A stretch of 41,608 nucleotides of DNA, from positions 1 to 41,608 of IMG/VR virus record IMGVR_UViG_3300037245_000165. One strand, written 5' to 3'. Below the pieces are notes generated by a model that saw only the letters and a list, made by a program, of their open reading frames with translations, was not told the DNA's origin and ran no database searches. The DNA is from a virus. Within the stretch, counting starts at the first letter, position 1. Each line of letters opens with the position of its first letter. Positions 1 through 41,608 of the stretch are shown in pieces. The position numbers and the translations under genes are program-made.

Positions 1-83
1 AACAATTAAAGAGTCAATTATTAGATACTCATGCAGAGGATAGTGTAATAATAACAATTATTAATAACGCATTAAATAAATAA
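1..83 (+). CDS. 3' end of small coiled-coil protein (partial)
   Basis: The frame begins at base 3 and ends with TAA at 81-83. The 26 visible codons match the C-terminal half of the complete 53-aa protein at 39347-39508, base for base. The start lies outside the window. In the other copy the whole protein is acidic, leucine/glutamate rich and probably helical. Function is unknown. It sits 4 bases before the next gene and is the first or second gene of the early operon. Confidence 0.75.
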   Translation, partial: QLKSQLLDTHAEDSVIITIINNALNK

Positions 84-87
84 AAAG

Positions 88-399
88 ATGGAATTATTAG
101 AAATAGAAAATTTAAACTTAGAAAGCAATAATTTAACAGCTGTATTTGATGGTTTATTTACTGAGGGTTTTGTTGTTAAGACTGAATTTAGTTATGATGA
201 AGAGATTATAGAAGAAGAGGAAGAAGAAACTAATTGTAAAAATATTTTTGCACCAACTAATTTAAAATTTTGGGATTTTAAAACTTATGATTCTGATGAA
301 AATGAAATTTCTATAAATGATAGAGAGTTAAAAAAGATTAAAGAGTTAGTAGAATTTAAGCTAATTGATTTATTAAGTGATGAATTAAATAATAATTAA
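88..399 (+). CDS. Acidic hypothetical early protein, 103 aa
   Basis: I do not recognise this family. The protein is acidic, with a run of glutamates at about residues 41-47 followed by TNC. It has a conserved C-terminal helix (about residues 77-100) ending in three asparagines. The paralogous or allelic protein at 39513-39824 has the same length. The two differ mostly in residues 6-40 and are nearly identical from about residue 44 onward, which suggests recombination inside the gene. It starts at ATG after an A-rich leader and stops one base before the next ATG, so it is translated with the recombination gene. A role in early takeover or recombination is only a guess. Confidence 0.8.
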   Translation: MELLEIENLNLESNNLTAVFDGLFTEGFVVKTEFSYDEEIIEEEEEETNCKNIFAPTNLKFWDFKTYDSDENEISINDRELKKIKELVEFKLIDLLSDELNNN

Positions 400-400
400 G

Positions 401-814
401 ATGAATAGAGAAAAATTAGGCAAACTGTATAAAAAGTATGAATTATCGCAAGATGACGTATTTAAGCACAAGCATTATCTTATAATAACTAGACAAGGAG
501 TTGATAAAATACAAGCAAAGGAGAATATATTTATTTCTTATGATGCTGTAAAAGTTGAAAAGGATTTTTGTGTTGTTAAAGCAACTGCGAAAAAAGAAAA
601 TGCAGTTATTGAAACTTTTGGAAGTGCTAAATATGGGGGTAAAAAACAAGATCAAGAAACCAAAAAATGGGTAGAAGTTGGCAATACAACTACTTGGTAT
701 GTTATGGAGATGGCAGAAAAAAGGGCAATGAGTAGAGCGGTTTTAAAGTTAACAGGGTTCTATGAGTTAGGAGTATTCGGGGAAGATGAAAGTGAAGATT
801 TTAAAAAACAATAA
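401..814 (+). CDS. Candidate single-strand annealing protein (allele A)
   Basis: The 137-aa protein has a predicted beta-rich middle (about residues 35-80) followed by a helix with the motif AEKRAMSRAV (about 105-115). This arrangement resembles small phage annealing proteins of the Rad52/Sak type, where a beta sheet is followed by a basic helix with repeated A-x-x-R-A. It occupies exactly the slot held by a recognisable Rad52-like gene in the other copy (39828-40277), and the flanking sequences are almost identical. I infer a recombination or annealing function from the fold-like pattern and from this replacement. Direct similarity between the two proteins is not obvious. It could instead be an unrelated early protein. 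Confidence 0.55.
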   Translation: MNREKLGKLYKKYELSQDDVFKHKHYLIITRQGVDKIQAKENIFISYDAVKVEKDFCVVKATAKKENAVIETFGSAKYGGKKQDQETKKWVEVGNTTTWYVMEMAEKRAMSRAVLKLTGFYELGVFGEDESEDFKKQ

Positions 815-825
815 AATAAATAGAT

Positions 826-1068
826 ATGAAAGGATCAAAAGAATTTTTTGAAGAACTAAGACACAATGAAGAATGGTGTAATTGTTTTATGACTAAAGAA
901 ATTTACAACGGTATTGATTTTGAACTAAAGGAACAAATTGTTTTGAATGAAGTTAGACAAAAAAACAAGGAATTAGAACAAGATGAAAACTATATTAATC
1001 TAGTTAAAAAAGTAAGTAAGGCAAAAAAAGAATTAAGAAATTACGAATTTGATAAAAACCATAAATAA
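826..1068 (+). CDS. Hypothetical early protein, 80 aa, charged
   Basis: Unrecognised charged, mainly helical protein with a lysine/glutamate-rich C-terminal half and a CNC pair near residue 20. It differs from the copy at 40284-40526 by a single residue near the end (Asp versus Asn). This contrasts sharply with the completely different neighbouring gene upstream. Its stop codon shares the last A with the ATG of the following ribbon-helix-helix gene, so the two are probably translationally coupled. Confidence 0.8.
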   Translation: MKGSKEFFEELRHNEEWCNCFMTKEIYNGIDFELKEQIVLNEVRQKNKELEQDENYINLVKKVSKAKKELRNYEFDKNHK

Positions 1069-1316
1069 TGAAAAATAAATTTAAAAAATCTGATGCTAAA
1101 GGTAATAAGTTACCAGAAGAAATAGGAAAAGGAATAAATGAAAAACATTTAAAAAAAGTGTTATCAGAAATGAATCCAAATGATAGTGCATTAACTTTAA
1201 GACTTCCTACAGATTTGCATATTCAATTAAGTAAAGAATGTGATAGGATGCAAGTAACAAACTCATTTTATGTTAGGCAATTATTAATAAATCATTTTAA
1301 ATATGAAAACAAATAA
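1068..1316 (+). CDS. Ribbon-helix-helix (Arc-like) DNA-binding protein
   Basis: After a basic N-terminal tail, residues about 40-80 read as a ribbon-helix-helix unit: a short strand (ALTLRLP), a first helix (TDLHIQLSKECDRM), a turn with the VTNSFYVR pattern, and a second helix. Family members dimerise and bind operator DNA as repressors. It is one of only two candidate transcription regulators of this kind in the window (the other is at 10826-10972). A plausible target is the 24-bp paired motif found at 2021-2044 and 39123-39146, but that link is inference. The 3' end overlaps the next gene by 14 bases. Confidence 0.75.
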   Translation: MKNKFKKSDAKGNKLPEEIGKGINEKHLKKVLSEMNPNDSALTLRLPTDLHIQLSKECDRMQVTNSFYVRQLLINHFKYENK

Positions 1317-1581
1317 AGATATATTAGTTTTAATTATAGGCGTGTTAATTTTATACTGCCTATACGAAACTAAACAGAAAAAAGAATTAGAGCGTTTTAA
1401 TTGCGATTTAAGAGCCTCAAACAAAAGAACTGATAGTTTATATGTTTACCAATCTGAAAGACTCTTATATTACTCTATAATAAGTATAAAACAAAATGAA
1501 ATAATAAATAGGTTTAGCAGCAGCAGAAAAGCAAAATTAGAAGATGCTGAATTAATGGAATTACAAACTAAATTGAATTAG
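1303..1581 (+). CDS. Small membrane-anchored protein, 92 aa
   Basis: Residues about 6-20 form one hydrophobic segment (ILVLIIGVLILYCL). It is followed by a charged, probably helical region with a serine/arginine patch (SSSRK). The topology fits a single-pass inner-membrane protein with most of its mass on one side. The size and single anchor resemble an i-spanin or an early membrane effector, but no catalytic or lipobox motif is seen, so the function is unknown. The copy at 40761-41039 is nearly identical. The start overlaps the upstream gene in another frame. Confidence 0.75.
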   Translation: MKTNKDILVLIIGVLILYCLYETKQKKELERFNCDLRASNKRTDSLYVYQSERLLYYSIISIKQNEIINRFSSSRKAKLEDAELMELQTKLN

Positions 1582-1583
1582 AT

Positions 1584-1997
1584 ATGAAAGTTTTTTTAGT
1601 TAAACAAGGTAACGGATCTTATTTGCCTGCTAATAATTCAGATTATGACTCTTTAAAGAAAATTAAAGTTGGATCTATTGTTAGTTGTGATATTAAACAG
1701 CCTAGAAATATAGGTTTTCATAAAAAATTCTTTGCTCTAATAAATTTAGTTTTTGAGAATCAAGAGATTTATAATAATATAGATCATTTAAGAAAAGAAT
1801 TAACTAAAAAAGCTGGTTTTTATGAAACTTATACAAATCATTTAGGAATATTATGTTATGAAGCAAAGAGCATAAGTTTTGCAAAAATGAACCAAGAAGA
1901 TTTTGAAGATTTATTTCAGCGTTTTTTAGATGCCGTTGAATATATTTTTAAGTTTGATAATCAGATGGTTAAAGAAAATATAGAAAATTTTTATTAA
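1584..1997 (+). CDS. DUF1367-like phage protein
   Basis: The 137-aa protein begins with a short beta strand (MKVFLVKQGN). It then has a D-x-x-x-LKKIKVG stretch and the signature RNIGFHKKFFALINLVFEN around residues 42-60. This matches what I know of the DUF1367 family, small phage proteins found near recombination genes and sometimes described as Nin-region proteins. The biochemical role is not established. It is the last gene of the left early operon; a promoter and structured leader follow. The start of a second copy is visible at 41389 but is cut by the window end. Confidence 0.75.
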   Translation: MKVFLVKQGNGSYLPANNSDYDSLKKIKVGSIVSCDIKQPRNIGFHKKFFALINLVFENQEIYNNIDHLRKELTKKAGFYETYTNHLGILCYEAKSISFAKMNQEDFEDLFQRFLDAVEYIFKFDNQMVKENIENFY

Positions 1998-2013
1998 AAA
2001 TAATTAAACTTTC

Positions 2014-2044
2014 TTTGTATTGTATTACAAATGTATTACATTTA
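2014..2044 (+). promoter_or_regulatory. Bacteroidota-type promoter overlapping paired-repeat operator
   Basis: TTTG at 2014-2017, a 19-base spacer and TACATTTA at 2037-2044 give 7 of 8 matches to the TAnnTTTG box with ideal spacing. The stretch 2021-2044 holds two direct copies of TGTATTACA 12 bases apart. It matches 22 of 24 positions of the sequence at 39123-39146, in front of the other early operon. A protein bound here would cover the promoter, so this is a good candidate operator. Confidence 0.6.
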
Positions 2045-2056
2045 CAAAATAATCAT

Positions 2057-2125
2057 AGGGGTTGAGTAGGCAATTAAGCCGACCAAAAAGATTAACATCT
2101 CTCTGAATGAGGAATCTCGACCCCT
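2057..2125 (+). ncRNA. Structured 5' leader of the helicase operon
   Basis: AGGGGTTGAG (2057-2066) pairs with CTCGACCCCT (2116-2125) over 10 positions with one G-U pair, enclosing about 49 bases that contain smaller hairpins (GGC-AATTAA-GCC, and GATT...AATC around CTCTC...GAGG). It lies just after the promoter at 2014-2044 and just before the helicase start at 2143. It is therefore probably an untranslated leader that controls stability, attenuation or translation. Confidence 0.5.
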
Positions 2126-2142
2126 TAAAAAAACAAAAAAAC

Positions 2143-3504
2143 ATGGAATATAAAAAATTTTTAGAAACAAAAAAACATCTATTAGGTAGTTTTGGGTTTG
2201 AGCCTAATTACATTCCTAATATGGCTTTTGATTTTCAAACGGAAATTATAACTAGGGCTTGTAAAAAGGGGCGTATGGCTGTTTTTGCTGATACTGGATT
2301 AGGAAAGACTTTAATACAATTATCTTTAGCTCAAAATGTAGTAAACCATACACAAGGAAAAGTATTAATACTTACTCCTTTAGCTGTTGCATTTCAATTT
2401 ATTATAGAAGCTGAAAAGATGGGTATTACAGATATTGAATACTCAAAAGATGGTAATTACTCAAAGAATATAGTTATCTGTAATTATGAAAGGTTGCATT
2501 ATTTTAATAGCGAAGATTTTAAAGGGGTTGTATTAGATGAAAGTAGTATATTAAAAAACTTTGACGGTAAAATAAAGAATCAAATTACATCATTTGTAAA
2601 AAAGTTACCGTATAGATTCCTTTCAACTGCAACGCCATCACCTAATGATTTTATTGAATTGGGTACAAGTTCGGAAGCACTAGGATACATGGGATATACT
2701 GATATGTTAGGTAAATTCTTTAAGAACAATAATAACTCAATTGATCCTAAACACGCTGGAGAAAAGTGGTATTTAAAGCCACACGCAGAAAATGATTTTT
2801 TTGCATGGGTTAATCAATGGGCGTTAATGGTAAAAATGCCATCCGATTTAGGTTTTAGTGATGAAAAATATATTTTGCCAGAATTAATAGTAAATACACA
2901 TACTATAAAAAATAATTCATTATTAGAAATAGACGGTCAAATAGAAATGTTTAACAGACCCGCTAAAGGATTTAATGAAGTAAGGCAAGAAGTAAAGCAA
3001 ACTATAAAAGAAAGATGTATTAAGGCTGTTGAGTTGGCTGCTGGTAAAACTTCTGTTTATTGGTGTAATAGAAACGAAGAAAGCAAACTATTAAAAGAAT
3101 TAGATCCAGAGGCGGTTGAAATTATAGGTAGTCAATCAATGGAGAAAAAAGAAGAAATATTATTAGCATTTGCACAAGGTAAAATTAAAAGAATTATTAC
3201 AAAGGCTAAAATGACTGGTATGGGTTTAAACTGGCAACATTGTAATCATTCAGTATTTTTTCCTACTTATTCATACGAACAATACTATCAAGCAATTAGA
3301 CGTTTTTGGCGTTTTGGTCAACAAAATAATGTAACTATTGACATGGTTATTAGTGATGGTCAAAGTAGGGTGTTAGAATCATTACAGAAAAAAACACAAA
3401 AAGCTATTCAATTACATACTAATTTAACTAATAATGTAAATAATTCGTTTGAACACGTTACAAAAGAATTTAATAAAGAAATTAACAAACCAAAATTTTT
3501 ATAA
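2143..3504 (+). CDS. SNF2-like DEAD/DEAH helicase
   Basis: The 453-aa superfamily 2 ATPase has a Walker A motif ADTGLGKT (about residues 49-56), motif II as DESS (132-135), motif III as STATP (161-165) and a motif VI AIRRFWRFGQ (about 384-393) typical of SNF2-like phage helicases. It presumably translocates on or remodels DNA during replication, recombination or modification. I chose the ATG at 2143 because it follows a purely A-rich leader. The upstream ATG at 2107 lies inside the leader hairpin and would add 12 residues. The gene ends 1 base before the adjacent methyltransferase, a pairing that is common in Bacteroidota phages. No nuclease domain is visible. Confidence 0.88.
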   Translation: MEYKKFLETKKHLLGSFGFEPNYIPNMAFDFQTEIITRACKKGRMAVFADTGLGKTLIQLSLAQNVVNHTQGKVLILTPLAVAFQFIIEAEKMGITDIEYSKDGNYSKNIVICNYERLHYFNSEDFKGVVLDESSILKNFDGKIKNQITSFVKKLPYRFLSTATPSPNDFIELGTSSEALGYMGYTDMLGKFFKNNNNSIDPKHAGEKWYLKPHAENDFFAWVNQWALMVKMPSDLGFSDEKYILPELIVNTHTIKNNSLLEIDGQIEMFNRPAKGFNEVRQEVKQTIKERCIKAVELAAGKTSVYWCNRNEESKLLKELDPEAVEIIGSQSMEKKEEILLAFAQGKIKRIITKAKMTGMGLNWQHCNHSVFFPTYSYEQYYQAIRRFWRFGQQNNVTIDMVISDGQSRVLESLQKKTQKAIQLHTNLTNNVNNSFEHVTKEFNKEINKPKFL

Positions 3505-3505
3505 G

Positions 3506-4519
3506 ATGACAAAAGAACAAACACACGAAGAAAACTATTCAATTTATAATAGTGATTGCATGGAAGTAATAACTACTATGCCAGATGAAAGTATTGATTT
3601 ATCAGTTTATAGTCCTCCTTTTGCTGGTCTTTATAACTATTCAAGTAGTGAAAGAGATTTTAGTAACTGCGATAGCAAAGAACAGTTTTTAGAACAGTAT
3701 GAGTACTTAATTAAAGAAATGGCTAGGATAACTAAAAATGGTCGTATAAATGCTGTTCATTGTACTGATGTATTTGATAATACTTGTAGGTTGTGGGATT
3801 TTCCACACGAAATAATAAGGCTTCATGAAAAGTACGGATTTGAATATCGTAATAGAATTACAATATGGAAAGAGCCTTTAAAGGTTCGTATGCGTACTAT
3901 GGTCCAGTCTTTAATGCATAAGTTTATAGTAGAAGATTCTACTAAGTGTTTTACTGCTATGCCTGATTATGTATTAATATTTACTAAGAAAGGAGAAAAT
4001 GAAGTGCCAGTAACACACGAAAACGGGTTAAAATATTATGCTGGAGAAATACCAGTTTTACCAAATATTTTAAGAGCTTGGAATAATGCTAATGATTCAG
4101 ATTTAAACGAGGCTCAATTATGGGATTATCTAAATAAGACTTTTAAAAACCATAAAGACCCAAAAAGCAATAAATTAAGCCATTACATTTGGCAGCGTTA
4201 CGCCTCTAGTGTTTGGGATGATATTAGAATAGATAATATACTTCCATTTAAGCAAACAAAAGAAGAGGATGACGAAAAGCATGTACACCCTTTGCAATTA
4301 GATGTAATTGATAGAATAGTTGAACTATATTCTAATCCTAATGAAGTTGTATTTACTCCTTTTATGGGTGTTGGTAGCGAAGTTTTTAGTCCTGTTTCTT
4401 TAGGTCGTAAGGCTATTGGTATTGAATTAAAAGATAGTTATTATAAACAAGCTATTTTAAATGTACAAGAAGCCGATAAAAGGTTTAGAGAAAAAGCGGT
4501 ACAAAAAGAATTATTTTAA
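3506..4519 (+). CDS. Beta-class DNA amino-methyltransferase (N4-cytosine or N6-adenine)
   Basis: In this 337-aa protein the catalytic motif IV (SPPF, residues 36-39) comes near the N-terminus. The SAM-binding FxGxG-type motif (TPFMGVGS, about 284-291) comes near the C-terminus. This is the permuted order of the beta class, with the target-recognition region between them. It would methylate exocyclic amino groups, probably protecting phage DNA from restriction. No restriction endonuclease is nearby. The in-frame ATG at 3449 lies within the helicase gene, so the ATG at 3506, two bases after the helicase stop codon, is preferred. A terminator follows at 4526-4548. Whether adenine or cytosine is modified cannot be decided by eye. 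Confidence 0.88.
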   Translation: MTKEQTHEENYSIYNSDCMEVITTMPDESIDLSVYSPPFAGLYNYSSSERDFSNCDSKEQFLEQYEYLIKEMARITKNGRINAVHCTDVFDNTCRLWDFPHEIIRLHEKYGFEYRNRITIWKEPLKVRMRTMVQSLMHKFIVEDSTKCFTAMPDYVLIFTKKGENEVPVTHENGLKYYAGEIPVLPNILRAWNNANDSDLNEAQLWDYLNKTFKNHKDPKSNKLSHYIWQRYASSVWDDIRIDNILPFKQTKEEDDEKHVHPLQLDVIDRIVELYSNPNEVVFTPFMGVGSEVFSPVSLGRKAIGIELKDSYYKQAILNVQEADKRFREKAVQKELF

Positions 4520-4525
4520 TTAAAT

Positions 4526-4548
4526 AAGGGGTGTAAAAGCCCCTTTTA
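4526..4548 (+). terminator. Rho-independent terminator after methyltransferase
   Basis: AAGGGG (4526-4531) and CCCCTT (4540-4545) form a perfect 6-bp stem with an 8-base loop, followed by a short T tract. It would end the helicase-methyltransferase transcript or reduce read-through into the HTH gene at 4561. Confidence 0.7.
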
Positions 4549-4560
4549 AAAACTAAAAAC

Positions 4561-4791
4561 ATGAAACCAACAAATCAAAAAGAAGAAATATTAAAGCATT
4601 TATTAGACTTTGGAAGTATAACAAGCATAGAAGCTATTGAGCAGTATGGAGTAACTAGATTAAGTGATAAGATTTATTTATTACGTAAAGAGGGCTATTC
4701 TATTTTAACAAATAGCAGAAAGTTTACTAATAGATATGGAAATGTCTCTACTTATGGAGTTTATAAATTTAATAAATCAAAAACAATATAA
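4561..4791 (+). CDS. Helix-turn-helix protein (HTH_39-like)
   Basis: The 76-aa protein looks like a compact winged helix. Helix one is about residues 6-17 (KEEILKHLLDFG). The turn-recognition part is ITSIEAIEQYGVTRLSDKIYLLRKEG. A short wing (YGNVSTYGVYKF) ends the protein. This pattern is typical of small phage helix-turn-helix proteins that often sit near replication genes. It may regulate this operon or help load replication proteins; the target is unknown. The stop codon is one base before the ATG of the DnaA-like gene. Confidence 0.7.
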   Translation: MKPTNQKEEILKHLLDFGSITSIEAIEQYGVTRLSDKIYLLRKEGYSILTNSRKFTNRYGNVSTYGVYKFNKSKTI

Positions 4792-4792
4792 T

Positions 4793-5176
4793 ATGAATTA
4801 CTGGATAAAACCATCTTTTGATCATGTAGATATAAGAGAGGATAACAAAATAGATGAATTAATAAATTACGTATGTAGTTCTAATTCTGTAACTATTGAA
4901 GATTTAAAATCAAAAAAAAGTCATAGAGACTTATCAGAAACTAGGCATGTATTGTTTTATATTTTGCATAAAGTTTTTTGCATTAGTTGTTCTAATGTTG
5001 GCAGTATGTTTAATAGACACCATACAACTGTTTTACATGGTTGTAAAACGGTGTCAGGATTTATAGAAGTAGATCCAGATTTTAACTCTAAAATGTCTAC
5101 AATAATTAATAACTTTAGGTATAGACCGTCTAAAACAGAAATAGATAAAATAGATAAAACAATTTATTATTTATAA
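4793..5176 (+). CDS. DnaA domain IV-like DNA-binding protein
   Basis: The 127-aa protein has a C-terminal portion (about residues 45-85) matching the DnaA box-binding domain: SETRHVLFYILHKV, then SCSNVGSMF, then RHHTTVLHGCKTV. The last part corresponds to the DnaA signature with the R-D/H-H-T-V core. No AAA+ ATPase domain is present, so it cannot act as a full initiator. It could bind DnaA-type boxes at the phage origin or compete with host DnaA. The ATG at 4793 is preferred over the in-frame ATG at 4736, which lies inside the previous gene. It is followed 3 bases later by the C5 methyltransferase. Confidence 0.75.
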   Translation: MNYWIKPSFDHVDIREDNKIDELINYVCSSNSVTIEDLKSKKSHRDLSETRHVLFYILHKVFCISCSNVGSMFNRHHTTVLHGCKTVSGFIEVDPDFNSKMSTIINNFRYRPSKTEIDKIDKTIYYL

Positions 5177-5179
5177 ATA

Positions 5180-6256
5180 ATGAAATATAAATTCTCATAC
5201 AAATGGACTTTGAAAGATGCAAAGTTCACAAAAGATAAAGGTACCGTATTTAGTTGTTTTGCTTGTGGTGGTGGTTCTACTATGGGTTATAAACTAGCTG
5301 GTTTTGATGTATTAGGATGTAACGAGATTGACCCTAAAATGATTGAAGCATACAGAACAAACCACAAACCCAAATACAGCTACTTAGAACCAATACAAAC
5401 ATTTAAGGAACGTAAAGATTTGCCAAAAGAACTGTATAACCTCGATATTTTGGACGGTTCGCCACCTTGCTCATCTTTCAGTATGGCTGGTAATAGGGAA
5501 AAAGATTGGGGAAAAGAAAAGAAGTTTAGAGAGGGGCAAGCTGACCAAGTATTAGATACTTTATTCTTTGACTTCATTGACCTTGCAAAAGAATTACAAC
5601 CTAAAGTAGTAGTGGCTGAAAATGTTGCTGGTATGATGATGGGAACGGCTAAAGAATACGTAAAAAAGGTTTATGAAGAATTTAAAAAAGCTGGTTATCA
5701 ATTAAGGATTGAGCCTTACTTGTTGGATGCTTCAAAAATGGGGGTACCACAAAGGAGAAGAAGAGTGTTTTTTGTTGCTTTGCGTAATGATTTAGCACCT
5801 AAATTTATAGAGCAAGTTGATATGTTTCAACAAGCACCGAAACTAGAATTGAATTTTAATGAGAAACCTATTTTATTTAAAGAGGTAAAAAGTTTATTTG
5901 GTAACAATAAACCGTTAGAACAGAGATTGAAGCCAAATTTTGATTATTGCATTAAAAATAAATGTAAGGATTTCGCAAAATATAATGAAGTAGTTGAAAA
6001 CAAAAGGGCTAATTTCAACTGGCGGCTATCGTTTAACAATCAGACCCCGGACACAATAACAGGAGGAGCTAAATTAATAAAAGAAGATGCTACATACTTA
6101 AATGACAGCGAACTTTGTCAAGTTGGAAGTTATCCGCTAGATTATATTTTTGGTAAAAACAAAGCGGAATACCTAATAGGAATGAGTGTACCTCCTGTAA
6201 TGACTGCACAAATAGCAAGTCGTATTTATGAACAATGGTTAAGTAAAATGAAATAA
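5180..6256 (+). CDS. Orphan C5-cytosine DNA methyltransferase
   Basis: The 358-aa protein has all main Dcm-type motifs. SAM-binding motif I is FSCFACGGGSTMGYKLAGF (about 24-42). Catalytic motif IV is GSPPCSSFS with Cys97. Motif VI is ENV (147-149), and motif VIII contains QRRRRVFF. A C-terminal region (IGMSVPPVMTAQIA) carries motif X. It transfers methyl groups to C5 of cytosine in a specific site, probably to block host restriction. No cognate endonuclease is present. The target-recognition part (roughly 210-310) is large enough for sequence specificity. With the beta-class enzyme at 3506 the phage has two distinct DNA methylation activities. Confidence 0.93.
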   Translation: MKYKFSYKWTLKDAKFTKDKGTVFSCFACGGGSTMGYKLAGFDVLGCNEIDPKMIEAYRTNHKPKYSYLEPIQTFKERKDLPKELYNLDILDGSPPCSSFSMAGNREKDWGKEKKFREGQADQVLDTLFFDFIDLAKELQPKVVVAENVAGMMMGTAKEYVKKVYEEFKKAGYQLRIEPYLLDASKMGVPQRRRRVFFVALRNDLAPKFIEQVDMFQQAPKLELNFNEKPILFKEVKSLFGNNKPLEQRLKPNFDYCIKNKCKDFAKYNEVVENKRANFNWRLSFNNQTPDTITGGAKLIKEDATYLNDSELCQVGSYPLDYIFGKNKAEYLIGMSVPPVMTAQIASRIYEQWLSKMK

Positions 6257-6282
6257 TTAATAAACAATTAAATAAATAAATT

Positions 6283-6657
6283 ATGAGTGATTTAAAAATT
6301 AAAGGAAAAATCGTAAAGATTTTAGAAGTAGAAAAAGGAACTTCAAAAGCTGGAAAAGAATGGCAAAAGATAAACTTTGTTATTGATACTGGAAACCAAT
6401 ATAATCCAGAAGTTTGTTTTCAGTTATTTGGAACTGAAAAAGTAGAAAACTTTAATAAGTATAATAAAGTAGGTCAAGAAGTTGAGGTTAGTTTTAACGT
6501 ATCTAGTAGGGAGTTTAATGGTAAATATTACCACAATTTAGATGCTTGGAAAGTGTTTAAATCTGAATCTAAAGAGATACCACAAATGGCAGGAACTTCA
6601 AAAAGTTTAGATAATTTAAACATTAGCGATACTGAAAATGACGATTTACCGTTTTAA
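6283..6657 (+). CDS. SSB-like DUF3127 protein
   Basis: The 124-aa protein begins with a five-stranded OB-fold-like region (residues 1-90, with alternating KIKGKIVKILEV, WQKINFVID and VEVSFNV segments). It continues into a polar linker and ends in the acidic tip DDLPF. This is the layout of bacterial single-stranded DNA-binding proteins, where the tip recruits replication and repair partners. The family called DUF3127 in Bacteroidota has this character. It probably coats single-stranded DNA during phage replication and cooperates with the annealing protein. The ATG follows a typical AT-rich leader. Confidence 0.75.
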   Translation: MSDLKIKGKIVKILEVEKGTSKAGKEWQKINFVIDTGNQYNPEVCFQLFGTEKVENFNKYNKVGQEVEVSFNVSSREFNGKYYHNLDAWKVFKSESKEIPQMAGTSKSLDNLNISDTENDDLPF

Positions 6658-6661
6658 TTAG

Positions 6662-6738
6662 TATATTTGTGGTGTGTCTGAGTTTAGCGGCTTAGTTCAA
6701 TGAGGTTAGCGACCGCCTGCACACTATTTTAACGGTCG
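6662..6738 (+). promoter_or_regulatory. Promoter-like box and switch-like leader before DUF6291 gene
   Basis: TATATTTG at 6662-6669 matches the TAnnTTTG box perfectly, although no TTTG is seen 19 bases upstream. The downstream leader can fold in two exclusive ways. GCGG (6687-6690) can pair with CCGC (6713-6716) inside GTGTG/CACAC flanks. Alternatively CGACCG (6710-6715) can pair with CGGTCG (6733-6738). The gene starts at 6758, so the switch could affect its expression. Confidence 0.45.
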
Positions 6739-6757
6739 TATTAAAAAAAAGAGACGC

Positions 6758-7417
6758 ATGGCAGAAAATAAAAAATCATTTCTTATTTATTGTGATATTA
6801 TTCACACCGTACAACATCTAACAGATGAAGAAAAAGGTAAACTATTTCAGCACTTATTAGAGTATGTAAACGACTTAAACCCCATTTTAAATGATAGGCT
6901 TTTAACTGCTGTATTTGAGCCAATTAAACAACAATTAAAAAGAGATTTAGTTAAGTATGAAAATATCTGTAATAGAAACTCTAGAAATGGTTCTTTAGGG
7001 GGTAGACCAAAGAAACCCAAAAAACCCAGTGGGTTATTTGAAAACCCAGAGAAACCCAAAAAAGCCGATACAGATACAGATACAGATATAGATAAAGATA
7101 GTGTGAGTAAATTCACGCCCGAACAATTTTTATCTTGGTTTAATGATTCAAGAACTAAACTACTACAAAAACCATCTAACAGTAATTATCTATCATCACA
7201 TGATAAAAACTATTTAGAAATACTTACAAACCGATACAAAGGAGAAGACTTTGGAAAAGCATTTCATAACCTTTGTAATGATAAATGGGCTAATGAATCA
7301 AATCAAATAATTCCTAAACACTTTTTAAAGCCTGAAAACTTCGATAAGTATTTGCAAATAGAACAAAAACCCTTATTAACTAAAAAACAAAAAATAAATA
7401 GGGGGTGGGCAATATGA
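6758..7417 (+). CDS. DUF6291-like replication initiation protein
   Basis: The 219-aa protein starts with a helical domain (residues 1-75, KSFLIYCDIIHTV...LTDEEKGKLFQHLLEYV) of the DUF6291 type. A basic linker with GGRPKKPKKP follows, then an acidic DTDTDTDIDKD run (about 104-114) and a C-terminal domain (about 118-205) with the FxxWFN and W-N-xx-Q-II-PKHF pattern of DnaD/replication-O-like proteins. The order matches phage initiators that load a DnaB-type helicase, and such an ATPase follows at 7970. The linker DNA contains iteron-like AAACCCA repeats, so the gene may contain the origin, as lambda gene O does. That last point is inference. Confidence 0.7.
   Translation: MAENKKSFLIYCDIIHTVQHLTDEEKGKLFQHLLEYVNDLNPILNDRLLTAVFEPIKQQLKRDLVKYENICNRNSRNGSLGGRPKKPKKPSGLFENPEKPKKADTDTDTDIDKDSVSKFTPEQFLSWFNDSRTKLLQKPSNSNYLSSHDKNYLEILTNRYKGEDFGKAFHNLCNDKWANESNQIIPKHFLKPENFDKYLQIEQKPLLTKKQKINRGWAI
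7013..7099. repeat. Iteron-like AAACCCA repeats and GATACA repeats
   Basis: AAACCCA occurs four times, at 7013-7019, 7022-7028, 7042-7048 and 7052-7058, with start spacings of 9, 20 and 10 bases, about one or two helical turns. A reverse-oriented TGGGTT lies at 7030-7035. Directly after comes (GATACA)x3 plus GATATAGATAAAGAT (7067-7099), encoding alternating aspartates. The repeats are inside a replication-protein gene, so this is a possible origin. Low-complexity coding is the alternative. Confidence 0.45.
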
Positions 7418-7459
7418 TTTTGTTAGTCTTAGTTTAATAATTTTAAAAAAATAAAAAAA

Positions 7460-7711
7460 ATGAAAAAAGATGTGAAATATAGAATTAAAGAATATTGCGG
7501 AGCATTTGAGATACAAATATGGGCATACGAAGAAAAGGGGATGCTTTGGTGGAAAAGAAAAGAATGGAATTGGTACAGGACAAATGCGTGGGGAGGTGTG
7601 TTACAAACCTATCAAATACTAGAGCCATTTAGCGAAAGTTTTAAAACACTAGAAGATGCTCAAAATTGCGTGATGGAATGGAAAAAGGGCGTTACTTACC
7701 ATTGTGCTTAA
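7460..7711 (+). CDS. Tryptophan-rich hypothetical protein, 83 aa
   Basis: Unrecognised small protein with eight tryptophans, including a WWKRKEWNWY cluster around residues 30-39 and a W near the C-terminal end of a helix (VMEWKKG). It seems to be a mixed beta/helix fold without membrane segments. It starts after a run of A residues typical of this phage. The stop codon lies in CTTAACG, similar to the starts of the intergenic hairpins downstream. Function is unknown. Confidence 0.7.
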   Translation: MKKDVKYRIKEYCGAFEIQIWAYEEKGMLWWKRKEWNWYRTNAWGGVLQTYQILEPFSESFKTLEDAQNCVMEWKKGVTYHCA

Positions 7712-7746
7712 CGAATTAGAATATGAATTTTTAAAAATTATAAAAA

Positions 7747-7929
7747 ATGAAAAAAGTATTTGTAATTCAATTAACATCTATAAATGGAAGAGTTGAGGAC
7801 TATATTAAGGGTGAAGGATTAATGATTAGGAGATGGAATAGCGAACAAGAAGCGTTAAATTATCTAAAAAAAACATTTAACAGAAAATATCTTTATAAGA
7901 TATTTGAGTTTATAGAATTTGATAATTAA
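7747..7929 (+). CDS. Hypothetical protein, 60 aa
   Basis: A short protein with a beta start (KKVFVIQLTS), a central WNSEQEALNYLKK helix and a terminal strand (KIFEFIEFDN). The pattern beta-helix-beta resembles small ferredoxin-like or regulatory proteins, but I recognise no family. It is preceded by an A-rich leader and followed by the DnaB-type ATPase after a 40-base gap that contains no obvious terminator. Confidence 0.6.
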   Translation: MKKVFVIQLTSINGRVEDYIKGEGLMIRRWNSEQEALNYLKKTFNRKYLYKIFEFIEFDN

Positions 7930-7969
7930 AGCTAGTTACTGTTTGGAATTGTTAAAAAAAATAAAAAAT

Positions 7970-8893
7970 ATGATAACTAATCAAAACGAAATAAATCAAT
8001 ACTTACAGGATTATCATGCTGGTAGAATATCAAAAGGCTTAGATACTGGACTATTAAAGTTAGATGATGCAATAAGATTTAAGAAAGGTCAATTAACAAT
8101 TATAAACGGTTTAGACAACGTAGGAAAAACAATTTGGATATTATGGTATTTTTTAACTTTATCAAGAAAACATAATTTAAAATGGTGTATTTATTCTGGA
8201 GAAAATAAAGCAGGGCAATTAGTAAGACAATTAATCCAGTTTTATACTGGTGAAAGACTAGAGAAAATGGAGCTTAGAGAAGTGTTTAGAGTAGAATTAA
8301 TTATTAATAATTGGTTTACCTTTATTGACAATTCTAACTTTTATAAATCAAAGGATTTATTTAAAATATTTGCCGATGGTGATTATAATGGTTGTTTAAT
8401 TGATCCTTTTACTGGAATGGATAGAGAATATACACACGCTGCTAATTATGATTTTCTAAATGAATCTAGGAGTTTTTGTAATAGCACTAACAAAAGTGTT
8501 TATGTAAATACTCACGTTGTAACCGCTGCTGCTCGTAGGGTTTATGCAGAAGGACATGAATACGCTGCTTATTCAATGCCAGTAGGAAAGTCAGAAAGCG
8601 AAGGAGGTCAGCCATTTGGAAACCGTACAGATGATTTTTTAACTATCCATAGGCTGGTAGGTCATCCGATTAGGAATTACATTACAGAGGTTTATGTAAG
8701 AAAAATTAAAGATACTGAAACTGGGGGACGTGTTTCTGCAATAGATGATCCATTAGATTTTGAATTTAATAGTGGTTTAGGCTTTACAATGGATGGACAA
8801 AATATATTAAACCAAACTAAAAAAAATGATTTAGAATTAAAACCTTTGCCTAAGTCTGATGAATTTGGTCAATATGAAGAAGCACCGTTTTAA
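7970..8893 (+). CDS. DnaB-like RecA-fold ATPase (replicative helicase)
   Basis: The 307-aa protein contains a Walker A motif GLDNVGKT (about residues 47-54), a Walker B-like GCLIDPF in the middle, and the NTHVVTAAAR segment typical of DnaB-type C-terminal domains. It lacks the N-terminal DnaB domain, so it is a short helicase core. It presumably forms a ring and unwinds the phage fork, loaded by the DUF6291-like protein encoded just upstream. I chose the ATG at 7970 after a long A-rich leader; the ATG at 7919 would overlap the previous gene. The C-terminus ends in EEAPF, reminiscent of the SSB tip. The stop codon immediately precedes the first intergenic hairpin. Confidence 0.8.
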   Translation: MITNQNEINQYLQDYHAGRISKGLDTGLLKLDDAIRFKKGQLTIINGLDNVGKTIWILWYFLTLSRKHNLKWCIYSGENKAGQLVRQLIQFYTGERLEKMELREVFRVELIINNWFTFIDNSNFYKSKDLFKIFADGDYNGCLIDPFTGMDREYTHAANYDFLNESRSFCNSTNKSVYVNTHVVTAAARRVYAEGHEYAAYSMPVGKSESEGGQPFGNRTDDFLTIHRLVGHPIRNYITEVYVRKIKDTETGGRVSAIDDPLDFEFNSGLGFTMDGQNILNQTKKNDLELKPLPKSDEFGQYEEAPF

Positions 8894-8963
8894 TAACACC
8901 AAACTAAAACGGCTTTAGCGAACGTAACGAGGTACGAAGTTATGCGGTTTAGTGACTGTTATA
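8894..8963. repeat. attC-like intergenic hairpin A
   Basis: The element starts directly after the stop of the ATPase gene. TAACA (8894-8898) pairs with TGTTA (8957-8961), and ACTAAA (8903-8908) pairs with TTTAGT (8948-8953). The centre contains further GC-rich material. Its position after a stop codon and its TAAC...GTTA ends are shared with five other elements up to 11990. Confidence 0.6.
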
Positions 8964-8976
8964 AAAACTTTTTAAA

Positions 8977-9174
8977 ATGAAAAAAACATACTTAATAGAA
9001 AAACAATTAGCAGAATCTTTTTTATACGGACAATTAGAGCTTTATAAAATAGAATTTTCTAATACTGGAAATAATAAATATTTAGAAGTAATGAATGATC
9101 TAAACAGGACCATAAATACTTTTAAAAAGATGGATGAAGCAATTAATAAATTAATTTTAGAAAAAAACAAATAA
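8977..9174 (+). CDS. Hypothetical helical protein, 65 aa
   Basis: Unrecognised. The sequence is almost entirely helix-forming, with leucine, lysine and glutamate dominating and no cysteine or tryptophan. It begins with MKKTYLIEKQLAES after an A-rich leader and lies between hairpin A and the strong promoter at 9179. It may form a short coiled coil. Nothing suggests a specific role. Confidence 0.6.
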   Translation: MKKTYLIEKQLAESFLYGQLELYKIEFSNTGNNKYLEVMNDLNRTINTFKKMDEAINKLILEKNK

Positions 9175-9178
9175 AAAG

Positions 9179-9209
9179 TTTGCAGGTTATAAATAAATAA
9201 CTATATTTG
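9179..9209 (+). promoter_or_regulatory. Consensus Bacteroidota promoter for ncRNA candidate
   Basis: TTTG at 9179-9182, exactly 19 bases, then TATATTTG at 9202-9209: a complete match to the Bacteroidota -33/-7 consensus. Transcription would start about 9216, directly in front of a highly structured non-coding stretch rather than a gene. Confidence 0.75.
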
Positions 9210-9215
9210 AAGTCT

Positions 9216-9307
9216 TAAGTGACGTAGGAAATCACAAAAAATTTATTTAAAGCCTTAGTACATTAGAAAGCCTTTCCTACGTGGCTACTTTTAGAACGGG
9301 CTTTTTT
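9216..9307 (+). ncRNA. Candidate structured small RNA or attenuator
   Basis: The stretch carries no ORF and starts just after a consensus promoter. Hairpin 1 is GTGA (9219-9222)/TCAC (9232-9235) with loop CGTAGGAAA. Hairpin 2 is AGCC (9269-9272)/GGCT (9283-9286) with loop TTTCCTACGT. The two loops are perfectly complementary (9223-9231 with 9273-9281), giving either a kissing-loop interaction or an alternative 10-bp long stem. Two AAAGCC copies (9249-9254 and 9267-9272) can each pair with GGCTTT (9299-9304), which runs into a T6 tract as in a terminator. I know no named RNA family that matches. It could be a free sRNA or a leader for 9451. Confidence 0.7.
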
Positions 9308-9369
9308 AATTGCATAAAGGTTAATCTATATTTCGCAGCTTCATATAAAGAAAATTGAATAAACTTTAC

Positions 9370-9426
9370 ATGAAAAAAATACGAGTAAAGAAAAACGATA
9401 AAACTAACGCTCAAGACTATGTTTAG
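9370..9426 (+). CDS. Possible 18-aa leader peptide
   Basis: An ATG following an AT-rich stretch opens an 18-codon basic peptide (MKKIRVKKNDKTNAQDYV). It lies between the ncRNA candidate and the next clear gene. The length is short and no conservation can be tested here. It may be a degenerate gene remnant, since the sequence ACTAACGCTC within it resembles the starts of the intergenic hairpins. Confidence 0.2.
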   Translation: MKKIRVKKNDKTNAQDYV

Positions 9427-9450
9427 ATTTTTAACGATTAAATAAATACA

Positions 9451-9699
9451 ATGACTGAAACAGAAAAAGCAAGAAATATAATAAAAGAGTGGACAACTGG
9501 AGAATATGCACCAGACGGCAGACCGTTAAAGCGTATATTAGAAATTGATGACTTAGATAATTTAGCAATAGATTTAGTTAAAAAATTAAATATAGACGAT
9601 GTTAGCAAAAATGAAGCGGTTTGTAATTGTGAAAACGAATATTGGAAAGAAGATGAATCTGGAGACTGGTATTGCACTATACACGACAAACAAGCGTAA
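9451..9699 (+). CDS. Hypothetical protein with C-terminal Cys/His motif, 82 aa
   Basis: The first 50 residues are helical and acidic. The C-terminal part contains the cysteines CNC (about 58-60) and a C-x-x-H group (CTIH, about 75-78), which could bind zinc. I do not recognise a family. The ORF overlapping it in another frame at 9599 is a shadow. The stop codon lies 16 bases before hairpin B. Confidence 0.6.
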   Translation: MTETEKARNIIKEWTTGEYAPDGRPLKRILEIDDLDNLAIDLVKKLNIDDVSKNEAVCNCENEYWKEDESGDWYCTIHDKQA

Positions 9700-9715
9700 T
9701 GACGTTTTAATGTTT

Positions 9716-9769
9716 GCTAACTCTAAGTATAACACAAGTAAAACGAATGATATATTACAGAGTGTTATA
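9716..9769. repeat. attC-like intergenic hairpin B
   Basis: TATAACAC (9728-9735) and GTGTTATA (9762-9769) are perfect 8-bp inverted repeats around a 26-base centre. GCTAAC starts the element at 9716, and ACTCT (9720-9724) can alternatively pair with AGAGT (9759-9763). It lies after the stop at 9699 and before the ATG at 9780. Confidence 0.65.
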
Positions 9770-9779
9770 AAATGTTATT

Positions 9780-10007
9780 ATGAATAAGAAACAATTTACT
9801 GAATTACTAATAAGACAAAAGGATAAATACAAATGTTTAGTAATAGATGATTTGTCCGTAAAATACGGGACAATCCATACAGCTATAAAAATTGTTTGGA
9901 AAAATACCACTGACTACACAACTGTAAAAGTTTTAAGGTGTGAGCAAGACGATGAAAGGATTATATTATTATTAGCTAAATATAAACGATGGGCTAATAT
10001 TTTATAA
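9780..10007 (+). CDS. Hypothetical protein, 75 aa
   Basis: Unrecognised. An N-terminal helix (NKKQFTELLIRQKDKY) is followed by a probable beta sheet (KCLVIDDLSVKY, TVKVLRCEQ, RIILLLAKY). There are no membrane segments or catalytic motifs. Its stop codon TAA is embedded in the TTTATAAC that opens hairpin C, as expected of a cassette ending at its recombination-like site. Confidence 0.6.
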   Translation: MNKKQFTELLIRQKDKYKCLVIDDLSVKYGTIHTAIKIVWKNTTDYTTVKVLRCEQDDERIILLLAKYKRWANIL

Positions 10008-10133
10008 CAAGCGGCTAAACAACACTAATGTGCAACACATCTTCCAAACACCCTATAAATAAAGGTTATTTATGTTACACATTTGTTTGGATTATCAGCA
10101 ACAGCAACAGCCTTTTTTAGGGTTAGTTATAAA
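10001..10133. repeat. Large attC-like intergenic hairpin C with T tract
   Basis: TTTATAAC (10001-10008) and GTTATAAA (10126-10133) are perfect inverted ends. Inside are GGCT/AGCC (10013-10016 with 10109-10112), CCAAACA/TGTTTGG (10044-10050 with 10084-10090) and ATAAATAA/TTATTTAT (10055-10062 with 10066-10073). A T6 tract at 10113-10118 gives the inner hairpin terminator character. No gene fits in 10008-10233; the rest of the gap holds the promoter at 10161. Confidence 0.7.
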
Positions 10134-10160
10134 TTAATTTAATCTTTTTTCACATATGAC

Positions 10161-10190
10161 TTGTATATATAAAATATATATGTATATTTG
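10161..10190 (+). promoter_or_regulatory. Bacteroidota-type promoter
   Basis: TTG at 10161-10163, 19 bases, and TATATTTG at 10183-10190 match the consensus. The predicted start near 10197 leaves a 37-base leader to the ATG at 10234. It would drive the small-gene block 10234-13683 and lies just after the terminator-like part of hairpin C. Confidence 0.7.
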
Positions 10191-10233
10191 TAGGGTAGAA
10201 AGGAAGTAACCTGCCACATTAATACAAAAAGAG

Positions 10234-10557
10234 ATGAAAGCATTTAATTTAAAGACATTTTTAACGGCGAATAAGGGAGAGGTTTTAAACCAATTTGAAG
10301 CATTAAAAAAAGAGGAATTTTACAACAACATTACCTTAAGAGGCTTCATGATAGAGGTGATGAACCACATGAGTGCTAACAACCCTAAAAGCGAGAAGAA
10401 AGCAGAAAGTATTTTTTTGAGCATAATAAGTCACACTTATTTAAATAATTCTATTTTAGGAGATACTATTTATTCTACACCTAAAAATGAAAGTAATCTT
10501 GCAAAGCAAGAAAAATTTTACGGGAAAGAAAAAACAAGACAATTAAATAACATTTAA
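10234..10557 (+). CDS. Hypothetical protein, 107 aa
   Basis: Unrecognised soluble, mostly helical protein. It begins with KAFNLKTFLTANKGEVLNQFEALKKEEF and contains a predicted helix RGFMIEVMNHMSANNP. There is no cysteine and no membrane segment. It is the first gene after a consensus promoter, so it is probably well expressed early. The C-terminal third is polar and basic. Nothing in the sequence reveals its function. Confidence 0.75.
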   Translation: MKAFNLKTFLTANKGEVLNQFEALKKEEFYNNITLRGFMIEVMNHMSANNPKSEKKAESIFLSIISHTYLNNSILGDTIYSTPKNESNLAKQEKFYGKEKTRQLNNI

Positions 10558-10586
10558 AAATATAATTAATAACAAAAACAAAAAAT

Positions 10587-10814
10587 ATGACTTACTTTTT
10601 AATTGATAGTTCAGAGGCTCACAAGGTTTTAGATGAATTTGAAAGCCCAGCGTTAGCGATGGAATTTGTAGATGCAAAAGAATTTACTGAAAACTGGGAA
10701 AATGGTTGGGATACTTTTTCAGACTTTAAAGATCAGTTTTACACCGTAGACTCTGATGAAATGAACGAAGCCGTTAGAATTCACGGGAGTAGAAAAAAGA
10801 ATTATTGGACCTAA
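10587..10814 (+). CDS. Acidic hypothetical protein, 75 aa
   Basis: Unrecognised. The protein is acidic and aromatic-rich (FTENWENGWDTFSDF), with predicted alternating short strands and helices. Small acidic phage proteins of this kind can act as DNA mimics or host-takeover factors, but that is only a possibility here. It is preceded by an A-rich leader and followed after 11 bases by a small ribbon-helix-helix gene. Confidence 0.65.
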   Translation: MTYFLIDSSEAHKVLDEFESPALAMEFVDAKEFTENWENGWDTFSDFKDQFYTVDSDEMNEAVRIHGSRKKNYWT

Positions 10815-10825
10815 TTTAAAAATAA

Positions 10826-10972
10826 ATGAAGAAAAAATTAATCGAAATACCAGACGAATTATTTGAAAAGATAGAAAAGCTTGCAAATGAAACCGAGCGA
10901 AGCGTTAACAAGCAAATAGTGTACTTGCTTAAAAAAGCGTTAAAAAAAGAAACAAAAGATATTATGAAATGA
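10826..10972 (+). CDS. Small ribbon-helix-helix (Arc/MetJ-like) protein, 48 aa
   Basis: A short ORF (ATG 10826, TGA 10970-10972) encodes 48 residues with the ribbon-helix-helix layout. A strand (KKLIEIPDE) is followed by helix LFEKIEKLANETE, a turn with RSVNKQI, and helix VYLLKKALKKE. Such proteins dimerise and bind operators. It could repress its own operon at the promoter at 10161. It is the second protein of this class in the window besides 1068-1316. Confidence 0.65.
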   Translation: MKKKLIEIPDELFEKIEKLANETERSVNKQIVYLLKKALKKETKDIMK

Positions 10973-10993
10973 GATAAATAAAAACAGAACAAA

Positions 10994-11080
10994 ATGCAAG
11001 AATATATTAAAATGGAGTTAGAGCAATCAAATATTATTCACAAAAGTCTTAGGGTCATAAAAAAAATAAAATGGCAGTAG
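10994..11080 (+). CDS. Possible 28-aa peptide overlapping next start
   Basis: ATG at 10994 opens 28 codons that end with TAG at 11078-11080, overlapping the first codons of the gene at 11071. The arrangement ATGGCAGTAG suggests translational coupling. The peptide is helical and basic at its end (RVIKKIKWQ). It may be a real small gene or only an upstream ORF that regulates the next one. Confidence 0.35.
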   Translation: MQEYIKMELEQSNIIHKSLRVIKKIKWQ

Positions 11081-11313
11081 ATGTAAAAAAATTAGAAGTA
11101 GGTGATTTTGTTTCTGAAATTGAAAACCACGAAAACCTAAACGAAAGAAAAGATTGCATACATGAGGTAACTTTTATAAAACCATTTCCTCACGGTAATT
11201 ATATGGAAATTGGTTTGAGTGGTTATACTGATGAAGATAGAAAAACTGAAACATTTAATGAATTTGATGTTTATGAATTACCGTTAAGTGTGGCGTTGGC
11301 AAATGAACGCTAA
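11071..11313 (+). CDS. Hypothetical beta-rich protein, 80 aa
   Basis: The protein looks like a small beta barrel: KKLEVGDFVSEI, CIHEVTFIKPF and YMEIGLSGYT strands, followed by an acidic tail region. A KxLxVGDFV start is typical of SH3-like or KOW-like folds, but no family is certain. Its TAA stop (11311-11313) forms part of the GCTAAC at the beginning of hairpin D, so gene and hairpin are fused as one unit. Confidence 0.65.
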   Translation: MAVDVKKLEVGDFVSEIENHENLNERKDCIHEVTFIKPFPHGNYMEIGLSGYTDEDRKTETFNEFDVYELPLSVALANER

Positions 11314-11361
11314 CGGTGTGAATATGAAACGGCTTTTCGCTGTTTTATATTTGATGTTAGT
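11309..11361. repeat. attC-like intergenic hairpin D
   Basis: CTAAC (11310-11314) pairs with GTTAG (11356-11360). ATATGAAACGGC (11322-11333) pairs with GCTGTTTTATAT (11339-11350) over 12 positions with two G-U pairs and a 5-base loop. This is the clearest long hairpin of the set. A TATATTTG promoter-like box at 11346-11353 lies within its 3' arm and may serve the gene at 11408. Confidence 0.75.
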
Positions 11362-11407
11362 TGACGAAGTGAACAGTTTAAAAATTTAATAACTAAAAAT
11401 AATAATT

Positions 11408-11629
11408 ATGACTAAAGAAAATAAAGAGAAATTAGCTAAATATTTAAAAGCACAACCTGAGAAATGGGGCACTCACCAAGGTAGAATACTATGCTTTGAC
11501 CAAGTAGACGATAGAAGATGTGATGTTGATTTTATAATTGATGGAGAATTATTTATAGGTGGTGATGATGGAGAGAAGTACGAATTTAGCGAACTTGAAT
11601 TAATAGATGAGCGTGTTTTAAATTTTTGA
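11408..11629 (+). CDS. Hypothetical acidic beta-rich protein, 73 aa
   Basis: Unrecognised. After a short helix (KENKEKLAKYLKAQ) the chain contains beta-forming stretches (GRILCFDQV, CDVDFIIDGELFIGGDDGE, YEFSELEL). The layout resembles the neighbouring 11071 and 11726 proteins, small barrel-like proteins with a regulatory look. The stop lies 7 bases before hairpin E. Its ATG follows a repeated AATAATT leader. Confidence 0.65.
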   Translation: MTKENKEKLAKYLKAQPEKWGTHQGRILCFDQVDDRRCDVDFIIDGELFIGGDDGEKYEFSELELIDERVLNF

Positions 11630-11636
11630 ATTGCAA

Positions 11637-11690
11637 CTAACGGCTAAGGCTATGCTCTCGTGCGTAGCATGGAGTATAGGTGTTGTTAGC
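11637..11690. repeat. attC-like intergenic hairpin E
   Basis: CTAAC (11637-11641) and GTTAG (11685-11689) form the ends. ATGCT (11652-11656) pairs with AGCAT (11666-11670), with bulged CTA/TAG pairs between. Like the other elements it follows a stop codon (11629) closely and precedes a new A-rich gene leader. Confidence 0.65.
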
Positions 11691-11725
11691 ATTAGTACGG
11701 ATTATTAAAGTAAAAATTAAATAGA

Positions 11726-11923
11726 ATGGAAACAGGACATAAAGATAAGAACGGTACAGAAATATTAAAAGGTAATTTATTAAAACACCGTTTTGGAGTT
11801 GTTAAGAGAGTAATTTGGAACGATATTAAGAACATTTGGCAATGTGAGTTTGATAAAGGCGGGGGATTTATTGACCCTATAGAATACTTTACAGAGAGAG
11901 ATTGTGAAATAGTAAAGGAATAG
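11726..11923 (+). CDS. YopX-like small protein
   Basis: The 65-aa protein opens with TGHKDKNGTEILKGNLLKH, then GVVKRVIWN and WQCEFDKGG. This is the pattern of the YopX family (D-K-N-G-x-E-I/L-x-G-D, a VxW strand and an F-x-x-G segment). The family is common in phages and prophages, and its function is not firmly known. It is shorter than many members because the C-terminal EVIGN part is replaced by a short ERDCEIVKE end. It sits in the cassette-like array. Confidence 0.75.
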   Translation: METGHKDKNGTEILKGNLLKHRFGVVKRVIWNDIKNIWQCEFDKGGGFIDPIEYFTERDCEIVKE

Positions 11924-11930
11924 TATTAAT

Positions 11931-11990
11931 GCTAACGCTCCATGTATGAAGCGTGAAGCGTAGCGGAATGATTACATACATAATGTTATA
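11931..11990. repeat. attC-like intergenic hairpin F
   Basis: TAAC (11933-11936, within GCTAACG) pairs with GTTA (11985-11988), and ATGTATG (11942-11948) pairs perfectly with CATACAT (11975-11981). The element starts 8 bases after the YopX-like stop. A possible further relative at 12189 (TATAACAAGCG) is too weak to call. Confidence 0.65.
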
Positions 11991-12009
11991 AACTTTTAAA
12001 ACTAATAAA

Positions 12010-12177
12010 ATGGAAGAGTTAAAATTTACAATAGAAGAAATTAGAAACTACATAATGAGCCAAGATAGCTTAGGAGATGTAATGTATAACTTAAATGCTG
12101 AAAACATAATAGAAGCTAATGAGCCCAAGGAAGATGAGTTTGGCGAATGTGATGCAACAGAAGCTGATATTTATTAG
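12010..12177 (+). CDS. Acidic hypothetical protein, 55 aa
   Basis: A 55-codon ORF from ATG 12010 to TAG 12175-12177. The product is very acidic in its last 20 residues (EPKEDEFGE and EADIY) and helical at its start (EELKFTIEEIRNYIMSQ). No family is recognised. It lies immediately after hairpin F and before a weak TATAACAAGCG hairpin-like start at 12189, which fits the gene-plus-hairpin pattern. Confidence 0.55.
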   Translation: MEELKFTIEEIRNYIMSQDSLGDVMYNLNAENIIEANEPKEDEFGECDATEADIY

Positions 12178-12226
12178 TTTTTATTGTTTATAACAAGCGA
12201 ATATATAACATTACAAATTTATAACT

Positions 12227-12466
12227 ATGTTAAAACCTAAATACCAAATACTTAACGAGATTAACGAAATTGAGGACTTAAAAAGTTTGGTTGCAATTTT
12301 GGAACTTACAACAAATAAATTGTGTATTTTTACTATTTCAGAAATGGCTAGACATGAAAATAAAAGCCCAAATGGTATAAGAAAATCAAACGCTTATCTC
12401 AAAATTAATATTGGAGGTCAATTAATGGCAATCAAAGGAATAAGACATAATAACCTACCTTTCTAA
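12227..12466 (+). CDS. Hypothetical possible HTH protein with LPF tip, 79 aa
   Basis: The protein contains a possible helix-turn-helix (TISEMARHENKSPNGIRKSNAYLKINIGG, about residues 38-66), with the pattern of a DNA-binding adaptor protein. It ends in NNLPF, like the SSB-like protein (DDLPF). It overlaps no neighbour and stops one base before the NinG start. A role in Nin-region recombination control is possible but not shown. Confidence 0.6.
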   Translation: MLKPKYQILNEINEIEDLKSLVAILELTTNKLCIFTISEMARHENKSPNGIRKSNAYLKINIGGQLMAIKGIRHNNLPF

Positions 12467-12467
12467 T

Positions 12468-13010
12468 ATGGCTAGATGCAAAACATGTAAAGATAAGTTT
12501 GAACCTAAAGTTTTCTTACAAAAAAACTGCTTAAAAAAAGATGAATGTATAAAAGCAGAATTAAAACTTAAAAAGCAAGCATCTAAAAAGAACTGGAATA
12601 AAGAAAAGGCTAAAAGAAAAGAGGCTCTAAAAACTAATTCCGACTATGTTAGAGAGTTGCAAGTAGTATTTAATACTTTCATACGTGAAAGAGATAAAAA
12701 CAAACCATGTATAAGCTGCCCTAAACCGCTAAGTTCTAAATTTGATGCTGGACATTATTATTCAACTGGTAGTTATCCAGAATTAAGATTTAATGAAGAT
12801 AATGTACATGGTCAATGCGTACATTGCAACCAACATAAAAGAGGTAATTTAATAGAATATTTAGAAGGATTACAAACTAGAATAGGTTTAGTAAAAATTT
12901 TAAAATTAAAACAGTTAGCTAATGTTCCTAGAAAGTACACAATAGAAGAACTAGAAGGATTAAAAGTACTGTATAAACTTAAAATAAAAAACTTAAAAGA
13001 TAGTTCATAA
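12468..13010 (+). CDS. ninG: NinG/Rap-like recombination protein
   Basis: The 180-aa protein matches lambda NinG. An N-terminal zinc-ribbon-like part has C-x2-C (CKTCKDKFEP) and later cysteines. It is followed by a long lysine-rich helix, then CISC (about 83-86), AGHYYSTGSYPELRFNEDN and the HGQCVHCNQHKRGN core (about 116-129). The last region resembles an HNH-type metal-binding nuclease. Lambda NinG (Rap) acts on recombination intermediates and stimulates exchange between homologous DNAs. It is followed 10 bases later by a cysteine-rich protein. This fits with the SSB-like and annealing proteins as one recombination set. Confidence 0.9.
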   Translation: MARCKTCKDKFEPKVFLQKNCLKKDECIKAELKLKKQASKKNWNKEKAKRKEALKTNSDYVRELQVVFNTFIRERDKNKPCISCPKPLSSKFDAGHYYSTGSYPELRFNEDNVHGQCVHCNQHKRGNLIEYLEGLQTRIGLVKILKLKQLANVPRKYTIEELEGLKVLYKLKIKNLKDSS

Positions 13011-13020
13011 ATAAATAACC

Positions 13021-13302
13021 ATGAATATAATAAACATCATAGAGGGCAATTTAAGAGTAGTACTAAACATTAGAACCCCACTAATGGAATACAGGGAAGA
13101 AAACTATTGTAAAAAGTGTCCTGTTAGCCATGTAGAGGGTAAATATACAGGTATTTGTGTAAAGGATAATGGAGGTTGTGGTTGTGGTGCTGCTGCTAAA
13201 ACATCTCAAAACGGAAAAGGATGCCCTAAAAACTTCTGGGGGAATGACTGGTTTAAGGAAAAGGAATTTAAAGAGTTTGCAGAGGATAAAAGTAATTGGT
13301 AA
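13021..13302 (+). CDS. Cysteine-rich hypothetical protein, 93 aa
   Basis: Eight cysteines are spread over residues about 29-75: CKKC, then C, then CGCG, then CPKN. The spacing suggests zinc or iron-sulphur binding. A WGNDWF segment follows near the C-terminus. The pattern recurs in Bacteroidota phages as an uncharacterised family, to my memory. It lies between ninG and a protein of the LRIGN type, both near the late-gene start. No reaction can be assigned. Confidence 0.75.
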   Translation: MNIINIIEGNLRVVLNIRTPLMEYREENYCKKCPVSHVEGKYTGICVKDNGGCGCGAAAKTSQNGKGCPKNFWGNDWFKEKEFKEFAEDKSNW

Positions 13303-13317
13303 TTAAAACGAATAGAT

Positions 13318-13683
13318 ATGGAAGCAAAAGATTTAAGAATAGGGAATTTAATTTATCAATTCGATACAGTAGAAAATGTGACGGTTGATACTTTTAATGC
13401 GTTAGATGATGGGTTTAGTAAAGATTCATTTGAACCAATACCACTAACAGAAGAATGGTTGGTTAAGTTTGGGTTTGAATGTATTGAAAAAGATGTGCCT
13501 TGTTTAAGAGATAGAACAATGTCAAGGTTTTTCCTAAACAACTTCAATATAGAAATTCTATCAGATGGGCAAATTTATCAAAAGCACTTTGAGTCAACTG
13601 AGCTAATAAACTGCGATTACATCCACCAATTACAAAACCTTTACTTCGCTTTAACAGGTGAAGAACTAACAATTAAAAAATAA
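13318..13683 (+). CDS. LRIGN-type hypothetical phage protein, 121 aa
   Basis: The protein begins EAKDLRIGNLIYQ and ends with YIHQLQNLYFALTGEEL, with PIPLTEEWLVKFGFE in the middle. This combination is widespread in Bacteroidota phages and conjugative elements, but the role is unknown. An SH3-like strand set at the start and an amphipathic end helix are likely. It is the last gene before the late (packaging) operon, and a promoter-like TAAATTTG follows at 13688. Confidence 0.85.
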   Translation: MEAKDLRIGNLIYQFDTVENVTVDTFNALDDGFSKDSFEPIPLTEEWLVKFGFECIEKDVPCLRDRTMSRFFLNNFNIEILSDGQIYQKHFESTELINCDYIHQLQNLYFALTGEELTIKK

Positions 13684-13687
13684 TTAT

Positions 13688-13695
13688 TAAATTTG
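13688..13695 (+). promoter_or_regulatory. Possible -7 box of late promoter
   Basis: TAAATTTG matches TAnnTTTG and lies 26 bases before the small terminase ATG. No TTTG is found at the expected distance upstream, so this is a weak call. It may rely on a phage activator. Confidence 0.35.
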
Positions 13696-13720
13696 TTGAA
13701 TAATCATATTATTTCAAGTT

Positions 13721-13981
13721 ATGACTAAACATGGTGGAGCAAGAAAAGGAGCAGGAAGAAAATCTAAATCAACAGAAGAAGAAAAGATTGAACTAATAAC
13801 TGCAGAGATACCTAAAAAAGAAATTATTAAACTTTGTGCAGATCAGGCACGTAAAGGTAATATGAAATCTATTGAACTATTAATGCACTACGTACTAGGA
13901 AAGCCAACAGATAAATTAGATTTAAAGAGTAACCAAGATATACAATTAAATATTCCTAAAATAATATTCACAGAAGCATGA
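13721..13981 (+). CDS. terS: Small terminase subunit candidate
   Basis: The 86-aa protein begins with TKHGGARKGAGRKSKS, the basic G-A-R-x-G-A-G-R-K start that is common in small terminase-like and DNA-binding phage proteins. A helix-turn-helix-like region (EIIKLCADQARKGNMKSIELLMHYV) follows. Small terminases recognise the packaging site and regulate TerL. It is shorter than typical TerS (often 120-180 aa). The position directly upstream of TerL, separated only by a lipoprotein gene, supports the call. Confidence 0.65.
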   Translation: MTKHGGARKGAGRKSKSTEEEKIELITAEIPKKEIIKLCADQARKGNMKSIELLMHYVLGKPTDKLDLKSNQDIQLNIPKIIFTEA

Positions 13982-14424
13982 AGAAACTAATTATTATACT
14001 AAGCGTTTTAACTTTGTCATGTACAAAGCAAGAAACACCACAGCCAAAACTAAGCAACTCTAATACTACACCATCTCAAACTATGGCTACCTATGATTTT
14101 AATGGTAATTGGGATTGTTATAATTGGGTAATAAACGATATGACAGGAGAAACGCAGCACCGTAGATTTATATTATCAGGTCAAACTAGTACACATCTAT
14201 CTGTCAGTTTAAATGCTTACTATTCAAATGGAACTTTTAACCAACTGTTAAATGGTTCTAGTGCGATAGTAGATAGTAATTACTTTAATGATTCGTTTAA
14301 TCCTATACAACAAAGTTTTAAGGGCGTTTTAACATCAGACACTACACTAATGATATATCACTATGAAGTAGATGGAATAGGCTTAATAGATACATTCCAA
14401 GTTAAAGAGTTTATAAAGCAGTAA
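13978..14424 (+). CDS. Phage-encoded lipoprotein inside packaging operon
   Basis: The 148-aa protein starts MKKLIIILSVLTLSC, a typical signal peptide with lipobox LTLSC, so Cys15 would be lipidated after cleavage. The rest is polar and beta-rich (NGNWDCYNWVIN, HLSVSLNAYY), like small Bacteroidota surface lipoproteins. The ATG overlaps the small-terminase stop (ATGA), and the stop abuts the TTG start of TerL, so it is translated within the packaging operon. A superinfection-exclusion or receptor-masking role is an attractive guess by analogy with other phage lipoproteins. An inserted moron gene without effect on infection is the alternative. Confidence 0.85.
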   Translation: MKKLIIILSVLTLSCTKQETPQPKLSNSNTTPSQTMATYDFNGNWDCYNWVINDMTGETQHRRFILSGQTSTHLSVSLNAYYSNGTFNQLLNGSSAIVDSNYFNDSFNPIQQSFKGVLTSDTTLMIYHYEVDGIGLIDTFQVKEFIKQ

Positions 14425-15639
14425 TTGGATCTTAAACTAAGTAAGAAATACAAACACCTATTTGATAGACCCGAATCAGTAGACACTTATGTTATAACTG
14501 GTGGTAGGTTCTCACAAAAGTCTTTCGCGGTTGGTACTGCATCAGTTCATCTAAGCATACATAAAGAGCATAGAATACTATACGGACGTTATACAAGTGT
14601 ATCAACAAAAGATAGTACCTTTCCAGAAGTAGAAGAAAAGATTAATCTATTAGAATATGAGAACTATTTTAATATAAGTCAAAATAGAATAGATTGTAAT
14701 CTAAACGAATCAAAAATAATATTCAAAGGATTTAAAACAGGTAGTAAAGTTCAATCAGCATCTTTAAAATCATTAAAAGATTTTAGTTGTTTAATCATAG
14801 AAGAAGCAGAAGAAATACCAGACTTTGACACTTATGAAAAAGTATCACTATCAATAAGAGGGAATATAAATACAGATGAGCCAAATATTAAAATACTTAT
14901 ACTCAATCCAACAACAAAAGAGCATTGGATATACAAAAACTTCTTTGAAGAAAAAGGAGTTAAAGGAGGTTACAACGGAATTAAAGATAATGTATGTTAT
15001 ATTCATACCAGTTATTTAGATTGTTTAGAGTTTGTACCCCCCGATATTCTAAGGAGTTTTAACAATATGAAGTTAAAAAGCCCTAACAGATATAAGCATA
15101 TTGTAGAGGGTGGATGGCTGGATAAGGCAGAGGGAGTAGTATTTGAAAACTGGAGCATAGGAAAGTTTGATGATTCATTACCTAGTATTTACGGTATGGA
15201 CTTTGGATATGTTAATGATGCTACTACATTAGTTAAAGTGGCTCAAACAAAAGAAAAGATTTATACTAAGTTAAAGCTGTATAAAAAAGGAATGAGTACA
15301 AGCGATATTATAAACTTCTTAGATGGCAATGTAACTAAGAATGATTTAATAGTAGCAGATTCAGCAGAACCTAGATTGATAGATGAAATAAGAGTTAAAG
15401 GTTTTAATATTGTTAAATGCCGTAAAGGTCCAGATAGTATTAAAAATGGATTAGCTAAAATGTATGTTAAAGAAATAATATCAGAGGAGCAGGATATAGA
15501 AACTCATAGAGAATTAAATAACTATTGCTTCCATGATAAGAAATCTAATACACCTATTGATAATTGGAATCACATCATTGATGCTATCAGATACGCACAT
15601 CAAGAACTTAATGAAGATAATAATTTTTGGGTAACTTAG
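14425..15639 (+). CDS. terL: Large terminase subunit (TerL)
   Basis: The 404-aa packaging motor has a Walker A variant GGRFSQKS (26-33) and a Walker B CLIIEEAEE (122-130). Its RNase H-like nuclease carries acidic residues at Asp259 (YGMDFGYVNDA), Asp312 (IVADSAEP) and Asp386 (NHIIDAIRY). It cuts concatemers and pumps DNA into the prohead through the portal. The start is a TTG at 14425 right after the lipoprotein stop; no ATG exists before the Walker A motif. Family: PBSX-type terminase 3. The Phe/Gln substitutions in the usual GxGK loop are notable but leave the Lys-Ser pair. Confidence 0.93.
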   Translation: MDLKLSKKYKHLFDRPESVDTYVITGGRFSQKSFAVGTASVHLSIHKEHRILYGRYTSVSTKDSTFPEVEEKINLLEYENYFNISQNRIDCNLNESKIIFKGFKTGSKVQSASLKSLKDFSCLIIEEAEEIPDFDTYEKVSLSIRGNINTDEPNIKILILNPTTKEHWIYKNFFEEKGVKGGYNGIKDNVCYIHTSYLDCLEFVPPDILRSFNNMKLKSPNRYKHIVEGGWLDKAEGVVFENWSIGKFDDSLPSIYGMDFGYVNDATTLVKVAQTKEKIYTKLKLYKKGMSTSDIINFLDGNVTKNDLIVADSAEPRLIDEIRVKGFNIVKCRKGPDSIKNGLAKMYVKEIISEEQDIETHRELNNYCFHDKKSNTPIDNWNHIIDAIRYAHQELNEDNNFWVT

Positions 15640-15660
15640 TAAATATTAAAAAAATTTTAT

Positions 15661-15710
15661 TTACTTTTGTAAAGTAACATATTTTGTTGCACGATATGAA
15701 GTCATATTGT
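15661..15710. promoter_or_regulatory. Two palindromic operators or hairpins before portal gene
   Basis: TTACTTT-TGT-AAAGTAA (15661-15677) is a perfect 7-bp dyad, and ACGATATGA-AG-TCATATTGT (15691-15710) is a 9-bp dyad with one G-U/T pair. TACTTTTG at 15662-15669 fits the TAnnTTTG box. The 85-base gap between terL and portal holds no ORF. The two dyads could be operators or RNA hairpins. Confidence 0.5.
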
Positions 15711-15724
15711 ACTAATTTTTTTAA

Positions 15725-16987
15725 ATGTCAAGACTTACAGAAGCGTTTAAAGCCCTAACTGGTAAATCCCATAATGTAAATGGCGAAAAATCATTTATTA
15801 AGTTACTATCTAATATAGGCTTAGGCGAAAAATCAATAGAGAAGTATTTAGAAGAGGGTTATTTGAATAATAACCATGTTTATTCAATAATAAATAGGAT
15901 AGCTTCATCAGGTGCAGATATACCAGTTATAATAAAAAATGTATTAAGAGATGGAGAAGAAGAGATAGTAAGAGAGGGGGATTTTTACAACTTTGTACAT
16001 AATCCTAATAATGAAAACACTTATAAGTCTTTTACTTATCAATCCTTAGTTTATCAATTAGCAACAGGTAATGAAATACAATACGGGGTTAAGGCTGTAG
16101 GCTTTCAACATTTTTCTGAAAGGTGGAATTTAGCACCTCAATATATTATTCCTAAAGTTACAAACTTAATAACTGGACCACAAGCCACTTCATATAAGTA
16201 TAATTATAGCGGTACAGATTATAATTTAGATATTGAAGAGGTGATGCACTTAAAAAAGTTTAATCCAGATCCAGGAGCAGAAAATGCAGTAATGGGTATG
16301 AGTCCTTTGTCTGCTGCTTATAGAACGTTAGTAGCTTCTAATGAGATTATAACTGCTGATGCATCTTTAATAAAGAATAAAGGAGCAATAGGTTTATTAT
16401 CTTCTAAGGGAGATAGGGCAACTACATCAGAAGAAGGTAAGCAACTAGATAAAGCACTTAAAAATAAAATAGGCGGGGGAGATAATTACGGATCTATAAA
16501 GGTTACTTCGGGTAATTTTGATTTTATAAAGTTTGCAATGAGTCCAGCAGATTTACAGATACTAGAAAGCGGTGTAATTAAGTTAAGAGATTTATGTTCT
16601 GTTTACGGTGTTAAGTCCAGAATGTTTAACGATCCAAAAGGAGCATCATACAATAATGCTAAACAAGATACAAAAGACTTTTATATTAATGGTGTACTAC
16701 CTCCGCTACATAGTGAGATAGATCATTTTAATAAATTCTACGTACCAGGGTGGAACGAAAGAGATAATTCAAACTATTTTATAGAGCCAGATATATCTAG
16801 TATAGAGGCTTTACAAGATGACAAAAAATTAGAAGCTGAAAAGGATAAGATTGTTATGGATGGTATTAATGTAATATTAAACATGCCAATATCACCAGAA
16901 GGCAAGCAAAAACTACTTATAGACAATTATTATTTTGATGAAGAAACTGCGAAAATTATAACTAATATACAAGCAAATGAAGAATAA
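15725..16987 (+). CDS. Portal protein (HK97-type)
   Basis: The 420-aa protein matches HK97-family portals. An N-terminal helix contains NNNHVYSIINRIASSGADIPVIIK. A middle region has the NPNNENTYKSFTYQSLVYQLATGNEIQYG segment, typical of portal clip and stem regions, then VMHLKKFNPDP and MGMSPLSAAYRTLVASNEI. It would form the dodecameric ring through which TerL packages DNA. It sits between TerL and the prohead protease, overlapping the latter by 11 bases, in the standard head order. Confidence 0.9.
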   Translation: MSRLTEAFKALTGKSHNVNGEKSFIKLLSNIGLGEKSIEKYLEEGYLNNNHVYSIINRIASSGADIPVIIKNVLRDGEEEIVREGDFYNFVHNPNNENTYKSFTYQSLVYQLATGNEIQYGVKAVGFQHFSERWNLAPQYIIPKVTNLITGPQATSYKYNYSGTDYNLDIEEVMHLKKFNPDPGAENAVMGMSPLSAAYRTLVASNEIITADASLIKNKGAIGLLSSKGDRATTSEEGKQLDKALKNKIGGGDNYGSIKVTSGNFDFIKFAMSPADLQILESGVIKLRDLCSVYGVKSRMFNDPKGASYNNAKQDTKDFYINGVLPPLHSEIDHFNKFYVPGWNERDNSNYFIEPDISSIEALQDDKKLEAEKDKIVMDGINVILNMPISPEGKQKLLIDNYYFDEETAKIITNIQANEE

Positions 16988-17858
16988 AACACTACAGCAA
17001 AAAATGGCTACTCATTTTGGTGTTAAAACTGTTGAGGGTACAACCTCTATAAAGCAGGTTGATCCAGATAAAAGAACTGTTGAATTTGTTGCTAATACAT
17101 ATTTCTTTATTGATAGCGACCAAGATATGTTAGTATTAGGTTGTGCTTCTAAATCTATAAATGATAGAGGACCAAAATCTAATGCTGTTGCAAAAATAAA
17201 ACATCAATCTGATCACGTGTTAAATACTAAGAATGTAGTAGGTAGGTTTGATTTAATTGAAGAAAGAAATATAGATGGTATGGATTGTCTTTATTGCGAA
17301 AGTCATATACCAACAACAGCAAAAGGAAACGATGATTTAATTAATTATCAAGAGGGGTTATATGATAATCATTCAATAGGGTTTAGATATGTAAATATAG
17401 TTAAAGCAGTTTTAAATTCTACAAATGAATCAGAGCGTAAAGCGTGGGATGAGTTCTATCCTTTAGCATTAAACCCTGAAAAGGCAGATGAGGCTGGTTT
17501 CTTTTGGATAGTTAAAGAAATAGAATTATTTGAAATTAGTGTAGTATCTTATGGGGCAAATGAACTAACTCCTACAATAGGTAGTAAATCTAAAAGATCA
17601 AACGAAAAAATAAAAAGTAATCTAATTGATAGATTAGATGAATTAAACGTACAACTTAAATCGCTCTCGGAAAGCAAAAATCAACGTGGATTAATCAACA
17701 TGGAGATATTGCAAATGAAGCAAATAATTACCGATTTGAAATTAATCGAGCCATCTAAAAAAGATACTGATTTGAATCAGCCATCTAATAAAGATACCGA
17801 AGAAGACAAATCAAAAACAATTAATATAATTACTAACCTTTCAAAAAATTATAAGTAA
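16977..17858 (+). CDS. HK97-type prohead protease
   Basis: The 293-aa protein has a catalytic domain within residues 20-205. Histidine lies in KIKH (76) and the nucleophile in HSIGFR (Ser133), with a later EIELFEISVVSYGANELTP segment completing the Ser-His active site of the family. It cleaves the scaffold or delta domain of the capsid during maturation. The C-terminal 90 residues are a charged linker (KDTDLNQPSNKDTEED), possibly a fused scaffold. It is followed directly by the capsid gene, sharing one base (A in TAATG). Confidence 0.9.
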   Translation: MKNKTLQQKMATHFGVKTVEGTTSIKQVDPDKRTVEFVANTYFFIDSDQDMLVLGCASKSINDRGPKSNAVAKIKHQSDHVLNTKNVVGRFDLIEERNIDGMDCLYCESHIPTTAKGNDDLINYQEGLYDNHSIGFRYVNIVKAVLNSTNESERKAWDEFYPLALNPEKADEAGFFWIVKEIELFEISVVSYGANELTPTIGSKSKRSNEKIKSNLIDRLDELNVQLKSLSESKNQRGLINMEILQMKQIITDLKLIEPSKKDTDLNQPSNKDTEEDKSKTINIITNLSKNYK

Positions 17859-19135
17859 TGAAAGAATTTAAAGTAAAGTCTTCTGAGGAAATAGCAAAGC
17901 TAAACGAAGAAGATAATGCTAAGTATTTTGCTAGTCTATTAGATTGGCAAACGAAAAGTATCGAAGAATTAACTGCAAAGTCTAAAGAAGATGGAGCAAA
18001 AAAAGAAGAGTTAGACGCTCAAATTAAAGAATTAACTTCTGCTAATATTACAGCAATGAAATCTACTTTGGAAAACCAAGGCGGTGTAATTGCTAAATTA
18101 GTAAAAGAAGTAGAGGCTAAAACGGAAAACGAGCCAGTAACTTTTAAGAATGCAATTTATACTGCATTAACTGAAAAAGCTGATGAGTTAAAAACATTAG
18201 CAGAATCAAGCCAAAAGAATATAAGATTAGAAATTAAAGCATCACAAGGTGCTTCCGATATTACTTCTGGTACTGATTTTGCGGATATGCTTCCTGGTGT
18301 AGGTCAGATAGCTACTAGGCAAACATTTATGCGTTCTTTGTTCAATCAAAGAAATACTAACAAAGAATACATAAAGTATAATGATCAGGAATCAGTTGTT
18401 AGAGATGCTAAAAATGTTGCTGCATGTGCTGCTTCAACTCACACTTCTAAAATCACATGGCAAGTTAGAACGTTGCAAATCACTAAAGTTAGAGATTATG
18501 TTGATGTGTGTATTGACATGATGGATGATTACGAGTGGGTTAGTGGAGAAATTAGAGATTTAGTTTCTACTGATGTTGCTTTAAAAGTAGATGAAGGTCT
18601 ATTATTAGGGACTGATGTTTATCCAGAACTTAATTCTGTTGATGCTGTTGCTTCTACTTTTGCTGCTGGATCTTACGCTACTAGCGTACAAGCTCCAACC
18701 TTAGTAGATTTAATTCAAGTAGCTTCATGTCAAATTTCTGATGCTGGTTTAAATAATAAATTTTCTGCTAATGTAGCTCTTTTAAATCCTGCTGATAAAT
18801 GTTTAATGACATTAGAAAAGGATGCTAACAACAACTATTTAATTCCTAATTGGATTACTTCTGATGGAATGAATATTGGAGCTGTTAGAGTTATTACAAA
18901 TTCTTTAGTACCTGCAAACGAAATGTATGTAATGGATTCTACTAAAGGAACTGTTGTATCTCGTAGAGGAACTACTGTTGAATTTGGATTTGAAAACAAT
19001 GATAACTTTGAAAAAGAGTTAGTTACAGTAAAGGCTTACGAAAGATTAAACTTCTTAGTAAGAAATGTTGATGCAAATGCTTTTATGCACGTGCCAGACA
19101 TTGACGCTGCAATTATCGCTATTACTAAACCGTAA
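17858..19135 (+). CDS. Major capsid protein (HK97 fold)
   Basis: The 425-aa protein starts with a coiled-coil delta region (about 1-90, EEIAKLNEEDNAKYFASLLDWQ... and repeated K/E) that the protease would remove. The body has HK97-like features: SAVTSGT-like segment SDITSGTDFADMLPGVGQIATRQTF near 133-157, an E-loop area, and P-domain strands up to the end at AAIIAITKP. It forms the icosahedral shell. A hairpin at 19158 may limit read-through, as is common after strongly expressed capsid genes. Confidence 0.9.
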   Translation: MKEFKVKSSEEIAKLNEEDNAKYFASLLDWQTKSIEELTAKSKEDGAKKEELDAQIKELTSANITAMKSTLENQGGVIAKLVKEVEAKTENEPVTFKNAIYTALTEKADELKTLAESSQKNIRLEIKASQGASDITSGTDFADMLPGVGQIATRQTFMRSLFNQRNTNKEYIKYNDQESVVRDAKNVAACAASTHTSKITWQVRTLQITKVRDYVDVCIDMMDDYEWVSGEIRDLVSTDVALKVDEGLLLGTDVYPELNSVDAVASTFAAGSYATSVQAPTLVDLIQVASCQISDAGLNNKFSANVALLNPADKCLMTLEKDANNNYLIPNWITSDGMNIGAVRVITNSLVPANEMYVMDSTKGTVVSRRGTTVEFGFENNDNFEKELVTVKAYERLNFLVRNVDANAFMHVPDIDAAIIAITKP

Positions 19136-19157
19136 TATCCTAACTACCTAATCAAAA

Positions 19158-19183
19158 CCTCGCTATGAAAGTAGCGGGGCTTT
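19158..19183 (+). terminator. Attenuator-like hairpin after capsid gene
   Basis: CCTCGCTA (19158-19165) pairs with TAGCGGGG (19172-19179) with one G-U pair and a 6-base loop, followed by CTTTGG rather than a long T run. This suggests partial termination or RNA stabilisation after the capsid message. Confidence 0.5.
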
Positions 19184-19203
19184 GGTGGTAAAAACAATCA
19201 CTT

Positions 19204-19437
19204 ATGAAAGTAATATTTATAAAAGAGCATCCTTCAGGAATAGAGAGGGGAACTATAATTCCTAATGCTAAACCACAAACTATTGATAGGTGGATGAATG
19301 AAGGATATATTGAATCTTATGAAGAAATGCAATTTGAGGTGGAAAAGCAAGGAGCTTCTTTAGAGATTGGTGGAGGAGCTTCAAAGAAAAAATCAAAGAA
19401 ACAATCAAAATCTGGAAAACGTAGAGGTAAAAAATGA
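19204..19437 (+). CDS. Hypothetical head protein with lysine-rich tail, 77 aa
   Basis: The first half is compact (KVIFIKEHPSGIERGTIIPN, DRWMNEGYIESYEE). The last 25 residues are almost all lysine, serine and glycine (SKKKSKKQSKSGKRRGKK). A basic tail like this could contact packaged DNA or RNA. It lies between the capsid and connector genes, so a minor head or head-completion role is likely. It overlaps the next gene by 4 bases. Confidence 0.6.
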   Translation: MKVIFIKEHPSGIERGTIIPNAKPQTIDRWMNEGYIESYEEMQFEVEKQGASLEIGGGASKKKSKKQSKSGKRRGKK

Positions 19438-19949
19438 GTTTGTACATTCAAATATCAGATTTTAAAGGTCAATCAGAAACGGCTAAAGATATATTCACTA
19501 CTGATGATTTACAGGATTATATTGATAAGTTTGAGGTTAGATACTTGCAGGATTTATTAGGTTGTGAACTTTATGAAGAGTTTGCTACTGACTTTGCAAT
19601 AACTGGAGTATTACCGACTGATCCAAAGTTTCAATTAATATGGAATCCATTTTGTAAAGATGATGATTGTGGTATTAGAAGAAGCGAGGGTATAAAAGAA
19701 ATGTTATCATTATTTATTTACTTTGAGTACTTAAGGGATCAACCAGTAAAAAACAATATAGCAGGTCCACAATTAAACGATCAAGCAAATTCAACAGCAG
19801 CAACGCCAACACAAACAAATATATTTACTAACTATAACGAGGCTTTAGAATCTTATTGGGCTATTCAATGGATTATTTGCGACAATCCAGATAGTTATGA
19901 TTGGGATAAATATAACGGACAATGTAAAGAATTAATAAGTTTGATATGA
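19434..19949 (+). CDS. Head-tail connector-like protein (DUF6712-like)
   Basis: The 171-aa, mainly helical protein has the features YIDKFEVRYLQDLLGCELYEEF and a later YFEYLRDQPVKN, matching what I recall of DUF6712 proteins from Bacteroidota phages, located after the capsid gene. Such proteins resemble the gp6-type adaptor that forms a ring under the portal. The position between capsid and tail genes supports this. The conserved C-terminal WIICDNPDSYDWDKYNGQ segment is characteristic, but exact function is inferred. Confidence 0.7.
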   Translation: MSLYIQISDFKGQSETAKDIFTTDDLQDYIDKFEVRYLQDLLGCELYEEFATDFAITGVLPTDPKFQLIWNPFCKDDDCGIRRSEGIKEMLSLFIYFEYLRDQPVKNNIAGPQLNDQANSTAATPTQTNIFTNYNEALESYWAIQWIICDNPDSYDWDKYNGQCKELISLI

Positions 19950-20278
19950 GTAAGCCGATAAAAATAAATTTTGAATTTACAGATGGACAATCTCATGATG
20001 CTTCTGTTTCTGAAATTTCAGATGCAATAGAAATATGTTATAATTATAATTGGAGTTTAGCACCTAATGCGATTGGATTAGATGCAGACCCTACTTATAC
20101 TATTGAAGTATCTAATAATAATATAGATTGGGCATCTTATGAAACGCCTACACTTGATGCTGCTATTGATCAACCATTTGATGATATACATTTTGCATGG
20201 CTATTTGTTAGAATAAATTATAATGCAGTAGCTAATACTACTGGTACTGTTGAATTTAATTTAGTATTTAAAACATGA
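19946..20278 (+). CDS. Beta-rich structural protein, 110 aa
   Basis: The sequence predicts mainly strands (KINFEFTDG, YTIEVSNNNIDWASYE, FAWLFVRINYNAVANTTGTVEFNL) like an immunoglobulin-like sandwich. It may be a decoration or minor head protein. It overlaps the connector gene by 4 bases upstream and the fibre-like gene by 4 bases downstream. The NNNIDWASYETPTL element is also typical of discoidin-like surface domains. No catalytic motif. Confidence 0.6.
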   Translation: MSKPIKINFEFTDGQSHDASVSEISDAIEICYNYNWSLAPNAIGLDADPTYTIEVSNNNIDWASYETPTLDAAIDQPFDDIHFAWLFVRINYNAVANTTGTVEFNLVFKT

Positions 20279-21501
20279 GACCAGTAATACACTTAAATAG
20301 AGATGGTTCGGGTGGTGGTGGTACTGGTACTGGTTGGAATGGTCAAGTAGAATTTAGATCAAACTTACCAATAACGCTAGGAACTCCAGCGGTAGGAGAA
20401 ATATATTTAGTAGAGAAGAAAACTACATTATTAGGTTTTACAACTTATCAAAGTGGCTTATACAGAAGAGATAATAATACTGGTGCTTTATCAGATTGGA
20501 GGCGGTTAAATGTAAAGATACAATTTACAGATAGCGAGTTTACTATTGTAAGTGCTGCAGATACTTCAAAGAGGGCTAAGTTTGATGTTTCATTGGTAAC
20601 AGCTTCAACAACTAGAACTTATATTTATCCTGATAAAAATGGAACTATTGCATTATTAAGTGATGTAGTTTTACAGGGGTTACCATCTGTATTAGGAGTG
20701 GATAATTCCACAGGAACTAGTGATATAGATATGACTGTTGGAACTGCTTTAACGGAATCTACAACAGGAGCTTATTTAGATTTAAAAGATACTACTGGTG
20801 CTTTTGGTACTGGTACGTACCTTAATGGTGAGGAGGCTTTTGTGTTTTTATCTGATTTAGATATGTACATATCTACAGGAGTTCCTTTTATCAATCCCTA
20901 TACCGCTGCTGTACAAGGTAGTGAGGATGGTTTAGTACTTAGTCTTATAGGGTTTCCTAAATATGGAACTATAACAATAGCAAATAATGATTCAGCAGAT
21001 TTTACATCAATAAATTTAGATCAATATTGTGCTGTAGTATGTTCTAAAAATTCTACTGTTAAACAAAATGTTATTGGATCAGTAGCTATTGGCGGAAATG
21101 ATATAGAGGTAAAAACAGATGGTTCAGCTTATTGTAATCAGATAGCATACAATGATGGATTAGCAGGAGAGTTAATAGTTAACCATACGCCAAGTGTTAC
21201 AGATTATACACAAACTCATCAAGATGATGATGGTATTATTGCTTTAACTAAGAACATACCTAAAGCATTTTTTGCAGTTGATTTAGATAGTGCTGAAAGT
21301 TCTATATCAAGAGTTTTCGCAGGAGGTAGAACTACTTTTACAGCAACTCATAACTTAGATACTTTAGATTTAAAACCAGAAGTATTTAGACTTTCAGATG
21401 GTAGAACTTTAGGATGGAGAGTGGAAAGAACAGGGGTTAATACAGTAGAAGTGTCAAGAAATGGAAATATTGCAGATGGACTATTTAGAATATTAATATA
21501 A
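20275..21501 (+). CDS. Fibre-like structural protein, 408 aa
   Basis: A glycine-rich start (GSGGGGTGTGW) leads to a carbohydrate-like or fibre module with RAKFDVSLVTASTTRTYIYP and DKNGTIALLSD, a repeat motif recognised in many phage tail and head fibres. The rest is beta-rich and polar. The final part (SISRVFAGGRTTFTATHNLDTLDLKPEVFRLSDGR) forms a distinct end domain. Because it lies between head-connector and tail genes rather than after the tape measure, it may be a head fibre or a neck appendage. Its receptor is unknown. Confidence 0.65.
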   Translation: MRPVIHLNRDGSGGGGTGTGWNGQVEFRSNLPITLGTPAVGEIYLVEKKTTLLGFTTYQSGLYRRDNNTGALSDWRRLNVKIQFTDSEFTIVSAADTSKRAKFDVSLVTASTTRTYIYPDKNGTIALLSDVVLQGLPSVLGVDNSTGTSDIDMTVGTALTESTTGAYLDLKDTTGAFGTGTYLNGEEAFVFLSDLDMYISTGVPFINPYTAAVQGSEDGLVLSLIGFPKYGTITIANNDSADFTSINLDQYCAVVCSKNSTVKQNVIGSVAIGGNDIEVKTDGSAYCNQIAYNDGLAGELIVNHTPSVTDYTQTHQDDDGIIALTKNIPKAFFAVDLDSAESSISRVFAGGRTTFTATHNLDTLDLKPEVFRLSDGRTLGWRVERTGVNTVEVSRNGNIADGLFRILI

Positions 21502-22334
21502 TGGAAATACAAGACATCATACAAGGTCTTACACAGGCAGAGATTACAGCTATCACGTCGCCAGATGAACGTAGTTTAATAGTTAACACTACTTTACAAC
21601 AAGCCGTTATTTATGTTAATGGAACTTTTAAACAAGCAAGTTTTGAAAGTACCGATGATATTCCAGAGGGTATAAATAAATTTGCTACAAGTGCAGATTT
21701 AGCTGCAATAACTGCAAACACATTAAAGGTATCATTTCCAGAAGCCCCTAACGATGGTAAGCAGTACGCAAGAAAGGATTTAGGATGGGAAGAGGTGGTA
21801 TCAGGTGGTGGTCCTCCAAGTGGTTCGGCTGGTGGTGATTTAGATGGTACATATCCAAATCCAAGCGTTAAAGCTATAACAGAAACGAGTGGACCAGATT
21901 CATTAGTTATTGGTGATATTGCAGATGGTGAAGTAGTTAAAAGAGTAGGTAATACATTAGTAGGATATAAACCTGTTATTGCTTGTTGTCCTTTTGGTGC
22001 AAAGAGTGATAGTACTGGTAAATTCTTAATTGCTAATGGTAAAAGTTCGGATGCTGATGATAGCACAAAGCCAAAAACTAGACAACCAATAGCATTTGAT
22101 GGAACATTAACAAGGTTGGTATATAAGACTAAGGACGGTAGTACTTCTACTAGGATGAAAATACATATTAATGGAGTGGTTGAAGAAACGGTTGTGTTGA
22201 GTTCAATGAATGCCAATGATGGCGGAGTTGAAACAATAAATGTAAGTGTATCGGCTGGGGATTATGTAGAGATTGAATACGATGGAAGCCAAAAACCAGG
22301 CGAATGTACAATGTATTTTATACAAGAATTATGA
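21501..22334 (+). CDS. Fibre-like protein with GDLDGTYPNP motif, 277 aa
   Basis: The middle contains GGDLDGTYPNPSVKAI (about 115-130), a hallmark of trimeric phage fibre shafts, after a glycine-proline spacer (SGGGPPSGSAGG). An N-terminal domain (1-100) may attach it to the virion. The C-terminal 110 residues form a beta-sandwich-like domain (TRLVYKTKDGSTSTRMKIHINGVV, VSAGDYVEIEYDG) that could bind sugar. The start abuts the upstream fibre-like gene, so both are coexpressed. Head-fibre or tail-fibre role cannot be decided. Confidence 0.7.
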   Translation: MEIQDIIQGLTQAEITAITSPDERSLIVNTTLQQAVIYVNGTFKQASFESTDDIPEGINKFATSADLAAITANTLKVSFPEAPNDGKQYARKDLGWEEVVSGGGPPSGSAGGDLDGTYPNPSVKAITETSGPDSLVIGDIADGEVVKRVGNTLVGYKPVIACCPFGAKSDSTGKFLIANGKSSDADDSTKPKTRQPIAFDGTLTRLVYKTKDGSTSTRMKIHINGVVEETVVLSSMNANDGGVETINVSVSAGDYVEIEYDGSQKPGECTMYFIQEL

Positions 22335-22897
22335 TAGTAGGTATAGTAAAAATAGGAACGGGTTTAGTAGCCCTAGAAGAATTTAGAAAAGCTGATAGCG
22401 AAGCATTAGCAGTTAGTGAATTTTGCAATGAATGTACACCAGTATTAAATACAGCCGACTATTTAGGCGTAAATGGGGATTCATTGGATTTACAAAGTAA
22501 TTGGGGTTGGGATTTTTCAGAAACAACACCAGTATTAAAAGAGGTTGTTATTGTATTAAACAAAATTTATGCATTATCAGAAAGACAAATTGAGCCTATA
22601 CTTCCAGAGTTAAAGAAAAATTCAAGAAACGGGGTTATTCTTTTCAATGAAATAATGGCTACTTATTTTGGATTAAGGTTTGCATCTGGAGAGTTGACGG
22701 AGGACAATATTGACTATTGTTACAGTAAATTAATGCCTGTTGCTACAATGTTGATTAGAGGACATTTTAAACCAGCAAGAAAAAGACTAAACAAATTATT
22801 TGTTGGCGGAATAACTCAAGAGGACATTGACAACGGCTATACTCAAGAGATCCACGACAATATAATAAATGATATTAACGACTATTTAAGCCAGTAA
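22331..22897 (+). CDS. Hypothetical protein, 188 aa
   Basis: The protein is mainly helical with regions NKIYALSERQIEPILPELKKNSRN and YCYSKLMPVATMLIRGHFKPARKRLNKLF, and no membrane segment. The ATG at 22331 overlaps the previous stop (ATGA) and is preferred to the in-frame ATG at 22304. It sits in the head/neck region and could be a completion protein. I recognise no family. Confidence 0.65.
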   Translation: MIVGIVKIGTGLVALEEFRKADSEALAVSEFCNECTPVLNTADYLGVNGDSLDLQSNWGWDFSETTPVLKEVVIVLNKIYALSERQIEPILPELKKNSRNGVILFNEIMATYFGLRFASGELTEDNIDYCYSKLMPVATMLIRGHFKPARKRLNKLFVGGITQEDIDNGYTQEIHDNIINDINDYLSQ

Positions 22898-22899
22898 TT

Positions 22900-23055
22900 A
22901 TGAATGAAGAACAAAAAGGAATAGTAAGGAAAATTAAAACATTGGTTAAACAATTGGATGCAACCATTCAAGAGAATAGAGATGAGCAAGTTTTGAAGAG
23001 TTCAGAAAGTGACTGGGTGAACGGGCAACCAAAAGAAAGACCAAAAAGAGATTGA
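22900..23055 (+). CDS. Small charged protein, 51 aa
   Basis: A 51-codon ORF (ATG 22900, TGA 23053-23055) encodes a basic, coiled-coil-like peptide (IVRKIKTLVKQLDATIQENRDEQ) with a polar C-terminus (WVNGQPKERPKRD). The stop overlaps the TTG start of the membrane protein (TTGA at 23052). No function is apparent. Confidence 0.6.
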   Translation: MNEEQKGIVRKIKTLVKQLDATIQENRDEQVLKSSESDWVNGQPKERPKRD

Positions 23056-23678
23056 TTATAGTTTTTGCAATATGGCTTTTACTTATGAGATATTTAGCAG
23101 AATATTTCGATAGTGATAATTTGTATTTTTTAATGGATAATTTTTTGATGCTGGGAGTTTCTTATTATATTTTTAACAAGTCAAATAAAACGGTTTTAAA
23201 TCTTTTTTTTACAACTGCCTGTATTATTATATTTACTTATAGCTTTTTTGATTATTTACAAATGATTATTTTACAAAAAGACAGTTTTGATGTTTTTAAT
23301 TATTTTACAACTACATCAATTGTGCTTATTGTTTATGTTTTAATATTTAGAAATCGATATAAATGGGAAAGAATGAAAAGTAATAATTACGATAGAAATA
23401 AAATACAACGTATTTACAGCAAGCCGAACATGGTTTTAACTCTTTTAGGTGCTGCAACATCTTTAAGTCCTAAATGTTCAGTAAGATATACATACAATGA
23501 TAAAACAATAAGATTTAAAAGAGGGAGTAAAACGCCTATAATCTGCAATACTGTTATAAAAAAAACAGACATAATTGAAGATACTAATTTAACAGTAGAT
23601 TATTTTGATAGAAGATGGGAAGAAATAAAAGATAAGAAGTATAATTTATTAACTTTTAATTGCAGGAGGTTGTTTTAA
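23052..23678 (+). CDS. Multi-pass membrane protein with cytosolic C-terminal domain
   Basis: The TTG-started 208-aa protein has about three to four hydrophobic stretches in residues 1-100 (IIVFAIWLLLMRYL, LGVSYYIFN, LFFTTACIIIFTYSFF, TTSIVLIVYVLIF). The second half is soluble and ends in LLTFNC, recalling the Asn-Cys of permuted papain/LRAT-type enzymes, but the partner histidine is not evident. It begins a set of three membrane proteins (23052-24418) lying amid virion genes. Possible roles are lysis, superinfection exclusion or DNA entry; none is shown. Confidence 0.65.
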   Translation: MIIVFAIWLLLMRYLAEYFDSDNLYFLMDNFLMLGVSYYIFNKSNKTVLNLFFTTACIIIFTYSFFDYLQMIILQKDSFDVFNYFTTTSIVLIVYVLIFRNRYKWERMKSNNYDRNKIQRIYSKPNMVLTLLGAATSLSPKCSVRYTYNDKTIRFKRGSKTPIICNTVIKKTDIIEDTNLTVDYFDRRWEEIKDKKYNLLTFNCRRLF

Positions 23679-24077
23679 ATGGAAGAGGGTAAGCTATTAA
23701 TGGACATTGTTTTGGCGGGTATGGGTTTTGTTCTCATGACTCTTTTTTTATTTTGGTTTACTGGTGTAAATAACACTAAAAAAGAACACGATAAAAAAAT
23801 ACAAGAGGGAATTATTAAGCAGATTATAAATGAAAAAGATAACAGAATACAAGATAAAGAATTAGCAGAAAACAAAAAAGCAAACCAAAAAGCAAAAGGA
23901 GAATTTTATAAAACTGCCAAAGAATTAGCTGAAACAATGAACGAGTTAGGAAATTCACAGAAAGAAAACCATATTTTAATAAAAGAAAACCATATTTTAA
24001 TTAAGCAAAATATGCATAGGATTGAAACATTAGAGGACAGGACAGAGTTTTTTATCAAAGAGATAATAAAAAAATGA
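23679..24077 (+). CDS. Membrane-anchored coiled-coil protein, 132 aa
   Basis: One N-terminal membrane segment (IVLAGMGFVLMTLFLFWF, about 10-27) is followed by a long coiled coil. Within it the heptad-like unit KENHILI occurs twice in tandem, encoded by a 21-bp DNA duplication. The topology is that of an i-spanin or a membrane tether. The stop overlaps the next ATG (ATGA). With the neighbours it may form a complex in the inner membrane. Confidence 0.65.
   Translation: MEEGKLLMDIVLAGMGFVLMTLFLFWFTGVNNTKKEHDKKIQEGIIKQIINEKDNRIQDKELAENKKANQKAKGEFYKTAKELAETMNELGNSQKENHILIKENHILIKQNMHRIETLEDRTEFFIKEIIKK
23961..24002. repeat. 21-bp tandem duplication in coiled-coil gene
   Basis: Units 23961-23981 and 23982-24002 are identical except for their last base, encoding KENHILI twice. 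It is in frame and lengthens the coiled coil by exactly seven residues, one heptad. Confidence 0.9.
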
Positions 24078-24418
24078 AACATATTACAGACATATCAAAA
24101 ACATTAGCCACAGTAGTAACACTATTGGTATCTACTTGGTTTTTTGGAGAGCCATTTTTGGAGGACTATGTTAATTATAGAATAGAAGATAGGGTTGTTT
24201 CTGCTGATGTTTTAGTCAAAGCAATGAGCAGCCCATACATGTTAGATTTTCAAAGACAACAAAAAATAAGATGGGAAGAAGAACATCTAAATAAAGAAAG
24301 TGGTAAGATAAAATTTAGTACTAGCCTTGTTTCTAAAACAGGAATGAACAGGAAAGCAATGGAAGATACTTTATCCGTTATGATTAAAATACATTGTAAA
24401 AAACAATATTTAGATTAA
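24074..24418 (+). CDS. Membrane-anchored protein, 114 aa
   Basis: An N-terminal hydrophobic helix (LATVVTLLVSTWFFG, about 11-25) is followed by a soluble helical part with charged residues (DFQRQQKIRWEEEH) and a polar C-terminal half (SLVSKTGMNRKAMEDTLSVM). It overlaps the coiled-coil gene by 4 bases and shares one base with the next gene (TAATG). Possible spanin-like or exclusion protein; the family is unrecognised. Confidence 0.6.
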   Translation: MKHITDISKTLATVVTLLVSTWFFGEPFLEDYVNYRIEDRVVSADVLVKAMSSPYMLDFQRQQKIRWEEEHLNKESGKIKFSTSLVSKTGMNRKAMEDTLSVMIKIHCKKQYLD

Positions 24419-25128
24419 TGAATAAGCAAACAGTAGATATTATAGGTAATATTATACCAACACTAAACGAAACTATTGAAATTAACAATGTTATTGATAA
24501 TGGTGGGGGTTCTTACACCTTGGAAACTAATTGTACATGGTGGTTATCTATTGCTCAAACTTACACAATAGGGGCTAGTAAGTATAAAGTAACTTCTTTT
24601 GTAATAAACCAAAGTATAACAATACAATCTATTGGAGTTGCTGTATTGCCAGTAGTGAGTTCTTTTAGTATATCTGCTCCAGAATACATACATGGCACTT
24701 TAAAAATGGCACAAAACGAAGTAGATGCACAAACAGATAAAACTATTCTTTGTCCTTTTACGTATTTATTCGAAGCGTTAACAGACAGGAAGAATACCGA
24801 TAAAGAAAGCATGATAGATAGAGAAGTTGATTTAAGGATATTCTGGTTAAATAGTGCTAATACAAAAGACTGGTTAACGGACGATCATTATACTTATGTA
24901 ATTGATCCGATGCAGCAAATGGTAGATTTATTTATTAATAAAATAGAAAATTCAAAACTATTCACAGACGAAATGCGATACGACTGTTTACCGCTGATTA
25001 ATGTGTCCGAAAATGGAACACAGGTAAAAAGTATATTTGATTGTAATTTATCTGGAATAGAATTGAGACTCTTTGCGGAAATTCGTGAAGATTTAAGTTG
25101 TGACAATAAATGTAAATGCATTAATTAA
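24418..25128 (+). CDS. Probable tail-completion or neck protein, 236 aa
   Basis: The first 80 residues look like a beta-sandwich (TIEINNVIDNGGGSYTLETN, YKVTSFVINQ, SIGVAVLPV). The second half contains a region with LCPFTYLFEALTDRKNTDKES and REVDLRIFWL, typical of head-tail joining or tail-terminator proteins in Bacteroidota phages. It is directly upstream of the major tail protein candidate, as expected. The C-terminus is cysteine-rich (CDNKCKC), maybe metal-binding. Family assignment is not certain. Confidence 0.6.
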   Translation: MNKQTVDIIGNIIPTLNETIEINNVIDNGGGSYTLETNCTWWLSIAQTYTIGASKYKVTSFVINQSITIQSIGVAVLPVVSSFSISAPEYIHGTLKMAQNEVDAQTDKTILCPFTYLFEALTDRKNTDKESMIDREVDLRIFWLNSANTKDWLTDDHYTYVIDPMQQMVDLFINKIENSKLFTDEMRYDCLPLINVSENGTQVKSIFDCNLSGIELRLFAEIREDLSCDNKCKCIN

Positions 25129-25161
25129 AATGCAAAGTAATTAATTTTAAAATTTAAAAAG

Positions 25162-26106
25162 ATGGCAGTATTATGTGCATGTGGCACAGGAGGCGGTAAC
25201 TTGGGTAGACCCTCATGTTTTCCAGTCTTTGATGTTACAAAACAAGCAATATTAGTAGAGTATTTAAAACCAGATGGTTCTATAAATGGTATAGAATTAG
25301 CGGGTTTAACAGGTGGTATATTAGACCAGACCTACTTAGATGCAAGAGTAAAAGATGTTAATGGTAAAAGTAGATGGTATCCAACTCCCGAACTGAAAAA
25401 TATTACAGATGAAAGATCAGAAGATATTACAGAAACTTTTGATGATACATCTAGTGTATTTATCCAAGAGGGGGCTAGATCATTCTCGGGGTTAATAATT
25501 AAAGGTGATCCAGTTTTGTTAGGTAACTTACAAAAATGGAGATGTTTAACAATTGGAGTATTCTTTATTGATAAAGCAGGAAACTTAATAGGTAAAAAAA
25601 CTAGAGATGGTTATTTAGATCCTATCTTATTGCAAGATGAAAGTTTCTCAGCTTCTTTAATTAAAGGAACTGATACAACTAAACAAAAAGATTCTTTATC
25701 TTTTATTATTTCTCAATTAGAAAATGATGCTAATTTAAGAATGATAGAGGGTAGTGATATTTCTGCAAACCTTTTAGGGGTTGGTGGTTTAGTAGATGTA
25801 ACAGCAACAACAGTAAGTAATATTACTACTACTGGTTTTGATGTTCAGTTAGATACTTCTTTTGGAGGTGTAACTTCTTTAATTCCTGCAGAAGGAATGG
25901 GGTTAGCAGACTTTCAAGTATTTAACAATACTACTAGTTCGGTTGTTACCGTTACATCGGTTACAGAATCTACAGTTACAGCAGGTTTATACACTTTTGT
26001 TATACCAGCTCAAACCGCTGCAGATGAATTAATAGTAACTAATCCAGCGGTTGGACCATTAAGTAAGAGTCTTGATTTAGCACAATTCACAGTTAATATA
26101 CCTTAA
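25162..26106 (+). CDS. Major tail tube protein candidate
   Basis: The 314-aa protein starts with a cysteine/glycine-rich head (CACGTGGGNLGRPSC) and has a tube-like domain with ILVEYLKPDGSINGIEL and SEDITETFDDTSSVFIQEGARSF. The last 110 residues form an Ig-like domain (TVTAGLYTFVIPAQTAADELIV). Size, abundance-type codon usage and position before the chaperone and tape measure genes fit the tail tube. The extra Ig-like end is common on tail tube proteins and may decorate the tail surface. Confidence 0.75.
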   Translation: MAVLCACGTGGGNLGRPSCFPVFDVTKQAILVEYLKPDGSINGIELAGLTGGILDQTYLDARVKDVNGKSRWYPTPELKNITDERSEDITETFDDTSSVFIQEGARSFSGLIIKGDPVLLGNLQKWRCLTIGVFFIDKAGNLIGKKTRDGYLDPILLQDESFSASLIKGTDTTKQKDSLSFIISQLENDANLRMIEGSDISANLLGVGGLVDVTATTVSNITTTGFDVQLDTSFGGVTSLIPAEGMGLADFQVFNNTTSSVVTVTSVTESTVTAGLYTFVIPAQTAADELIVTNPAVGPLSKSLDLAQFTVNIP

Positions 26107-26110
26107 TATT

Positions 26111-26311
26111 ATGGAAAATTTAAACTTAAATAACAAGATCATTAAAATCGGAAATACTGAATTTAATAAAAATTCATTTGAAGGAATGACAAAGGACGAG
26201 TTTAAAAAACTCTATCGAGGTAAATTAGCAGTAGATTTAGATGATGCTTGGAAACAACTTAAACCTAAAAATAGGGTTAAGAAGTCTACAAGCAAAAAAG
26301 ATGAAGATTAA
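26111..26311 (+). CDS. Small tail-region protein, 66 aa
   Basis: A short helical basic protein (EGMTKDEFKKLYRGKLAVDLDDAWKQLK) with a lysine-rich end. It lies between the tail tube candidate and a strong terminator. It may be a tail assembly factor; no family recognised. Confidence 0.6.
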   Translation: MENLNLNNKIIKIGNTEFNKNSFEGMTKDEFKKLYRGKLAVDLDDAWKQLKPKNRVKKSTSKKDED

Positions 26312-26316
26312 TCTTT

Positions 26317-26345
26317 AAGGGAGGATTAAAACCCTCCCTTTTTTT
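26317..26345 (+). terminator. Strong Rho-independent terminator inside tail operon
   Basis: AAGGGAGG (26317-26324) and CCTCCCTT (26333-26340) form a perfect 8-bp stem with an 8-base loop, followed by T5 or more. It separates the high-expression tail tube region from chaperone and tape measure genes, which need less transcript. Confidence 0.85.
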
Positions 26346-26359
26346 ATTAAATTTGTAAT

Positions 26360-26848
26360 ATGGCTAAGTTCTTTGATTCATTGATAGATAAGTTGCAAGG
26401 TATTGCAGATTTAGAAGTTAATGAAGTTGCTTTTAAAATATCACAAGAAAAGCAATTACAGGATTTAGTTATTCGTTTAAATACTGAGGGAGAACCTACT
26501 TCTCAACTATATGAATTAGGAGAAGATAGTTTAGGAAAACCGTTAAAAGGTAAAACAATTTTAAGAGATGGAGAGTATAGACCTTTTACAATAACTGAAA
26601 AGAGAAAAAAAGGACAAAAAACGAGTAATCCAACTTTAAAAGATAGCGGTTCTTTTTATAATTCTTTTATGGTTGTTCCTTATAGGGGTGGTTTTGAGAT
26701 AAAGGCTAATCCATTTGCAGGAGATACAAATTTATTTGAAGAATTAGGAAGCAATATAGTAGGACTAAATGATAGTAATTTACAAATAGTTATAGATGTT
26801 TACAAAAATAAGTCTTTGGAAGAAGTCGAAAAAAGAGTTAGAGCTTGA
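26360..26848 (+). CDS. Tail assembly protein candidate, 162 aa
   Basis: A soluble protein with a helical start (FDSLIDKLQGIADLEVNEVAFKI) and a later LKGKTILRDGEYRPFTI and VVPYRGGFEIKANPFAGDTNLFEELGSN. It is the first gene after the terminator and ends in an A-rich stretch (GTCGAAAAAAGA at about 26826) overlapping the next ORF by 53 bases in the +1 frame. It could be a tail completion factor or the first part of a chaperone pair. No definite family seen. Confidence 0.6.
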   Translation: MAKFFDSLIDKLQGIADLEVNEVAFKISQEKQLQDLVIRLNTEGEPTSQLYELGEDSLGKPLKGKTILRDGEYRPFTITEKRKKGQKTSNPTLKDSGSFYNSFMVVPYRGGFEIKANPFAGDTNLFEELGSNIVGLNDSNLQIVIDVYKNKSLEEVEKRVRA

Positions 26849-27299
26849 TTGTTATAATTCTATTGATGAATTACCAATAAAAATATGGTTTGATATACAT
26901 AAGACTGTTAACTTTAAAAAACTTTTAAAGAGTGGTGAGTGTAAAAATGAAAAAACTTATATTAAATTATTTGAACTTTGGCAAAAATTATACAATGAAT
27001 TTATAGAAAGGTTTGGATTATCTGATGAATTTTTATCTGATTTACAAATAGAAATTAAAATAGCTAATTTACAAGCTGATTTAATAATAACAAAACAAAA
27101 ACATTTAAACACATTAATAAAGATTGAGCAGGAGAAAATGAGAATCAATAATTTTGAAATATCAGAACCAGCAGATATAGAATCTATTTTGGCAAAGATG
27201 AGTAAATACTATGGGTTTAAATTATCTTCAAGAGAATTAACAACAGCAGAATACTATTCATATTTAAACAATATTACGGATGGCAAAACAAGTAACTAA
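26796..27299 (+). CDS. Tail chaperone candidate upstream of tape measure
   Basis: The 167-aa helical, basic protein lies directly before the tape measure gene, the usual place of the tail assembly chaperone. Its C-terminal part ([31 protein letters not shown]) resembles chaperone-like proteins of Bacteroidota phages. The ATG at 26796 lies within the previous gene, giving a 53-base overlap. A +1 or -2 frameshift at an A6 run could fuse it to the upstream product. It overlaps the tape measure start by 20 bases. Confidence 0.6.
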
Positions 27300-30200
27300 T
27301 AAAGATTTATTTGCTCCAGACGTATTTAAAAAAACGACTGAGGACGTATCTAAATTAATAACTGAAATAAAGACATTAGAACAAACTTTAACTAATGTAG
27401 CTGTAAAGTATAAGGAAGTATTAAACAAAGAAGATAACAAAACATTTCAATCAATACAGAAAACAAAAGAGGCGGTTTCTAAATTAAGTAAAGCACAAAA
27501 AGTAAGTGTTCAAGTAGAGAAAGAAAAGTTAAAATTAGGAAAGTCAATAAATAAGGCTTTAGATATTGAAAACGATACTTTAGAAGTTTTAAATGCAAAC
27601 TTAGAAAAGTTAAGAAGAGAAAGAGTAAAAATAAATAAAGAAGAAAAGAAAGGTCTTTTAACGGCAAGAGAGGCAAATAAAAGAAGAACAGAAACTAATC
27701 TTTTAATAAAAGCAACTAGCAAAAATCTAAATACAGCACAAAGGGAAATTTTAGAAACTAATAACGCTGTAAAAAAATCATCTGGAGCATTTACAAAATT
27801 AAACAAGAATCTTTCAGGCATTAAAGGAACTTTAAGTAAGGGGCTTGGGCTTATTGGTTTATCATTGGGTATAGCAGCTATTGGTGCTGCTTTTAGAAAT
27901 ACATTTAATAGAATACGTGAGTTTGATAAAGAACTACAAAACATTTCGGGTATTACTGGAATAGCGAGAAAAGATTTAAAAAGTTTAGAAGAAGAGATTT
28001 TATCCGTTTCTGGAAGTTCTACCAAAACTTCTAATGAAGTTGCAAAGCTGGCTAGCACATTATTTACTTTAGGTAAGTCAGAAAGGGAGGTAAAACTATT
28101 ATTAAAGCCTGTAAATGATTTATCAATAGCATTAGGGGCTACATCGGAAGAGGCAGCAGACTTTTTAGGACAAACATTAAATGCTTTTGGAAAAGGTGCT
28201 GAAAGTGGACAAGAATTTGCTGATATTATTGCAAATGTAAGAACGTCCACATCATTAGACTTTCAAAGAATAAAAGATGCTTTAGGGTTTGTTGCTCCAA
28301 CTGCAAACGCTTTAGGGCTTAGTTTAGGTCAAGTATCTGCACAAATTGGAGTATTACAAGATAGTGGAATAAAAGCAGCAAGAGCAGGGCGTTTGTTAAA
28401 TACTTCTTTTGCTAGATTAGTTAAACAAGGTAAAACATTAGACGAAGCCTTAAAAGAAATAAACGAATCACAAAACAAAGTAGCAACTGCCACTAATTTA
28501 TTTGGTGCGGAATCATTTACTTTAGGTTTAATACTTGCTGACAATATAGAAAAGACAGCCGAATTAGCAAATGAATTTGACAACTTATCAGAAGGAAGTT
28601 TAAAGAAATTAACTGATGAGCAATTAGAAAGTTTAGATGCTAAATTAAAAATATTAGATTCTACTTGGGAAGATTTTCTTCTTAGTGTAGAGAATGGTAC
28701 GGGTGTTTTTTCTGTTTTCGTTAAAAACTCTCTAAATGAAATAACAAAACTTATTAAAGGGTTTAAAAGGTTAAACCAAACCACACAAGAAAATATAGCA
28801 GAAGATATATCAGGTGTTGCAAAAAAAATAAAACAAGAAGTAACATCTAATACTAAAGATTTAGTGCAATCTTTTAGAAAGCAGCAAGAAGATGAAATAG
28901 CCATATTTAAGGATGCACTAGATAAAAAGAAAATTTCACAGAAAAGTTATGAAACTAGAAAGTTAGCTTCTGAGAAAAAAATATTAGACTTTGAGAAAAA
29001 TGCAAGAAATGAAGCTATAAACATTCAAATAGGATTTGAAGAAAGAAGAAGGCAGAGGCTTATTAATGATAATGAATTTACAGATATTACTATTAAAAAT
29101 GCTAGTAAAATAATAGAAGAAAATCTTAAAATAGCAAAGATATTTGATACTAGTACTAGAAGAAGAAAAAGAGAAGAAGCTACTTTAGTGCAAGCTCAAA
29201 CAGTAAGAATAGAGGCTTTAAAAAGTCTCATAGTAGAAGAGGAAGATTTAGTAGATGTTCAATCAGAAATAGTAAAAACTGGAAGCAAAAGAATAGAGCA
29301 AAATAAAGAACTAATAGGATTAATAAATAATCAAGCTAAAGCCGTAAGTGATTTAAACAAGCAAATAAAAGAAGCAAAAACAGAAGAAGATATTCTTAAT
29401 TTATCAAAGAAGAATGATATTGCAAAGGAAGAGTTATCAAGGCTTAAAAGGATAGTTACATCAACTATTGAAGAAATTAATAAGATAGAAATAGATTTAA
29501 TTGATGATCAAACAGAAAAAAGAATACAAAAAGAAAAAGAGAAAAGTGATAAGTTAATAAAACAGATAGAGACTAACTCACGAATTGAATCAGATAAAAA
29601 GAATGATTTAATAGTTCAAGAAACAGAGAGATTTCAAGATTTTGAATTAAATGAATTAATAAAACAAAATAAAAAAAGAATTAAAATAGAAGCTGATTTT
29701 GCAAGAGCAGAAATAGAACAAAGAAGGACAGGTTTTAAGACAGAAGAGGAATTTGAAGAATTTAAAAGTGAGCAATTTTTAGCTATTAAAAGAAATCAAC
29801 TACAAGCAGAATTAGATTTATTAGAATTTTCTAATAGAAAAGAAGACGATTTAAGAAAAGCACAATTAAAGGCTCAAATAGAAGGTTTGCAAGATTTAGG
29901 TAAAGAAGCTGAAAAGTTTGCTTTAGATTTTGGAGATGTTTTAAATGTTTTAGCAGATGAAATAGATGAATCTTTTGTTAAAAGAATAGCAGCGATTGAC
30001 GAACAACTATCTGCAACTTCTGAAAATATAAACAGATTAAGAGACAAAGCACAAGAGGGTAGATTAGAATCAAATGAAAGTTTAGCTTTTGAGCAAAAAC
30101 AAGAAATAGAATTACAAAGACAAAAGGAAAGAGAGAGAAAAAACCAAGAAAGAACGCAAGCCTTTTTTGCTGTATTATCTTCTTTTAATTCTAACGATGG

Positions 30201-30648
30201 TAATTTAGCCAAAACAATTACAGATATAAGCGTATTAAAAGCATTAGCAGGAACATTAACAGGTTTTTCTGATGGTGGTTATACTGGTGATGGTGGCAAA
30301 TATGAAACTGCTGGAGTAGTTCATAAAGGAGAATTTGTAATTGATAAAGATACTACTTCTAAAATGGGGCTTATAGGTTCTGATATGGCAGATTTTAACA
30401 ATAGAATGTTAATGAATGATTTAATGAAATATGATTTATCTAATGACTTTTTAAATCCTACTTCATTTGCTTTGAATGGTATTAATACTAAGGCTTTAGA
30501 AAACAAGATGGACGTATTAAACAATAGTATTCAAAACATTGATATACCACAAGGATTAGTAAAATGGGATGATGTAAGAGGTTTGTTTACTTTTGTATCT
30601 AGGAAAGGAAATGTATCTAAAAAAGAAATAAGTAAACTTCATAGTTAG
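27280..30648 (+). CDS. Tape measure protein (TP901 type)
   Basis: The 1122-aa protein has an N-terminal coiled coil (about 1-180), then a hydrophobic segment ([18 protein letters not shown], about 186-203). The TP901 core starts at about 214 ([13 protein letters not shown]) and contains [31 protein letters not shown] and [18 protein letters not shown]. After that comes a very long coiled coil with K/E repeats (about 500-990) and a C-terminal domain with [11 protein letters not shown] and HKGEFVIDK. It determines tail length, is inserted in the tail tube and helps DNA entry. The rule of 0.15 nm per residue predicts about 168 nm. Its stop shares the G of the next GTG start. Confidence 0.95.
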
Positions 30649-32423
30649 TGAGTGATTTATCTATAAATACCGAAGGAAGATATAAGCTAAACGGGCAGCA
30701 ACTTAATGCTCCTATTGGATGGTCCGATATTAGAATCAAGGCATCTTATGAGGGGGATAATACACAACCTAGTTTAGATATTGAAGAGTTTACTTTTCCT
30801 TTAGAGGCTAGGGATATAGTTAATAAATGGATATCGGACGGCTTAATTAATGGAGTTGGTATATTTGAGGGTATGCCATTTGATATAACTTTGTTTAATA
30901 ACCAAGCGATACAACATAGTTTTAAATCTTTTATTGATTTTACCAACGGATATAAAGACTTTAAAGAAGATGGTAAAGTTTCAGTTAGTGTAATAAGAGA
31001 TAATAGTTTAGATGCTTTTTTTGATAGGTTAGGCGGTACTTCTTACGGTTATTTAGAAGAAATAGGAGTAATAACAAGTTCTAATTATGTAGATGTATCT
31101 TATGTAGTAGAAAAGAAGTTTAATCTTTTTGAGATATTAATGTCCTCGATTGTTCTTTACCTAATGGTTAAAGAGTTGGCGGTGGCTATAGAAATGTTGG
31201 CTAACGCTACTGCAGATGTTGCTGGTTTGAGTTTAGGTGGTAGTGTTTTTCCTCCTAATGGTGCTTTAGGAGCTGCTTTACTAGCTGTATTAAAAGCATT
31301 ATTAATACTAGCCTATGTAGTTGTATTACTAGCTGCGGTAATAGAACTTTCCAAAACCTTATTTGAAATATTAATACCACCACAAAGAAACCATAAAGCA
31401 ATAAGTCTTAGAGAGGCTTTAAAAGTTGTATGTAATTACTTAGGATATGGTTTTGTAAGTCCAATAACTGAAATGGATGATGTTCATTATTTACCTAGTA
31501 ATCCTAATTTAGATGAAAAAACTGCGGGCGGTTTTATATCAGTTACTAAAGGAACTCAATCGGGTATTCCTAATGTACTTGATTATGGTTATATTTGTGA
31601 GGATATGTTTCAATTATGTAAAGATTTATTTAATGCTAAACTTTCTATAATTGGTAATGATGTTCATTTAAGAAGTAAGAATGATCCATTTTGGGTTCAG
31701 CAGTCAACATGGACTTTACCAAATGTATTAATAAATACATTAGAATATAATACAGATGATATGAAATCTGAAAGGTTATTATCTTTTTCTATTGATACAA
31801 ATGATGAATGGACTATTGATAACTATTTAGGTACTGCTTATGAAATTAAAACAGACCCATTAACTATATTAAGAGAAAGAGCAGTATTATTAAAAGGGTT
31901 GGATGATGTTAAGTTTCAAGGTGCTTTAGGTAATAGAAAGGATGAACTTAATGGAATAGAAAGTTTTCTATCTGATGTAGCAGGATCAATAGATGCTGTT
32001 ATAGGATTCTTTGGAGGTTCTACTACTTTTTCAGATAAGATAGAAGCTAGATTAGGAGATTTGAAGCAGTCTAATAATTGGCATACTATCCCAAAATTAT
32101 TATATTTGAAAGGTTCTAATTTACCTCTTAACCATAGAGAAATTTGGAATGCGAAAATACTTTATGAAAAATACCATGAAGAAAAAAGTTTTGTATTAAA
32201 TAATAGGTTAGGACAAAAGATTTATTATAAAGGAGTTGAAATTCCTTTTGGATTTGAAGATTATAAACAATTATTAGATAATAGTTATTTTAATTACAAA
32301 GGAGATGATGCAAAAATAATGAGTTTTGATTGGACTATAGGAGATGATAAAGCTGTTATTGATTTTTGGGTTAGAAAGATTTATACTAACAATTTAAAAG
32401 AAACTTACATTTATCCTAAATAA
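30648..32423 (+). CDS. Distal tail protein with hydrophobic region, 591 aa
   Basis: GTG start overlaps the tape measure stop (TAGTGAGTG region). The first 130 residues are beta-rich (GRYKLNGQQLN, FPLEARDIVNKWISDG), resembling distal tail or baseplate hub proteins. Residues about 157-245 contain two or three strongly hydrophobic stretches (ILMSSIVLYLMVKELAVAIEM and LLAVLKALLILAYVVVLLAAV). The rest is a soluble hub-like domain (ALKVVCNYLGYGFVSP and DDVHYLPSNPNL). A membrane-insertable segment in a tip protein could form part of the DNA-injection channel. This is inference. Confidence 0.65.
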   Translation: MSDLSINTEGRYKLNGQQLNAPIGWSDIRIKASYEGDNTQPSLDIEEFTFPLEARDIVNKWISDGLINGVGIFEGMPFDITLFNNQAIQHSFKSFIDFTNGYKDFKEDGKVSVSVIRDNSLDAFFDRLGGTSYGYLEEIGVITSSNYVDVSYVVEKKFNLFEILMSSIVLYLMVKELAVAIEMLANATADVAGLSLGGSVFPPNGALGAALLAVLKALLILAYVVVLLAAVIELSKTLFEILIPPQRNHKAISLREALKVVCNYLGYGFVSPITEMDDVHYLPSNPNLDEKTAGGFISVTKGTQSGIPNVLDYGYICEDMFQLCKDLFNAKLSIIGNDVHLRSKNDPFWVQQSTWTLPNVLINTLEYNTDDMKSERLLSFSIDTNDEWTIDNYLGTAYEIKTDPLTILRERAVLLKGLDDVKFQGALGNRKDELNGIESFLSDVAGSIDAVIGFFGGSTTFSDKIEARLGDLKQSNNWHTIPKLLYLKGSNLPLNHREIWNAKILYEKYHEEKSFVLNNRLGQKIYYKGVEIPFGFEDYKQLLDNSYFNYKGDDAKIMSFDWTIGDDKAVIDFWVRKIYTNNLKETYIYPK

Positions 32424-32424
32424 T

Positions 32425-32643
32425 ATGAAAGGAAAAGATTTACATAGTGATTTTTCAAAGTTTATTAAAGATACTACTAAAGGAGCAGAAAGCATTATGG
32501 ACAGGGCTATAAGAGATGTTAAAAATGGAATACCTAACATTGAAGATAAAAAGACTAGAGATTTTTGTAAAAAAAGTTTAGATGATATTTTAAGTGGTAA
32601 TGTAGACCCTATGGAATTGATTAACAAAATTAAAAATTTATAA
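32425..32643 (+). CDS. Small helical tail-region protein, 72 aa
   Basis: Helical, charged protein (FSKFIKDTTKGAESIMDRAIRDV) with a single cysteine near residue 48, lying between two large tail-tip genes. It starts 2 bases after the previous stop. Could be an assembly factor or tip peptide. No family recognised. Confidence 0.55.
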   Translation: MKGKDLHSDFSKFIKDTTKGAESIMDRAIRDVKNGIPNIEDKKTRDFCKKSLDDILSGNVDPMELINKIKNL

Positions 32644-32644
32644 C

Positions 32645-35128
32645 ATGCCAATAGATGTATTAGTAACTAGTCAAAAGTTCTATAACGAGTATAAAAATGA
32701 TATTGGATTTGGATCAAATTTACTAGACTTTACGCCGAACTTAACAGGTAGCGTAATGGAAAAAGTTAAATTTATTCAACAGGTAGATGTTAGTTGGAGC
32801 GTTCAATATACAGCTCCTAATGGTGCTGCTGCAGACTTTGCTTGGACGTTTACCTTTGCAGGTACACAGCTAACAATTGTTAGAGATTCTGGAAACTTTA
32901 GAAATGATGGTTTTAGTGTAGGAGATAATGTAGACATTTACTGGTTTACGACATTCTTAACTACTTATAACGGTGATATACTTGCTATGAATACTGCGGG
33001 CGATTTAATGTTGGTAGACATGGGTGCTACTACTTCTTTTCCTGCTGGTGTTACTTCTGTTACTATTTTTGGAGATTCACCATTAGAGGCTTTAGTTTAT
33101 AACTTTGGATTAATAGAAAATGGAGATACTTTTAACACTATATCAGCCGTATCTGGAAACTCACAAGGATATTATGCTGCTGGTATTGGGCTTGATACTG
33201 GTGGGGGTGTAAGAGATACTAGTTTTGTTACAATGACTAGATTAGGAGTTTATAAAGATTGGCAAACTGGAAGTTGCAAAGTTAGATTTGTGTCTAATCC
33301 TGCTGCTTTTGTTCAAAGGTTTGAGATAGAACACGAGTTTATGATTGTACCATATTATTTAGATGGTCAATTATCTAATTTACAAAATGGAGTAATACCA
33401 CCAATATTAACAGGTGCTAATAGTTTAAAATATGTCTATAAGTCAAGTTTTAGAACTACTTTAAGTAATCCAAATACAGAAAAAGAAGTTATTTTTGAAG
33501 ATTCTTTAGGTGCTGTTGCTTGGTTTGATGAAAATTTTACAGGTTTTCAGAATGATTATACGGTAACATCAGTAACTTATGAAGAAGCAAATACAACAGC
33601 TTCAACTACTGGGATATTAATAGGAGGAGAAACAAGAATTAAAGTAACGGTAGATAGAAATTCAGGTCCATTTGTAGGTGCTGAGAGGTTCGGGGCTTAC
33701 ATATCTTATTTACCAGATCAAAACGAATACCAAAACACAACAGTATCAAATTTAACACAAAATTTTATTTATGATAGGGCTTTAAATTCTGCTGGGCTTC
33801 CTAGTACTTCAAGTAGTTTTATAACAGGTTTAACGGCTACCGTAGTTGCTGGATCATTAGAGATTGAAATTATAACGGAATATTCACCACTTCAACAATC
33901 ATTTTTAGCACAAAAATTTCAAAATACACCTACTTATTTTGTATTGGGAATAGAGGCTGGAGATAATACATTGTCATCTGGTAATTCAGATAGGGTAATG
34001 TTATTGGCAGATGTTGAATTGTATAGTCAATCCGCTGATATATTTGATTTAATGCACGTAACAAAGTTTGATATATTTCCACATGAAAAACAGATAGGAG
34101 TTGATACAGGGAATACAGATGTAACTGTATGGAATGAAGATGGTTTAGTAGTTGATTTTGAATTTGATATTAATCTAAATTTAAGTGCTTACATGAACTC
34201 ATTGAACTTTATGATAGTGGCTTATAATACTGTTACTGGTCAATATTGGGAGATAGATAAATATTCTTTTTCTCCTGCTACTGCTGTTGTTTCGGGAGGC
34301 GTTCAACAGGTTATAGAGGCTAATACTAGAAATTATATTTTAAGGGCAGGAGATCAATTTAATGATGTTACAATAAATGTAGGATCACAAGCTGCTGGAC
34401 TTCAAAAGTATTCAGGTAGATACGCTCAAAAAACATCATGGCAGGATTGGTTATTAAATTTAGATGTTGATACTATATTTTTTGATGCCAACGAACCTAA
34501 TAATAACTTTAATGATAAGTCAAGTAATTACTCAGTACTTAATAATTATGAGATAAGATTAGCCGTATTTAGCAATCTGGGCGGTACATCTCCTTTAGGT
34601 GTGTCAGGACTTACTAATTATTTATTTTTAAGTCCTAATATAAGGGTTTATGATTATGAAGAAGATGGAAATCCTATACCGATATGGAGTTGTGTAATAG
34701 AAACATTTGATGCTAGTGGAACTATAACTTTAGGAGGATCTATTTTAACAGGGCAAAATACTTTATTTAGAGCTACATGGACTAATTCAGGTGGTCCAGT
34801 AACATCATTAGCTAATATTTATGGAATAAACAGACTAGAAGAAACTGGACAAGCTGGATATGATATAACAGAAATGTCTAGTATTAATTTACCATTACCA
34901 GCAGGACAACAAATTTTAGAGGCTTCTGTTGGTAGTTTGCTAGATTTAACTTTAGTAGGTGGCAATGTTGTTATGGAATGTTTAATAGATGGAGCTTTAG
35001 TTATATCTGGATTTAATTATAATTTATCATCTACTATTAGAGATACTTTAGTGAGTGGAGATGGTAAAGAAACTGAAACATCAGTATTAAAAGATACGGA
35101 AACATCAATACAAAAAGTAATAGAATGA
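32645..35128 (+). CDS. Large tail-tip or receptor-binding protein, 827 aa
   Basis: A large, beta-rich, polar protein with repeated G/N/T segments and few charged clusters, characteristic of tail-tip or side-fibre proteins. N-terminal region contains VDVLVTSQKFYNEYKNDI, mid part SFLAQKFQNTPTYFVLGIEAG, C-terminal repeat-like KDTETS. It follows the distal tail gene and precedes the 308-aa tail protein (overlap 4 bases). Role in receptor recognition or tail-tip structure is inferred from position and composition. Confidence 0.65.
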   Translation: MPIDVLVTSQKFYNEYKNDIGFGSNLLDFTPNLTGSVMEKVKFIQQVDVSWSVQYTAPNGAAADFAWTFTFAGTQLTIVRDSGNFRNDGFSVGDNVDIYWFTTFLTTYNGDILAMNTAGDLMLVDMGATTSFPAGVTSVTIFGDSPLEALVYNFGLIENGDTFNTISAVSGNSQGYYAAGIGLDTGGGVRDTSFVTMTRLGVYKDWQTGSCKVRFVSNPAAFVQRFEIEHEFMIVPYYLDGQLSNLQNGVIPPILTGANSLKYVYKSSFRTTLSNPNTEKEVIFEDSLGAVAWFDENFTGFQNDYTVTSVTYEEANTTASTTGILIGGETRIKVTVDRNSGPFVGAERFGAYISYLPDQNEYQNTTVSNLTQNFIYDRALNSAGLPSTSSSFITGLTATVVAGSLEIEIITEYSPLQQSFLAQKFQNTPTYFVLGIEAGDNTLSSGNSDRVMLLADVELYSQSADIFDLMHVTKFDIFPHEKQIGVDTGNTDVTVWNEDGLVVDFEFDINLNLSAYMNSLNFMIVAYNTVTGQYWEIDKYSFSPATAVVSGGVQQVIEANTRNYILRAGDQFNDVTINVGSQAAGLQKYSGRYAQKTSWQDWLLNLDVDTIFFDANEPNNNFNDKSSNYSVLNNYEIRLAVFSNLGGTSPLGVSGLTNYLFLSPNIRVYDYEEDGNPIPIWSCVIETFDASGTITLGGSILTGQNTLFRATWTNSGGPVTSLANIYGINRLEETGQAGYDITEMSSINLPLPAGQQILEASVGSLLDLTLVGGNVVMECLIDGALVISGFNYNLSSTIRDTLVSGDGKETETSVLKDTETSIQKVIE

Positions 35129-36051
35129 TTATAGAGAATTTATTAAATACAAGTCCTTATACATTTGGAAGTGGTAACGCCTATAAGTTATTAGGTCCAT
35201 CTATTTCAGAACCTGATACATCTAATATACCAGAGTTTTGTATTTGTGATTTTGTTGCATGCGATTACATTGAAAAAGTATTTACAGAACCCAGTAGTAC
35301 TGATTTTTGGAAAAATGATAAGAATGATTTTTTATTTAAAAGATTTGTTGCAGTAGATACGGTAGATATTGAATTATACAAAGATGATATTAAGGTAGCA
35401 GATTTAAACAATAATACGCTAGGAGAGTTCTTTAATGGGTTTCCTAGTGGTTCTGCTGAACAACAACTTTATGTAGGATATTTATTAGATTGGCAACTCG
35501 TACAGGCTGCTCATGGATTTGGAGAGTATCAAGTAAAAGCCCAATTAGATATAATAGGGAGTGTTACTGAATACGAAAGTAGAATATTTAAACTATGTTT
35601 TTTTAATGATATATTAGCTAGTGGTTCAGTTAGAATGGAAACAGTACAAAATGGCAATATTATAGGAAGTCAATTTGATTTTACAGGTTTACAATGGAAA
35701 GGTAGTTTTAGATTGCCAGGAGTCTTTGGAAATCCTACACCAGTTTATGAATCAGACATTTATGTAACTGAGCAAAGAAAAAGAAAGCAGATACAGGACA
35801 GAATGGAAAGAGAATGGAGTTTATCTATTAAACAAATAAATTGGGAGATAGCAAACTCATTAGTCTATAATAAGTTGTTGGCAAATGAAATACTAATTAC
35901 TGATTATAATATTTATGCGGAGAGTGTATGGCGTAGAATTTCTGTAAAAACAAAAGAAGTTGAAAAGCCTGCAATTTTTGGTAATCCAAAAAAGACTTAT
36001 AATGTTAAATTCATAGATGAAAAAGATAAATATATTAAGAGAAATTTTTAA
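35125..36051 (+). CDS. Tail-tip protein, 308 aa
   Basis: The protein starts IIENLLNTSPYTFGSGNAYKLLG and has a cysteine pair (FCICDFVACDY, about 38-48). A beta-rich middle is followed by a C-terminal helical and basic part (RKRKQIQDRMEREWSLSIKQINWEIANSLVYNKLLANE). It is encoded directly after the large tip protein with 4-base overlap. Possible baseplate or fibre-attachment role. Family not recognised. Confidence 0.6.
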   Translation: MIIENLLNTSPYTFGSGNAYKLLGPSISEPDTSNIPEFCICDFVACDYIEKVFTEPSSTDFWKNDKNDFLFKRFVAVDTVDIELYKDDIKVADLNNNTLGEFFNGFPSGSAEQQLYVGYLLDWQLVQAAHGFGEYQVKAQLDIIGSVTEYESRIFKLCFFNDILASGSVRMETVQNGNIIGSQFDFTGLQWKGSFRLPGVFGNPTPVYESDIYVTEQRKRKQIQDRMEREWSLSIKQINWEIANSLVYNKLLANEILITDYNIYAESVWRRISVKTKEVEKPAIFGNPKKTYNVKFIDEKDKYIKRNF

Positions 36052-36062
36052 AAAATAAAATT

Positions 36063-37355
36063 ATGGGAGATAAAATATCGGGTTATCCCGTAAAAACAGT
36101 AATACACAATGATGATCTATTGGATTTTTCCAATACTGAGGATAGTGGAGCAAGTTATACGGCTAGTCAGAAAGTGAAAGTTAGTGAATTGATGTCGCAT
36201 ATTAATTCTTTTTCGCAAACTATTTATAATACTGATGGTAATATAAATGAAACTAGAGTAGTTACTTCTAATGGGGCTACTACAACGTGGTTAGGCGGTG
36301 ATCTTATTGTTAGAATGGATAACGCACTGGATGATTATGCATTTTTAATTATGAATGAATCATTTGCTGAAAAAGGTAGATATGGTTTTGATCAAGTAAA
36401 TTCATCTGCCGAACTATCTTTAAGCAACTTAGCAGGAGAATTTTTCAAAGTTAACAATAATGAAATGTTTGTTAATACTGATGGTTTTTTTGTCAGTAAT
36501 AATAATAGGGTAGGAGTAAATACATCTTCTCCATTGGCTAATCTACATGTAACTGGTGATGGTTCTGATGTTGTGAAAATTAATGATTCTGCAAGTAGTC
36601 AAATAATGATTATTAAAGAAAATATGACTGCAATTCTAGGAACTTTTGCAGGTGCTAAAGATAATCGAACGACATTTTTAATAAATGGAAATGCTGCTAA
36701 TAGTCAATCTAATGCGGTATGTCTTCATGCAAAAGCTAATATAGATGATTGTACAGATAGCAATATAGCCTTGTTTGAAAGTTCAAATACATCAGGAGGA
36801 ACACCATCACTAACAAGTAATGTATTAAAAGTTATTTCAGGATGGGCTGCAACTGGATCAATAACTGGCTTAGTTGTTGGAGGTCATGGATTTACAGGTA
36901 TAGGTGTTGATAATGACAGTCTTACACAATTAAAAGTTAATCACATTTATGAGAACTATGCTACACCTCCTTTTGATACTGTTGGGTTTGAGGTTTCAAA
37001 CAATGTTTCCAGAGTGGTTGCGTGGGGCGCTCCTACGAGATACAAATACGGTGCAAAAATAATATCAACTGGTGCTTGGGAAAATTCAACCGTAGGGGGT
37101 AATGACGCTATTAATATAGGTTTAGATTTAAGCGTTAGCGGTGGAGAGATTAATTACGCTGCTCTTTTTAATGGTGGCAATGTTGGAATAGGTACAACAA
37201 CCCCAAATGAAATACTTGATGTAAATGGTAGGCAATTTTTAAGCAACCAGTCAGCACCAAGCACTCCAACAGGAGGAGGCACTATTTATGTTGAAAGTGG
37301 AGCATTAAAATATATTGGTTCAAGTGGTACAGTAACAACTTTAGGAGTTGCATAA
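36063..37355 (+). CDS. Tail fibre protein, 430 aa
   Basis: The N-terminal 70 residues (GDKISGYPVKTVIHNDDLLDFS) look like an attachment domain. The shaft contains the VGVNTSSPLANLHVTGDG (about 157-174) and NVGIGTTTPNEILDVNG (about 375-391) units common in trimeric phage fibres and bacterial surface proteins. The end is a glycine/serine-rich segment with SNQSAPSTPTGGGTIY. It probably mediates host attachment. It is the last large structural gene before the lysis region. No chaperone/peptidase domain (such as S74) was seen at its C-terminus. Confidence 0.8.
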   Translation: MGDKISGYPVKTVIHNDDLLDFSNTEDSGASYTASQKVKVSELMSHINSFSQTIYNTDGNINETRVVTSNGATTTWLGGDLIVRMDNALDDYAFLIMNESFAEKGRYGFDQVNSSAELSLSNLAGEFFKVNNNEMFVNTDGFFVSNNNRVGVNTSSPLANLHVTGDGSDVVKINDSASSQIMIIKENMTAILGTFAGAKDNRTTFLINGNAANSQSNAVCLHAKANIDDCTDSNIALFESSNTSGGTPSLTSNVLKVISGWAATGSITGLVVGGHGFTGIGVDNDSLTQLKVNHIYENYATPPFDTVGFEVSNNVSRVVAWGAPTRYKYGAKIISTGAWENSTVGGNDAINIGLDLSVSGGEINYAALFNGGNVGIGTTTPNEILDVNGRQFLSNQSAPSTPTGGGTIYVESGALKYIGSSGTVTTLGVA

Positions 37356-37388
37356 AAAAAATTATTATATTTACAAAAAAATAAAATT

Positions 37389-37718
37389 ATGAAAGTAAAA
37401 ATATCAAAACAATTAAATAGGTTAGATTCAGGAATTATAGAATCTAATTGCATTGTAGAATGTAACCCTATTGTAATAGAGGATTCTAAGCAAATAATGT
37501 TTCCTATCAAGTTGTATGTAAATGATGATGCAATGGATAGTAATGTTAGTCTTATTGGAGGTTGTCAGGAGTTTAAACAAATGAGGTTAACTAAATCTTG
37601 TACCGATGGAGAGTGGACTGCTTTAAATGAAGATGCTGGATCTAGGGATTTAGTTTGTGGATGGTTTAAAACTGCTATTGATGATGTAATAGGTGTAGGA
37701 TTTACTGAAATAATATAA
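37389..37718 (+). CDS. Hypothetical beta-rich protein, 109 aa
   Basis: The protein has alternating strands (KVKISKQLNRLD, NCIVECNPIVI, IKLYVND) and three cysteines among residues 18-60, with a segment NEDAGSRDLVCGWFKTAIDDVIGVGF near the end. It lies directly after the fibre gene with a typical A-rich leader (AAAATTATG). It could be a fibre-associated or chaperone protein, or a lysis regulator. I do not recognise it. Confidence 0.6.
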   Translation: MKVKISKQLNRLDSGIIESNCIVECNPIVIEDSKQIMFPIKLYVNDDAMDSNVSLIGGCQEFKQMRLTKSCTDGEWTALNEDAGSRDLVCGWFKTAIDDVIGVGFTEII

Positions 37719-37720
37719 TT

Positions 37721-37960
37721 ATGATAACAGAAACAGAAAAAATTTTACTAATCAATTCTATTGATTTAACAATAGAAAATATATCTAATTCTATTATTAA
37801 CATTCCTGATGATGAAGTTAAATCTAAAGCAAGAGATTTAAGAAAACAATACATTAGTTTGTCTGATAAAATTGATAAATTTAAAACTACTGATAATATA
37901 GAAAATAGCAAAAAAAATGGGAAAGAAAATATTGACGACAACACTTTAAAATCTAAATAG
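37721..37960 (+). CDS. Hypothetical helical protein, 79 aa
   Basis: An acidic/basic mixed helical protein (EKILLINSIDLTIENISNSIINI) with a long second helix (AKSKARDLRKQYISLSDKIDKF-like) and a lysine-rich end. It begins 2 bases after the previous gene and stops 2 bases before the endolysin. Could be a coiled-coil regulator. No family recognised. Confidence 0.55.
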   Translation: MITETEKILLINSIDLTIENISNSIINIPDDEVKSKARDLRKQYISLSDKIDKFKTTDNIENSKKNGKENIDDNTLKSK

Positions 37961-37962
37961 TT

Positions 37963-38421
37963 ATGAGAAATATTAGCCAGCATGTAACATGGCACGAGGG
38001 TGTTCATAGTGAAACAGCAACGAGAAAAAACATCAAAAATATACCTAATGATAATGAGTTAGTAAATATGAAAATGGTTGCTAATAAAGTTTTTGAGCCT
38101 ATAAGAAATCATTTTGGATGCCCTATTGCAATTACATCTTTTTTTAGATGTTCAAAACTAAATACTGTTTTAGAAGGCTCTAAAACTTCGCAGCATAAAA
38201 TAGGTCAAGCTATTGATATGAATGGTAATAGATTGGGTAGGGTTAGTAATTCTCAAATATTCAACTACATTTTAAACAATTTAGATTTTGATCAGTTAAT
38301 ATGGGAGTATGGAACAGATAATGAGCCTGATTGGGTGCATGTTTCATATAAGCAAAAAGGCAACAGAAAAAAAGTTTTAAAAGCTGTAAGAGGTAAAGGA
38401 TATGTTAATTATAAAGGATGA
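37963..38421 (+). CDS. M15-family peptidase endolysin
   Basis: The 152-aa protein has the zinc-peptidase signature SQHKIGQAID (His78 and Asp85) and a later WVHVSY with His126, which together form the M15 zinc site. SFFRCSKLN before it matches the L-Ala-D-Glu / D-Ala-D-Ala peptidase family. It cuts peptide stems of peptidoglycan to release virions. It has no signal peptide, so a holin is needed. Its neighbours 38418-38534 (one membrane segment) and 38537-39001 (two segments) are good holin candidates, and the genes overlap or lie a few bases apart. Confidence 0.9.
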   Translation: MRNISQHVTWHEGVHSETATRKNIKNIPNDNELVNMKMVANKVFEPIRNHFGCPIAITSFFRCSKLNTVLEGSKTSQHKIGQAIDMNGNRLGRVSNSQIFNYILNNLDFDQLIWEYGTDNEPDWVHVSYKQKGNRKKVLKAVRGKGYVNYKG

Positions 38422-38534
38422 ATAATATAGATAATGATTTTAAAGATTTAGAAGAGTCTTTAGGGTGTGGTTCTGTTTTATTATTCATTTTAATTATCTT
38501 TATAATTGTTATGGTTTATAATTTAATATTTTAA
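38418..38534 (+). CDS. Single-span membrane peptide, 38 aa (holin/antiholin candidate)
   Basis: ATG at 38418 overlaps the endolysin stop (ATGA). After an acidic start (NNIDNDFKDLEESLG) the last 20 residues form one hydrophobic segment (SVLLFILIIFIIVMVYNLIF). A small pinholin-like or antiholin role in timing lysis is plausible because of its location between endolysin and holin candidate. The 38-codon length means the call rests on context. Confidence 0.6.
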   Translation: MNNIDNDFKDLEESLGCGSVLLFILIIFIIVMVYNLIF

Positions 38535-38536
38535 TT

Positions 38537-39001
38537 ATGGGAGAGTATAAAGAAAAGAAAGGAAAAACAAGAGTAGGAAATTTTTTAAAATCTATTAAAG
38601 TAGTTGCTCCAGAGGTTTTAAATTTAGTAGGTAATGTTACGGGTATGGATATGCTTAAAAACTTAGGAAACGCTATTAAGAATGATCCTATAATGTCAGT
38701 AGATGATAAAGCAACAGCCCAAGAGTTATTAAAATTAGATATTTCTGAAATGGAAGAGGTTACAAAGCGTTGGAGTTCTGATATGGTTTCAGATAGTTGG
38801 TTATCAAAAAATATACGCCCTATTGTTTTGGCTTGGTTAGTTATATTTGTTTCACTTTTTGCGGTGGTAGATTCTATTGATACGATAGATTTTACAGTAG
38901 AGGCTGCATGGATTACATTATTTAGTACTTTATTAGTAACAGTTATAGTATCTTATTTCGGTTCGAGAGGCGTGGAGAAATACCAAAAAATAAAAAAATA
39001 A
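38537..39001 (+). CDS. Holin candidate (two-span, GTA-holin-like)
   Basis: The 154-aa protein has a helical N-terminal part with MSVDDKATAQELLKLDISEMEEVTKRWSSD, then SDSWLSKNIRPIVLAW and two membrane segments (about 94-112 and 122-141), ending YFGSRGVEK. This matches the phage holin family with the SWLSKNIRP pattern known from gene-transfer-agent-type holins. It would permeabilise the inner membrane to let the M15 peptidase reach the wall. A terminator follows at 39031. Confidence 0.85.
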   Translation: MGEYKEKKGKTRVGNFLKSIKVVAPEVLNLVGNVTGMDMLKNLGNAIKNDPIMSVDDKATAQELLKLDISEMEEVTKRWSSDMVSDSWLSKNIRPIVLAWLVIFVSLFAVVDSIDTIDFTVEAAWITLFSTLLVTVIVSYFGSRGVEKYQKIKK

Positions 39002-39030
39002 ACTTTTTGCCCGTGTTTTTTTGTGTTTTT

Positions 39031-39060
39031 AGCCCTGCATATTATGTGCGGGGCTTTTTT
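39031..39060 (+). terminator. Late operon terminator
   Basis: AGCCCTGCA (39031-39039) pairs with TGCGGGGCT (39047-39055) with one mismatch or G-U pair, followed by T6. It ends the late transcript after the holin candidate and separates it from the early promoter at 39150. Confidence 0.85.
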
Positions 39061-39122
39061 ATTTTAAATTATTCTTATTGATATTCAAGCAGATAGATAT
39101 AAATATAAAAATAAATTACATG

Positions 39123-39157
39123 TGTATTACATTTGTATTACATTTATAGTATATTTG
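39123..39157 (+). promoter_or_regulatory. Early promoter with paired-repeat operator
   Basis: TATATTTG at 39150-39157 matches the -7 box; no TTTG sits exactly 19 bases upstream. Directly before it lies 39123-39146, two direct TGTATTACA-type repeats 12 bases apart, 22/24 identical to 2021-2044. The predicted transcript start is near 39164, before the ATG at 39191. A repressor such as the ribbon-helix-helix protein could bind both sites. Confidence 0.6.
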
Positions 39158-39190
39158 TATGGTAATCAAAACTTAAAACAATTAGAAATT

Positions 39191-39343
39191 ATGAAAAAGT
39201 ACATAAATACAGTAGTAATAAATGGAGTTACTTACACTAATACAGTTGAAGCAAAGAATTATAAAGAAGCTTTAGCCATACAAAGAGAAAGAAAAATAAA
39301 ATCTAAGTATATATTTAAAGGGCATTTAATTTTAACCAACTAA
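39191..39343 (+). CDS. Small hypothetical protein, 50 aa
   Basis: The ATG at 39191 gives MKKYINTVVINGVTYTNTVEAKNYKEAL, a beta hairpin followed by helix, then RERKIKSKYIFKGHLILTN. The longer reading from 39122 runs through the promoter and is rejected. It is the first gene after the early promoter. The corresponding segment before position 1 lies outside the window, so its counterpart cannot be seen. Function unknown. Confidence 0.65.
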   Translation: MKKYINTVVINGVTYTNTVEAKNYKEALAIQRERKIKSKYIFKGHLILTN

Positions 39344-39346
39344 AAC

Positions 39347-39508
39347 ATGGACCCAGCAATAGAAACATTAATAACAGAAATAACATTTCAAAACGAAAGG
39401 ATAGCAGAATTAGAATATACGCTAGAACAATTAAAGAGTCAATTATTAGATACTCATGCAGAGGATAGTGTAATAATAACAATTATTAATAACGCATTAA
39501 ATAAATAA
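39347..39508 (+). CDS. Acidic coiled-coil protein, 53 aa
   Basis: ATG at 39347, TAA at 39506-39508. The peptide (DPAIETLITEITFQNERIAELEYTL and on) looks like a leucine/isoleucine heptad coiled coil, ending in TIINNALNK. The last 26 codons match the partial gene at window positions 3-83 exactly. It may dimerise with the following early proteins; no family recognised. Confidence 0.7.
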   Translation: MDPAIETLITEITFQNERIAELEYTLEQLKSQLLDTHAEDSVIITIINNALNK

Positions 39509-39512
39509 AAAG

Positions 39513-39824
39513 ATGGAATTATTAGAAGTAGAAAATTTAGATTTAGAAAGTAGCTTTATTGAAGTGTTATTTGATGGTATTTTAAAAGAGGGGTTTTATG
39601 TAGAAAGTAACTTTAGTTATGATACTGAATTATTAGAAGAAGAAGAAGAAGAAACTAATTGTAAAGATATTTTAGCACCAACTAATTTAAAATTTTGGGA
39701 TTTTAAAACTTTTGATAGTCAAGAAAATGAGATTTCTATAAATGATAGAGAGTTAAAAAAGATTAAAGAGTTAGTAGAATTTAAGCTAATTGATTTATTA
39801 AGTGATGAATTAAATAATAATTAA
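39513..39824 (+). CDS. Acidic hypothetical early protein, 103 aa (allele B)
   Basis: Same length and order as 88-399. Residues 1-5 and from about 44 onward are close to identical, while 6-43 differ at about half the positions, so the exchange boundary lies within the gene. The acidic run and C-terminal helix ending NNN are kept. Function unknown. It precedes the Rad52-like gene by 3 bases. Confidence 0.8.
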   Translation: MELLEVENLDLESSFIEVLFDGILKEGFYVESNFSYDTELLEEEEEETNCKDILAPTNLKFWDFKTFDSQENEISINDRELKKIKELVEFKLIDLLSDELNNN

Positions 39825-39827
39825 GAT

Positions 39828-40277
39828 ATGAATTTAGAAAACTTAAAAAAAGAGATGCCTTTTAAATGGAGGGTTCAAAGCGCTAACGAATGGGGGGCAA
39901 ATTGTGTTGCTTATATTGATGCTAGAGATGTTCAAGACTTACTTGATGAAACAATAGAGGCTGGAAAATGGCAATGTAAATACGAAGAACATAAAGGTAA
40001 TTTATTTTGTTCTATTGGCATTAAAATAGGCGAAGAGTGGGTGTGGCGTTCTGATTGTGGGACTGAAAGCCAAGTCGAAAAACAAAAGGGTGAAGCAAGT
40101 GACGCTTTCAAAAGAGCTGCGGTCATGTGGGGTGTTGGTAGGTTCTTATACTCTAAGACTAGAGTAAAGTTACCAGTTAAAGAAAAAAATAATCGCTGGA
40201 TGCCATATTCAGAAAAAACAGGAAAGTTTGTTTATGGAGATAATATAACAAAATGGTGTAATCAATTAAGTAAATAG
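39828..40277 (+). CDS. Rad52/Rad22-like single-strand annealing protein (allele B)
   Basis: The 149-aa protein has a beta-sheet part (VAYIDARDVQDLLDETIEAGKW, LFCSIGIKIGEEWVWRSDCG) and the hallmark segment EKQKGEASDAFKRAAVMWGVGRFLYS (about 84-109) of the Rad52/22 family. It anneals complementary single strands coated with SSB and so supports phage recombination. It replaces the unrelated-looking 137-aa gene found at the same place in the left copy (401-814). The flanking DNA is almost identical, which implies gene-precise exchange. The C-terminal part (YGDNITKWCNQLSK) is short. Confidence 0.88.
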   Translation: MNLENLKKEMPFKWRVQSANEWGANCVAYIDARDVQDLLDETIEAGKWQCKYEEHKGNLFCSIGIKIGEEWVWRSDCGTESQVEKQKGEASDAFKRAAVMWGVGRFLYSKTRVKLPVKEKNNRWMPYSEKTGKFVYGDNITKWCNQLSK

Positions 40278-40283
40278 ATAGAT

Positions 40284-40526
40284 ATGAAAGGATCAAAAGA
40301 ATTTTTTGAAGAACTAAGACACAATGAAGAATGGTGTAATTGTTTTATGACTAAAGAAATTTACAATGGTATTGATTTTGAACTAAAGGAACAAATTGTT
40401 TTAAATGAAGTTAGACAAAAAAACAAGGAATTAGAACAAGATGAAAATTATATTAATCTAGTTAAAAAAGTAAGTAAGGCAAAAAAAGAATTAAGGAATT
40501 ACGAATTTAATAAAAATCATAAATAA
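40284..40526 (+). CDS. Hypothetical early protein, 80 aa (copy B)
   Basis: Identical to the 826-1068 product except for Asn instead of Asp at residue 76. Few base changes are present (mostly third positions), so the copies diverged recently or recombine. Its function is unknown. The stop shares a base with the following ATG. Confidence 0.8.
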   Translation: MKGSKEFFEELRHNEEWCNCFMTKEIYNGIDFELKEQIVLNEVRQKNKELEQDENYINLVKKVSKAKKELRNYEFNKNHK

Positions 40527-40774
40527 TGAAAAATAAATTTAAAAAATCTGATGCTAATGGTAATAAGTTACCAGAAGAAATAGGAAAAGGAATAAACGAA
40601 GAACATTTAAAAAAAGTGTTATCAGAAATGAATCCAAATGATAGTGCATTAACTTTAAGACTTCCTAGCGATTTGCATATTCAATTAAGTAAAGAATGTG
40701 ATAGGATGCAAGTAACAAACTCATTTTATGTTAGGCAATTATTAATAAATCATTTTAAATATGAAAGCAAATAA
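40526..40774 (+). CDS. Ribbon-helix-helix DNA-binding protein (copy B)
   Basis: Differs from 1068-1316 at a few positions (for example N for K in the basic tail, S for T in PSDLH), with the strand-helix-turn-helix core preserved. The same candidate operator exists at 39123-39146. As in copy A the reading overlaps the next gene start. Confidence 0.75.
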   Translation: MKNKFKKSDANGNKLPEEIGKGINEEHLKKVLSEMNPNDSALTLRLPSDLHIQLSKECDRMQVTNSFYVRQLLINHFKYESK

Positions 40775-41039
40775 AGAAATATTAGTTTTAATTATAGGCG
40801 TGTTAATTTTATACTGCCTATACGAAACTAAAAATAAAAGAGAATTAGAGCGTATAAATTGCGATTTAAGAGCCTCAAACAAAAAAACTGATAGTTTATA
40901 CGTCTACCAATCTGAAAGGCTTTTATATTACTCTATAATAAGTATTAAACAAAATGAAATAATAAATAGATTTAGCAGCAGCAGAAAAGCAAAATTAGAA
41001 GATGCTGAATTAATGGAATTACAAACTAAATTAAATTAG
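40761..41039 (+). CDS. Small membrane-anchored protein (copy B)
   Basis: Nearly identical to 1303-1581, with the same hydrophobic segment (ILVLIIGVLILYCL) and the same serine/arginine patch near its end. Few substitutions (for example KNKREL for KQKKEL). Unlike copy A it is followed by an additional gene at 41042. Function unknown. Confidence 0.75.
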   Translation: MKANKEILVLIIGVLILYCLYETKNKRELERINCDLRASNKKTDSLYVYQSERLLYYSIISIKQNEIINRFSSSRKAKLEDAELMELQTKLN

Positions 41040-41041
41040 AT

Positions 41042-41386
41042 ATGGTAATAGGAAAAAATAGAATACAGTTTGAAAAGTGGTATGTTAGAGACTTTTTAAA
41101 TAATAAAAAAGCACACAAAGAAAGCATTCGTTATGAAACTCTAATAAATCGTTTTGATAATCTACCTTTTGAAATGCAAATAGGTGTTTACTTAGCTTAT
41201 TATGATAGTTTGGGAATAGAAATAACTGTTGTTTGCATGTTTGAAAAGTGGAAATATAAAATAATTAGGATTGACACCATTAAATATAAGGTTTATTCGT
41301 TTAGAGAAGCTGGTTTAGAATCAAGAAACGAAGCCTACAAAGAAGCATTTAAACAAGCAGATAAATTAATTAATAAATTAAATTAG
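41042..41386 (+). CDS. Hypothetical protein, 114 aa (present only in right copy)
   Basis: Unrecognised by name, but I recall the pattern PFEMQIGVYLAYYDSLGIEI followed by YKI and an EAYKEAFKQADKLIN helix at the end from uncharacterised Bacteroidota phage proteins. It starts with VIGKNRIQFEKWYVRDFLNN. It is inserted cleanly between the membrane protein and the DUF1367-like gene: the left copy has the same flanks without it. This suggests a gain or loss by recombination at short intergenic homology (TTAGATATG). Confidence 0.7.
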   Translation: MVIGKNRIQFEKWYVRDFLNNKKAHKESIRYETLINRFDNLPFEMQIGVYLAYYDSLGIEITVVCMFEKWKYKIIRIDTIKYKVYSFREAGLESRNEAYKEAFKQADKLINKLN

Positions 41387-41388
41387 AT

Positions 41389-41608
41389 ATGAAAGTTTTT
41401 TTAGTAAAACAAGGTAACGGATCTTATTTGCCTGCTAATAATTCAGATTATGATTCTTTAAAAAAAATTAAAGTAGGTGCTATTGTTAGTTGTGATATTA
41501 AGCAACCTAGAAATATAGGTTTTCATAAAAAATTCTTTGCTCTAATAAATTTAGTTTTTGAGAATCAAGAGATTTATAATAATATAGATCATTTAAGAAA
41601 AGAATTAA
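41389..41608 (+). CDS. DUF1367-like protein, 5' part (cut by window end)
   Basis: The first 73 codons match the 1584-1997 protein with a single visible substitution (KVGAIV versus KVGSIV). The gene is truncated only by the window boundary, at a point equivalent to position 1803. It shows the KKFFALINLVFEN signature. Confidence 0.75.
   Translation, partial: MKVFLVKQGNGSYLPANNSDYDSLKKIKVGAIVSCDIKQPRNIGFHKKFFALINLVFENQEIYNNIDHLRKEL

Follow-up and report, generated by a model that had tools for sequence, protein, structure and literature searches.

The C4 RNAs of phages P1 and P7, which differ from each other by compensated changes, control an antirepressor and not a replication operon, while the pRNA of phage phi29 carries two mutually complementary loops through which pairing between molecules is possible. 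In phage HK022, the put RNA places two hairpins at the start of the early transcript and acts in cis on transcription; to our knowledge, it has neither a terminator of its own nor loop-loop complementarity. The CI RNA of P4 silences the P4 replication genes via RNA-directed premature termination, and is itself processed from the transcript and pairs with the flanking sequences seqA and seqC (PMC4825925). In the plasmid ColE1, changes in the kissing loops create compatible plasmids (PMC9458437).

Here we describe an RNA element in a 41,608-base IMG/VR virus record (IMGVR_UViG_3300037245_000165, positions 1 to 41,608; hereafter the window). Judged by conserved sequence and structure, it is one member of a new, previously uncatalogued family of structured RNAs in uncultivated phages. 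With the C4 RNAs it has in common that a phage RNA pairs with sequences of its own transcript, but the architecture is another, and the C4 antisense RNA model (RF01695) gave no covariance-model match in the window or the other member loci searched. With the phi29 pRNA it shares the two complementary loops of a phage RNA, though the pRNA is part of a packaging motor whereas the element adjoins replication genes; a phi29-type packaging RNA was rejected as a candidate on account of this position and because the window is that of an ordinary tailed phage with a large terminase. Like the put RNA, compared here by description, the element would open an early transcript with two hairpins, but it adds a terminator and complementary loops. 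Besides the terminase, the window encodes portal, major head, tape measure, endolysin and holin proteins, and no integrase was matched among the roughly 30 of its proteins included in a non-exhaustive scan. A phage gene at 4736-5176 has a DnaA C-terminal (DnaA-box-binding) domain (Pfam, E=2.1e-17). The record ends (1-1803 and about 39425-41608) share several repeat blocks at 89-96% identity with the order of open reading frames (ORFs) kept, as would result from closing a circular or terminally redundant genome with two strain variants.

The element in the window and its relatives

The earlier note on this DNA, made from the sequence alone, had described a promoter, TTTG-N19-TATATTTG, followed by two hairpins within 9179-9307, and both lie exactly there (Table 1). 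Flavobacterial TAnnTTTG boxes sit at -12 to -5 (PMC9723704), and the RNA is on that basis predicted to start at about 9214, at or just before hairpin H1; its 3' end is predicted at about 9307, giving a length of ~90-94 nt. The loops are, as had been noticed, perfectly complementary over 9 nt, or over 10 if A9222:T9282 is included. Beyond what the note had seen, the strands T1 and T2 form an intrinsic terminator that wraps around H2 as an extra hairpin in the terminator loop, as a rule the element forms the leader of a replication operon, and its loop code switches between related phages. The two AAAGCC copies that the note had set in competition are both present, at 9249 and 9267, and the pairing of the first with GGGCTTT is conserved; competition between them is not a family feature, because the second copy reads AACGCC in one homologue (L047) and TTTTAG in another (L002).

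Table 1. Features of the window element and its immediate surroundings.
Feature	Position	Strand	Remarks
DnaB-like/primase-helicase-type gene	7919..8893	+	PHROG 18375, E=3.5e-24; 5' of the element
Small gene, 65 aa	8977..9174	+	Immediately 5' of the element promoter
-33-type TTTG	9179..9182	+	From sequence; followed by N19 to the -7 box
-7 box TATATTTG	9202..9209	+	Flavobacterial sigma-A consensus TAnnTTTG
Hairpin H1	9219..9235	+	GTGA 9219-9222, loop 1 CGTAGGAAA 9223-9231, TCAC 9232-9235
Loop-1 code CGTAGGA	9223..9229	+	Pairs with 9275-9281
Linker AAAAAATTTATTT	9236..9248	+	A/U-rich, unpaired
T1 (AAAGCCT), 5' strand of terminator stem	9249..9255	+	Pairs with 9298-9304
Hairpin H2	9269..9286	+	AGCC 9269-9272, loop 2 TTTCCTACGT 9273-9282, GGCT 9283-9286
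Loop-2 anti-code TCCTACG	9275..9281	+	Pairs with 9223-9229
T2 and U-run, GGGCTTTTTT	9298..9307	+	Intrinsic terminator; T2 (GGGCTTT) 9298-9304, U-run 9302-9307
First possible small ORF, 18 aa	9370..9426	+	3' of the terminator; from sequence only
Next ORF	9451-9699		3' of the terminator

Taken as a single sequence, the element is unremarkable: its folding energy is ordinary (z -0.62) and, not being significant alone, was rejected as evidence, and generic promoter matches are as frequent in the window as in shuffles. Conservation therefore had to decide. Relatives of the DnaB-like gene led to the elements of L004 (98% identical) and L002 (68%), and a pattern scan to L047 as a further homologue. 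Successive searches used looser patterns, left seven loop bases free, or anchored the pattern on H2 alone; the TATATTTG box was required in two of the pattern searches, including that with seven free loop bases, and not in two of the looser searches or the H2-anchored one, in which nearly all true members have a box of this type. The independent H2-anchored scan returned 15 further members, every one of them with a complementary loop 1 upstream. A final frame scan, with loop patterns C.T..GA (loop 1) and TC..A.G (loop 2), fixed four pairs and left three code positions free, loop codes departing from C.T..GA falling outside it; it yielded 56 elements on 55 viral contigs, 46 of them distinct and the window element among them, and missed L047 because the H2 of that homologue has 3 bp. 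A covariance model trained on 17 phage sequences, all from the other group, detects the window element with 36.8 bits (E=1.6e-5) and scores L002 at 65.7 bits. Members share one plan, consisting of TATATTTG, H1, an A/U-rich linker (about 10-26 nt in all members), T1, H2, T2 and a U-run; about half of the homologues also have an upstream TTG at N16-N19 from the -7 box, which is not a strict feature. The homologues are uncultivated contigs throughout, several of them fragmentary, and we infer the phage hosts from promoter type and gene relatives only.

A linker scan for the window group gave no further window-type members, and the other relatives of the window helicase (L003, L005-L010), whose records are fragments, hold no credible copy. 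No family member was found in 400 Flavobacterium genomes, the one weak match, considered as a bacterial or prophage copy, being rejected as an ordinary terminator, and a pattern scan of 84,980 species genomes returned no match passing structural ranking. Named phages (INPHARED) and plasmids (PLSDB) gave no credible match to the element, and the closest helicases in named phages are <32% identical. In agreement with the earlier note, which had recognized no known RNA family, Rfam 15 produced no match at or above the gathering threshold in the window or 12 member loci, and around three element copies only sub-threshold chance hits at E<=10; a literature search found no description of the element.

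Covariation of helices and loop codes

In all 56 elements, that of the window included, the 7-nt loop cores of H1 and H2 are exact complements, and the three free positions match in every case; when the 46 distinct members were re-paired at random, none of 20,000 shuffles gave more than 27 matches. Seven codes occur (CGTAGGA in 34 elements, CGTGAGA in 8, CGTCGGA in 5, CCTGAGA in 3, and CATAGGA, CATCGGA and CCTCGGA in 2 each), with three of the seven core positions varying in a small set of combinations; two of the nine combinations possible were not observed. Across all 25 aligned sequences the loop-core pairs are Watson-Crick at 7/7 positions, and the covariation of the loop pair and of the helices was upheld in comparison with shuffles and slid controls. 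Loop 1 has A or AA at bases 8-9, with possible partners that vary, and the conserved contact is therefore the 7-bp core, 7 bp being the classical size of a kissing interaction. The functional link between the loops that had been proposed from the window alone is thereby supported; loops varying without compensation, which would have spoken against it, were sought in dozens of homologues and not found.

The helices that carry these loops change with compensation as well. Between the window and L002, three helices do so: H1 goes from GTGA/TCAC to GAAG/CTTC, H2 from AGCC/GGCT to TTAGT/ACTAA, and the loop 1:loop 2 pairing from ACGTAGGAAA/TTTCCTACGT to GCATAGGAAA/TTTCCTATGC, while the terminator of L002 has C-G where that of the window has U-G. 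Further variants in homologues include GAAG/CTTC and UCGAAG/CUCCGA for H1 and AAGGU/ACCUU, AUUGGU/ACCAAU and UUAGU/ACUAA for H2, double changes being present. The T1:T2 stem, 7-12 bp around H2, covaries at several pairs with many double changes and is followed directly by the U-run, with runs of 4-9 T after the stem in 55 of the 56 elements; a conserved stem immediately before a U-run, between promoter and gene, is the anatomy of an intrinsic terminator. The 10-nt ACGTAGGAAA also occurs in the Walker-A codons of the window helicase gene (about 8117-8126), matching the loop-1 stretch of the RNA base for base. Loop 2 as an antisense to this part of the helicase mRNA was rejected, and the match is regarded as coincidence, because members with other codes lack it.

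At least two code changes have taken place on backbones that are otherwise nearly identical. L082 (CGTAGGA) and L231 (CGTGAGA), whose downstream 1.4 kb share 97% identity, differ at 4 of 14 loop-core bases and at 1 of 77 others, and L098 and L119b, with the same AG-to-GA switch on a different backbone, at 4 of 14 core bases and 2 of 81 others; the corresponding Fisher tests (p=0.0017 and p=0.0039; counted per base pair, 0.017 and 0.030) are small, and the phage pairs were chosen after inspection. One recombination tract would hardly carry both loops, because backbone-specific T1 and linker sequences separate them. On the L119 contig, two elements that bear different codes lie 4.6 kb apart, one preceding and the other following the primase-helicase gene. 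Most combinations of non-matching codes give much weaker pairing, with some cross-pairing, as between a CGTAGGA loop 1 and a CATAGGA loop 2 (-7.3 kcal/mol). As far as sequence comparison can tell, code switching together with the two-code phage suggests selection for distinct codes. The switching of a complementary loop pair makes it testable whether phages use RNA loop codes for self/non-self in co-infection, a use that would parallel the incompatibility loops of plasmids, and natural pairs exist for such tests, both as the same backbone with different codes and as one phage with two.

Genomic position, folding states and competing readings

Replication genes lie directly downstream of 44 of the 56 elements and encode DnaD/O-like loader or primosomal proteins, DnaB-like helicases, Toprim primase-helicases and BT4734-like primases, in modules of clearly different types. 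The distance from U-run to ATG has a median of 25.5 nt (10-46 nt in 51 of 56), and a TAnnTTTG box between H2 and the start codon is absent from all 56; no separate promoter is therefore evident for the downstream genes, which depend on read-through. A new structured-RNA family of many uncultivated phages with Bacteroidota-type promoters sits at the start of the replication operon, a key decision point. Elsewhere, in the window, L004, L002 and one of the L119 copies, and also in L047, the element stands behind replication genes. In the window it lies just 3' of the DnaB-like gene, which is homologous (tblastn) to helicases located downstream of the element in other phages. The remaining eight elements have no recognized replication gene next to them, the contig ending early in several and a loader-sized protein following in one (L210). 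For the window and its closest relatives, the genes that follow the element show homology neither to each other nor to the usual replication operon, so that the role of the element there could differ. A small gene with an LYKIEF-like motif, related to that of the window, also immediately precedes the element in L004 and L047, while the first possible ORF behind the window terminator is not conserved in L004, L047 or L002.

Several neighboring features deserve record. Another leader (6661-6757) heads the window's own replication operon, before a DUF6291 gene; it has TATATTTG and could form an H-type pseudoknot in which GTGTG/CACAC crosses CGACC/GGTCG, lies in a region conserved in L002, and may replace the kissing leader at that operon. 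The intergenic stretch that separates the small gene from the helicase gene (8894-8976; AACGGCTTTAGCGAACGTAACGAGGTACGAAGTTATGCGG) is GC-richer and hairpin-prone. A strongly conserved AT-rich promoter region (TTGTATATATAAAATATATATGTATATTTGTAGGGTA) is found at 10140-10200 of the window and at about 9305-9250 (minus strand) of L047, the genes 3' of it otherwise differing between the two. ARAGORN called no tRNA gene beside the element, and this includes a tRNA-like sequence immediately behind the element of the L004 phage (L064:1399-1483, minus strand), to which the Rfam tRNA model gave a sub-threshold 23.1 bits.

We propose, with a probability of roughly 0.58, that the element is a phage leader RNA acting as a conditional terminator, or attenuator, whose terminated product of ~90 nt is also a small RNA. 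The starting points are features of the sequences themselves: the promoter box, the two hairpins, the loop-loop pairing, the terminator stem with its U-run, and the position. From these we infer transcription, a switch, its direction and what sets it, as well as regulated read-through and the stability of the terminated RNA. RNA polymerase would start at or just before H1 and proceed through H1, linker, T1 and H2. In the nascent RNA, loop 1 and loop 2 would pair first, and then probably form a 7-9 bp kiss between intact hairpins. As T2 emerges, T1:T2 would zip around H2 and, with the U-run, set free a compact product of about 90 nt, which would be a small RNA with both loops. Where T1:T2 is delayed or displaced by the loop-loop contact or another factor, read-through would reach the downstream genes, which are replication genes (helicase loader and helicase or primase) in most members and the early genes behind the helicase gene in the window. 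Predicted folds of the RNA ended just before T2 contain loop 1:loop 2 in 34/34 distinct sequences, and those of the full-length RNA contain T1:T2 in 30/34, a pattern expected of two states that compete or follow one another. In the four exceptions (window, L004, L047 and L096) nested-only folding favors the loop 1:loop 2 stem over the terminator, and the balance of states therefore differs there. Nested energy models do not score the pseudoknotted state, so that in reality T1:T2, the two hairpins and the kiss may coexist in the final structure. Since the folds before T2 and at full length differ, with the kiss possibly retained, a conditional terminator with sequential states is favored. The choice offered by the earlier note, a stable small RNA or an attenuator, fits the anatomy of promoter, hairpins, terminator and genes on either side, and the function proposed here would embrace both.

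The element could instead be a trans-acting, self-complementary RNA of copy control or immunity, its code being an incompatibility or immunity type. The terminated leader would accumulate as genomes multiply, kiss the same leader on nascent transcripts and shut the replication genes both of its own phage and of any co-infecting phage that shares its loop code. The recurrent code changes (L082/L231, L098/L119b), the two codes of L119, the far weaker pairing of most non-matching codes, and the precedents of P4 CI RNA (PMC4825925) and of ColE1 loop changes (PMC9458437) all speak for this possibility, which we nevertheless consider doubtful: both partners are on one RNA, where intramolecular pairing should win, any structural pairing would give covariation, CGTAGGA and CATAGGA still cross-pair, and the Fisher tests are small and their pairs picked post hoc. 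Even more tentatively, one may imagine an RNA 'identity code' of phages, in which the terminated leader shuts same-code replication operons in trans; copy-number control and compatibility in superinfection would both be set by the code, and its switching would be driven by diversifying selection.

A stand-alone small RNA gene with other targets, to which the downstream genes merely adjoin, seems unlikely to us. It would account for an own promoter and terminator, for H1 at or near the predicted 5' end, for the compact fold and for the differing downstream genes of the window-group relatives, but in most members the start codon comes 10-46 nt past the U-run and no promoter box intervenes, and phages with different helicase and primase types alike keep the element at the head of the replication operon. 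That same proximity of replication genes, nearly always observed, and the use of kissing hairpins by ColE1-type primers would also suit a DNA-level element (a replication origin or primer site with ssDNA hairpins) or a replication-priming RNA; the strand-specific promoter box, the 3' U-run, the constant orientation to the genes, the finding that opposite-strand covariance-model matches are weak mirror hits, and the two copies 4.6 kb apart in one phage make this very improbable. Least probable of all is that the codes vary under host targeting of the early transcript, by an RNA-targeting CRISPR system or a host sRNA, both loops changing to keep the fold. Recurrent switching with the rest of the leader unchanged would be expected from it, yet only 3 of 7 core positions vary, in few combinations, and escape from spacers should also alter the flanks and the linker.

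Relation to known leader and antisense RNAs

The conditional terminator that we favor has its nearest counterpart in P4. The CI region is likewise an untranslated leader before replication genes with complementary segments in one leader (PMC4825925), and the control by premature termination with a short leader-derived RNA that is established there (PMC4825925) is what we propose for the element from its sequence. The element differs in that its partners are terminal loops within one ~90-nt unit with its own intrinsic terminator, in having no Rfam match, and in belonging to phages of another phylum. Internal complementary segments in the leader of a replication operon are found in 44 of the 56 elements, the window element lying behind the helicase gene. 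With ColE1 RNAI/RNAII and the Inc antisense RNAs the element shares short kissing loops, which in ColE1 control replication and set compatibility (PMC9458437). The partners in RNAI/RNAII are sense and antisense RNAs from opposite strands, whereas the loops of the element are on one strand and in one RNA, without two convergent opposite-strand transcripts; ColE1 is moreover a plasmid and the element is of phages. By analogy, the element would work most like P4 CI leader control with ColE1-type loops, and we claim membership in neither system.
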